Origin: Lunularia cruciata
Lineage: Eukaryota; Streptophyta; Marchantiopsida; Lunulariales; Lunulariaceae
DNA: 64,000 nt
Assembly: GCA_948567375.1 (NCBI GenBank)
Contig: OX419762.1
Span: 9,244,001-9,308,000, forward strand
Direction of reading: 5' to 3'
In this document: in pieces, positions 1-64,000 of the stretch
How the letters are laid out: each line of letters starts with the position of its first letter
Numbering within the stretch: position 1 is the first letter of the stretch
Program-made: the position numbers and the translations under genes
The notes under the pieces: generated by a model
The model's input: the letters and a program-made list of their open reading frames with translations, nothing else
Told to the model about the DNA's origin: nothing
Databases searched by the model: none

Positions 1-999
1 TAAACCTTAAAAGATAATCTTTTTATTCCAAGTTATATTCAGCACAGCATTTTCTACGGCTTGCACACTGCAAAGATACACTACAATCTCAAGAGAAAGT
101 ACCCGTACTCCAGCTGGTCCATAACACACCAAAGCCGTACGAGATTAAACTGACCTCGAGGCAAAATCCTTGAGGTGGGAGAGATAAGAAACTTAAACGG
201 GACAAAAAGCTTCGGAGTTACCAAAGATTTGCTTTCTCGCCCTCATAGCCATTATCCTCCCCATAGCCATTAGTAAGGAACTCCACCTTGCTATTAATAC
301 TGATATTCTAATCATTAAGTGGCGGCATTCTCTGTACGACGCACTCCCGTGATAAAATAATGCTAATAAATATCTTCCAGTAATTATCTGAAACGTCCTT
401 GCTCTACCGCAATAACTTTGCAAGAGTGGGTCATAATTTAAAGAGTAACACCAAATGCGAATATAAGTAAAGGTTGCAAGTAAAAGCACGTGGCTATGTG
501 TCACTCACTCTTACGGACTCCACTAGGGTAGGCTCAAATCCTTCAGATCGACTGAGGATTCTGATCTCCATACGAAATCCTTGCTATCGTACTAAGAACA
601 ATGTTTTCAAACTGATCTCCAGATAACGAAAAGGTTTAATTGGAAAAGCTGATCACACATATTATGAGCTATGTTTGATTAAATGAGAATCACTTAGTTT
701 GTCCTAAAGGCGGTTCTTGTTAGCAACTCTCACAATTTGGTAGTTTTAATGCAAATTTGAAGCTAACAGATGCAAAAGACGCGCAAGGAAATAGACTCGA
801 ACGAGCAAGCGCTTCATCAAAATGAAGCACTGTAGCTCAATCTGGAAACATCGTGTCATTTGGTACACCTTTTACTTGATTCTGTGCATGAGGAAACGAC
901 TGTTGTATGCCCCTCAAAACAGGATTGAATGCGTCCAAAGTTGATGGCCTTAAAATTCTGTGAAGTGGGTTGGGCTTTAGCTAGTAAGAGCCTTAAAGG
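1..999. other. No recognisable gene
   Basis: Mixed-composition DNA with only short reading frames that match nothing I recognise. No RNA gene or mobile-element domain is visible. It probably represents host intergenic sequence. Confidence 0.5.
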
Positions 1000-1055
1000 A
1001 GAAAGGCGACCACGTAGAACACATGAAGGATGGGAAGACCATCATGCCGTAAAGG
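1000..1055 (-). mobile_element. Short 3'-end fragment of the local LINE family
   Basis: About 55 bp match the 3' terminus of the LINE copies at 1634 and 10208: AGGCGACC, then GTAGAACACATGAAGGATGG, then GAAGACC. Read on the minus strand it ends in GGTCGCCTTT, as the other copies do. It is a strongly 5'-truncated insertion. TAAAGG occurs at both edges (994-999 and 1050-1055), but the element itself carries a similar string, so I do not claim a target-site duplication. Confidence 0.6.
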
Positions 1056-1613
1056 TACTCAATCGTATTATTATGACATGGGCTTCATCAAAATTTTGTG
1101 ATGTAGATTTTGCACTGCTGGCGACATTTGAATCTGTGGAAGGGACCACGACCGATTTGGAGAGAAAGAACCAGACAAGCCATATTGCTACGGGAGTGGT
1201 CATCCATGACTGGCAGCATGTCTAGAAGAGCAGAAAGAGTTATGGTCTACTCTTTTCGTCTTATCCATTTGCTCACAATAACCTACCTTTCCATTCCAAC
1301 CTCTCGGGATGAGTCATCTGTCTGTCACGTACAGAAAATATTTAAACAGGTGCACAGGATATCTTTAACAATACACGTAGAAGAGCAAAGTTCATTGCTT
1401 GGATTTTTTTCCAGAAGAGCGGACACTGTCACTTGCATTGCCGTGGTGGGTGTATACTTTGAGCAACCTCAAGATGTCCCGCTGTTGAGCTTCCGCTGGC
1501 GTTTCTGAATTCTTGGACCCCAACAGGACTTATTCTAGGAGCAGACACCGAAAAGCAGCAGGAGAGAAAGAAGTCAAGCATGTGCTTTTAAATATTTGTT
1601 ATCCTAATCTCTC
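1056..1613. other. No recognisable gene
   Basis: Host-like sequence between the small LINE fragment and the full-length LINE. The overlapping short frames here have no recognisable domain and no sign of selection. Confidence 0.45.
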
Positions 1614-1633
1614 TGTTTTAACAATGGAGAAGT
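1614..1633. repeat. Left target-site duplication of LINE copy 1
   Basis: The 20-bp string TGTTTTAACAATGGAGAAGT occurs here and again, identically, at 5259-5278. The two copies bracket the LINE, as expected for target-primed reverse transcription. Confidence 0.9.
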
Positions 1634-4600
1634 AAGCAGGCAACCACAGAGAACACATGAAGGATGGGAAGACCCAGCAAGCCACACAAGGGAGAGCCAA
1701 ATGAGGTAGAATGGGGCTAGGCCCCAATAGTATCGATATGAGATATCTGTCCCACCAAACTTAAGATATCCGAGCTATGCAAGTCATAAGCTCTACAGAT
1801 TATTGGAATATTTGGAGAAACATCACCTAGAGAGATTGCTCTCCTATGGATTGCACCAGCCAATGCTCTTTGTAGAGCAATGTACACACACCGTCTGAAG
1901 TATGCTACAAAGTATGAGAGTGAGAGTGGTACCCTTTGGCATCTAATATGATAAACTCGGTGGATTCCTTGACAAATGTATCAAACACCATGTCCATAGC
2001 TCCATATAACTCCAAGGCTAGAGGAACAAAGAGGTGAGCTCGCTGCATACCCCTATACTTGGAGATCTTGCATGTTGCTGCTCTACTCGCCGCTCATCCA
2101 TGAGGATGAGTAATCACTCCCTCCAAAACTATATCACATGTAGGGTCTATAACCACAACATCCACCACTATCACCTGATCATCTAGGACCAAGTATAAGA
2201 CTGCTTTGATGCATGGCATTTGCAAAGAATATGATTGGCCCCTCCAAGCAAGATATCCACTCTCTCATGCCATAGCAAACACTATATCCATGATGGCATC
2301 ATGGGTAGCTATCCTCTATCTTCCATAAGGACATTATGTCATATGGACCGCTGCTGCATCTACTGTAGAACCACATTCACAAGTGAGTTATGAAGATACA
2401 GACTGATGGACTAAACCTAAGCAAAACCTCATTGTTGTAGAGACAATGGTTGGTGTGAGTTGGAATGCCCTAATCCACATTTGAGCTGGGATTCAAGAGC
2501 ATGCACCCTTGACGGAGCAAGAGCAAAGACATGATCTAGTGGCCCAAGGAATGGATGAGTCAACTAAGAGAGAATGTAGTATATGTTGACATTGTTGCTC
2601 CATCAAGGGAGATTACAAACCTCTGGTCCAATCTGATGGTAGTGAAGAAAAAGGATTGAAGGTCATCCTCTACTTGTGGAGATATACCATTTCTTGTATG
2701 TTGCAATAACACTTGGAGAGAAAAGGGTCCCTCCTCCACCTTGGTCACATAAGTGTCCAAAATTGGCCTATCAATAACCACAAAATGGGAGGAAAGTAGG
2801 GGTGCTAAGAGAGCACAACTACCCAAAAAATGCTATAGGTGTCATCTCCTCCATAGATAATAAGCCTACCCCTCCGCATAAGATTGGTAAAGATGTCTGT
2901 CTACATGCCAAATCCCTTGTGACACACTCAAATATCACTGGTCTAATGATATGACCAAAGATTCCCATAATGCTCATACAAAAGGTCTCAAATATGATAG
3001 GAAAGTCAAGGAAGGGGAAATCATGCATAGGAGGTAAGTCAATCAAAGTGCAATAGTAGAGGAGAGTATACCAAATGCCACTTGCGGATCTCCTATAAGA
3101 GGAAGGTCATCCACATGGAGAATATCCTTTGCAAGGGTAATGTCTAAGAAGCATGTGGAAAAATCCTCAAGTCCTATTGGTACCCCAATAATATGTAGTC
3201 TATTTTTAGATGTGACACACCCTTTGGAAGCTCACAATAGGGATGGATACTTGAAGGGGACCATGCTCTGCACTTTGACACCTTGACTCTCAAGCCTACA
3301 AGATGTAGTTCGATAATCAAGTGATCAAAGGCCTACCTAATATGATCTACAGGGCCCAAAATATTTGTATCATCTCCTAAGGAGTGAAATACATAGCCTG
3401 GCATGGCCAAAGTAGTAGATAAGAGAGCTCTAAAGTGAGCCATGGTAAAGAAAGGTTCCCCTAAAGGATCTCCTTGTTGTTTACTAACAATTGACTTCAA
3501 GATGGTGACTCCCCTTGTAACCACCCATGTTGGCAAAGAAAAGGGAAGTAGGAGAGCCATAGAAAAACTGCACAAAAGGAATGAGACTCACCAAGGATCC
3601 ACCAATCTCCCTAAACTCTCTAAAGATGGATGCCCAAAATATGCAATTAAAAGCGTCTCAACATCCACTTATAGGACAACCCATTTTGGATGGATATTTA
3701 GGAGTGCCTTGATGTCTAGGGAAATAGCCTTGCAACCTCCAAGTGTAGCTACTCCAGACTGATTGGACTAAGGTGCTCCCAAAAGCAAGGTCAATGCTGA
3801 AGGACAATGGTGTGACCAATCAAGTGCAAAAGATCTCTCCATTAGCAATTGGTCTTATACCCCTTGTGCCCTTCTCCATGGCAAGATGTTGACTAGCCTC
3901 TAACACCTGACGAATTGACGTAGGAATGTCTTTGTCACTATTGCTACAACCACTTGAAACAATTGGTAAATCCACTAGAAAGATCTTATGCCATAAAGCA
4001 ATCTCTAAAATGCTTGTATACCATCCTTGACAAGCCTCTTGAGGAGAAGCAAGGAGTAGTGCATAAAGCTTATGCAAAAATGACCTATCAAGACATAAAA
4101 GCTCTTCAGACTGATAATCTAAGACCTCTAATGGTACTCCCTCTCTTGCCATAGGATGCAGTGAGCGTACAGAAGAGATAATCTCATCAATGGGACTAAC
4201 CATAGACAAAAGGTGTAGCACTTGAGCTGCTCTGCTAAGCTATCCTGCTTGACCCAATCTCCTACACCATCATTAGCTAGTGGACTCTATGGTATCATGT
4301 GGCAGAATCTGTCTCCTAAAATGTGCAGCCCTAACCAACTCCTTTTGTAGGGCAGCCCAATCCCCCACTTGAAATCAACAAAATCTAACAGCCACCTCTC
4401 TATGCCCCTCATGTCTCCCTCTAGCATAATGAATGCATCATCAAGAGAGTAAGAGGAATAAAAACCATGCTAACTCGTCCAAGGGATCATGTGCCAAACT
4501 ATCAAATGGTGAGCAAAAAGTCTGTTTAGGCTCATCAAAGAGTATACAAGGTAGTCTATGGAATAGACGTGGACATGGAAAACTAGTCTCAAATAACCCC

Positions 4601-5258
4601 AAGATACAACCAGCCTGAAATGCTAATCACTCCCATGACTTGATTTGTATTCCTAGAATGGTCTAAGAAGGGATAGAGAAAGCATACATAATCTCGAGTG
4701 TCACCGTTGTCGATATGGTCGCTTGTCTCACATGAGCATCCCAAATGGTCCAATCATAGTCCTTATGCATCCTTCCGCATGGGTCTTTACCTCTTGTGGG
4801 ATAAAGCATCAATGACACACCAAGCATGGTGTATCCCCAACTACTCTAGGCGGTCCCACATGGGGAAGTGCAACTATGATTGACACAAGAATAATAATCA
4901 TATCACAAAATAGTCCTCTCCATATCTTTCCATACTTGCAAAATCACAACCCAACTCACATGAGTAAATACCATCTCTCTAAACCCTAAAAAATATAAAT
5001 TCTTTTGATTTTTAATTTTTATCTAGATTTTTTTTATCTAATTTTTAACTAAAAATATTCATGACTTTCTATTCAATTCTCCGTAGCCTTCAATCTAGGG
5101 ACCAAGGGAACCAAAATTGAAAAATGAACAGAATCTACATTTCACTCATGTGATATATGCAGGTAAGCTCTCTAAAACTCTAAAATAACCTTCCATTCCT
5201 TGCCTCTTTTTCTCTCTCCTGTTCCTCTCTTATCCAGTTTAGATCCTCTCCTCTCCAT
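1634..5258 (-). mobile_element. Full-length non-LTR retrotransposon (LINE), older copy
   Basis: A 3.6-kb element bounded by perfect 20-bp duplications. Its whole length aligns by eye with the copy at 10208-13926: the 3' end (1640-1760), the reverse-transcriptase body, and an AT-rich 5' leader with CT-rich ends (about 4980-5258). It is read on the minus strand, so its 3' end lies at the left. It carries many stops and frameshifts, and many CpG dinucleotides that are intact in the second copy appear here as TG or CA. That fits long exposure to cytosine methylation and deamination. It is inactive. Confidence 0.9.
1990..4900 (-). pseudogene. Decayed LINE reverse-transcriptase polyprotein
   Basis: Remnant of one long ORF in at least five pieces. 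The N-proximal piece (3820-4221) carries the RT entry region, with EKGTRGIRPIANGEIF matching the younger copy's GGIRPIAIGEIF. The next piece (3333-3575) has the QGDPLGEP motif and SLGDDTNILGP, where the catalytic pair is GDD. Pieces at 2819-3046 and 2560-2826 cover the thumb or connection region (LPILCGGVGLLSMEEM). The C-terminal Cys/His and nuclease-like part (about 2000-2450) is heavily broken. This copy keeps a glutamine codon (FSLQVLL) where the younger copy has a stop, and a C that the younger copy has lost in the frame-shifting stretch near 11690. No functional protein is possible. Confidence 0.85.
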
Positions 5259-5278
5259 TGTTTTAACAATGGAGAAGT
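5259..5278. repeat. Right target-site duplication of LINE copy 1
   Basis: Identical to 1614-1633 over 20 bp. It marks the 5' boundary of the LINE, whose coding strand is minus. Confidence 0.9.
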
Positions 5279-5714
5279 TATTTCCTGCTACTCTAGCGGG
5301 ACTCAACTTAAAAAACGGCATGCATATGCATAATTTTGTCAATCCAAAACCAATGGACTTTGGTGAAACTCTGTCACAAGATTCTTTTCCTCAAAAGAAA
5401 CTGTCACCGAATATCCATTTCCTCCCAAGATCCTTTCTCGAGGACCTCGAAATCGTGAGTCTTTGAGTTGATCAAACATTTTACCACTTGGACCGAAGAG
5501 AAGAGAGAAACGGTTATTCTCTCTTCATTGTGGTTGATTCAAGCTCAGTGCAGAATTTGTTTGCTACTAAGCCGCTCATGGAAGACAATTCAATATCATT
5601 GTGAATCTTACTTTTAATACAACACAACAGGGAGAAGCTTTGAACAAGCTCAACGAATCTGATGATGACGGAGAACCTTTTGGTCTTTTGACAGTACTGG
5701 TAGTGGTGTGAAAC
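5279..5714. other. No recognisable gene
   Basis: Host-like sequence after LINE copy 1. No supported ORF, RNA or repeat. Confidence 0.4.
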
Positions 5715-5722
5715 ATTTATAT

Positions 5723-5768
5723 GAGCAGAGAAAGGCCGACCGCGTAGAAAACACTAAAGATTGGCAAT
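5723..5768 (-). mobile_element. 46-bp LINE 3'-end fragment
   Basis: GGCCGACCGCGTAGAAAACA followed by CTAAAGATTGG is the terminal segment of the LINE 3' end. ATTTATAT flanks it on both sides (5715-5722 and 5769-5776), a plausible 8-bp target-site duplication. It would be one of the shortest insertions of the family in the window. Confidence 0.55.
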
Positions 5769-5992
5769 ATTTATATTAGTTTATAGATACCTACAGGCAA
5801 AGGTTAATTTTAACATGGCTTCATAACAAACTAAGGTCTAAAATTTACATATAAAAATTCAATAAATTTCAATTTGATTTCTTGACTTTACCTGTCAGTA
5901 CCCTTAACTTGTAACAAAGTACGACTCATGTTCCCAAGTGCACATAAAGATATTTCCTACTATATATATTTCCCCGTGAAAAGTTTAAAGGG

Positions 5993-7266
5993 GAAATCCA
6001 TTTGAAAGCAATATGGACATTTATTGTGCATCCCAAACCCTAACTCTAAATCCTAAGGTTTATTAATGGCCTTACCTCTTAGACTCCTTGCCGATTAATA
6101 ATTAAAGTTCATTATAATAACACTAAAAAACAACAAGCCTTTTCTGCAAAAATATGGAAAAGTGATTTATCCTAAAAATATTTGTGAAAAACACTATGTG
6201 CCAGCATAGCACGAGATACAAAGAGTTTTAGTTTGAAGCATGGACGAGAATTCCAAGAACTTTCAATCCACCTCTTAACTTGATAAGCGTAACCTTAACT
6301 ATATTCATCTTCAAGATATTATTGTAGAACTCCCAAGAAGCGTCAGGAAGTTTAGCATTAGGCTCACCATTTCTTTACTAATCTTTCCGGGCGTCGATAC
6401 GTTAGGCCTACTTTAGCTACACAACCCAAGTATTGTTCATTGCAATATTGATATTAGACGTAGCTGACCTCCACCGCAGTAGCTTAATATTTCGACGTTG
6501 TTGTCTCCGTTGATCGATAATTCCAACGAAATCAAACACCCAAGCTGTGTGGTGTACTCTGTCCGCTACCCATACAACTTTAAAATCTACCCCATGAATT
6601 AGTTTACTGTATTCTGCTCGTTACCCATACAGTTCTAACAATCTACCCACAAATTAATTTATGGATTCATACTAATTCAGAATACTAATGTTGAAAGACC
6701 CCCTAGTATGCCGCCGTTGTGTGTTTGATTCTGTTGGAGCTATCGAACAACGAAGACAACAACATCAAAATATTAAGCTACTGCTGTGGAGGTCAGCTAC
6801 GTCTAAATATTGCAATGAACAATACTTTGGGTTGTGTAGGTAAAGTAAGCCTAACGTATCTATGGCCAGAAAGAAAGATGAGTAAAGAAAGGGTGAGCTT
6901 AATGCGAAACTTCCAGAAGCTTCTGGCAGTTCTAAAATAATAGCTTGAAGATGAATATAGTTAAAGTTGTGCTGATGAAGTTAAGAGTGGCTTGAAAGTT
7001 CTTGGAATTCCCGTCCATGGTTCAAACTCTAAACTATTTGTATCTCATACTACGCTGGCATATACAGGTTTTCTACCAATAGTTCTAGAATTGGTTTTTA
7101 TAAAAAAAGAATTAACCTTCCCATATATTTGGTATATAATGAGTGTTTTTTTTCAGTGTTATTAATGAACAAAGGGTTTGAGAGGCAAGGTCATAAATAT
7201 ACCTTAGGATTTAGAGTTAGGGTTTGGGAAGCACCATCAATCTGAATCATTACTTTCAATTGGAAT
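5993..7266. repeat. Long imperfect inverted repeat (foldback), arms about 550 bp
   Basis: The left arm (about 5993-6541) is the reverse complement of the right arm (about 6720-7266), with a spacer of roughly 180 bp. Matching landmarks are CCCAAACCCTAACTCTAAAT near 6034 against its complement near 7210-7230, the ATTCCAAGAACTTTCAA block near 6250 against TTGAAAGTTCTTGGAATT near 6990, and CCGCAGTAGCTTAATATTT near 6474 against its complement near 6770. The arms differ by substitutions and small indels, so it is not recent. It could be a foldback-type DNA transposon or an inverted duplication, and a transcript would form a long hairpin. No coding capacity was recognised. Confidence 0.85.
6555..6661. 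repeat. Imperfect tandem duplication in the foldback spacer
   Basis: Two copies of a unit of about 52 bp, each containing TACCCATACA then AATCTACCC and an AATTA..TTTA tail, lie head to tail in the spacer between the foldback arms. No function is suggested. Confidence 0.6.
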
Positions 7267-7505
7267 TTGGCTGCGATCATGTAAGAGCAATTTCTTCAAG
7301 GAATTAAAATTGAATATTGATCTTTCATTTGAAAAATCAAACAAAACATCCACAAGTCATACATATTTGGTGTTGTAATAGCACTACAATATGTGATTTC
7401 CAACGGGGAAGCTACATCAATTGCATGTTCTTAACCACAAGATGAATTTCATGTTCTTAACCACAAGATGTCATTGACATGACATTAGATATATAGTCAA
7501 AAAGA
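7267..7505. other. Unassigned, possibly hAT 5' non-coding part
   Basis: AT-rich sequence between the foldback and the first recognisable transposase residues. It contains a short direct repeat (ATGTTCTTAACCACAAGATG, twice near 7424-7470). The 5' terminus of the hAT element was not found here. Confidence 0.35.
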
Positions 7506-9375
7506 CATCACATCTATAATCAAAAAATGAGGTCAAGATCTGGCAGTGTGGTCCATGTTGTAAAAGGGACCAGATTCCAATTCTGGCAAAAAGTCTAGAT
7601 GCAAACATTGCCAGTATATTGTACTACACTACAGAAAGAGCGGGATTGTGAAGAAGCATCTCAATTGGTGGGACAAGTATAAGAAGTCTATGAAGCAGTT
7701 ACCAACATTGGAATATCCTGGTTGGCTTGTGATGCAACGTTTGAAGTTCTACTCTAGCAAGTTATAGTTACTGGTCGAATGCAGCAAAGCAACATGCGGT
7801 CATTTGGTTGCTCTAAGTTGCCCAAGAAAGAGTTAGAATTGTTTCATCACATATCGCAATGCATTACTATATGATAGTTTTGCTTTTGTTTGCAATGAAG
7901 AGTAGCACCAAGTAGATGCTCTGAAACTTCTCCAGCCAGATGTGAAACTGCCTTCACACAAGGACTTGGCAGGTAAGCTGCTTGATATGTGCTAGCTTAA
8001 AGTCAAATGTAAGGTTGAAATGTTTCTTTCATAAGGAAAAGTTCATTGTCCACCAAGTGATGGTTGGTCAAATGTGAAAAACCAGCAATCAACTATATGT
8101 TGGTTTCACCAACATATAGTTGATTCTTGAATTTTTGAATACTGGTGAACAAGGAAATGATTCTGTGTCCTTATATTTGAGAAATTGAGTCCATGTTATC
8201 AAAAATACTCTTGGCAATGTGTTGGGATAAACACTACCGCAAACAAGTTGGCCTGGACAATGTTGGAGAAACAGTACCCTTCAAAATATTTCCATGGTTG
8301 TGTATTTCATGGCCTTAATCTGTTTGTCAAGGATATCTTTGCTGTAACAAAGGCAAAGTGGGGTCAAAAGATTTATAACTATCCTGATGGGTACCCATTT
8401 GAGCACTTAGCAGAAGTTTTGCTGCTGCATGTAAATATATTATTTTGAGTACTTGTTGAAGTTTGCTGCTGCATGTAAAGATATTGTGAAATTTTTTCAT
8501 AATCATCAGCTCTCAAAAGCACAACTGCAAAAGGTGCTCAAAGATGCAAATCTTTGTAATCTTGTCACTCCAGCTCCCACATAATAGTGCACTCTACAAT
8601 GTTGCTTTGCTTCATTAGTTGTAGTTGAAAAGATTATACATTCTGTTAATACCCATGACTTTATAAGTAGAACCAGTAAATAGAAAGAGGCCAGGATGTT
8701 GATCCAACAAACCATATGCACTGATTATTTTGTCTCACTCTTGAAAAAGAGTATTGCTATTCTGGATCCTCTTGATGCTGCCATTCAATTCTATCAATCT
8801 GATAGTGTATCGATCAGTTATATAATTCAAACTTTTCTGTGAAGGTGGTTGATGCATTTACTCTTTTGAATATTTGTTGAAATTGAATCAATTACAATTC
8901 AATTTTATGTATGGACCTGCTCATGGAATTGGTTATCTTCAGGATCCAAGATATGACAATGCAAGAATGCCTGACCTAATTTATATGACAATCAAGGATT
9001 AGGTTTATAAAGTTGCAGTTCAAGATGATATAGTGCCGATGCAAGATATGCACAAAGGTATGTACCAGAAGTACACAAGTTTTTGTATCTTTGCTTTGCA
9101 GCAACTGGCTCAAACCATTGTACCAATTGCCTTGCAAATGTTCAAGGAATGCAAGGTATTTGTTTATGAGTTTTGGATATCACAAGGGACTCAATGGCCC
9201 ATTCTTTAGAAGCTAGCTCACTGCATCTTCACATTGGTGACATCAAATGCCACTTTGGAACAAAATTTCTCTACCTTTGGTTTCATTCATTCAAATTACG
9301 GATTTGCCTCTCGCCTAATGCTATTGTGAAGCTGGTTTACATCAAGACAAACAATGTACAATTCACCAAACAAAC
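7506..9375 (+). pseudogene. hAT-superfamily transposase pseudogene (BED/DUF659/hATC type)
   Basis: Fragments in several frames reproduce the order of plant hAT transposases. A BED-like zinc finger comes first (CKHC then KKHL, about 7590-7665). Next is a stretch like the DUF659 entry (LLQPDVKLPSHKDLAGKLLD, about 7930-7990; SDGWSNVKN near 8060). A core follows with NTTANKLAWTMLEKQYPSKY, then FHGCVFHGLNLFVKDIF (8230-8350). A clean unlisted frame at about 8463-8580 reads AACKDIVKFFHNHQ, then AQLQKVLKDAN. The C-terminal dimerisation region (9165-9370) has ATLEQNFSTFGFIHS, then KLVYIKTNNVQF. Such proteins cut and join DNA with a DDE catalytic core, but multiple stops and frameshifts break this copy. 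A duplication of about 46 bp at 8413-8490 interrupts the core. Family assignment is from motif recognition. Confidence 0.85.
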
Positions 9376-9569
9376 AAATATCAACTTTGAGTGCATTTCC
9401 GATTGTGACTATTCATCGGAGGTTGAATTGATGCTCATAATGCGAATTGAGTATAGTAAGCCAATCATAAAAATTTACTGCAATATAATAAAATCTTCAA
9501 TCAGAACATGTTTTAGTATATTATTAGTTAATATACTATCGACTGTACTATGTAAAATCATCCATTAAT

Positions 9570-9659
9570 ACTAAGGTTTTCAATAAAAACCATTAAATCC
9601 AATAGTATTTTAGAATACCACCATCGATCGTACATAATCGATGGTTTTCCCCGGCCCTG
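9570..9659. repeat. Possible hAT 3' terminal region
   Basis: Sequence downstream of the transposase ends with CCCCGGCCCTG (9649-9659). Its complement begins CAGGGCC, like many hAT termini. I did not find a convincing partner at the 5' side or an 8-bp target duplication, so the element boundary is tentative. Confidence 0.3.
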
Positions 9660-10193
9660 ATCTTCGAGTTTGCAAAGGATGTACAACTTGTTCAATGGAC
9701 AGATAAATTAAGATGGTCAATGCCGTACCCCATTGACCCTCGTAATCTGTGGATGAGGAGGAGACTACGGGATTCCTTCATGGCGCAATTGGCAAGATGC
9801 TGGGCCCAAAGCTCAGAATAGACTAAGATGAGGTTTTGTTGCCATTGAAACTGCATCGCAACGAACTAAAACCACCTGGAACGACGGGATTCAGGTCCGT
9901 GGTGTATCGCATCTGCGCTAGCTTTACATGGCCAGATAAATGACCTCTAGCTAGCCATCGGACTTCCGGTTCGGAATTGGAACTGATACCTAATATGAAG
10001 CATGGATCCTTATGGGAATTGAAGAGATTCCACCGTGAGTAAGCGACCGTTTCCCGTTTAGATGGTTAGTTTTGAGAAGTGAGATTTGAGGTCTAGAATG
10101 GTCTGACCCAAAATATCTTCAGACAAAGGTGATAGTCGCGCGAGTGCTATAGACTGCACTGCCAGTTTCCAGTACGCTTGTAAAGGCTTATTG
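9660..10193. other. No recognisable gene
   Basis: CpG-containing host-like DNA between the hAT remnant and LINE copy 2. No supported ORF or RNA. Confidence 0.45.
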
Positions 10194-10207
10194 ACTGTGA
10201 TTGGTAT
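10194..10207. repeat. Left target-site duplication of LINE copy 2
   Basis: ACTGTGATTGGTAT occurs here and at 13927-13940, directly flanking the element. Confidence 0.88.
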
Positions 10208-10476
10208 CCAAAAACGAAAAAAAGGCGACCGCGTAAGAAAAATGAAGGATGGGAAGACCCCATCAAGCCGTACAAAGGAGAGACAAAAAAGGTAACATGG
10301 GGCTAAGCCCCAATAGAGTCTGTATGAGAAATCTGCCCTACCGCACCTAAGATATCCGAGCTATGCAAGTCGTACGGTCTACACACAACTGGAGCAGCCA
10401 AAGAAACATCACCTAATGTGATTGCTCTCCTATGGATTGCACCAGCCACTGCCCTCTGTAGAGCAATGGACACACG

Positions 10477-13400
10477 CTATCTAAAGTAAGCTACAAAGTA
10501 TGAGAGTGAGAGTGGTGCCCCCTGACGCCTAACATGATAAGCTCTCGCGCACTCCCTGACAAATGTATCAAATGCCGTGTCCATCGCTCCATATAACTCC
10601 AAGGCTAGAGGAACAAAGAGGTGACCTCGCTGCATGCCCCTATACTTGGAGACCTTACGACCTGCTGCTGCACTCGCCGCCCATCCAAGGGGATGGGTAA
10701 TCACTCCCTCTGAAACTGTATCCCGCGTAGGGTGCGTGACCACGACATCCGCTACGGTCACCTGATCATCTCGGACCAAGTATAAGTCTGCCCTGACACG
10801 TGTCGTCTGCAACGCATACGAACCTCCAAGCTAAGTATCCACTCTCTCGTGCCATACCAAACAATATGTCTCTAATGGCATCATGTGTAGCTATCCTCTG
10901 TCCTCAAAAAGGACACAGTGTCATGTGGACCGCCACTGCATCTAGTGCGGAACCACACTCACAAGTGAGTAGTGAAGATGCAGATGGGTGGACCAAGCCT
11001 AGGCGAAACCTCATCGCTGTAGAGAAAGTAGCCGGTGTGAGTCGGAAAGCCCTAATGCATGGTCGAGCTAGGATCCACGAGCCTGCACCCTTGCCGGAGC
11101 AAGAGCGTAGACGTACTCTAGTAGCCTGAGGAATGGACGAGTCAACTAAGAGAGATTGTAGCGTATGCTCACATTGTCGCTCCATCAAGAAAGACTGTAG
11201 GCCTCTAGTCCAATCTGACGATAGTGAAGCAAACGATGGAAAACCCTCTCGTGCTCGTGTGGATAGACTATCTCTCGTCTGCCGCAATAACACCTAGAGA
11301 GAAAAGGGTCCTCCCTCCACCTCTGTCACATACGTTTCCAAAACCGGCCTATCAACAACCACAAAACGAGAGGCAAGTAGGGGTGCCGAGAGAGCCCAAC
11401 TACCCAAAAACACTATAGGTGCCATCTCCTCCATAGAAAGCAAGCCAACCCCACCACATGAGATTGGTAGAGCCGTCTGTCTACGTGCCAAATCCCCTGT
11501 CACACACTCAAAAGTCCCTGGTCCAACAATATCACCAAAGACTCCCATAATCCTCCTATCAAATGCTCTCAGACGTGATAGGAAGGACGGTGAGGGGGGA
11601 ATTGTATGGATGAGGTAGGATGGTCGACGAGCCATACGTGAAGAGAGTATACCAAATGCCACATGCGGATCTCCTAGTAATGGAAGGTCATCACATGGAG
11701 AACATCGTCTGCAAGGGCAATGTCTAAGAAGCGTGTGACGAAATCCTCCGATCCTACTGGCACTCCAAGAACACAAAGTCCATCTGTGGATGTGATACAC
11801 CCCTCTGGAAGCTCAAGGTGGGGAGGGATACCTAAAGGGGACCATGCCCTACACTTTGACACCTTGACTCTCAAGCCTACTAGATGTAGCTCGGTAGTCA
11901 AGTAGTCAAAGGCCTGTCTAATCTGATCTATAGGGCCTACAATGTGTGTATCATCTGCCAAGGAGGGAAATACACAACCTGGCATGGCCAAAGTAGTAGA
12001 TAGGAGAGCTCTAAAGTGAGCCATGGCAAATAAGGGCCCTCCCAAAGGATCTCCCTGTCGTGTACCAACAGCTGACTCCAAGACGGTGACTCCCTCTTGT
12101 GAACCACCATGCTGGTAGTAAAGGGAAGCAGGAGAGCCATAAAAAGACCGCACAAAAGGAATGAGACTCGCCAAGGATCCACCAGCCTCCCTAAGCTCAC
12201 TAAAGACGGATGCACGTGAGACGCTATTAAAAGCGTTCTCAATATCCACCTGTAGGACAATCCACTCCGGATAGATATCTAGGAGTGCTCTAATGCCTAG
12301 AGATATAGCCTCACATCCTCCAGGTGTAGCTACTCCAAACTGATGTGGATTAAGGTGCTATCGAAAGTGAGAACGATGCTGAAGGACAATGGTACGACTG
12401 ACCAAATGCAAGAAGATCTCTCCAATAGCAATCGGTCTAATGCCTCCCGTGTCCTTCTCAATTGCAAGAAGTCAACTAGCACCTAAGACCCGACTAACAA
12501 ATATAGGAATGTCTCCTCTCGCTACTGCTGCAGCCACCTGAAACAACTCGGTAAAACCACTAGAAGGATCATCTGCCTGGAAGCAATCTCTAAGGTGCTC
12601 ATAAACCATCCCTGACAATCCTCCTGAGGAAAGGCGAGGGGTAGTGCACAATGCTTGTGCAAATAGCGACCTATCAAGACATAAAGACTGCTCAGGCTGA
12701 TAATCTAAGACCTCTAGTGGTAGTCCCTCTACTGCTAGAAGATGCAATGAGCGTAGGGAAGAAATGGTCTCATCAGTAGGACTCACTATAGACAAAGGGT
12801 GTAGCGCTCGTGTTGCTCTACTAAACTCCCTCGCCTGACCCAATGTCCTACATCGTCGTAATCGAGTGGAATCTATGGTATCCTGTGGCGATGCCTGTCT
12901 CCTAAGTCGTGTAGCCCTAACAGACTCTTCCTGAAGCGCTGCCCAATCCCCCGCTCGGAATCGATGAAATCTAGCCGCCACCTCTCTATGCCCCGCGCGT
13001 CCCCTTCTAGCATAACGAAGACACCATCGAGGGAGTAGGAGGAATAGGAACCACGCTAACTCGTCTAAGGGATCACGTGCCAAACGATCCAGTGGTAGGC
13101 AAAAATCCTGTCTAGCCTCATCATGGAGTGTGCGGGGCAGTCTATGGAATAGACGTGGACATGGAAAACTAGCTCAAATAACCCCAAAATGCAACCCGCA
13201 TGAGAAACTAACCACTCCCACGACTCGATCGGTATCCTTGGAGCGATCAACGAAGGTATAGAAGAAGCGTGCGTAATCCCGAGTGTCACTGCAATTGATG
13301 TGGTCGCTCGTCTCAAGTGAGCATCCCAAGTGGTCAAATTATAGTCCTTGTGCATCCTTCCCACATGGGTCTTTACCCCTTGCGAGGTAAAGTGTCAGTA

Positions 13401-13533
13401 ACACATCGGGCATGGTATATCCCGACTCGCTCTGGGTGACCTCACATGGGAAGGTGTAGCCATGGCTAGCACAAGAATAATGATAATAACACATGATACT
13501 TCTCTCCATATCTGCAAAACCACAACCCTTCAC
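10477..13533 (-). pseudogene. LINE polyprotein: reverse transcriptase plus C-terminal Cys/His and nuclease-like region
   Basis: One long ORF broken into five pieces. 13533-13065 is the N-terminal region, with a Cys/His-rich CYYHYSCASHGYTFPC. 13083-12472 is the segment before RT. It runs in frame, through two stops (12472 and one near 12360), into 12249-11674, the RT core, with VDIENAFNSVSR, then GTRQGDPLGGP, then SLADDTHIVGP. The catalytic box is LADD instead of the usual YADD. A 1-bp loss near 11690 shifts to 11800-11294 (LPISCGGVGLLSMEEM). A CAG-to-TAG change separates that from 11293-10904, which ends in CECGSALDAVAVHMTLC. A final shift leads to 10812-10477, with RADLYLVRDDQVTVADVVV, resembling a PD-(D/E)XK restriction-like endonuclease. 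The RT call is firm; the endonuclease call is inference from motif spacing. Three stops and two frameshifts make it non-functional. Confidence 0.88.
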
Positions 13534-13859
13534 ATCCCAACTTACATAAGAAATAATCTTTCCAAACCCTAAAATCTATAAATTCTCATAACTTTTAATT
13601 TCTATCTCCAAAATTTTTAAATTAAATTCACATGAAACTTAATCATAAAAACCAAGAAATTAGAAATGAAAATTTCCAACCCATCACTCTCAATGTATAA
13701 TGATCATTCTCAACCCTAAAAAAACTAAAAATTTTAATAACTTTCTACTCCATTTTCCATAGTCTTCAATCTAGATACCAATAGAACCAAAATTGAAAAA
13801 CGAAAAGAATTGACTATTCACTCAATTGCTATATGCTAGAGAGCACTCAGGAATTATCA

Positions 13860-13926
13860 AAATTGTTTCTCGTCTCTCCCTCTCTTCTCCCGTCTCCACA
13901 CTCTCCCGCCCATAAAGTAAGCAGAA
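13860..13926 (-). promoter_or_regulatory. GA-rich 5' end of the LINE, candidate internal promoter
   Basis: On the coding strand this segment is almost pure purine with GGGCGGGAGAG near the start. The equivalent end of copy 1 (5205-5258) is also GA-rich. LINEs need a promoter inside their 5' end, so this is the likely place, but activity cannot be seen from sequence. Confidence 0.35.
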
Positions 13927-13940
13927 ACTGTGATTGGTAT
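13927..13940. repeat. Right target-site duplication of LINE copy 2
   Basis: Identical to 10194-10207 over 14 bp. Confidence 0.88.
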
Positions 13941-14592
13941 TGGGTTTATACTACACCGTACTTGGCACCTCGTCAGTTGAATACTTGAAGGAGATTCTGT
14001 CAGTCCTGAGACTACTGTCGCACTGCACGCTCTCGCTACTGTGTTCTGTACCTCAGTGATTCCGTCCCGGCGGTGCCCAGAGTGTCCTACGTCTTTGACT
14101 CCATATTGACTACTAACTCTTGATGATAGCTTAGTCCAATGTCCATAATTTAACCCATATATAGTACAACATAGTGCATTACAACTAGCTCTTCCTCAGA
14201 TCAACTACGTAGCAGTTTACAATTCCTCCGAATAACAGAAACAATTCGGTGCGTACTGCAACTAAGACGCTAGGTATCGCTAGCTCTGGTGTGCAATTAT
14301 GTCATTTATAGACTTGTGTGCTGCATCTTGCCAATACTGGTGGTTTCAGATTTAGATTTTGCGAGACCCCCAGAAATCCGGAAAATTTTGAAATATCCGA
14401 AATTCTTATGGTGAAATACTGGAATCATTGAAAGTGAGGCATAAAAGTTTACGGGTTGTGATATTCCATACATTTCTATGAAGGTACTTCCATGTCCACG
14501 TCTATTAGTAATATTCATTGCACCTGTACCTAGAACCACGGCCCACAAAAATTTATCAATTATGGATATTTCATATACTTTATGAAGGCAAA
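13941..14592. other. No recognisable gene
   Basis: Host-like DNA; short frames only, with no recognised domain. Confidence 0.45.
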
Positions 14593-14657
14593 AATGAAGG
14601 TATAGAGATATTTCATTTCCCTGTCAGAGGGAAATGAAATATCGCTGTACCTTCATT
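14593..14657. repeat. Near-perfect 65-nt hairpin
   Basis: The outer stem AATGAAGGTA pairs with TACCTTCATT (10 bp). A 4+4 internal loop follows (TAGA/GCTG), then the inner stem GATATTTCATTTCCCT pairs perfectly with AGGGAAATGAAATATC (16 bp), closed by the 5-nt loop GTCAG. That is 26 paired bases per arm in 30. It could be a microRNA-like foldback, a tiny inverted-repeat element or a structural accident. No terminator role is expected in a plant nuclear genome. Confidence 0.8.
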
Positions 14658-14907
14658 ATTAGGCATAAGCGAAGTATCAAATTGTCATATGGTTCATTAC
14701 TATTTCTCGTAATCGTCTGCAGAATCAAGGCAGTAATGCAAATAGGCAATTTTAAGAACTGAAGGCTCTTGAGATTTTTATTACCAGAACTTTACCGGGT
14801 TTCATCACCAGATGTGCTTTACGAGATCTTACGGGTAAAACCCTGTCACCTTTAAAGTTCCACCAAGTCGAAATCTGAAACCCCCACTGTAGTTGCTTTG
14901 GCCTCTT
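14658..14907. other. No recognisable gene
   Basis: No supported ORF, RNA or repeat between the hairpin and the LINE fragment. Confidence 0.4.
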
Positions 14908-15066
14908 GATCTCCTGCATCTCGATCCCTCGTAGGTGCATTTCTCATCCCAATATTATTGGGGTTTAATTCCACTTTAGCTTTTTGTCTCCTCCTTGTAC
15001 GATTTGATGGGATCTTCCTTCATGTTTTCTATACGGCCGCTTTCTTCTCTTTAGATCTCCTGCATC
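14908..15066 (+). mobile_element. 5'-truncated LINE insertion in plus orientation, with 13-bp TSD
   Basis: GATCTCCTGCATC at 14908-14920 is repeated at 15054-15066. Between them, 133 bp match the last part of the LINE in the opposite sense to all the other family members here: ATTTCTCAT, then ATTGGGGTTTAATTCCA, then CTCCTTGTACGATTTGATGG, ending CGGCCGCTTTCTTCTCTTT. Reverse transcription evidently stopped after about 130 nt. The perfect duplication fixes both ends and shows that the family's 3' terminus lacks a poly(A) tail. Confidence 0.82.
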
Positions 15067-15093
15067 CTGATAAAGGCATAGAAGTATTTCAAG

Positions 15094-15181
15094 AAAAGGG
15101 TAACCGCGTAGAAAAACACTAAGGAAGGGAACACCCCTTGGGTGAGGGTGAGATAAAATAAGTAAAATGGAACTAACCCCC
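15094..15181 (-). mobile_element. Truncated LINE 3' end
   Basis: GGGTAACCGCGTAGAAAAACA followed after a short gap by GAGATAAAATAAGTAAAATGG and AACTAACCCCCA matches the family 3' end, with several substitutions. It lies only 28 bp from the oppositely oriented fragment, so the two ends form an inverted pair. No clean target duplication was found. Confidence 0.65.
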
Positions 15182-17699
15182 AGAGAACGGCATTTCTTTC
15201 AGTACATGACACCTCTTGTAATATGTACGATAGGCAAAGAGCATGTTGCAAGTGTGCACAATGATTCAATCAATGTCTGTGGTGCTGGATATTGATATTG
15301 AACAATAAGCTCTAGTGAATGGTTCGGTATTAGTGAAGGAATACCTTGGCAACCACACTCTAAAGAGAACTTCCAAATGCTTAGAGAATGGACTTGAGGA
15401 TACACGGTGTACGGCACTATGTATACGGAACGCACTATTCCTTTAACGCCAAGCCTCTAACAGTATGCATGCGATTGCAAGGATGGTATAAAATAAGGGG
15501 TTTCGTATTGGTCCGGGGGAGGAAAAGGAAAAACGTGGAAACTCTCTCAAGAAGCCATATCATCTCTTTTGACAATTATTTATTTCACTATAAAAATCCT
15601 AAACATCCGTAGTATAACATTTAATTTTTATAAATGAATGCAAATTGCATGTGATATACCATATAATAATTTACAAGGCTTTCATTTATTAGCACCTCAT
15701 TTCCTTATAGAGTTCACTAAAAATAGTTACAAAGTTTGTTATTTATCCCATAGACATCAGTCAAAACTATTTCTGAAATCCCTTAGTCTATGACTATCTA
15801 TATTGTGTACAACCCATACAACGATCACCAAGTCCTAACAATAGTACATGAAGGACACAAGATATTTCAAGAAGCGCTTGTGGTCATAGATCACCACAAG
15901 CACTTATATCCTTGGCCACAAATTTATGGAAGGCATCCGCAGCAAAGGTATGGAAACCCACCATAAAATACAAAAAAGAGCTGCAATTACACTTCAAGAT
16001 TTGAGAAGACTCAGGCTAAGATCTAGTCTAAGGCCATATGGTGAAGAGAATTTTGCAGTAGACAAAGGCTGCTGGAACTATGTCCTGTTCTCTTTTCCCA
16101 CCTTCTTTCTTAGATTGCAATACAAAGATCTATAAAACAGTTCCCATTGTTGGGGTCTTATGTCCAAAGTCTTCCATCTTTTTTGAATGTGATGAGTTTC
16201 ATATTCTACAATGCAGGTAGCAAACAATCCAATAAAATCAGATGCATAAGTACCATTGAATGTTATCCGAATAGATTCAATGTTCATTGGGTCCTCTAAT
16301 AAGAAACTGGCCAACAGGCTGAATAAAATACTCCAAGGAAAAGAATACATGCAATGCAAGTGCACCAAAAAGAGTGCATAAAAAAGAAAAGCCAAAGACT
16401 CTGCAAAAAGGAGCACACAGTCATAGAGAATTAAGCACTTAGAAGAGAAACTCACCCTAGAAATATTTAAAAGGTGTAATGTGAGCAAACTAGAAACCTC
16501 TAACTGAACTGTTTGATAGACATCCTCAAAGGGTATGGCGGGCAAAGTGAGGGAAGTGCCATCAATGAAACAGGAGCACCCCCTACTGATGCTTGCCAAT
16601 GAAGACTTAAAGACGGTGATCTACATAGGGTGACAGAGACCCTCTACCAAAAATAAGAAGTAAGCATGTTAGGTGCGAAGAGTGTAACTGCAGCTCTTTC
16701 TGGTATTTTATGGTGGGTGTCCATATTGTGTTGCCTCTCAAAGGAGACCATCAAACTGATGATGAAGGTGGCCAAAAATCTCCACTGCTAGGGGATGAAG
16801 GTGTTGGAGGCAAGTTGCAGGGCATAGTGGTCCTCTTTCCTCCTAGTGGCAATGATCATTGTGGCTCCTACTTGGATGCTAGTTTGTGCCAAGGACTCTG
16901 TGTGGTACCCATATTTTTTGATTTTGACAATTTTTAAAGAAGAATTGTATTGCTGAAGCCACATTGATGGTTAATAAAGAAGAAAAGAGAAGAATTGTTT
17001 GTTTGGCATGAACCCAAAGAAGCCGACCTCAGGTCAGAGCCAGAAGGACTCGGGTCAGACTTATGGAAGTATGGACCCAAAGTAAGAGGACTTTGTATCA
17101 AGATGTGCAACCTGATCTGAAGGACCCGCAACAACTTTTCCTTGGGTCTAGCCAAATAAGAAAGTATGTGTAAAGACATTGACTACCTTGCAATCAAGAT
17201 GACATTGAGAGTGATAAAATACAAACATGCATAATTGGCATATCAATTGAAGATCAACTGAAGAATTACCAATTAGAAAAACACCATAAGACTGAAACTT
17301 TATCAAGGGAGTTCTGAAATGTCATGATGATATCCCATGCCTCTCAAGAGTTGTCTTGAAGAGTTAGAATCTCAAGTTTGGGGAGGATTTGATCCTTTAG
17401 AGATCGAGAGTGAGGAAGCACACGATATCACCAAAGGGAAGTAAGTAGAATGCAATGAGTAGTCTTGCAATTCATTGATTAGATGTAGTGGCAAGGATCA
17501 AAGTCTTGAGCAGACTTTGCATCACCTTCTGGAATGGAACTAGAATTTGAGCTTTCTAGGAATCATGGAAGAAATTGCTACCAGCAATTGCAAAGATGGT
17601 CCTAAGACAGAGGGACATAAAGGAAATCTGGCTCAATGGACTGAGTCAGATTGGAGATTAGTCTTGGGGAGAGAAGCAAGGGAAGTAGGAGGAGTCATC
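15182..17699. other. No recognisable gene
   Basis: The longest frame (16078-16599, minus, 173 codons) is hydrophobic and matches nothing I know. A 9-bp stem (GCTTGTGGT with ACCACAAGC) lies at 15876-15901. From about 16.7 kb the sequence becomes CpG-poor like the repeat block to the right, so part of 16.7-17.7 kb may belong to an old element. Confidence 0.4.
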
Positions 17700-19790
17700 T
17701 TCTTTTGAAGAAACCATTGAGGTGAGGAATTCTTTCCTCACCTCAGTGCCTCACATCAAGAATGGGTACAATGTGGATAGCTATAGAGACCCAATACAGA
17801 GGGGGATAGTTAGAGCGGTGATGGCCATGTTTAAGCCGAAGCAAACCTCCTATGTAACAATGCAGCAAGTGGTGTTCTTTCACCTGATGTTTGTAGGAGA
17901 GGCGGTGAATTGGGCAAACTGCTTACACCAACAAGTAGGTAAGATGATTACTAGTTGGAGAAAGAACATAGCACCCCATTCCTTTGTACCCTTTGCAGCC
18001 CATTTCTACTTTGGATTAAACCTACTCAGCTTGGAGGAGAGAGGAAGGATGGTGTCCCACTTTTATCCAATTTACAAAGAGAAGCAGATGGAGACGAGCA
18101 ATATTACATCAAGCAAGTTGATGAAGGTGATGACCACTGCATCAAGAGCAGGAAGGAGAAGATAGTGTTGGTGGACATCCCAAGGCCAAGAAAGAGAAGT
18201 AGACCCAAAGGAAGAATATTTTCACTATAGCCACAAAAGACAAGAAGGCTAAATGCAAAGCCAAAGATTGTGGTAGTGAAGGACCAGTCTTTGGAGGAAG
18301 AAATGGAAGGAGAAGCGGAGTTGAACTGTGAGGACCGGGAGAGGAAGAAGAGTTCAATGTACAAAGTAGGAAGTCCAGCAGTGTGAGTGAAGGAGAACCC
18401 ATAGTTCAGCAATTGGTGGACGAAGCGGTTGGAGAAGAAGAATGGGAGTTCCACGGGGAGATTGATCACATGGAAGGAAGAGACAAGCCTTGTGTGGAGG
18501 TATCTGTAGTAGATTTAGAAGATGAACAAGCAAGAGAGACTTCTTTGGCATTCCCAAGGGCAGCAAGATCAAAGAGAAGTGTGCAAGTCGTAGCTACATG
18601 GCTGAGCAAAGTTGAAGAGGAAGGAGACAGCTCAGACAGAGTAACTTTGAAAGTATGAAGATCATATCTTTGGGGTAAAGCACCAGCCAAAGAAGTGCCA
18701 ACCAAAAAAAAAAGACAAGGAAAATCATGAAGGAAGATATGCTGGAGTCAAATATCTATCAAAGATTTTTTGTCCTTTGTTGGTGCAGCTACAAAAAAAG
18801 AAAGAGGAGTTGAAGAAAGAGCATCCTGAATTGAAGGATGAATTGGAAGTAGTAAGGTACTTGAGTGAAGAGACCTTGGAGTTGAGGAGTAAGTAAACCC
18901 AAGAAGAGAAGGAAGCCAAAGAACTTTGGGTTGCGGCAATTCTTTGGAAGAAGAGTTTTGATAACTTGCATGAGAATTTCTTGAAGCACGGTGAAGAGTT
19001 GAGAGAGAAAATGGCATCATGGAGCAAGAGCTAGAGAGTCTAAGAAAGAGTGCAGCAAAGAAGGATCAAGCTTGGCAATGAGAGCTGACTATTAGACATT
19101 GAGAGGAAGAAAGATTGTGAGGTTTGATCAGAAGCATAGAAGCTCAACTAGTCCAGTATGTGGAAGAGAAGGAAACACTAAAGGTGGAATTTGGGGACGA
19201 GTTGAAGATATATTGGAACGAGTTAGAAGCAGAAAGAAGTAAGGAGAAGATAGTTTTGAAGAGTGAGCTAGATTCAATAGGAGCAGTCATTGTGGAGTTG
19301 GAAGCAATGTTGAGTATTGACATTGAAGTTAAGTTGGTGGAAGTGAGATTGCATGAATTGAATTTGTTGATGTAGGAGACTACTAAGAGGAAGGCAAAGG
19401 AGGTAGACTTGACCAATCTTTTGATTTGCTTAAGAGAACATGTAGATAGGAAGATGTTGGAGATAGGAGACAATGTGAGTCTTGGACTAGATTTAGTTAG
19501 GTTAGACTTAGATAAACTTTGTAGTGAGGTGAATATGAATGCTCAATGTGAAGTTGTAGAAGTAGGAATGCAAGTGTTTTTGGATGAACTACCTAAGACA
19601 TTAGAAGAGAATGGGTTAGAAAATGAGAATGTGAATAGATTAGCAAGGACTTCAATTTCAGTTTAAACTAAAGAAATAATAGAAATAGTAGAGGAATTAG
19701 TAGTAGTAGTAGATAGAGCCAAAGAAGAAGAAGTGTTGGGAGGAACTTTGGGTTTAGAATCTGAAGTTGAGGTAGACATTGGATTGGATT
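17700..19790 (+). pseudogene. Broken coding remnant of unknown family, with coiled-coil-like C-terminal half
   Basis: Consecutive plus-strand frames look like one decayed protein of roughly 650 residues. The first part (17722-18110) is well formed: RGIVRAVMAMFKPKQTSYVT, MQQVVFFHLMFVGEAVNWA, then APHSFVPFAAHFYFGLNLLS. A frameshift near 18090 leads to an acidic and basic linker containing PRPRKRSRPKGR (18100-18660). From 18790 to 19660 the frames are rich in E, K, L and heptad-like spacing (KKKEELKKEHPELKDELEVV, then VEEKETLKVEFGDELKIYW), suggesting a coiled coil. Stops at 18166, 18897 and 19373 and frame changes make it non-functional. I do not recognise the family. It may be a retrotransposon gag-like or captured-domain protein, given the surroundings. 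Confidence 0.5.
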
Positions 19791-20009
19791 ACTAACAATT
19801 TTGAGATATGAAGAGGTAGATATGAAGAGTTGGTTTGTCATTTTGGATCTGCAAGTTTGTAAAGTTGTTGATGGGTAAATGTCAAGTGTTCTACCTATTT
19901 AAAGAAGGCATTTATAGTGTGTTTTTTTAGTATTCTAATTTCAAAGTTGAGTAAAGCAAAGTGTTGTAACTCAATGCTCGTCATTTCAACTTAATTTCAA
20001 GTATCAATC

Positions 20010-20744
<735 letters not shown>

Positions 20745-22310
20745 TCCAATGAGGTGGACTTGGTAGGATCACCTATTGCTTAATTTGAACTTGGGAGCAA
20801 GTAGAACATAAGATCTAGGCCACCGTATCTCCAATGACATTGTGACCTCTGGTATGCTCTCCTCCTATGGCACAATGTATCATGTGGATGTCCTTTATAT
20901 CAAATGTAGACCTGCACAGGCACTGGTGTGATACGGCCAAGAGTGTTGTATCTGGTAGACCTAGCCAAATCAGAAGGGCCATGGTGAACTCCTTCAATGT
21001 GGACCAAAAGTCCTCAATCAAAGGGGAAGCATGAAGCCAAGTTCTTGCACCTTCTTTCCACAAGAGAAGATCTTAGCTATATCTAGTAAGGCATAGTATT
21101 GAGGATGCTAGAAAGGGTGTGAGTGTACATATGCTCCTTGAGCTCTGCTTGAAACTTCTTAGAGTCTAGGGAACAAATTTTGCAAAGGGATGAAGTGATA
21201 CAAGTGTTGTCCAAGCAATAAATCCCAAGTCAATCAAAGAGATGGATAGAAGAAAGTGTGCTTGAGGCAACTATCGTGATGGTTGGCAATGAAAGAAAGC
21301 ATCCCTTATGTAAAAATCTAGTTGCCAATAAGGGGAGCCACTAGAGCCCATGCCCTTAGGTATACTATGGTCTCATGCCAATGTGCCTCATGCCTCATGT
21401 GCAATGATATTGCATGCTCTCATGGCTATGGGAAGAGCTACCTACAAACACCACCAATCATTTGATAACTATGGGAGCATATAAGGCTCTAAGAGTGTGG
21501 AAAATTTATTTCACATGTGATTATCAAAGGACCATAAATATGGTAGGAGGACTGATGTTGGAAAATAAGTGCACGCCAAATAAGATGCTCTTGAGGCATA
21601 ACATCTGAAAAGAAGGGAGTAAACCCAAGGTCTCAAGATTAGTGTGGAAGACTAAAATAAAATGACTACATCCTCCAAGGGCCCAATATCTGAGTATATC
21701 CAATAGGGATAGAAAAGACATGTGGGAAAGGTGGCTGCAACATCACACAAAGCTATGTAGTGTGCATCACAAATAATTGCTATCCTAAAGGATATCCTTG
21801 TTGTGTACCCTCTCCTAATGGTAACTAAGTGAACTCTCTTGTGGTAATATGGTGGTTGTACAACAATGGTGCCTCAATGTCATAGAAAGTATGAAAAAAT
21901 GGAATCAAGGAGAGAAATTGATCCCTTGCCACATGAAGATCTCTAACAAAATTGGACAAGAAATAGTATTGAAGGCATTTGAGACATCCACTTAGACTAC
22001 CACCCAATCTAGGTGGAGGTCCAAGGAGACTCTAATGCATGCAATAACCATCTCACAACCACTTGGTGTGGCAACTGCATACTGATGAGGAGACAAGAAA
22101 GATGAAAAGGAGTGGCAAAACTGAAAACAAATGGTACGTAATACTAAATGCAAGAGAAAATCCCCGATGGTTATGGAAAAAACCCCTAATGTCTCTGTTG
22201 ACAAAGTAAGGAAACCATATGCAAAAAATAAACAAGCAGCATCCAAGGCACCAAAATTAAGGCAAGATATTGGCAAAAAGAAAAGAGGAGAGAGAAGCTT
22301 GAGTTAGGAA
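20745..22310 (-). pseudogene. Diverged LINE relative (third lineage)
   Basis: The minus strand aligns in order with the LINE ORF at 10477-13533 but is much more diverged. 22010-22090 matches the segment before the RT palm, where the plus-strand text ATGCAATAACCATCTCACAA then CCACTTGGTGTGGCAACTGC corresponds to 12300-12345. 21780-21960 covers the QG-x-PLG region and the loop before it (IPFFHTFYDIEAPLLYNHH). 20815-21063 carries a Cys/His signature, CLCRSTFDIKDIHMIHC then GGEHTRGHN, equivalent to CECGSALDAVAVHMTLC in copy 2. Stops are frequent. The ends were not determined. Confidence 0.65.
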
Positions 22311-22739
22311 GGTATGGGAAAGAGAATCTCATAAATTCTCAAAAACTAGTTTTGATGGATGAGCTATCTAGAAACATAGAGAGTTGAGTAAAGCTTGGGC
22401 AAAGAAGGACTCCAAAAGCCATAGCTCCTCATTTGGATGGTAATTATGGACTAAAGAGGGAAGGTTATATGTGGCGGATGGATGGAGAACTTGGAAAGCT
22501 GATAGAGTATTGGTAGAGAAGGGTGTTAGTCTAGAGGGGAATAGTACATGGATTTCTCACCAATACTCCACTTCTTGTCCTAACATCAATGAACCAAGAT
22601 TTATGTTCTCTTTAACCAAGATGGTGTGTTTATAGACAAGTATGAGACTTCTATGCCATAGGATGCAAACTTGGACCAAAAATTGGAAGGATGTTTAAAT
22701 TAGACATCAAGACCCACAAGACAATCAGAATGCTATGTT
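22311..22739. other. Unassigned old repeat sequence
   Basis: CpG-poor DNA between the LINE relative and the first Copia residues. The Copia gag and protease would be expected here but cannot be recognised, so the Copia element is either 5'-truncated or too decayed. Confidence 0.35.
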
Positions 22740-24288
22740 TATTCATGGCTTGACTGATTTTTTGGATCTTGAGATGTGGTATAAAAGAGCTTGTCGCATG
22801 AACCTACAAGATTAAAGGTGCTACCTACCTTTGATTTGGTTATGGGGCTCCAATATTTTTAATCCTTTACCTATTGGAGTTTGTGAGGCTTGCCAATTTG
22901 GTAAGCAAGCTAGCTAAACAGCCCTTTAAGCATCATGGTAAAAGGGACTCTAAGGTGCTAGAATTTATCCACACTAATCTATGGACTACATCATAAAAAA
23001 TTCTAATAGATGCTAAATATTTTGTCTCATTTATTGATGACTTTTCAAGATATATGTGGTCTACTTTTTGAAAGCAAAATCAGATGTCCTTTTAATTTTC
23101 CAAATATTCAAGCAGCTTGTGGAGAAGAAATATGGTTATAATATCCTACTTTGATGTTCTGATGGAGGAGGAGAGTTTAATTCAAATCATTTTGATACTT
23201 TCCTACATGAGCAAGGTGTCAAGCGTGAAGTTACTTGCAGCTCTACACCTCAAAAGAATGGAGTTGCTGAGCAGAATAATAGATATATTGCTTAAGTTAC
23301 AAGAGCCATACTTGATGATTCTACCCAAGAGGTATTGCGCACAAGCAATTAATTGTGCAATTTACTTGCTGAATCTACCTACTACTGCAAATGGTGCACA
23401 AAATGACACCTTTTCAAACTCTTAAAAGTAAAAAACCTGATTTATCAAAATCTGAGGATGTTTGGTTGTATTTGCTTTGTTATGTTACTGATGAGAAGAG
23501 GCAAAAGCTAGATCCTAAAGTTGAAAAATGTGTCTTTCTTGGATATGCCTCAAATTCCAAAGGATATAGGGGTTATTATCCTGACTTTAGTATTTTTATT
23601 ATCAGTAGAGATGTCATATTTGAGAAGTTAAAATCCTAGTATCATGCTCTTATAAGTTGAACAACTGATTTACCAATTACAATACCCTCTATCTCTTCAA
23701 TTGGTCCAAGTAATGTTTCTATTCCATAGGCTAGTACTTCAAGTGCTATTGGTGTTTCTAGTGAGCACTATAAATCTAAGCCACTTCTAAATCCTTGGTC
23801 AGGTTAGGTTGTTGAGAAGCCTTGAATCCAAGGTTCTCAACCTATAGGAAATTTATTCCCTTCTAGTAAAGTTTCTACTCCTTTGTTGGAACATATGGTG
23901 TGTTAACAACATAGTTCATGAATTCCAAGTAATTTAGATGAGGCTACAAGTAGCACATCTTAGCCTAAACAACAAAGGACATGTACAAGGGTTAAATGTC
24001 TAGTGAGATGTTTCCAAGTTGAAGGCTTTTTAGGCCAACATCATGCATATATGGTAAAGGCTATACAAGAAAGGGAACAAAATTCTCTTGAAGAAGCAAT
24101 GCATCATGCAGATTGGATGCAAGCCATGGAGCTTGAAATTGTAGCCCTACATCACCAACAAATATGGGAGTTGGTTGATTTGCCTTCTTGTAAGAAGGCA
24201 AATAGCTACGTGTGGATTTTTTAAGTCAAGGTGCATTTTGATGGTTCATTGAGTAGGTACAAGGCAAAGCTTGTGGCAAAAGGTTTTG
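22740..24288 (+). pseudogene. Ty1/Copia retrotransposon, 5' part (integrase to start of RT)
   Basis: GAG-pre-integrase and zinc motif: MWYKRACRMNL, then GVCEACQFGKQ (22765-22910). Integrase core: KVLEFIHTNLW, then YFVSFIDDFSRYMWS (22960-23075), and KNGVAEQNN near 23260 in a second frame. Integrase C-terminal side: VEKCVFLGYASNSKGYRGYY (23520-23590). RT entry: EEAMHHADWMQAMELEI, WELVDLP, then YKAKLVAKGF (24090-24287). The frame stops exactly where canonical Copia RT continues with (S/T)QQYGID, and that continuation is found at 37605, so the element is split by the Gypsy insertion. It has many stops and is inactive. Confidence 0.88.
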
Positions 24289-24293
24289 TCACA

Positions 24294-24717
24294 ATATTTG
24301 TCTCACCAAAGCTAGTTGGCTCAAATGTTGGAGTGATAGTGTTGTTAGTCATAAGTATTTTGGTAGTTATTCATGGACCACTTGTTGGTAGTCTAATTTC
24401 ATATTAGGGCTATTGATCACATGGTAGGACCTACCATCACTCGCACCATCTGATGTGCCATCAACAATGTTGTTAAGGTTGGAGATCTAGGTCCAGTAGA
24501 GGCGTATGTCTTCAAAGTGTACCTCTAAAGAGCTCACTTCTCTAGTGTTGAGCTTTTGAATTCCTAGCTTTGGTGGATAGAGGTTGGCAAGTATCACTTA
24601 GAATCTCTTAACCAGAGTGGGTGTTGCGTGGACTATAATTAGTGTCCGATTTTTAGCATAATGTTGAGTGAAAGATTGAGTACATATTTGATTTGAGTGT
24701 GATTTGAGTGGTAGAAT
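24294..24717 (+). repeat. Left LTR of Gypsy family A (approximate)
   Basis: Aligns with 37090-37515 and, in reverse complement, with the LTRs at 46790 and 54715. Beyond about 24717 the similarity becomes weak, so the right edge is uncertain. Confidence 0.6.
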
Positions 24718-26439
24718 AAAATTATAACATCAGAGAAGTGAGAGTCAAGGAAAAATATGGTGCATGAATTGAAGGCATAGGTGATATCTTCAAGCTTGGT
24801 TGATCATTGGTACATTTGATTGTGGCTCTAGATTTCCTTGATACTTATCATGTATGGAAGCCTATTTGAGTTGATATAGATTTGGTAGTGGGGCAGATGG
24901 CATGCAAAAATGTTGGCCAAGTTTCTAAGAATTGATACAATTTGAGATAATGGGTGTTTGATTTGAGCCTAAGAGGTAAAATCAAGATAATTTGGTGTGA
25001 ATTGAGCCCAAAGTGTAAAATTGGAGGTGGATTTGGAAACATTCTCCCTCAAATACGGGTTTTGAGATCTCTATCCTCACAATTTGGCTCCAATAGGTGC
25101 ATCAAATTGTCCAAATTTGGAGGTTCAATTGTCAAAGGTAGTCTAGAATTGGAAGTTGCTTGAGTTGCCTTAGCAAGTGCTCAATTTGAACCCAAGAGGT
25201 GAAATTAGGATTCATTTGGTACAACTTGAGCACACAATACAAAATTGGAAGTGGATTTGAGGACTCATCTTCTCAAATTAGAGATTTGGAGATCCCTATT
25301 TTCTCAATTTAGCTTGAGTTGAGAGTTAGCAAAGGATTTGGCAATCAAAAAGTTGTAGAGGTGTGTCAAATTGGTAGAGGTTATCCAAATTTGGAGGTTT
25401 AATTCTCAAAGGTTGTCCAAATTTGGAGGTTGCCCAAATTGCCCTAGTTAGTGCTCAAGTTGGTGAAGCTTGCCAAGATTTAAAAAAGGTTTGCTAAATT
25501 TGGAGAGGGTTCAAATTGACAAAAAGAAAGGCCTCATTTGGCTAAATTTTAGCATAGTACTATGCGATAGAGAGGATACAAAGGCCTAGAAAGGCCAACA
25601 AGTGAGCTTGCTAGCATGAAGCTTACTATTTTAGATGAGTTTTTGGTAATTTTTGGTCACCTTTTGGTAGAATCTACCCATCTATCTAGATTATGCGCAA
25701 TAGGTTTGAACCTCATATCTCTAGTTTCTAAACTAGTGCCCTAGCCAATTAGTCCATCTCCACTTTTTTTAGTGATTGGTCGACTAATACCTTTATACAT
25801 GTAGCTTTAGCTAAGAGAAACAATTTGATCTCATCCTTGGTGAACTTGGTAGCTTAGGAGTAGGTAGACACTCCTATTATGTCAAATGTCAAATGGTGAC
25901 AAAGTCAATCTTGTGTTGATTTATGAGATGAAATTCTTATGATTTGACTATCTCCATTCTCTACTTCCTATTATGCACCATGTTTTTGTGAGGTGTCTTG
26001 ACTTTAAAGCATACCTTGACTTGTCCTTTAGTGTGCTCTTGATAGTGAGGCTAGAGTAATGACCAATTATACAACCTATGTTTCTCTTTGGTGAGGTAGG
26101 AACTGATGATATGTAGACTATGAGAGAGTGTGTTGTGATGGTAGGACATAGGTCACCCTTTCTCCTATTAAAGTGGTTGTAATTAGAGCAACATTAATGA
26201 GTGGTGATCAATTGATAATGACACTTGGTGGTGATCCTTGGTGGTGTACTTGTAATGGTTATATTGTAGTTTGAGTTACATTTTCAAGCCGAAGTTCTAT
26301 GAGAATTCAAGAGAATATTGATGCAATATGCAATGGGTTTACATGGAGTGGCATTTAGTATCAATTTGTATCTCACGTCCCACCACGGGAGTAGATAGAC
26401 TTTAATTTGGAGTTTGATACATGAGCTAATTCAATTGAG

Positions 26440-27170
26440 AATGCACTTAGTATGTTGACACCATTATTGTGGAATATGGATGAGATTTATGGAGTCTCCA
26501 AAGGCACCAAGCATCAATCTAGCACAATGGGTACTATTGAGCTGATCACTCCATATAGGACTTCAATAGTTGATGTGATTTGCAGCCAATGTGGAACCTT
26601 ACTTTATTTACTCCCTTCATGGCATGGAAGAGGTTGTTTCAACACTTGGACGATCCACCAATGGATGACTATCATGAGTTTAAGAGGGCTCACTTGGATG
26701 AGATCAAGCTATGGAGACATTATTTGTCTCCATAGCTCAATCCACACATCTTCATCACTTCAAGCTTGGTTGCTAAGAGTAAATCGGCAATACCCATGAG
26801 TTCTAGCTCTAGTAGCATAGGTGTCTCTAGTGGAGGTGTACTAGTTGGAGATGGTGCTACTATGAATAAGGGTACCACTACAAGAGGTGGTGCATACCTA
26901 GGGTTTAACCCATGGTGGAGTTCTTCCAATGCTTGAGGTAAAACAACCAAGGAGTGCAAATTGACAAGCTGAGAAGCTTGCAAGAGTTCCAATGGAAGGC
27001 TAAAGAGAGCTTATATAAGGCGTGCACTCACATGAGATGGTTGATAAGTTTCACTCAAGGAGTTATAGAGGCTCAAGTAGTTCAGTTTTGGTATAAGATC
27101 TTGGACAAAGAGTTGCAATATAGAGTACGTGATGCTATGTTGTTGTGTTATGATTTGTGTAAAAAATGAA
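26440..27170 (+). pseudogene. Gypsy family A gag remnant
   Basis: The frame at 26954-27169 reads IDKLRSLQEFQWKAKESLYK, then THMRWLISFTQGVIEAQVV, then WYKILDKELQYRVRDA. This is a gag-like segment that recurs in the opposite-strand element at about 53100-53290. The upstream part (26440-26900) is more broken. The capsid-type role is inferred from its position before pol and the matching layout in the second copy. Confidence 0.6.
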
Positions 27171-29514
27171 ATAAGAGTTTAATATGGTTTATCTCCACAT
27201 TATTGAAGTAGATTATAGGATGGATCAGACAGTTGAGCTATTGCCATGTGAGAAATCTATGTACATTCTATACAATTGGCCATGTGGATTATGGTCTTGT
27301 TCTCTTTAAGGGTTCTTATGTATATAGGTGATAGAGAGTTGATAGATAGAGGATGTAATTTAGTTTTCAGAGTCTTGAGCAGGAGTACATAGAGATTAAG
27401 AGTTGTACTAGAGCATGGGTGCTAGAGCATTGGAGAAAACACTTGAGTAGGAGATATCCCATCCTCCCAATTTGCCACTGTCAAATCCTTTTCTCATTAG
27501 GTTTTAAATTCTACATTGTGATAAACTTTAGGGTTGGATAGTAGTGCAATTTGGGGTTGCATTCATGGAGTTGGTGATAGCAAGCTTGGATCAAATTGTT
27601 CTTCTTTTCCTTACTTATGAGCAGGTTTGGGATTTGATAATCTATATGCTCATATAGATGAAGAAGAATCTCATTCAATGGCATCAAGTTAGAGTTGTGG
27701 CATCCATTTGGCAAAAATAGAAACAACTAATGCTAAAAATACAAGTGATTGGGTCCCAAGAGGTCTACAATTTTTTCTTACCATAGAAGGAGTTAGGAGA
27801 GAGCATGTGGTTAGATAAGACAATGGTTAAAAAGAGGATCTGACCAGCTAAAATTTGGAGATGGAAAACTAGTAATTTGAATAGACTCTTAGGGAGATAT
27901 GATCAATTGAATTGAGGGGGTAGAATTCATACTCAAGTGCACAAAATGTATAATTTAGAGAGTTTTGTGACACATTTGCATTATCTATCAGTGGGATTAG
28001 AAACAAGATAGAGTGCCTATAATGGTGAGACTAAGAAACTCCAATTTTAGATCGATTTTATATCAATTCTGGTTGATTGATGGTAAAGCTCTAAAAAGCA
28101 AGGTATTGAAGATGAGATGATGATCAATTTTGGACTTTTGATCACTCCTCAAGTTATGGTTCAAATCAGCTTATGAAAATTTCCATCATTGTTAATGGGT
28201 TAAGCCTTGCACCTCTAAGAAAAATTTTCATATAAATTCTTGAAATATAAAATTCAAAGTCTTGGATCAAACATACTAGGTATGTAGAGCTCACAAGTTA
28301 GCTCACAAGTTAGCTTAGCTTAGGAATTGATCCATATCAAAAGAATGGTGTTAAGTTAGGTCATCAAACTTTGGAAGAATTTAGAATAATGCACAACCAA
28401 CTATTTTGAAAATTTTAGTTGACTCTGAGTCCATGAAGTGGGAGAGCTAATGCAAAAATTCTATTGAAAATACTATCATAAGCGTAGTAAAGCATTTTTA
28501 TTTCCAATCATGATTGAATGTCAATTCTTTTATTTTTGTGATTATGATTAAAGCTTTTAGATTAATAAAGTGTTCTTGAGAATTAAATGTAACTTTGATA
28601 CAAAAACCTATGGGAAGTTGCCAAGAACTAGGAGCAAACCCTCAATTAGGGATTTTAAATTATGGTGGAAACTACACAAATTTGGCCAAGTTTGAGATCT
28701 TGTTAAGGGAGCTATAGTGGTGAGATTGTGACTTGCTTTATACCATTGGAAATTTTATCCCATATGCTTTCTATTGAGTTTTAGATCATTTGAACATGAG
28801 CAACACATAAAAAGTTATTTTTGTTTGAGTTGCATTGAGCTTTCCCCATAAAAAGCATAGAATTACTCCACTTGGAATACAAAACGGATTCAAAGTTAGA
28901 ATAGAAATTGAAAGATACTTGGAATATAGATTGAAATCAATTTGAGGACAAGGTGGATGTTGTGAAGTTGATTTCAAAAGCATGGAGAGTTGTTGTTAAA
29001 TGCTTATGAGTAGATCCTCTCCATACTTGTATGCTTGTTTGTACACCTAGTTTGCTTGGATTGATGTGAAAGTGTTGCACTTAGGTTTTTTCTTTCTATG
29101 AGTGTTGTATTTTTCTCCTTGGTAATGTTGGAAATTATGACCAATAGACCAAGAGTGCATGTTATGATAATAAGTCAAGTTATCCCCTACTCCTCTACTG
29201 AATAGAAGGAACAATATAAACAATGGTGGAAGGTTCCAATGGTTGGGTAACATGTGTGCTTAGATTAGTAGTGATAGAATTATATATAACCTGTTCGTAA
29301 GCTCCACTACTAGGCACCATGTGTGTTTCCAAAGAGAGAAAAACAAAGTATGATAACACTATTAGAGGCTACCTCGTCTACTTTGGTGGTGGTCTTTAGT
29401 TTGGCTGAGTGTATTGAGTTCAACATGGTGGTGGAGTGTAATACCAATATTTAGTTATCTAGAGGTGAAAATTAGTTTAGTAATATCTAAGATATATGGA
29501 TGTTATATATGATG
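27171..29514. other. Unassigned interior of the nested Gypsy region
   Basis: CpG-poor, stop-rich sequence between gag and the dispersed repeat. No zinc knuckle or protease motif was recognised. It may hold further insertions too decayed to name. Confidence 0.35.
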
Positions 29515-30005
29515 GACTAAGTAGATAGAGGAATCACCAAAAGAGTACTTCTAAAAATGCATGAGTAGAGAATTGAAAACTTAAGAGCAATTTTGGAAGC
29601 TTGAACGGATGAATTAGGTCTAAAAAATGTATAGATTCCCCCCAATAGGTAAGATGCTAGCCTTCCCTCTCCCAATTTTGTCTCATTGAGAGCTTTCCAA
29701 TGATACTCATGTGATTATGAGATTGCTACAAGAAGATTCCCTAAATATTCCTTCTAGTCAAATCTATTTGACCAACCATATAGGACAAGGACCGATATGT
29801 CACCCATCTAGGCAACTAATCTAAGGGTGGAAGTCACTTCATGTCACCATCCATGTATCTAATCCAAGGATGGAGCTTCCTTTGAGAGGATCCTCTTTGT
29901 TGTATAATAAAGCAAAAGTGCTCCTTTTGGGCATCCGAGTATTGAGTGTGAAGCTTGTGTTCTCTCTCTTGTATTTCTCTTGGAGAGTTCTCTTGTCCTT
30001 GGGGT
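29515..30005 (+). repeat. Dispersed repeat of about 490 bp, copy 1
   Basis: Aligns with the reverse complement of about 50460-50960. Shared landmarks are AAGAAGATTC.CTAAA, TTTGACCAACCA, GATATGTCAC, ATCTAATCCAAGG or ATTTAATCCAAGG, GGATCCTCTTT and TCTCTTGTCCTTGG. In the two Gypsy elements it sits at different places relative to gag and pol, so it is an independent mobile repeat. A solo LTR of another family is the simplest reading. Confidence 0.65.
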
Positions 30006-30105
30006 ATTACAAGAAGAGAGTGGTAATATTTAGATTTGGTAAAAAGATCTCATCCATGATTTTTACTTCTTCTTGAGTGCACCACTTATGTTGACTTCTG
30101 AGGGC

Positions 30106-30803
30106 TGTAACACCCATTTGTGCATGTGTGTGATATTGTGATATTTAGTTTGATATTATAAATACGTGAGAGATATTATCTATATAGAGATAAAGGATGG
30201 TTCTACCTTAGTGATGATTAGCTAAAGTTAGTCATAGTTAAGATAGAGCGGATCTTACTTTAGAAGAAGTAGAAAAGATGAGCATCACTATTTTGGATTC
30301 TAGTGTATTGACTTGGTATTATTCTTAAGTGTTTAGATTTGAGGAAAGAGTTAAGAACTCTTGGACCCACACACCTTTTTATTTCAAATTCTTTTATAGT
30401 CCAAGGATAGCCCAAGAAAGAATCTTTGATTAGTTGTTGGATCAAGATAAGACAACATGCTTAGGAGAATATTCCTATGAGTGTGGATATTTCTTTAGTT
30501 TTTTGACTTTATTTGATATTTAGCCTTATTCTTTTAGTAAATTTGAGTTACTCCAATAATAAGTAACTTTGGTATATAATAATTTCACAAGTATATAAAC
30601 TAGGGGTGAGGAGAAACTCATCATTGTTTCATTTACAACTATATCTCTTTCATTGAGTTCTCTAATGAGCAATGTCTTGAGTCTTGGAGTGTTAGTCTTG
30701 GAAGAGTATGATGGATTTTGGATTCTTTGCCTTCTTAGTCCATGGTGTGCTACCATAATAGCCATTAGAAGTTCATCATGAGTGAGAGATAGGCCAGCTC
30801 ACA
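30106..30803 (+). repeat. Left LTR of Gypsy family B
   Basis: Begins TGTAACACCCATTTGTGCAT and ends GCTCACA. Compared with the right LTR it shows many substitutions, so the insertion is old. Confidence 0.8.
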
Positions 30804-31591
30804 TTTTTGGGTTCTCTCCATTATTGAGTTCTCTCTAGAGGGCAAGATAATGTTCAACTTACAAGTCTATATTAGATAGAATGAGGGCACAAGAACTCAC
30901 TTGGAGAGAACATTAGGGGAGAAGAGGGTTGAACTTATGTTTGAGAACTTGGGTCCATTTGTATACCCTGTAGTTAATTATGATATCTTTGAGGTGATTT
31001 TGTACATCTTGTACAAATGAGAGGATTTGGAGAGATTATGTGAGATGGATTGAAGATTTTGGAGATTACAAGATTTTGGGCAAAATCTCAAGTTTTGATA
31101 TTTGGATTTAAAATTTCTACACAAGATAGCTTGGGTTATTTTTTAGTTAGAACACTTGAAATTATTGTGAGAGCTGGTACATGCATTGAGCTAGAATTTT
31201 TGAAAGTTGATGGGGTAAATTGCTCATGAAATTGCATGCTCTTTAGAAAATTGTACAAAGTCTACCATTTCTTTAGTTTTTAGTGGATTGTTCTAAAATT
31301 TTCTAAGAAAATTAACAAGAGGCAAGGCAAGAAGAAGGTGGAGCCTTTCAAAAGAAGGTGATTAGGTAATGTTGTTTGAATCCATTTGATTCAAGAGAGT
31401 GCAAAAGAAGTTTTTGCTTAAGTATTTTGGACCTTTCATAGTGGAGAAGGTGTGGAGAATTACACCTATGATCTCAAGAGTTGGGAGGAAGACACTTTGA
31501 TAGGATTAACCATGATAAGTTGAAGATGTATCATAGAAGGTAGGGAGACCTTCACTTTGAGGACAAAGTGAAAACTTAGTCTTAGGGTAAA

Positions 31592-32281
31592 TGTGATACT
31601 CATTTGTGCATGTGTGTGATATTATGATATTTAGCTTAATATTTCAAATACTTGAGAGATAGTATTTATATAGAGAGAAATGATCATTCTACATTAGTCA
31701 TGATTAGCTAAAGTTAGTCCTAGCTTAACTAGTGGGGACCTTACTCTAGAGGAAGTGGAAAAGATGAGCACCACTATTTTGGTTTCTTATATGGTGACTT
31801 GGTATCATTCCTAGGTGTTTAGCTTTAAGGAAAGAGTTGAGAAATCTTGGGCCTGCAAGCCTCTTTGTTATAGATTCTTCTATAGTCCAAGGATAGCCCA
31901 TGTGAAGGAATCATTGACTTAGTGGTCAGGTCAAGATAAGATCACATGCTTAGTGGAATATGCCCATGTGGATGGATATTCCTTTATACTTTTTGATTTG
32001 ACTTGAATTTTAGCCTAGTAACTTGAGTTACTCTAGTAATAAGTAACTTTAGTCTGTAACTATTTCACAAGTATATACACAAGGGGTGAGGAGGTACTCA
32101 TCGTCCTTTCATTTGCAACTATCTCTCTCATTGAGTTCTCTAATGAACAATGTCTTGAGTCTTGGAGTGTTAGCCTTGGAAGAGTATGATACAGTTGAGA
32201 TTCTTTGCCTTCTTAGTCCATGGTGCGTTACCATAATAGCCATCAGAGGTTCATCTTGAGTGAGAGATAGGTTGGCTCACA
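31592..32281 (+). repeat. Right LTR of Gypsy family B
   Basis: Begins TGTGATACTCATTTGTGCAT and ends GGCTCACA. Shared blocks include GATTAGCTAAAGTTAGTC, TCCAAGGATAGCCCA and TTGAGTTCTCTAATGA. Confidence 0.8.
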
Positions 32282-33539
32282 AGTCAGACTTCCCTACTCT
32301 TTCACACTCTCTAAGGCCCTATAGATGACATCCATGGCTCTTAAAAATCCTAGTGTAGGTGTGGTAGGTGATCATAAAGTGCATGATGGAATAGATTCTA
32401 GTCAACCTCCTACTTCCACACAATTGAGTCTAGCATGATGTTGGGGGAGGGTCAACTGATTCTGCACTTGTCTTTGTTCTCAGCTAGTGACATGTTTATA
32501 TTGGAAGTTGACCCAACTCTAGTGTTTTGGTGGCTACCATGCTTTATGAGAGTAAGGATGATGTGGTTCCTAATTCCAAAGCAAAGGTGGTTGATAGTAG
32601 AATTGACTTGGTTGAGGAGCATGGGATTTGCTCAATGACCAATAGTTCATGTACTCTGCAATAGCCAGGTTGGAGGAATTACCAACTAGACTTGCCTTTG
32701 AGCAGGCTATATTCACACCTATAGTTGTCCTATTGGATAACAAGAGGACTTTCTATTTTCTAGGATGTTTAGGGAAGGTCTATACACCACAAAGGTGTTG
32801 GCTTTAGTGTGTAACCCTTTATGTTGGGGAAGGCTACAATTGTTGGTCTTGAGTTATAGAAGACTGATGTGGAGAGATGTCCATGTCAGATCCATATATC
32901 TCTAGGGGTGGTTCTTTATAGTACATCAAATGTGGAGAGCTCCTTGTCCAAATTCAGTTGGTCATCTGATTGATAGCATTATGTTATACTCCATGGGTTT
33001 CAATATTGACTATTGGGAGGAGATTGCCTCTTGTAAATTAGGTTGGCAGTCAAGTGAGTGATAAGTATATTGCATACTAATATGCTTTAATAGTGGTAGT
33101 CTTGGCTCACTATAGTTAGGGACCATGACATTAGTTTCAATTTTCAATGGATTTGTTACTTAGCCTGGTGACTTATTGGAAGGAAACGCCCTTGGGGAGA
33201 AAAGTCTAATACCAAAGGAGATCACTTGGATTTGGAGTATAAGTGGGATTATCCCATCCACTTTGGGTGTTCCATTGTGGAGTTCTGAGTAAGCTTGCAA
33301 CAACATGTGGATCAATTGGTACAAAAAGCTCGGAGTGGAGTCTTTGTACCACCAATAGACTAGTGTGAGGATGCATCTCAGAGTCAATTATCTTGTCACT
33401 TTTGGATACTAAACTCATTGCTTGGCAATATCCAAAAGAGGGATTATGTCCATTAGAGTTGTTTGGTGGGATTAGTTGTGATACTACAAGAAAGTACACA
33501 AGTACAAAGGTACTAGTACATGGATAGATATGAGACTAC
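32282..33539. other. Gypsy family A interior, protease-side region (unresolved)
   Basis: Sequence from AGTCAGACTTCCC onward continues family A between its zinc-knuckle region and pol. No intact frame exists. I could not identify an aspartic-protease DTG or DSG motif with confidence. Confidence 0.4.
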
Positions 33540-36500
33540 TAGACAAGTTTCTCTACATCATGTGGCTCACTAGGCCTACTTGGGTTACACCCCTGGTTTA
33601 CTTGGGATGCAACTAAAAGATGTATGGAGCTTGCAACCAGAGTAGAGAAAGTTTTCCACACTTAGGTTAGGAACTCTAGTGATTGCTCCCAAGGGCTCAA
33701 TTTAGCAGCCAATCATTATGTCTTCCGCCCATACATCAATTATAGAGGATAATTGGGAGACAAACATTGGACCCAAGCTTATAGGAAGGGAAAGATAGAG
33801 AGTTTAGAGCTTCTTGAGGAGCTACACAAAATTTTTTGCCTTTGATATGGAGGATTTGGATGCTCTAAAAGGATTTGGTATTCAGATTGAGCTTACTAAC
33901 TAGTTTTTTATATCCCTAAAGATAGAGTAACATGGAGAGAGCATTGATTTAGAGGTAGAGTAGAGTTTTTGAGGTTGGGTTGGTGAAGATTTCACATGGA
34001 GATTATGCTTCAACTATAGTGATGCCAAGCAAGAAGGATATGCATGGAAACTGCACAAATAATGTGTGGAGATTACCATCCTATCAATTGATAGACTAGG
34101 GCTGATTGGTATGCCATGCCTACACTAGAGGAGATCTCTAATATGATTGGGCATGCAAAGGTCTTCAATAATTTGGATCTTTGAACAAGAAATCATCAAT
34201 TTTGATCAAGGAAAAAGACAAGTCCAAGATAGCATTTTGAGCTATTGATCCTCATGGTAAGGATGTATTATATCAATGGAGGTTCTTATTGCTGGAGTTA
34301 AAGAATGCTCCTACCTAGTTCTAGAGGATCATGGACAAGATCCTAGTAGAATTGGATTTTACTCAATGCTATATTGATGACATTTTGGTTTATAACATTA
34401 TTGTGGAGAAGCATAAGAGACATTTGTTAGAGGTGTTTGAGATATTGAGATCTCATGGACTCAAATTACATCTTGGAGAGTGTAGATTCTTCCACAAGCA
34501 GGTTAAGTATTTGGATTAAATTATCTACCCTCAAGTACATGGTTTTTAGTATACCAAGGTGAATGCTATTGCATGTATTCCTCAACTTACAAATGTGAGC
34601 AAAGTGCAAGCATTCCTTGGGTTGATGAACTTCTATTGCCAATATGTTAGAAGATTTAGTGCTATTGCCAAGGCCTTGACAAAGTTGACCAAGCTTACAT
34701 AGGATTGGTGTTGGGGAGATAAGCAAGAGAGAGCTTTTATTGAGCTCAAGCAAAGGGTGGCATATGCCACTATTCTCAAGAGACCAATCAAAGGATGAGC
34801 ATTCTAGATTCATATTGATTTGAGTATATTGGAGCTTGGAGCAATCCTCACCTGGTAGGGTGATGAGGAGAAGGAGTTCATGGTGTCTTATGCTAGTTGC
34901 TCCAAAAATTCAATGGAGGCAAAGTATAGTTCACATGAGGTAGAGTTCTTGGGAGTAGTACGTTTCTGATGTTACCTATTTGGTAACCCTTTCACTATCA
35001 TCATTGATCATCAGCCATTGAAGTGATTGATGGAGTCTGAAAAGCTTTTTGGAAGCTTGCAAAATGGGCTTTGATTTTATAAGAGTACGGTTTCATAACA
35101 ATTTACGGACTTGGAGTGTTGAACCATGATGTAGATGGGTTGAGTAGAAACTCATGTCCCAACCAACAAGATAAGACTAGAGCATGTTAGCATGGTGGGA
35201 TAGATAAGGAGATAGTGTCAAGTTGGTATGCATTTACCTTTCTCTATATATATAAAAAAAATTCTATTTTTTAGTTTATTTTATTTTATTTTATTTTTTG
35301 AGGCCTTGGTGGTATCTCTCTCACCAAATATAGGAGGAGTTGTTGAGATCATAGATTTAGAGAGTAGAGCTATTGGTACAAGTCAACAAGACATTCATGA
35401 CGATGTCTTAGTGATGGATTATCCTTGCACTATTGTTGTGGGTGGCACAATTGGTGCCAAGGAGAGAGATCATGTTCTTCAACAAGCCAAGTGGTTTAGA
35501 TTAGAGTGCAGACATCTTCTTTGTGTATGGGAGGATGGTAGAGTGCAAGTAGGACCACTTCCATCTCAAAGACCATAATTGATATGTCATGCTCATGAGG
35601 AGCTAGGACATTTTGGAGTAAAGTGTATATATAGCTTACTTTATTGTCATTATTGGTTGTGCAGTATGCAAACTAATGTACAACAATTTGTTACTAGATG
35701 TATGGTTTGTGACTAAGATAGAGTATCATTGAATGCTTGTATGCCATAGTTACATCATTGGCTTGGGTTACAATTGGACTTTGTTTGACCTTTACCATTG
35801 ATTATGATATATCATTGGTATGTTTTGGTTATGGTGGAGCATTTCTTTAATTGGATTGAGTTGGTGGTACTTCCTAACAAGTGAAGGGACAACTTATTCA
35901 TTCTTGGATCACATTCCTAGTCATCTTGGTGCACCGATTGAGGTTTTGACTTATCAAGGTACAGAGTTCTTGGAGGGTAGTTTCAGATCTTGTGTGACAA
36001 GGTCTTGATTGATCATCATACTACCTCCCGAGATCACCTTGAGAAAAATGGCTTAGTAGAGAGAGCGGTTCAGATGGTGCATAGAGGATTTTGTAAGTAT
36101 GGTTTGTAGAGAGGCCACCTAGGAGATTAGGATCTCTAGTTACCGTGGTTGGCCATGGGCTATTGGTTCAGTAGGAAAGCCTTCTTAGCATCCTTCTCTC
36201 CTTACTATCTACTCTATGGACAATATCCAAATTTACCTATAGCCATTTGTCATGATACGATTGTAATTTTGGGCTTGAATTATCCAAATGTATGGGTGAG
36301 TGCATGTTATCAATGTGCAAAGATTATTTGAAGAGTGATGTCGATGACCTGTGAGAACTTAGTGATTGCTTAGCATAGGGATTCCTTATGCTATGCTACT
36401 ATTTGAGGAGGAGGTTATAGACCCTTGGTCCATTGATTTCATCAAGGTGACTATGTATATCTACAATTGACTACACCAATGATTACTTGATATTACTACA
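33540..36500 (+). pseudogene. Gypsy family A pol remnant (RT, RNase H, integrase)
   Basis: RT: FTQCYIDDILVY (34360-34395), with catalytic YIDD, then KHKRHLLEVFEILRSHGLKL. RNase H side: VQAFLGLMNFYCQYVRRFS (34600-34660), then FTIIIDHQPLK near 35000. Integrase: HAHEELGHFGVKCIYSLL, then TRCMVC (35588-35710) gives the HHCC zinc finger. The core follows at 35760-36130 (LVMVEHFFNWIELVVLPNK near 35828, then DHHTTSRDHLEKNGLVERAV near 36010), then FLASFSPYYLLYGQYPNLPI (36181-36240). In a live element these proteins copy the RNA and integrate the DNA. Dozens of stops and frame changes rule that out. The homologous minus-strand element lacks the part corresponding to about 34205-35585. Confidence 0.88.
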
Positions 36501-36969
36501 TGCCACACTTTCTTGAGAGTTTGTAGGATTTTGCCTTTTGGAGTCCTCATGTTGGAAGGACATGATGGTGTTGCTTGGAAGGATCATGTGTGCAATTTTG
36601 TACCATCCCACCTCTTGAACATTGATGGCACTATGAACCAAGCTTGGCAATTGTACGTGTAGGTTTGTGGTGTATGTTATGTGGCTATTCTTGTGGAGCA
36701 TCTACTATGTTGGTGTCTTTTAGCTATTTGAGAGGATGGCATATGGCATTTTTGACTCCTCCTCTCACAATGGTTCTCAAAGATAGTGGGTATGTCTTAA
36801 ATGTACTTGACCTATAGCTAGTTCACCCTTCATGTGATATAGATTGCAAATAAACAGCTAACAACAGGGATCAATAGCACCAGCCTCCTGGTATTTACCC
36901 ACCTTAAGGCATAGTAAGTGCTTGGAATAGATGGTTATCTAGAGCTAAACGGACCTAACTGCCAACTTG

Positions 36970-37607
36970 GGGGTGACTATGGCACTTTAGAGTTCATGTA
37001 TGACTTATGAGTGAGTTGTGCTTCTATAGTATGTGATGTTGACAACAATGTATGTTGTGTAGTGATGCACATATGCACAATAGTTGTCATGACATTTGTA
37101 GCACCAAAGCTTCTTTGCTCAAACATTGGAGTGGTAGTGTTGGTAGTAATAAGTATTTTGGTAATTACTCATGAACGACTTGTTGGCGGTCCAATTTCAT
37201 ATTATGGCTACTATCACTTGCACTATTCACACTGTTAGATGTGCCATTAATAGTGCCATTAGGGCTAGAGACCTAAGTTGGTAGGAGAGGTATACCTTCA
37301 AGGTGCAACTCCAAAGAGCTCACTTCTTAGATGTTGAGCCTTTGAGTTCTTGGTTATGGTGGATAGAGGCCGGCAAGCATCATCTGAAGTCTCTTAGCTA
37401 GAGTGGGTGTGGCTTGACTTTAATTAGTGCCCAGTTGTTGACATAGTGTTCAATGAATGATCAAGTATAGATCTCATTTGGGGGTGATTTGAGTGGAAGA
37501 ACAAACTGATCATTGTGGCACCTTAGAGTTCACGTATGACTTATGTGTGAGTTGTGCTTCTGTAGTGTATGATGTTGACAGCAATGTATATACACATGAC
37601 AAATTTC
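36970..37607 (+). repeat. Right LTR region of Gypsy family A, with a repeated segment of about 80 bp
   Basis: 37090-37515 matches the left LTR. A segment beginning TGGCAC.TTAGAGTTCA.GTA occurs at 36977 and again at 37518, about 540 bp apart. It lies just before and just inside the end of the LTR. This could reflect an LTR-LTR recombination or tandem LTR remnant. Confidence 0.6.
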
Positions 37608-38945
37608 TCACAACAATATGGAATTGATTCTGATGAGACTTTCAGCCCTATTGCCAAGATGTCATCAAGTTGTGCTCTCTCAACATTGGCTTCTTTCAAT
37701 AACTGGAAGCTCTATCAGATGGACTTCAACAATGATTTCCTCAATGGAGATTTGGAGGAGCTATCCATGATCCAACCACTTGGATATGAAGATTCAAGAT
37801 ATCCAAAAAAAATATCTTATTAAAAAAGTCTCTTCATGGACTTCAAGAAGCTCAACGAGCTTGGAATGCCAAGATAGATTTCTTTCTTTTATCCATTGGA
37901 ATTCAAGTTTACAGGTCAGATTCTTCATTCCACAAACTACAAGTTGGTGACATATGGTTTTGTTGATCAGCTATGTTGATGACCTGACCATCACTACTAG
38001 ATGTGAAGATCTCATCCGGCAAGTACAAGATCAGTTGAAGGGACAGTTTGACATGAAAGACTTGGGAGAACTCAAATATTTCTTGGGAATTGAGTTTATT
38101 CAAGATGGCAATAACCTTTGGCTATTGCATTGGCAATATTCCTCAACATGTTGTAGAAGTTAAGTATGATGGCTTGTAAGCCTATTTCTACTCCTCTTCC
38201 AACTTCTGTTAATTTAAATGCAAAATATGGTTAGTTGTTGGCTGGTCCAAATATGTACATACAGATCACTGGAAGTCTGATTTATTTGACTCTTACTAGA
38301 CCAGATAAGTTAAGTTGTTGGTCTAGGGAGTCAATTTGTGCAAGCACCAAGGAAGCCATATCTTGATATAGTTCAAAGGATTTTACATGATGTGAAGTTT
38401 ACCATCCAATTTGGTCTTCACCATTCAGCTGATGGTTACCCATTGTACAAGGTTTTACTGATGTGGACTGTGCAGTAAGTGCTCAAGATCAAAGATCAAC
38501 ATCAGGTTATATTTTCAACCTTGGAAATTTTGCAATTAGTTGGTCATCAAAGAAGCAAGCTACTGTTGCTTTCTCATCAACAGAAGTGGCATATAGGGGT
38601 GTCACTAACGCTACATATGAGTATCTTTGGCTTCACACCTTAATAGAAGATATGGGATATATATTTCATGATCCTATAATCTTATACACAAATAACATCA
38701 GCAGTATTAAACTTACTAATAATCCAGTATTTCATGCAAGGACCAAACATATAGAGATCCATCAGAGAAAGGTATTGGCTGGAGAAATAAATCTGTTGTA
38801 TATTCTACAAATGAGCAAGTCGCTGATATTTTCACCAAAGCTTTACCTAGAGATAAATTTGAACATTTGAGATCTTATCTAGGAGTCAAAGATATTGAGA
38901 GTGTTGATGAAATATCACAAGTTAATACTCCTAGTGAACGCAGGA
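37605..38945 (+). pseudogene. Ty1/Copia retrotransposon, 3' part (RT core and RNase H)
   Basis: Continues the Copia protein broken at 24287: FSQQYGIDSDETFSPIAKM, then WKLYQMDFNNDFLNGDLEE (37605-37770), then the catalytic SYVDDLTITTR (37969-38000) and FDMKDLGELKYFLGIEF (38047-38097). RNase H: DQRSTSGYIFNLGNFAISWS, KKQATVAFSSTEVAY, HARTKHIEIH (38487-38770). The C-terminal signature ADIFTKALPRDKFEHLR is in a second frame at about 38823-38875. Frameshifts and stops break it. Confidence 0.9.
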
Positions 38946-40350
38946 GAATTAATCCTTTACTTTATCACACTTTATTCTTTACTCACCAGTTCTCGTTAGT
39001 CATCACTTTAGTTTAGTTACGGTGAAGACCAACTCGACTACTTGTGTATTTCTTCTCTACCTATATATATATTCGTGGAGGATTCGTGTCTCCCGAGACC
39101 ATTCTTTGGTGAACTATGGAGTCTCCACTCTCAGTTTTCATTCCGTAACAGACATCACGTTCAAGAAGGAGATTTTGGTATCTTCTTTTGGTACTCTCCC
39201 AGGAGAAATTCTCCGAATATAATTAAGGGATTAGGATTCATCATGACTTGAGTGAAAATCCTTTTCTGGAGCTAGGTGCGAACATCTCATGGTTTAACTT
39301 ATCCATATCCTTATTCCGTTGTGAGTCGCCTGCCGTGTACATAATTCAAGTGCCATACGTCTATGCCAGAATCGCATCCGCATGCTCGATTCAAGTTCCT
39401 ATGTGGAAGAATATAAATAGTGGATATGCCATGAATCTGGAAGCATGGAAAATAACATTCTAAATTCAGCAAACTAGATTTATTTCCTCGTTGTTTGTGG
39501 AACCCTTGGAGCTCCACTATTATAGTGATTATGAGGAAAGATAACACACTGGCAATTACAGCTCCTAACACTAGCTAACCACCACTTAAAGGACAAATGC
39601 TAAGAGAATTAAAGTATGTATGCTCTTTCATATTTTATGAAATCTCTTTTCTAATTTTGGGCTACTTTTTTTCACAAAAATATTATGATTATCATAATGT
39701 ACTCAAATTTTATGCAGCTTACAACGATCCGAAGAAGTAACCTGACTAGCACGGGATAAAAGATTGAAATAAGTATATTCCATCACACCTTGATGCACAC
39801 CACATAAGTATTAAGGAGCAAATAGTCTGCGAACCGTAGGTAGGCTTACATCGTGCGCGCTTTGTCATATCTTAAGGTGGTTGCGACCCATGGAGCCATA
39901 TGTGAAAACCTATAGTTTCCGGCTTGACCAAAACCATTAATTTGCATATTGTTCCAGGTTCTGCTTGTAGCTTCTTTGTATGAGAAACCTACAATCCAAA
40001 AGCGATCCATTTTGTGGAATAAACACTTGGCCTATTGGATATATAATGGCCTGGCCAGCGTAACCTAAGCACATTCTCTCTCACTCGGACGTCACTTTGG
40101 TAACTCAGAAAGCTATTAAACATTTTGACTTGGGTAGACGATGTTGTAGATCTACACCTTGGGGAGTAGATGATTTGAATGTATGATATCGTGACTGTTA
40201 CAGGGAAGGTAGATTTACGTCGCCTTTTGTTGTTCAGCATGTCCTTCTCGATACATCGAGGTGGTCCGGGAAGGAGTCGTCAACTGGAACCACGATTCTG
40301 TTCGAACTATTAGCTCACTCATAGTGATGAGTGATTTCCATGAATTGAGC
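38946..40350. other. No recognisable gene; possible Copia 3' LTR at the left edge
   Basis: The Copia LTR should begin soon after 38945, but its partner upstream of 22.7 kb is unrecognisable, so I cannot delimit it. From about 39.2 kb CpG content rises and the sequence looks like host DNA. Confidence 0.4.
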
Positions 40351-40468
40351 CACGAGCCCATTCCAAAGAAACTTCAAGAATGAACGAAGAATGATCCGAT
40401 TGACAAGTGGGACGAGCCCCTGCCAGAAACCTTAAGAATGAATAAAGAATGATCCAATTGACAAGGGA
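40351..40468. repeat. 60-bp tandem duplication
   Basis: Two adjacent units (40351-40410 and 40411-40468) share ACGAGCCC, CAAGAATGAA or TAAGAATGAA, AAGAATGATCC and ATTGACAAG. It is a simple local duplication. Confidence 0.8.
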
Positions 40469-41389
40469 TGGAGCAATTCCCTCCATCGCTGTTTTGTGCA
40501 CTGTTTTGCAACTGAGAGTCAATCACCAATGTGTCTCAACGAAACTCAACGCTCTTTCTTCCAGAAGAGGGAATGGGTAGGCTTGCCATCCTTCAGGCTC
40601 TTCGGATCTGTATGCTCTAATTCTGCGGGCAGAGAGAGACTTTGATCCCTCCACTTTACCCCACCTCCTTCGAAATCGCATTTTTTTGGTATTCCACTAG
40701 TGCTATTGCAATAAAGTTCTATTTCCCAAGGTCTACACGTCATCCACTTCTAGTACATAGCCTGGGAACACCTCCAGAAATAGTATATAACAGCGGAATC
40801 CGAATTGACCTTCAGATACAGCCGGCCAGTGGCTACATTCCGAAGATTGAACTCTCGTCATGTTTTCGACACCAAAAATTCGGACAAACATACACCATAG
40901 TCGGCCGCAAGATTGCCTCTGAACACGCAGTTTCCTCTCTGCTCCCACGTAGCCATCCTGTTCCCGCACCCCAGCCGCATTCTGTACCCTTGCATGTGCC
41001 CGCAGCCGCGGCGGGTGCGGCTCCATAATCCGGATTCCGTCACACATTCTTGTCCCCTGACGTCCACTGTATTTTCTTCGGTCACTTGCTCTCTAAGCAT
41101 CTATCTCTCCTGCACAGTGATGGAATAAACCATAGGATTGTTCCATAATATATGTTAATCCGAACTCGAGAGACCGCACTTATTTCTTTCGGTATCTGAG
41201 TTCTTATTAGCTGGTTCTCGTCCATTTTTATCGCAGTTTCGGCCATCCTCATGGATCCGATGTGGTCATGAGACATTCCACCTTGTAAACAAATGATATA
41301 CTTACAACTTACGCTACTCATCGTAGCTAGGAAAGGTATCGAAGTTCGGTCTATGACCTTGTTGAGTTTAAAGGATCCTACTAGTTAAT
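40469..41389. other. No recognisable gene
   Basis: Several overlapping short frames on both strands, none with a known domain. Normal CpG content. Confidence 0.4.
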
Positions 41390-41661
41390 TATCCGTTGGA
41401 AAAAAGTCAAGACTCATAGAACACAAGAAGAATGGAAGACCCATCGAAGGAGAGATAAAAGAGATAGAATGGAACTAGACCCTAATAGCATCGATGTGAA
41501 AAATTTGCACTATCGCATCTCAGATATCAAGCTAAGATATTCTAACTATACAAATCATAAGATCTACAAACTGCTGTAACATCCATAAACACTTCACCTA
41601 GAGTGATGTTTTTATAGATTGCGCCAACCAATGCTCTAGGTAGAGCAATAGAATATCCGTT
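41390..41661 (-). mobile_element. 5'-truncated LINE insertion (256 bp) with short TSD
   Basis: 41398-41653 matches the 3' 250 bp of the LINE family: AAGAATGGAAGACCCATCGA, GATAGAATGGAACTAGACCC, and further in, ATTGCGCCAACCAATGCTCT, then GTAGAGCAATAGA. TATCCGTT flanks it at 41390-41397 and 41654-41661. CpGs are mostly lost, so it is older than copy 2. Confidence 0.75.
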
Positions 41662-44600
41662 CCAATTTACAATAATTTAAAATTTCTCCAACGAGATACG
41701 ATGAGCTCTGGAACCACCCGCATAGTTGATGATTCGAATGCCTTTCAAGGATTTCCGGGCTAACGGGAGATCCGTGTAATAGATTGCGCCATCCCGGCAC
41801 CAGGTACATATCCCGGCCGTGACCTCGTCTACGACTGTAGCGCAGTCAGCTCAACCCGACCAGGCCGAAACCAAAGTCATCTGTCCACCACCCTCTTCAC
41901 CCAAAAGACCACCGATCTAGGGCTTAGGTGACCATCGGCTAGGTCTCAGGTAACAGTTGGCCGTTAACACCATGCAGGAAAGTGACCAAAGACACCGGCA
42001 GAAGTGTATGCCTTCATCTCTGACAGTACTTCCAAGTCAAGGCCAAAACCACAGTAGGATAACTATACCCATGTCTGGTTTAGCGGAAGCAGAGTAAAAC
42101 AAGCCCCACATTGGACGTCGGAGTACCGTCCCAAGGCCGGCGCAGGTAGAACGTGAGTCAACTGGACATTCGATAGCGATGAGTGCTAAGATTCGGTCGA
42201 GTTGACTCTACTGTGGTTACTTTTCCTCCCAAAAATGCGTCTCTCCTTGCTCCTCGTTTTACATGCTACTGCCACATGGCAGGTTTCAACCATCGGACTT
42301 GTTAGTTAATTGCCTGGAGGCCACCAATAGAATGAAGGACCGGCCCCGTAACATATGTATGTGTCGGTGGTGAGGAATAAAACATGGAGCAAAAATACCG
42401 TACAGTAGAAATAAAGGACTCTTCCTACTAACACGTTGAGCTCTGCCAAACATAACAAAATATTCACCATTCTGTCCGTCTATTTAAAGTTAGGTGATGA
42501 AGTATTGAACTCTGCAAGGACATTAGGAGATATCACTTTAACCTTTCAGAGCTGAACTTTTCATGCAGAAAGTTGATGTAGTTGAGACAAAGAAACCTTT
42601 ATCCCCTCGAGTACTTTCTTCCACCGGTTGATTTGCTCTATCGCACTTTGGTTGCCTATTCATGTTAGCGTCCTACCATACCCAAATTGTGCACGGTCGG
42701 GGAACAACCACATCCGCTACATCGATCTCTTATCACCGGCTCTTACCATCCTGCAGCTATATTAAAGAAGGCCACAACTAATAGAATTTGGGGTTATTCT
42801 TGTTCTACCTTGCAATTCAGTTATCCCTTTTGGGAAATCCAGAGAGATACGTTACAACTCAACAAGCTTAATTACATCCAGATCGATATCCCAAAAATTT
42901 GAAAGGTTCGTTCCACGCGCTTATACATGAAGTGATGTTCTCAAATTTCATTCGAATGCTATCTTCCGTGTTCAAAACATAAGCATTATCTGTATTTTTT
43001 CACATTATCTGTACTTTTTCTACAGATGAGTTCCGTTTCTTCATCGTGGTTGTTTATGGTGGAAACCTAATGAACTTCGCACAGGCTGGGAATAACACCT
43101 CCATAGTAGGGGGTCTCAAAAATGAATATGATGGGAATTGTGCATTCTCGTAAGGATCCTGTAATTTTATGTATGGGGTCCCATAAACCAAAACAGGTAA
43201 ATTATGAAATTGCCCATCAAAATTTAGGGTTTGAGATGTTTTCTTTCCGAGTCACTCTTTTAGGTTATATTTTTCTATACATAAATGGGATATTTCTGCA
43301 AATAAATTAAATAGACCATTATAATTGAAATATTTATAGGTTATAATTTTAATTACCGGAACATTTCTAGGGCCATGGGAATATATCTGGCCCGACTAAT
43401 GCATTCTCTTCCCCACATCCCGTAACAATTTACAGGATTAAGGTTTGGCCTCAGGTAAAATAGTCTACGGAAAAGGGATTTTTGAAACCCCCCACTGACA
43501 TTTGATAAGGAAAGAAGCTCACTGAGAATCAGCTTTGATACGGGAACGCCGGAGTCGCGAGAGCGCTTTATATGTTTATGACCAGCAAACCCTTTAAACT
43601 AAAGCATCACTCGCGGCTAATTTCTGTTTCGAAATGCATGTCGGAAATCATTTATAGTAGCGTAACAGAGTCTGCGTATCGTGGAGACGAAATAACCAGG
43701 TTAAGGTTTGACCGGTTTTGTTTCTAATTGGGATTTTCAATAGGGAATTTTAAAGATTTTAATGGGTAAACATCCTCTACTCATCAATTGTTTTACAGGT
43801 ACTCATGAAAGAAAATAAAATAAAAAGAAGGTACCCATGAAAGAGTAGGCTTTTATTTTTGAATTGTTCATAAAGTTTATTTATGGGTGACGGCACCTTT
43901 TAGTACATCGTTATGGACTATTATGGGTCCGTACCCTCCTCGTCATCTATACATATTCTCTCACAAACATGTAGGATGTAATGTCCTAACGTTCGCCGCA
44001 TCTCCTGTGAGATATCCTTAGCGATTAAGGAATAACCTTTAAAATTCTAGTCCTACCCTACCCCACATTCCTAGAAGGCCCGGTCCCTATATGGAGATTC
44101 GGATAGTATATGTACGATGGAGGTACTGCAAAGAACTCGCTGTTGTCTACAAATACGTCGTTGGTAAATCGTTTCCCCCGAACACATGACACGTAAAGTA
44201 AGGAGGTACATGTATGTCTATGGCTACATTCATACCCAAAATCATCGGCTGTTTAGTACTCAACGGTGACTCTTGATTACCTCCTGAACTGAACTAATTG
44301 AGAGATAATAGATCCGTTTGCGAATTTCGCGACGTACTATTCTTATGATATGATATGACAGAGATGCTCCTCTGAAGAGACAGAGAAGAGCAGAAAAATT
44401 GAAGAAACGACGAAGCGCAAGAGAGCATCTCCATCATCTCTAGTGTTCGCTTTTCTCCACTCATTGGATCCGGATAAGCTTGATGCCTACTAAAGAACCC
44501 GCTGCAACTATAAGCAGAATCCATATAATCTTTTCATCAAGTTCAGCTTAATCATGTACATTATACCTAGGGCAGACAACTCCGTGACTTGGTTGTACAC

Positions 44601-46789
44601 GAGTTTCCGCATGGAGGCTACTCGCCAACAAAGTTAATGATGGGTACCTTGATCTAATCAGGTAGATCTTCAATAAGAAAGTTATATGCCTTTGAATTCC
44701 GACTCAGATATAGAGGGTAGTTAGTGCACGAAAAGATTCTCTTCATGGGATAGCCAGTGCTTATCTCATTAGCAGTGCTACTCGGGAATTCCTCTCTCAA
44801 GAACGAAGGAAATACCGATAGGTAAGTATCAAAGTTGATTGGTTTTCTCACACTCACGTCGGTAAATAACAATAGTCTGTAATTGGAATTATCTCCCAAG
44901 AACGTCCTTATTGGCATCGCATAGTTTTAGTGCGCATCTTCAACTGCGGGTTGCCCATCGTCATATTCCTACAATGAGGGTATATTTACCCTTGATAACT
45001 GTTTTGCTCATGCATCTTTCCTCGCTTCGAGTGACAGCGTATATGAAAGGCTGCCACTCCCACAACAACATTGGTATACTGGCAAGGATTTAAACCGAAT
45101 TCGTCGAACGTTCGCACTTATATGATCCACTTTTGAAGATTCATTGCCCTTTCCATAGTATGACCAGAGGTACTGGTGAATAGTGCGTCAATCTTGCAAG
45201 TTATGTTGTGATTGAACTAGTAATTTACTTAGGTGACCTTTTTGAAGAACTTTATAGAATGGAACTTTCCACCAAGCGGGTAAATAAGTACTGCTGCAGG
45301 GATTCAGAAAATGTTTTAAATCAGCATCTCAAACAAATACCGCAATACACATTAACCCTCGAAGCTACCAAGGGCAACACAGATACAGAACCAGTTACAA
45401 TTCTGAGTTTGTGGAGGACTGTACTGTATCCTTCTTGAGAGATATTTACTTGTCCAACTTTCTGCTTGCCAATAATCCAAGTCCAGAAGGTCTCGTCCAT
45501 GGCCAGGCGAATTAACTGAAGTTTACAGATCATTTTAACACCGTCCCATGGAAATTAAGGATTTGGACAAGTTTCACATATAATTTAGAGTATAGAAAAA
45601 GACAACAGAAATGAACTGGGGTACGCACACGCTAATCCATCTCCTTGTTTCTAGTATCCTTCAATCTACTGTGTTCACATGATTGGGATACTGTACAAAG
45701 TACCAAGATTACGTGTAAGTATATAACTGCCATTAACATTTATCAAGGCGAAAGATTCTTTAAACTCGGTTGTTTTCTGAAGGGCTATGAACTCATTTTG
45801 TCGTTGAAAGTGGTTATTCACCATTTCCTCTTATTAGAATATGTTACTGATATCAATATCAGCAGGATTCGTGAACTTGTTTTAACCTCAATGAGTCATA
45901 GATGCGACAATATTAGCAAAATCATGTTCGAAAGCTTTGTAGACATTTAGCGGTAAAGAGATGTCTCTCAAGGACCACGTTTATTGAACAAGTGCTAGAC
46001 TCTTGAAAAACTAGTTTGTTAGGTGGGCTCGTATCCATCGGGCGGGGAAGAGTTAAGCCATGTAACGATCAAAAAGGTGTAAAGAAAAAGATTTTAGGTG
46101 GCGACCTTTAGCAGTAGCATGGCCTCGCTTCTGCCGCACTGCCGTTTTTCCTCGAAAATGTTGAAGCTTTTGTTGCATCAACGAGAGAACTTCTCCTTTC
46201 GGTTAGTTTAGCGGTTCTGGCTTTGGGTAAATGCATACAATTTGGAGCTTATGGGCTACATCATTATCTTATTCTTCCTTGACGAGTATATATGGTAGTT
46301 GGTTTATAGATAGCCTCAAGCTGTTTGGTCCTTTTCTTACGCTTGCTACGTCATCACATGAATAAATCTTAATCAGGGATTGAGCCTCCCCATAACGAAA
46401 CACGGGAAATTTTGTCATCCATACTACGGCTTGAGTCGCTGCGCATTGAGCGTATTCTAATGCGATCTTAACTCATTGAGCTTCAAGTATGTTTCAACCA
46501 ACCCTACTCATTCAACTCGTGCACGAAGGAGAGGAGAGGAGGACAAAATAGCATAAATCCTACGTGTTCCAGTGGCATTAAAGTTGATTTCCATTGTCTT
46601 CCAACAAGCATCATCACTTGCAAATATTTTGTGCACATCATTTAATCGGATGTGTAACGACCATCCTTGAATTAGAATGTTGTGATGTAAATCTCTAGAT
46701 TTTGCTTGTGTGTTATAATAATATACATATACATACATAATAATCATAGGTGTAAATATCATATATTATAGAACAGACAATTCAAATAA
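41662..46789. other. No recognisable gene
   Basis: About 5 kb of CpG-containing host-like DNA. 41.70-42.22 kb is noticeably GC-richer than its neighbours and contains CCCGGC and CCGGCC strings, but has no frame or motif I recognise. No tRNA, rRNA or conserved domain was seen. Genes with many small exons could be missed by eye. Confidence 0.4.
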
Positions 46790-47130
46790 AGCATGAATTC
46801 TCAAGATACAAAATAATCTATTGATCATAATTTGAATCAGATTTCAAATTTGAGTATTCAACATTCAATATACATCCAATGGGCCTTGATCACTTCATCA
46901 AGTCATACTCACTATAGCTAAGAGTAGAATGTGACCTCTATCCACTATAGCCATAAGTTCAAAGGCTCAACATAGAATTGAACTCCATAGGGTTGCACTT
47001 CAAGGTATATCCCCTCTAGAGCAGCCGGTAATAGAGCCCTAACGGGCTATTTGATAATGCACGCAGTAACATCAACAATGCAATCAGTCAACCTAATATC
47101 ATATCTAATCACCATTAAGTAGTCCTTGTG
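46790..47130 (-). repeat. LTR (3' side) of the opposite-strand Gypsy A
   Basis: Shares TTGAATCA.AT.TCAAAT, AACATTCAATATACAT and TCAACCTAATA with 54715-55060, and matches the plus-strand family A LTRs in reverse complement (AAGTTCAAAGGCTCAACAT). The edges are approximate. Confidence 0.6.
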
Positions 47131-47939
47131 CAACTATTGGTAATAGGTGATTGCCATAATTAACACTCAAGCGTCCTATCAAACTAGCTTTTGCATTGTA
47201 AGTATTATGACATTTGTCTTGCACATATAAAAATATATATTGTTGTTGATATAATACACCATAAAAGTAAAATTCATATATAAAGTCACCTATGAATTCC
47301 AAAGACACACAATTACCTCCCTGGTTGGTGGATACATTCCTCAACTCTAGATAGCCATCTACTCCAAGTATATGCTATGCATGGTGAGCAAAGATCAGAG
47401 GTTGGGAGCTATTGACTTCCATTTTTAGTTGTATATCTGCAATGTATATCAAATAAGGAGTGAACCAGTTATAGTGTCAAGTACATCAAGGATACAACCA
47501 TTGCCTTGAAAAACCACGGTGAGAGAAGGGGTAAAACATACCATATGCCATCCTCTTGAATAACTATCACACACCAACATGGTAGTAGCTCCACCTGAAG
47601 TGCCACATGACATACATCACAAGCATGCACATACAATTGCAAAGCTTAGGTCCATCATGCACTCAATGTTTGGGAGGTGGCATGACACACAATGTACACA
47701 TGATCCTTCCAAAAAATATCACATGTCCTTCCAACATAAAGACTCCACAAAGTAAAATCTCACGCACTCTCAAGATAGTGCGAACTGTAATCACGTCAAG
47801 AGTTGTTTGTGTAGTCTATTGTAGATATACATAATTATCTAAATGAAACCAATAGATTGATCAAGGGTCTATACCCTCCCTCCTTTAATATTGGCATAAT
47901 TTAAGGTATCTCTATGTTGAGTAATTACTTAGTTCTCAA

Positions 47940-49400
47940 AGGCAATCAGCATCATTCACCAAAAGATCCTACCAATTGAGAATGTGCTCAACCATACATA
48001 TAGATCATTTGAGTCCAAAACTATACCCAGATCACAACTATAGTTGTGGGTAAATTTGGATCTCATCCATAGAGTGAAAACTAGGGAGAGAAGGGTTTTA
48101 AGGAGGTTTACTGGCTGAACCAATAACCCATAGCCAACCAAGGTAATTGGACATCTCAATCTCCCAAGTTGCCTCTCTACAAACCATACTTATGTAATCC
48201 TCTCTTCACCATTTGAACTACTTTCTCTACTAAAACATTTGCCTTAGGGTGATCTTGGGAGGTAGTATGATGATCAATCAAGGCCTTGTCACACAAGACC
48301 TAGCACTTTCTTGAAAACTCTATACCTTGATCAATCAAGACCTCAGTTAGTGCACCAAAATAATTAAGAATCCAATCCAAAAATGAGTAAATTTTCCCTT
48401 CATTGGACTTTCAATAAGTATCACCAACTCAATCCACTTGGAGAAATGCTTCACCATAATCAAAACATATCAAATGATAACTTGCTACTAATGAAAAAGG
48501 TCTAGCAAGGTCTAAACTCCAATAGTAACTCAACCCCATAAGAAGTAGTGGATGTAACTATAGTGTATGAGCATAGAATGATACTCTAACTTTGTCATAA
48601 ACCACATATCTAGCAACAAACTATTTTACATTGGTCTGCATGTTGCACCAGCAATAATGACTGTAAAGTAAACTATATGTCCACTTTACTCCAAAGTTTC
48701 CTAGCTCCTCGTGAGCATGTCTATATAAATTGTGTCCTCTAATGATATCTTACTCAAAGATCCAAAGCACAAAAGACCTTTGTATGCCCAATCACATCAA
48801 AGATATATTCTAATGTAGGCATAGTATATCAAGCAGCCATTATACATAGGTTGATAGGATGATAATCTTCACATATTTTCTTATCCGTGTAGTTGCCACA
48901 CATATAATTCTAAGCTAGTATGACTATAGCTAAAGCATACTCTCCATGTGAAATTTCCACCAAATAAACCTCAAAAAAATCTCTTCTCTAGCTCTGAATC
49001 AAGGCTCTCTTCATGTGACTATACTTGCAAGGATGTTGAAAAGCTAATGTATCATTATTTAGTTCAATTCAAATACCATGTCCCTCCAAAATACCTAAGT
49101 CCTTCATACTAAAGGAAAAAATAACTTATAGAGCTCCTCAAGAACCTCCAAACTCTCCATCTTTCTCCTCTTGTAAGTTTGGGTCCAATGTTTGGCTCCC
49201 AAGTATCCTCTATAACTACCATAGAGGTGGAAGATGCATTGATTGGTTGCTACACAAGGAGTATATTTCCGTGCCCCTAGAGTAATAACCACTAGAGTTC
49301 CCAAACTTAGAAGAAAAACTCTTCTTTGGGAACAAGCTCCACACATCCTCTTGTTGTGTCCAAAATAGACCAAGGGTATATACCAAGTAGACCACTTTCA
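47940..49400 (-). pseudogene. Gypsy A integrase and pol N-side remnant
   Basis: Plus-strand text near 48245-48300 is the complement of the integrase segment DKxLIDHHTTSQDHP seen near 36000 in the other copy. The frame at 49104-49373 contains GAKHWTQTYKRRKMESLEVL, then EELYKLFF, matching sequence at 33755-33840. Between them the RT and RNase H are missing. No intact product. Confidence 0.7.
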
Positions 49401-50459
49401 CATTTGCTTTGTACCAAGAATACCATGCCTACTTAGTCTTATGCCCCTAGAATGTGCTTGAATCATCCCAAATAGGCATAGAGTTAACAATTGTCTAAAT
49501 GGTGATGCTTGTTAAATACATCTAACATTGCTCAATTACTCCAAGGTTAACAATCTAAGTCAAATAATTCAAGTTTGTAGCTTTACCTAACAACTAATAC
49601 TTGGATACCTCTACCATTGTTGACATGGTAGTAATACAAGTATGGAAACCCATCATGCACTCTCTCTCATTGGTATTGGGTTTCATCGATTGTTATACTA
49701 TGAGTGAAGACCAAGTCAAATACTTCCCTCACAATAAACATGGGAGGTTGGGACACTCAAAAATATTGAGTGTGGGTAAAGTAACTCTAGCTGCCCTACA
49801 AGCTTCACCACTACAACAGATGACCTATAAGCCACTCTCACCATCTGAGACTAGCACCTAGCGCCTAGCATCCAAAATATCATTGATAGTAAAGTATACT
49901 AGTTGTTGAATCATATGATGGGCAAACTATAAAACTTCTTTGGGTAAGAGGTTCATCCACCAAAGACAAAGACAATGTGCTTGAGATCTAACTCTTGTTA
50001 CATCCAATAACACTATAGGCCCAATCCAAGACTCGACTTGATGTGTACTTGTTATCACTCATGTGTGAGTGTCATCCACCAAAAAGGTATTCTCCAAATG
50101 TATGCTAGAGCAATTGTTTGATGAACTTAGAGATGTTGTAGTATACACAACATCTCCCTATACATATAAAAATGGAGATCCTACAAAAAATTTCCTTGGC
50201 TATCATGAGTATGTCTCTCATATGGTCATCACCAAATGAATAATATAATATCTCTCTAGATCCTAAAACTCCAAGAAGTAAATGTCTACTGGCAAGATGC
50301 TTTTGGTGACCCCTAATTGCTTACATCAGTATTAACTCACATACCAATATGCCAAATGTGCAACATTGTGTAGAAAGACTTGTCTAACTATCTCATCCCT
50401 CTCCACATACAAGTACCTATGAACATGTATGCCTACTAGCAATATCACATCTAGTCTAG

Positions 50460-50960
50460 TACTAAATGGTTATGTTCCAAGGACAAGAGAAACTCCAAGA
50501 GAAAAAAAAATTCCATTCCTCAATACTCCGATGCCCCAAAGGAGCACATTGTCTTTATTATATAGTAAAGAGGATCCACTAAAAGAGATCAACACCCTTG
50601 GATTAAATATATGGTGTGGTGATATATCAACAAGTTCCACCTTAGATTAGCTTCATGGATTAGTGACATATCAATCATTGTCCTTTTTGGTTGGTCAAAC
50701 AAATTTGACCAAAGGAAATTTTTAGAGAATCTTCTTATAAGAAGCTTAGAATAGCAAGGGGGAGGTATCATTAGAAAGATCTCAGCAAGACAAACAAGGA
50801 AGGAAAAGGCAATGCCTTTTCTACTAAGGGAGGAAGATTATGTTTTTGAGGCCTAATTCTTTTTTTAGGCTTCCAAAATTGTGTGTTTAGTTTTTAGTGT
50901 ACTTTTTACCTCTACCCTATTAGGAAGTATTGTTTTGTGGTATCTCTATCTGAGCTACTT
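50460..50960 (-). repeat. Dispersed repeat of about 490 bp, copy 2
   Basis: Reverse complement of 29515-30005, with roughly the same extent. It lies here on the pol side of family A's AGTCAGACTTCCC landmark, whereas in the other element it lies on the gag side, showing independent insertion. Confidence 0.65.
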
Positions 50961-52639
50961 AGATCATTGTATATAAAATTCCTAACAATTTTACCAAGCC
51001 AATTCTCATCTCTAGATAATATGTCTAACTACTAGTATTACATAATCCCACCAATAAATTCCAATAGGCATACTCTTCCCACTCAATATTCCCATGCAAT
51101 AGGTGTGGTCTAAAGAGGCAATAAGGTAACAAACTCTGGAGGATCATCCTCAAACTAGTTCATTGGTGGCACAAAGGCTCCACTCCAAGCTTGTTGCATC
51201 AACCTATCCACATGATGCTATAAATTTTCATTAGAACTCCACAATGGTATATCTAAGATGGATAGAATAACTCCACGCATACTCCAAATCTGAGTTATCT
51301 TCTTTGGTATTGGGGTATCCTCTGCTTGGCTGTTCTCTTCCAATAATTCACCAAGTTACATAATAAAACAAATAGAAGTTGACATTGATGGCATGATACT
51401 TCATTGTAGTAAGCCTACAGTAACACTACTAAAGAGTACAAGTAAGTAACATAGACATCTCTCATTTGATTGCCAATTTTCCAATACAAAGATGTCTCTT
51501 CCCAATGGTCAATATTGAAACCCATAAGGTATTACACTACTTCACCAACTAACACATCATTTGACTCTAATATTAGTGCAATGACATGTGTTGTCATCAA
51601 TTAGGTGACCAAGGTAAAGCTAGATAATGAGCTCTCCACATATGATGTAGAACCACTTCCTAAAGATGTTTGGATCTAAAATGGATATTTTTCAAAATAA
51701 ATCTTTTGTAGCCCAAGAATTGTAGCCTTTTTTAACATAAGGGAATACACACTAGAGTCTAATAAGACCTTTTAGTGTATAGATCTTCCTTGAAGGGTCA
51801 ACCAAACTGAAAATTTCACTCTAGTTGTCCACTATTACAACTCGAAGTGGAAACCTAGCTTGCTCAAATGCAAGTTTAGCAAATAACTCCTCCAACCTAA
51901 TAATTAATGCTTGCCATAAGCCATTGGTAGCCAAATAGATCTCATGCTCATCAACCAAGTTTACTTCATCATCAACCACCTTTGCACTAAAAACAGAAAC
52001 CCCACCATACTCTCAAAAATGGTGGTAACCAACTGGAATATTAAAGTTGGATCAACTGCCGACATAAACATGTCATTGGTTGAGAACAAAGGGAGTGTAT
52101 AAGCAATTCAACCACTTCTAATGTCTAGTCTATCACTTCAATGTCTAGTCTATCCTATGCTAGTCTATCCTATCCATCACCACTTGCCACACTTGCACTA
52201 GGACATCTAAAAACCATGGATGTCATTGTAGTACTTGGGGGAAGTCTGACTTATCTACAAACCTCCCCTCTTTGTAGGTCCAACTCCATCAATGCTCCTT
52301 TAAGCTCAAGAGCGCATACTACACTCTTAGTCATTTCATTATATGCATCAATCTATATTGATCTTCACATGAAGTTAAGGATATCTCTTTCATCAACATA
52401 AGAGGTGGAAGCCTTAGCACTTGAATATGATCCTCACTTAACTATAGTTATACCAGCCAATATCTACTTCAACTATTCAATCCAAGTAGCCATGGTTATA
52501 TCATAAGTAAGAGTAAGGATTGTGCCCCTACCAAGTGAGGGCCCTCTATTGCCATCTCTTCCACCTCACCATGACTTGTGGCTCTTCTACCTCCTACAAT
52601 ACCCACCATACTACTTTGTAACTTTGGATGTAAGTCAAA

Positions 52640-52780
52640 GCATCAATCATTAGCATGACCAAATCTATGGCAATGGTCACACTGCATTTGGGTTGGTTGA
52701 GGTGCTCTAAAGGTATCATGCACACTGCCTTGGGTTCAATTTCTCTTGTAGTGAGGTCCACCACAAGTCCAGCAAGCAAC
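52640..52780 (-). pseudogene. Gag zinc-knuckle pair of Gypsy A
   Basis: In one minus-strand frame the sequence reads CWTCGGPHYKRN followed by a TGA where the last cysteine is expected (C-x2-C-x3-H-x4-stop), then CDHCHRFGHAND, a stop and C (C-x2-C-x4-H-x4-C). These are the nucleocapsid RNA-binding knuckles of LTR retrotransposons. The Cys-to-stop change in the first one is a single-base event. Confidence 0.7.
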
Positions 52781-53049
52781 ACCAATCATTATAAATTGAT
52801 TAGAAATTGATGATAGAGGTCTAGGTGCACTAGGCACTCCACTCACTCTATAAGATTAGGGTTGTCTACCTTACCTTTAAAAGCTAACATAGTGTGGTGC
52901 ACTCTACTATACTCTAGAAGAAGTAAAAACTATGGATGAGGTCTCCCTACTAAATCCAAATGTCATTACTCTCTCTTGTATCACACTGAGCTCAATGTGC
53001 TTTGCCAAACCAAAGATCACCCCCAAAGTTGGTGAGATAACTTGTAGCA

Positions 53050-53660
53050 ATGTAGTATTTTGTATTGTATATCAAAATTCAGTATCTAATATCCCCTCCC
53101 AAAACTAGACAACTTAGGCCTTAGTAACTCCTTGAGTGAAAGTGATCATCCATTTCATACTAGTGTATGTCTTGCATAGACTCTCTCCAACCTTTTGCTA
53201 GAACTCTTGCACACTCTTTAGCTTGTCAATCTCCATTCCTTGGTAGTTCTAACTCTAGTAGTGGAAGAACTCAACCATTGAGTTAAAATTCCAACTATAC
53301 CTCCACTAAAATGGAGGTATTATTGCACCACCTCTTGCAATAATACCTCCACTCATAGTAGCATGATCTCCAATTAGTGCACCTTCGTTATATACACCAA
53401 CACTGCTAGAGCTAAAACTTATGGGTATTACCAATTGACCTTGGAAACCAAACTTGAAGTGTTGGAGATGGAATTCAAAGACCAATATTGTCTCCATAGC
53501 TCAATCTCCTCCAAGTAGGCTTTGCTAAAATCATGATAGTCATCCATAGATAGACTCTTTGAGTGTTGAAATAATCTCTTCCATGAAGGTTGTGAACAAA
53601 GTTGAGTTCTACATTTTTTATAGATCACACCAACTATCAATTTCTTGGATGAAATCATCT
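53050..53660 (-). pseudogene. Gypsy A gag remnant (minus copy)
   Basis: The minus strand at 53100-53290 reads as EIDKLKSVQEF, then KVGESLCKTYTSMKWMITFT, then QGVTKA, the same gag segment as 26954-27169 in the plus-strand element. Stops and small indels interrupt it. Confidence 0.65.
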
Positions 53661-54714
53661 AACTCAAGGGTACCCACTTTATTAGAGCAATTCTTTGGGC
53701 CTTGAGCCCCCTTAAATCTAATCAATGCTCCACAACAATAATGTGGATACAAAATGTGCATTCTTCATTGTATTAGATTTTTTATCAAGCTACAAATTGT
53801 AATCAAACTCCTGTCTCACTAAGACTTGAGATACATGGTGATACCAAGCTGCATTCTACATCAACCTATCGTGTATTGTAGCAAAATAACTTCTTGATCC
53901 CTGGAGAATTCTACCATGATAACATAGCCCAAACCACAATTGTAACCCCCAAGTACCACCAATAACCGGACATCACCCACTAATATTGACTAAGTATTTC
54001 TAACCATAAAATTTATACTACGGGATAGGACAACTTATAACCTGCCATCACAACACATACTCTCACGGTCTTTTGATCATCAGTTCTTGCCTCATTAGAG
54101 AGAAACAAAGATAACCTGACTAATCTTCACTCAAGCTTCACTAGCACGAGCACACCAAAGCACCAATGCTCTAAATATCATTGCACAAATAGGAAGTCAA
54201 GAATGGATGGGATACAATCACAAGGAGTCCAAACGCTAACACTCCATCTCACAAATCCAATCTGATTTACTCTATCACTATTTGATATTTGATATAATAG
54301 GAGCATCTATCTACTCCTACACTACAAAGATCACCAAGGATAGGATCAATTGTACTCTCTTAGCCAAAGTTATATGGGTATAGATAAGAGTCCATCAATC
54401 TCTAGGATAATAAAGTGTGTACTAATTGGCTAAAGCACTAGTCTAATAACTTGTGATCCAAGGTTCAAACCCTATAGCTCATACTATTGAGTGTGTGCTG
54501 ATTTTACCAAAAGACTACAAGAAAATGCTTTTTTGTTGACACTTCTAGACTTTTGTAGCCTCTTTAGCCCACAGCCCTATGCCTCAAAGCCTCATTACTC
54601 AAATTGACCTCAATTATGGGAAATTCAAGCAATGCTTCTACACACAATCCGCTCAATTATCAACTCGATGGGTCAGATCTGCAACGAACTCAACACACAA
54701 ACCACTGATTTGAC

Positions 54715-55060
54715 TCTTCACTTCTTCTATATAATCCGTAGATCACAACTTGAATCAAATCTCAAATATGAACACTTAACATTCAATATACATTGAAAAT
54801 AGGCTCTGATCACACCATCAGACCACACACTCTAGTTAAGAGGATCAAGGTGATGCTTATTGGTGTTTGTCCCTTGTAGCTAGAAGAAGTGCATAGAAAA
54901 CATAGAAGAAGTGAGCTCTCTAGAACTACAATTAGAGATATATTCCCTCTTGATCTGCCAAGAATCCAATGGTAGTTTCAATGTTGCGATCAATCAACCT
55001 AATACTAATACTAAGTATTCCTTGATTATTGAAAATATGATTACGACATAAACTAACATC
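54715..55060 (-). repeat. LTR (5' side) of the opposite-strand Gypsy A
   Basis: Partner of 46790-47130. Similarity is clear at both ends of the repeat and weaker in the middle, indicating an old insertion. Confidence 0.55.
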
Positions 55061-57455
55061 GGAGTTACATATTTCATGACATATATATTTCAATACAACA
55101 CGATTAGAAGAGTCAAATTAGGTGGTCATGAGCATCCTACTTAATGCTACTAGCCTCTGTGAAAGAAAGCACCCCAGAGAAAGAAAGACGAGCACGACTT
55201 TACGTGCTCGAGAGTATTGTGTTATATCTTCGTAGACCGAATGAAAAGGCCTTCACATGAACATGTTCATCTCACTTATATAGACTTTGACAATCATACC
55301 ATCTGTCTCTTCCCGTGATCTACAAAAGTAAAGCTCACTTACGTTACAAATCAACTGCACGGACAATGCCATTGACCACAAGCTCCTGATCAAATGTCGA
55401 CCACAATTGGCAGATCTGAAGGAAACGTAAGATTAAGACCATTGTGCGTAAAGTGGAGCCGACATATCTTCGACACTGAACTTGCGTTTCATGCACGAGA
55501 TGAGAAGAAAAAGCTGCGCCCCTGCCTTCGTTAGACCCGTCTGATTACTTTGGTGTTATCGAAAGGTACATGTGGACCACCGCTTTGTTTACTTCTATCC
55601 AATATGTTATCCTGGGTTTGGTCCCTCCCACCAAAAGTTGCAAATATAAGGTGAACTTTAAACCTCTGGTTGGTTAAATTACTGTAAATATTACGCACAA
55701 TATGTCTCATCGTGATCAGGAGCATGAGAGCGCATGATCAAAAAGAGCCAAAAGCATAATAACAATAAAATTAGGAGAAGAATGATTCCTGCATTAATGA
55801 AGGAATAATTCACTCGAATAATAAGTGGCTTGAATGGAACATTATGTCAAAGCCCACTAACAATTTGACGAATCATCATTCCCTATTAATTTTAGAAGAA
55901 TTCAACAGGTCCCTTGATCAAATTGCCACGGTAAATAATCACCATGGCCTCATTATAAGGAACCTGTTATCACTATGTTACTGGCACAAAAGAAGTATAA
56001 CATGAAAGCGAATGAACTAGAAGCGAATGTTGGCTTTGAATTCGATACTTGATCAGGAGACCTAAAACTACGGTACATCATGCGATGTCGAGGTGAAGGG
56101 CTTTTGAGAAGGTTTGAGAAGTGAATACCGTCTTTATACGCGTGTAACAGATGATAAACGGTAGATATCCAAAGGATCGCCTGTTGAAAGGATGATAGGC
56201 ACGACAGATATCAGATATGAACCGAGCCTCCTCTTGCATGTGTCGACCGCAGCTTGGCGTGCCAAACGACAGGATCCATTCAGCAGACCCCAAATGTATT
56301 GAACAGAGACGTTCTTCATCATGCTTTGTAAATAGGGTAAAGGGTGAAAACCTGATGCAGAGCGCACAAAAACCAAAGAGCTTCATGCTTTCAAACGAAT
56401 TTATGATTCGTGAGAAGTTGAACATGAAGGTTCTTCTCAGGCTTTTATCAAGAAGGGGACACAAGAAGTGGAGAAGAAAAAGTAAAATCACAGGACCCTC
56501 ATTCATAACGAAAGCTAAAGTTCGTGAAGGTTCATTGGTGGCCACTTTTCAGCAGTACTCTTCCGTACATAACTCCATGGAAGCACCAAACTATCAAAAG
56601 ATAACAAATACTCTGAAGGTCAAAGTGGCAGCTTACGCGGAACGTAACGATACACGCCGAATAACTAGTGAGAAACCTCGTACACGAGAAAACGGAAAAC
56701 GCGACCGTGAACACTGAAGGTGGGCTTGCTGACAAGAACAGGGAATCTTCCTTCCAACTGAAATACACAATAAAGTAAAACATGATGGCCCAATCCAATT
56801 ACTTGGTTAAATTTACATGACTGCAAATGCCTGGTGCATTGATATTCCAGCTTACTTTAGCTCTTGAGCCGGAAACAAACTACAGACCCTTACGCTTTCT
56901 CTGCCCTGACTTTATCATCTCAAACCCCCACCCCAAGTCTCCTTTTCTGACGATACTATAAAGTATAATACAAAATCATGATACTTGATATTTCATGAAG
57001 TTTATTTCATGATACTAAAGTAGATTACAGGCGTGGCATTTTACCGAATCTTCTCTTTTTATTGAGTCGAGGTAGACTAAGTCATGAGTACCATTCGAAC
57101 CTCGCAATACACATATCAGTAGACATATGACGTACAGTTCTGGAATATTATCTGTTTATCCCGCATATTGAAGCAGCCACTGCAGTTGATCATAACCAAG
57201 AGGAGAATTACTTCACGGACCCCGAGGGAAAGACTATTCTTAAACAAACATCGTGAGATTGACACTTGCCTTACTAGGAGATTAACGTCTGAGTCACACG
57301 ATTATTGGGAATAGGGGATTATATCATCCTGCTAAGTAATGTGCGTCAGACATCAAGACTTTAGATTATTCTCGGAAGATTCCCACATGGGCACAGTAGT
57401 TTGATTTCGGGAACAATATCCCACCATTGTGTGGAAGTATATATATTTTTTAATA
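55061..57455. other. No recognisable gene
   Basis: CpG-containing host-like DNA. A perfect 8-bp stem (CGAGCACG, loop ACTTTA, CGTGCTCG) lies at 55189-55210. Two frames overlap on opposite strands at 56078-56717 (155 and 166 codons); neither has a recognisable domain and one must be a shadow of the other, so neither is called. Confidence 0.4.
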
Positions 57456-57548
57456 GAAGGCGACCACCTAGAGAAAACGAAGGATGGGACGGCCCCCATC
57501 AAGCCTTACAAGGGAGAGAAAAAAAGGTAAAATGGGGCTAAGCCCCAA
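57456..57548 (-). mobile_element. Truncated LINE 3' end (93 bp)
   Basis: GAAGGCGACCACCTAGAGAA, then GAAGGATGGGACGG, then CATCAAGCCTTACAAGGGAG, then AAAATGGGGCTAAGCCCCAA: a well-preserved copy of the LINE 3' terminus including the palindromic GGGGCTAAGCCCC. A degenerate flanking pair (TTGTGTGGAAGTAT at 57427 and TTGAGTGGAACTTG at 57550) is only suggestive of a target duplication. Confidence 0.8.
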
Positions 57549-58143
57549 GTTGAGTGGAACTTGAGTTCTAAGAACTGTTGTGATGTACATTAGTGATGAG
57601 ATTGTCCAGGTAAGCGAACGTCTGAAAGATGTCCTCCGACAGAAGAATTAGAGGAGCACAAAACATTTAAAGTTACACATTACTGCAGGTGGGAATGGAA
57701 CATAAGAATCGGATTCCGTTGCTAAACATAACCTTAAGGACGTGACAGGCGACGAGGCGTACTCGAGAAGCACCGACACAAGCAAGGACGTTAATAGGGA
57801 GGAAGGACCCGTCCTTTAGCAGAAGAACGTGACGGGAATACGAAGAGTCTACTCAGAGCCGGTACAGAAAGCAGTACGAATCCAGGAGAAACAGGGTGAA
57901 GGAAATCTTAGGAAGCAAGACACCAGAATTTAGGGGATGGACCGTCATGATATGACCACGAGAGGCGGGTACTCCGACAAGTTACAACATGTCAACGATG
58001 AGGTGCCATCCCACGCGATCGGAGGAAAAGTCTTCTGCAACGGGAAAGACAATCGTTTGAGTACAGTGAGTAGTAAATCTCCGGTTTCCGCGCTCACGGG
58101 AGATGAGAACAGCCGGAAGGAAGCCACCCGCCGCAATGGAAGG
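57549..58143. other. Upstream region of the NSP2 gene
   Basis: CpG-containing DNA without a supported gene. Short frames around 57937-58217 on both strands overlap each other and have no recognised domain. It probably contains distal promoter sequence of the gene at 59581. Confidence 0.4.
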
Positions 58144-58153
58144 TATATATATA
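58144..58153 (+). promoter_or_regulatory. Candidate TATA box for NSP2
   Basis: TATATATATA is followed after about 45 bp by a pyrimidine patch (58195-58210), a common core-promoter arrangement in plants. A transcription start would be expected near 58175-58190. Only position and composition support it. Confidence 0.3.
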
Positions 58154-58342
58154 CATGACGCAGCGTACTGTTGGGTGGGGGCCTGTCCCGCGGTCTTTTC
58201 CTTTCTTTCTCAATCAAGGGTAGGACTGTTTGTTTGTCTCCGCTGGCAGCCGCACGTCCCGAAAGATTAGGGAGGAGTGTTTTTCCCTTGCGGTCCCTTG
58301 TGTTGTGATAGGACAGGTTGAAATTGCGGAACCCGAAGGTTG

Positions 58343-59463
58343 ATGTAATTTCTTTCTACTTTTACTTTCAGCGTATGCTCTTTGTCTTTTTGCACAGCTT
58401 TATGGAGGGGAGATTTGTAGGTACATAGGCAATCGCAAATTGTCTGTCTCGGGGATCGAGCTGAACAATTCGCAGCGACCACTCATCTGAGCCCTTCATT
58501 CTTCATATCTTCTTCTCCGCGCCCCTCTCACTTTACTCTCCACTTCGTCTTCTTCGTCGTCGTCGTCTGGTAGTTACCACCACCACTCGGTCAAGCTCCC
58601 GTCTCCCTTCTGCTCGTTCGAATTCGTTTGTTATCTTCTTCTATTCTTCGTCGTCTTCGTCTTCAACCAAGTCAGAAATTTTCATTCCCTTGGAGAGAAG
58701 ATCCAACTGCGGGTGGGGTGGGATAAGAAGAAAGAGAACTGGGTTAGAGCAGTCGGATTCTTGATAATCGGCTAGCTGGCCAGCAGCAGCAGCTAGCTAG
58801 AAACAGCTCAAGGCTGTGAGCATCTTGCTCTCTTTGTTTTGGAACGAGTTGTCGGATCATTGGACCACCGTGCCCCGGTACTCATTCTACTTCATGCCTA
58901 GCAGCAGCAGCAGAAGAAGAAGAAGAAAGCAGGAAAGAGAAGCCCTGTCCTCAGTGCTAGTAGCTCCACTTACGTTGGATTCCAAGGCTGCGACACCGGT
59001 GGAAAATTTACTCTCCTGAGGCAAGATCCCGATCAGGAGTGACAGAACTGAACACACGGTACTACTACTACTACTACTTGTCTGCCAGGAGCACTTCGAT
59101 GTTTAATCTATGCTGAGGCTCGACTTAACCAGGTTGGGACGACAGCAGACGACTTACTTCCTCGAGTTTGTCATGAATTGCAAGGAAATGCTCTGACGGC
59201 ATTTGGAATGAACTTCAGCAACATCGTCAATTTCATCATGCGGGTCACCTCATGTTAAGAGGAGACGAGGTTCTGGAAAACAGTTCTCAGGGATCAGGAA
59301 GTGAGGACAAAGAGCCAAAGCAGTGAGTTTCAAATCCTCGGAGTGTCAATTCACAGATAGGAGGTTGGCGCTGAAGCAACTCAACACAGGAGGTGGTGAA
59401 TCAAAGTTATGTCAGCCTCTGTGTCTAAATTTGGTAAATTTTGCTAGAGGATTAATGCCTTAG
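58343..59463 (+). promoter_or_regulatory. Long NSP2 leader with many upstream ORFs
   Basis: If transcription starts near the candidate TATA box the leader is about 1.4 kb. It holds at least nine ATG-initiated uORFs: 58343-58348 (ATGTAA, a minimal start-stop), 58375-58428, 58894-59019 (41 codons, serine- and arginine-rich N-terminus), 59099-59116, 59173-59196, 59208-59258, 59252-59326, 59409-59447 and 59455-59463. CT/CGTCGT-rich tracts occur at 58490-58680 and a TAC triplet run at 59060-59077. uORFs commonly lower translation of the main ORF. A 5'-UTR intron could remove some of them; none was proven. Confidence 0.45.
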
Positions 59464-59580
59464 TATAACTGTCCTTCGAACAGTTGCCAATAATCCGTAA
59501 TTGTGGACACAGACCCAGTACCCAAGGTTGTCGTGGACATTATCCAATCCAGAGGGTGAATCCATTTGAATTGTGGTAGA

Positions 59581-61743
59581 ATGGAGGTGGCCATGGATAT
59601 GCGTAGCATGCAGATGTTCGACTCTGACATGTTTCAGCTCGAGGATTACATGTTCAACGAGCCCACTGCTAGTGTTGCGTACTACGGAGGAGGTCACCAA
59701 GATAATAGCGTCGGATCCTGGCAAATTAAGGACGAAAGGGCCCAGGGACAGGTCTCGATATTTGGAAATTGCTCACCGACCCTGAGCCGATCCAGCTCTC
59801 TCGTGAGCACCGGCAGCGACTCGTCGCTGTCGTATGACAACTGCAATCCTCCCCAACGCGGCGGAGGTGGTGGATTTACCGAACAGTTCAAGGCCGTTGC
59901 CGCTAGCCTTTGCTCCCCTCTCTCCGAACTGCAGCGAGCCCGAAGCTGCACGTCATCTTTGCGAAGTTTTGAATCAGACGACTTGGATGATCCCTCCGGA
60001 TGTTTCTCTCAAACCGACATGGTTGTGAGCAGCGATCGTGATACCTCCGTCACTAGTCAGGAGCATTTCCCCATGAATGCCGATTTGAGTTCTCTGATGG
60101 AGTCGATGCTCGGCAACGGCTCAGATATTGTGGGTCTTTCTGTGGACGACGACTTTGCTGAATGGAACCCTTCATCTCGTCAGTGTCTCCCCTCTCACGA
60201 AGTCGATGTCTATTCCAGTCCAATAAACGTCTTGGACTTTCCAGATTCAACAGCTTGTGCCAGTCCTCGTGCAGACACTGGCCAATACTTGGATTCAAAT
60301 TCTCCTCAACTGCTGCAACAACAACAACAACAGCAGCAGCAGCAAGAGGAGGAGGAGGAAGTTGTACCGGAGGTCCCTCACTCATCAGCGTTAAGCTTCT
60401 CTAACATTGGGGTTGGAAATCAGCGACTAGGCCAAAGCCAAGGCCACTGGATGAGAGGAGACTCCGGAGGAAACCATGACTTTTTCTACCAGCATTTATC
60501 TTCGGAAATCTCGTTTCAAAATTGCCACATCGTGCACCCGTCCGGGTTCCAACCTCATATAGTGCCTCAGCTGGGAATCAAGTCTGAAGAAGACTTCAAC
60601 GGTATACGGTTGGTTCACTTGCTGCTTGCCGGGGCGGAGGCAGTCGCCGGCATGAATATCGATCTTGCCACTGTGATATTGGTTCGGCTCAAGGAGCTGG
60701 TGTCAAGGAGTGGCAGCACGATGCAAAGATTGGCGGCCTATTTTTGCGAGGGACTCCAGTACAGAATTGAAGGAGTGAGGGGTCCCGATAGGATGAGCGA
60801 GTCTCAGAACGACTCGCTCAGTGCTTTCCAGGTTCTGCACGAAGTTTCCCCGTACATCAAATTCGGACATTTTACGGCCAATCAGGCTATTCTGGAAGCA
60901 TTTGAAGGAGAGAGGCGAGTGCACATCATTGACTACGATATTCTTGAGGGCATCCAATGGCCTTCGTTGATGCAAGCTCTTGCTTGCAGAACCGGAGGGC
61001 CTCCTCACCTTCGAGTCACGGCTCTTTGTCGACCTCATGTCAAGAGGGCTTTGGCCATGACTCAAGAAACGGGGAAGAGGCTCACGGAGTTCGCAGCCAC
61101 TTTCAATATTCCCTTTTCTTTCCATCAAGTTAGAATCGACAACGAAGATGAGTTGCGACCCACGCTGCTCAAGCAGGTAAAAGGTGAATGTCTGGCCGTC
61201 AATTGCATGGTACACCTACCTCACATGCCTCATAGATCTAAGAAGGCCGTGACCTCATTCATGAGAGCAGTGCACAGACTATCGCCAAAAGTACTCGCTC
61301 TCGTTGAAGAGGAGCTAAGCTGCAGCTCCTCTTCGTTTGTCGGCCATTTCTTCGAGGCCCTACATCACTATTCGGCGATTTTCGATTCGCTGGAGGCTAG
61401 TCTGTCTGCTGAGAGCAAAGGTCGCCAGTTAGTGGAGCGGATCTTCCTCGCTCCGAGAATCACCAGTCTGATGACATCCTGTAATACTGACAGTCCTGGC
61501 GCCTCGCCTGGCTCCAACGGGATGTGTGAAAACGATGGAGTCCACTGGCACTCGCTCGCACAAACAGAGGGATTTCATCCAGTTCCTTTGAGTGTCTACA
61601 ATCTGTGTCAAGCAAAGCTGTTGCTGGGATTGTTCAGTGATGGATACAAAGTGGAAGAAGAACAAAATCGTCTACTTCTTGGCTGGCGTTCCAAAATCTT
61701 GCTGGGAGCTTCTATTTGGCAATGTACTCGATATGAGACATAA
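59581..61743 (+). CDS. NSP2: NSP2-like GRAS-domain transcription factor (720 aa)
   Basis: Single uninterrupted exon. The start is set at the ATG at 59581: an in-frame TGA lies at 59557 and no earlier in-frame ATG exists. Residues 1-340 are a low-complexity, Ser-rich, acidic N-terminus with Q10 and E5 runs at 246-260. The GRAS domain spans about 341-720: LHRI starts GIRLVHLLLAGAEAVAG (341), a VHIID motif stands exactly at 447-451 followed by YDILEGIQWPSLMQAL, LRVTAL and the second leucine-rich stretch come next, a PFYRE-type region includes FVGHFFEALHHYSAIFDSLE (586-605), and SAW ends GWRSKILLGASIW (701-713). YIKFGHFTANQAILEA, VHIIDYDILEG and FHQVRIDNEDELRP mark NSP2 rather than DELLA, SCR or HAM. 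NSP2 works in the nucleus with NSP1, controlling strigolactone-synthesis genes and symbiotic responses. The N-terminus is long for the family. Subfamily assignment is from memory of motifs. Confidence 0.9.
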   Translation: MEVAMDMRSMQMFDSDMFQLEDYMFNEPTASVAYYGGGHQDNSVGSWQIKDERAQGQVSIFGNCSPTLSRSSSLVSTGSDSSLSYDNCNPPQRGGGGGFTEQFKAVAASLCSPLSELQRARSCTSSLRSFESDDLDDPSGCFSQTDMVVSSDRDTSVTSQEHFPMNADLSSLMESMLGNGSDIVGLSVDDDFAEWNPSSRQCLPSHEVDVYSSPINVLDFPDSTACASPRADTGQYLDSNSPQLLQQQQQQQQQQEEEEEVVPEVPHSSALSFSNIGVGNQRLGQSQGHWMRGDSGGNHDFFYQHLSSEISFQNCHIVHPSGFQPHIVPQLGIKSEEDFNGIRLVHLLLAGAEAVAGMNIDLATVILVRLKELVSRSGSTMQRLAAYFCEGLQYRIEGVRGPDRMSESQNDSLSAFQVLHEVSPYIKFGHFTANQAILEAFEGERRVHIIDYDILEGIQWPSLMQALACRTGGPPHLRVTALCRPHVKRALAMTQETGKRLTEFAATFNIPFSFHQVRIDNEDELRPTLLKQVKGECLAVNCMVHLPHMPHRSKKAVTSFMRAVHRLSPKVLALVEEELSCSSSSFVGHFFEALHHYSAIFDSLEASLSAESKGRQLVERIFLAPRITSLMTSCNTDSPGASPGSNGMCENDGVHWHSLAQTEGFHPVPLSVYNLCQAKLLLGLFSDGYKVEEEQNRLLLGWRSKILLGASIWQCTRYET
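60316..60360 (+). repeat. CAA/CAG and GAG triplet run inside NSP2
   Basis: Ten glutamine codons followed by five glutamate codons (residues 246-260), in the disordered N-terminal part. Such runs vary in length between alleles and are outside the GRAS domain. Confidence 0.95.
60671..60691 (+). promoter_or_regulatory. Candidate miR171-family target site in the NSP2 coding sequence
   Basis: The segment CTGTGATATTGGTTCGGCTC plus the next A lies over codons for residues about 364-371 (VILVRLK). By my alignment the site starting at GATATTGG (60675) matches the complement of canonical plant miR171 at 17 of 21 positions. In the register used by the NSP2-targeting miR171h of Medicago it also matches at about 17 of 21. 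Known NSP2 and HAM genes are cut by miR171 at this same protein position. The microRNA sequences are recalled, not searched. Confidence 0.65.
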
Positions 61744-64000
61744 AAAGTTCTATGTGAGAATATATTGGAGTGGCCTACAATTGTAGATTTGCTTTTACAA
61801 CCCTCCATATCCATTTTAATCAACACCTCAGGTTAGGCAGCAACAGTACTGCTGGAACTTGGAACATCAAATCGATTCCTGCTTGTAAACTAGACATCAG
61901 TATTGTACAGATCACTTTAGTCAGCTATAGAAACTGACTTGTATCGTGTATATATCATGTGATGACAGTGGGGAAGTAAAACAGTCATATACTTGACCAT
62001 CCGAAAGGTCTCCTGAGAATCCCATGAGTGAGCATCTGCTCAATATTGCAAAATTAAGATAGCGATCGATGTAACAACAATCTGATTCTGTGGCTCATGT
62101 CACTGCACTGAATTCTCGGAAGCTCGTCTGGAAACCCCATGACCATCTCATCTATGCTGTAATCGTCAAAGTGTGATCGATATATTAATCAAAATTTTAC
62201 TTCTGTGGGTGTTAAGTATACAACACTTGAATGGTTTATGGACATCTTCTCGCCCGATCCACTTCTTCCAATTTACCTGTGAGGAACACTGCGCAATGGC
62301 TGATAATCGAACACCTGCATATTTATACGGAGTTCAAACATGCAGTCTTGTCAAATTATGTTGTGATTTTGAGAGGCTGCCTTATGGTGTACCAATAGTT
62401 TGACCATGATTGTTGAGGTAGTCAAGGTTTCTGACGGGAATCGAATTGCTTCTATTCATGATCAATTGTTTCTTAATTTTGATTGTCTTAGATCTCGGTG
62501 TGTTTTAATGTCTACACGATTTTTCCAGTTCTCTAGGAATGAACTCAGAACCTGAATTTTCTGATTGACGACAACAGTATCCTCATTAGTGTATAGTATA
62601 TGATGAACAGATACAAGATGTCAGCTCTCCGCTCTGTCCAACTATCTATACAAAATCCACACTTTCAAGAGCTATTTTGTGAATGGAGTGTCGGACATTC
62701 AGATCTGCTTCCACTATTCCAGCCTAGCCTGCGTCAAACGTGTCTTAATTGACGTATCTTCCCCGTTTGCTCATGCAACAGTGATATTTCAAATCTCAAG
62801 GCATTGTGGAATACGAAACGAATTCAGGTGACCATCGAGTTTAAGCCTGCTTCTGTGACTCGGTCTGTTCGGGGAAAGCTGGCGTTCCCACCACGCCGTA
62901 ATTGACCTGTTTAAAGATCTGCTGACGCAACAGTGACAAGTTTTCATTGAGTGAGATTGTGGGAAAACTTCTCAAAGAGAGGCGAATTCAGATAGCCACC
63001 AAGTTTTGTTCTTCTTAGTCCTCCTCAGCAGAAACTTGTGTTCTTACAACGACATAGACGTTTTTGAAGTTTGAAATGAACGAGGTTGACTGATCACAGG
63101 CAACCAGAAAACTTGTACAACGTTTGTAAGGTGACACACCCACACGACCGGCAGTGTTCAGTTTACGGATCCGGAGGAATGAGAAACCTGATATACTCTC
63201 TACGGTTTATTTGGACTGTGATGCACATTCCATTGCAATCGGCCGGTGTGGAAGCATTCAGAGCACGGTACTTTCCGTCTCGGCTGACACCTCGAATCTG
63301 GCAGCAACCGAGAGGGATTTCGCTGCTCAAGGAATAAATTAGGTTCTTGGAATTGGAGGTTACATTTCCGCAGTTGTAGGCGCGAACTGGGCAGTGGCTA
63401 CGCAAACAACTCTCTATTTCCACCTGCCATAGATTGTATCAGCCGGCCATACATATAACTGCCGCCTTTCAGTGCTCTATTCTCATGGTAAAAATCGAGA
63501 TAAAAGGTATTGAACTTCATGCGGATGTATATGTACACCTAGAACTACGCCTCCTGCCTCTTCAACGCAAACGGTTAACCCTGAGGTCATATGAATTAAC
63601 ATATAAGATTAACTTCAGACATAGTCCTGATGTGCATGTGCGCATCAGCATATAGGCTCTGTCGGGTGGAAAGCCGACCTAATTGAAGCAAGCAGCATCG
63701 TTAGCCTTCGAGCTCCTGCGTCACGGACCATCATGAGTACAACAATCCTGAGCTGACAGGGCCATGAAAACCCACCGTTTGTTCCTGTGAAAGCGCGAGG
63801 AGAAGTTAATAGATTCGAAGGTAATAGGAGCTCGTTCCTTAGTTGTCCTCAGCACAAATGGCTCTTCGTCCACATACAAAATCTTTTATTCTGATCTGTA
63901 TTTACGTATTTCTGGACCACGTTTTGTAATCGTCAATCGTCCATTATTCCATTCTGTTCACTTGTCTTCAAGTGGTCTATTTTCCACGTCTGGACAGACT
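61744..64000. other. NSP2 3' UTR and downstream DNA; no further gene recognised
   Basis: The first few hundred bases presumably hold the 3' UTR and poly(A) site, but no clear AATAAA-type signal stands out. The remaining short frames (for example 63086-63655) have no recognised domain. No LINE end or LTR fragment of the local families was seen here. Confidence 0.45.

Follow-up and report, generated by a model that had tools for sequence, protein, structure and literature searches.

NSP2 is a GRAS protein that is reported to favour colonisation by mycorrhizal fungi and the synthesis of strigolactones in both Medicago and barley; in Medicago it is held in check by miR171h. A review citing a 2012 paper describes this miR171h–NSP2 module as kept in mycorrhizal angiosperms only (PMC8910752). 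In tomato, PMC4814767 assigns an NSP2 gene as target to ordinary-centre miR171 and miR171g, with degradome support. A further described system is the miR171–HAM (SCL6/LOM) module of land plants, which resembles the case reported here in its ordinary miR171 with a CGC centre and in a site within the GRAS domain. A liverwort GRAS mRNA has also been named as a miR171 target: reviews list MpGRAS10/MpSCL in Marchantia polymorpha (PMC10721683), and miR171 is reported to guide cleavage of a GRAS mRNA in the same species (PMC9291395). In PMC7975763, HAM is given as absent from M. polymorpha and NSP2 as absent from all bryophytes sampled there, contrary to the gene described below; PMC6232258 records NSP2 in liverworts and Takakia.

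The window, that is, the whole stretch of 64,000 nucleotides analysed here, corresponds to C12:9244001-9308000 in its own 566-Mb assembly. It contains a GRAS gene with the following coordinates:

59581-61743, plus strand: NSP2 orthologue, an intronless open reading frame of 720 amino acids, identified by Pfam, the PDB, comparison with MtNSP2 and a tree
60610-61722, plus strand: GRAS domain (Pfam GRAS), residues 344-714, with coordinates derived from the residue numbers

The 720-residue product contains a full GRAS domain (368 bits with Pfam), and its best match in the PDB is NSP2 (9x2r_B, 373.7 bits), the second being DELLA1 (234). When MtNSP2 was compared with the GRAS genes of this assembly, the same gene came out on top with 361 bits (runner-up, 228), and in a tree of 21 rows it formed one clade with MtNSP2 with a support of 100/100; the HAM row of that tree has a long branch, and its placement is uninformative. 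By its structural match and its position in the tree, the gene is a member of the NSP2 subfamily, which bears out the identity proposed in the preliminary description of this DNA. That description had also taken the intronless structure as a pointer to an old circuit. In this assembly a single uninterrupted frame spanning nearly all of the domain is the rule, seen in 17 of the 18 GRAS matches, and we give this structure no weight. One locus (L034), whose longest open frame has no GRAS domain, played no part in the site comparisons, the tree or the codon usage, and 17 genes are counted in what follows. Two loci were compared as NSP1 candidates; one was nearest to SHORT-ROOT (L032) and the other to 5hyz, a rice GRAS protein (L033), and neither of the two was recognised as NSP1.

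Within the GRAS domain of this gene, and elsewhere on the same contig, we located the presumed partners of a miR171 interaction:

60672-60692, plus strand: predicted miR171-family recognition site, TGTGATATTGGTTCGGCTCAA, with 19 of 21 bases exact to the genome's own miR171-A
60682-60684, plus strand: Val codon GTT, which holds both departures from full pairing with miR171-A
C12:8583231-8583757: tandem pair of MIR171 hairpins (L013, L014, L069, L070) separated by 432 bases, recognised by Rfam MIR171_1

The string GATATTGGTTCGGCTCAA lies at 60675-60692 and, in the UUGAGCC register of miR171, the 21-nucleotide site covers 60672-60692. It is in frame, with the codons ACT GTG ATA TTG GTT CGG CTC AAG GAG encoding T V I L V R L K E. 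A miR171 core had been reported at 60671-60691 with a predicted cut at 60681/60682; the core is indeed there, but the span was set one base too far to the left, and the UUGAGCC register likewise moves the predicted cut by one base, to 60682/60683.

Across the assembly, GAGCCGNNNCAATATC has eight exact occurrences; two of these are the hairpins, which score 58.8 and 48.6 bits, above the Rfam MIR171_1 gathering score of 48. A whole-assembly search with Rfam MIR171_1 gave these two tandem loci alone among the best 46 of 157,245 candidates, which makes two MIR171 genes a lower bound; both loci give a match below the cut-off on the opposite strand too. Each hairpin carries the mature arm on its 3' side, with 18 of 21 bases paired on folding. 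By homology, the mature miRNAs are UUGAGCCGCGCCAAUAUCACA (miR171-A) and UUGAGCCGCUCCAAUAUCACA (miR171-B); position 10 is G in the first and U in the second, and their centres are CGC and CUC. The contig that carries the pair also carries NSP2, 721 kb away, and we read nothing into this distance.

Between miR171-A and the NSP2 site, 19 of 21 positions pair; position 9 is a C:U mismatch, and position 10 is G:U. Position 9 is unpaired for miR171-A and miR171-B alike, and miR171-B is mismatched at position 10 as well. Full pairing at positions 9-11, a criterion for slicing, is thus absent, and nowhere does a mismatch harm a slicing site more than at its centre. With a penalty of 1 for a mismatch and 0.5 for G:U, doubled at positions 2-13, NSP2 scores 3.0 with miR171-A and 4.0 with miR171-B; a penalty of 3.0 is within commonly used prediction cut-offs. 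NSP2 is the best of the 17 GRAS genes for miR171-A; a second gene (L023) follows with a penalty of 4.5, and the remaining 15 score at least 10.0. No well-paired target for miR171-B was found among the 17. The energy of the duplex between NSP2 and miR171-A is 82% of that of a perfect one, and no better register was found with the start of the miRNA shifted from -4 to +3. The earlier proposal would have fallen had the species no miR171 with acceptable pairing; at the level of the genome this is excluded, as miR171-A is encoded and pairs at a penalty of 3.0.

These values are relevant to the possibility that the plant's own miR171 slices NSP2 efficiently in the style of flowering plants, despite the weak centre. 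The penalty inside common cut-offs would allow it, MIR171 has been retained without a recognised HAM gene (see below), and the tomato data, in which NSP2 is assigned to ordinary-centre miR171s, include degradome support (PMC4814767). The tomato case differs in that it comes from an angiosperm and its pairs have penalties of 1.5 and 2, on a different scale from ours; moreover, the mismatch at position 9 and the G:U at position 10 adjoin the scissile bond of the site studied here. We consider efficient slicing unlikely.

We asked how much of the match to miR171 follows from the protein. The NSP2 protein alone leads one to expect a mean of 13.8 of 21 matches to miR171-A. In 200,000 synonymous recodings drawn with codon frequencies from the other GRAS genes, at least 19 exact matches were reached in 0.11% of the draws, and with NSP2's own codon usage in 0.05%. 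A penalty of 3.0 or less was reached by 0.29% of the synonymous NSP2 recodings (P 0.0029). The codon usage left out NSP2 in the match-count test, and both NSP2 and L023 in the penalty test. When the full set of 17 GRAS genes was recoded 60 times, one round produced a site at 3.0 or less, and two produced one at 4.0 or less. The P values for codon bias (0.0005-0.003) are modest and concern one gene only. They agree with the earlier claim that synonymous changes tolerated by the protein could destroy the site, in that NSP2's choices are unusual for its protein. The pattern TTGAGCCGNNNCAATATCAC was also rare in the 566 Mb, where it occurs exactly in three places, the two MIR171 hairpins and NSP2, against 0.07 expected in random sequence. 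With one mismatch there were three further places against 3.4 expected, and the signal is therefore confined to the exact class. With up to two mismatches the pattern occurs in 46 places, compared with 9 for the reversed control, and six of the 46 are a single repeat, TTGAGCCGACTTCATATCAC. Judged by its codons and its rarity, the site in NSP2 is real and above chance.

The Val codon at 60682-60684 accounts for both departures from full pairing. Pairing fully with miR171-A would require GCG (Ala) here; were Val kept as GTG, one G:U would be left and the penalty would fall to 1.0. GTG is also the commonest Val codon of the plant's GRAS genes (0.37), and the NSP2 site uses GTT. Because GTG would mend position 9 with the protein unchanged, that position shows no sign of having been selected for slicing by today's miR171-A. 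The use of GTT therefore means that miR171-A is not selecting there, or that partial pairing is kept, or that the codon is the mark of an older miRNA with an AA centre. The codon likewise lends itself to a more sceptical reading, in which the VIL.RL helix of GRAS proteins limits the codons and a near-site persists as a relic or coincidence without miR171 regulation. On that reading, a synonymous codon other than the best-pairing one would cause no surprise, nor would the matches expected from the protein alone or the recodings of the 17 genes that came as low as NSP2. The choices of NSP2 given its protein (P 0.0005-0.003) argue against it, as do the same GTG ATA TTG codons in L023, which have a P of 0.003 of their own, and the match to the synonymous codons deduced for Medicago (1.4e-4; see below). 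We regard a relic or coincidence as doubtful, though it deserves serious weight.

The comparison with Medicago uses the miR171h sequence given in PMC8910752, the complement of which is GAGTGATATTGATTCGGCTCG. Read in frame, this complement encodes VILIRL, identical to the PDB protein at that place. The NSP2 site and this implied Medicago site, whose DNA is inferred from the miRNA, have the same base at 17 of 18 positions, including every one of the six third positions of codons. Agreement with the implied synonymous choices has a P of 1.4e-4 under codon usage, for one inferred site. The conservation named in the preliminary description has this one Medicago site as its basis. The two systems are alike in gene family, in the VIL(V/I)RL stretch and in these 17 of 18 bases. 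They differ in that the searches here gave no dedicated miR171h with either of the centres AAU and AAC and in that the plant's own miR171 is mismatched at position 9. These comparisons support an old, common miR171-family recognition site in NSP2. Since the site matches both the plant's own miR171 and the implied Medicago site, shared ancestry is its likeliest source. A great age of the miR171–NSP2 circuit is plausible, and the control circuit of flowering plants may be far older than them.

The preliminary description had invoked a miR171 variant that tunes NSP2, and for this plant the claim is not supported: the only two MIR171 hairpins found have the centres CGC and CUC. Among the 46 near-matches of TTGAGCCGNNNCAATATCAC, an AAC centre occurs in three (NSP2, L040 and L052) and AAT in none. 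We folded 30 of the 46, the remaining 16 all having other centres than AAC or AAT, together with three extra matches of the shorter pattern GAGCCGNNNCAATATC. The closest miR171h-like candidate, L040 (C10:59345262-59345281, TTGAGCCGAACCAAGATCAC), is one base short of a perfect partner to the core of the NSP2 site, but at most 14 of its 21 mature-arm bases are paired, against 18 in the MIR171 hairpins, and it has no Rfam match. L052 (C6:12588294) was rejected on the same grounds, with at most 6 of 21 mature-arm bases paired against 18 in true hairpins and no Rfam match. Leaving the MIR171 pair aside, good pairing among the folded loci was confined to L043 (19 of 21); its fold is weak at -19.8 kcal/mol, and it has two mismatches in fixed bases. 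Rfam gave no match on 11 near-match loci. The assembly search with up to two mismatches, the folding and the best 46 Rfam candidates thus yielded no MIR171 hairpin whose centre is AAC or AAU.

Slicing of NSP2 by a dedicated miR171 variant is therefore not supported. A dedicated AAC- or AAU-centre miRNA might have been missed, or might have been ancestral and lost, the third-position T of the Val codon being what it left behind. This T is common to GTT and to the ATT that miR171h implies for Medicago, and Mt-miR171h would pair with the NSP2 site save for one central G:U. The chance of a common T is about 0.27, however, the AAC-centre loci do not fold as MIR171, no AAT occurs among the 46 and the best 46 Rfam MIR171_1 candidates yield the two tandem loci only, and we judge such a miRNA very unlikely.

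The second GRAS gene with a related site is not an NSP2:

C12:26985609-26986706: L023, a non-NSP2 GRAS gene with GTGATATTGGTGCGTCTC at the homologous place

Its top PDB match is SCARECROW (261.7 bits, against 192.6 for NSP2) and it was unplaced in the tree, and we rejected it as a second NSP2. With miR171-A it has a mismatch at position 6 and a G:U at position 10, which gives its penalty of 4.5, and its codons at the site are GTG ATA TTG GTG. That L023 and NSP2 share GTG ATA TTG could mean that the site predates the subfamilies, or that selection acted on both in parallel. L023 is a candidate for the liverwort 'SCL' targeted by miR171. MpGRAS10 may in turn belong with NSP2, with genes of the L023 type or with HAM; the Marchantia case is alike in that a liverwort GRAS mRNA is the reported miR171 target. 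If MpGRAS10 is NSP2, the present finding is largely known already under another name. Among the literature matches listed, we recognised no miR171 site in a liverwort NSP2.

The gene in which a miR171 site would usually be sought is HAM. GGQW is a hallmark motif of HAM proteins. It is absent from the motif stretches of 15 of the 18 GRAS loci (L024, L025 and L034 gave no stretch). A query with an Arabidopsis SCL6-type domain singled out no distinct locus, the best reaching 111 bits and 32% identity with others close behind. Neither this query nor the two-mismatch pattern revealed a HAM gene with an intron in the site, and no HAM site was found in a GRAS gene, the GRAS sites among the 46 near-matches being those of NSP2 and L023 only. 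The published HAM site GATATTGGCGCGGCTCAATCA has GCG where NSP2 here has GTT (Val). A HAM orthologue, the usual target of miR171, was thus not recognised in the assembly although MIR171 persists. An assembly of this size with 18 GRAS matches, an NSP2 and no recognised HAM would suit a complex thalloid liverwort.

Taken together, the data make miR171 regulation of NSP2 in this plant plausible, and any such regulation would probably be weaker than that by miR171h or different in kind. The explanation we favour, to which we give about an even chance, is an old coding site in NSP2 that is bound by ordinary miR171 and moderately lowers output, as opposed to slicing of the miR171h type. The site would be an old miR171-family element in the part of the GRAS domain that bears the miR171h site in Medicago. 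Its partner would be the ordinary miR171-A, presumably expressed from the tandem MIR171 pair. The predicted duplex consists of an unbroken 5' block of 8 bp and a 3' block of 11 bp around the weak spot at positions 9-10. Binding of this miRNA to NSP2 mRNA would leave NSP2 output moderately lower, perhaps by slow slicing or translational repression, unlike the slicing reported for Medicago miR171h. A role in the control of mycorrhiza or strigolactone may follow. If the site works in a bryophyte, the miR171–NSP2 link would be moved back towards early land plants, and this would help explain the job of miR171 in a plant without a recognisable HAM.

A broader scenario, which we offer as a speculation and think rather improbable, is that in a HAM-less liverwort lineage NSP2, together with its paralogue L023, retains miR171. 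The link would then be older than the split between bryophytes and vascular plants, angiosperm miR171h would be a later miRNA fit to the Val/Ile codon of NSP2, and the central mismatch would reflect an ancestral, non-slicing mode that sets dose.

Elsewhere in the assembly, searches identified a CYCLOPS-like exon (C1:39917733-39917864, 66% over 44 amino acids) and CCaMK-like exons (C8:20601920-20603106; 66%, 59% and 40%). Their presence suggests that the common symbiosis pathway is kept and makes a mycorrhizal host plausible. In the remainder of the window, open frames judged by eye to be retroelement-like lie at 10904-13173 (minus strand), 3820-4239 (minus strand) and 38433-38870 (plus strand); they comprise a reverse-transcriptase-like stretch, another, partial copy of it and a stretch resembling a Copia-type RNase H. 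The window also holds an uninterrupted, perfect (TG)66 repeat at 20011-20143.
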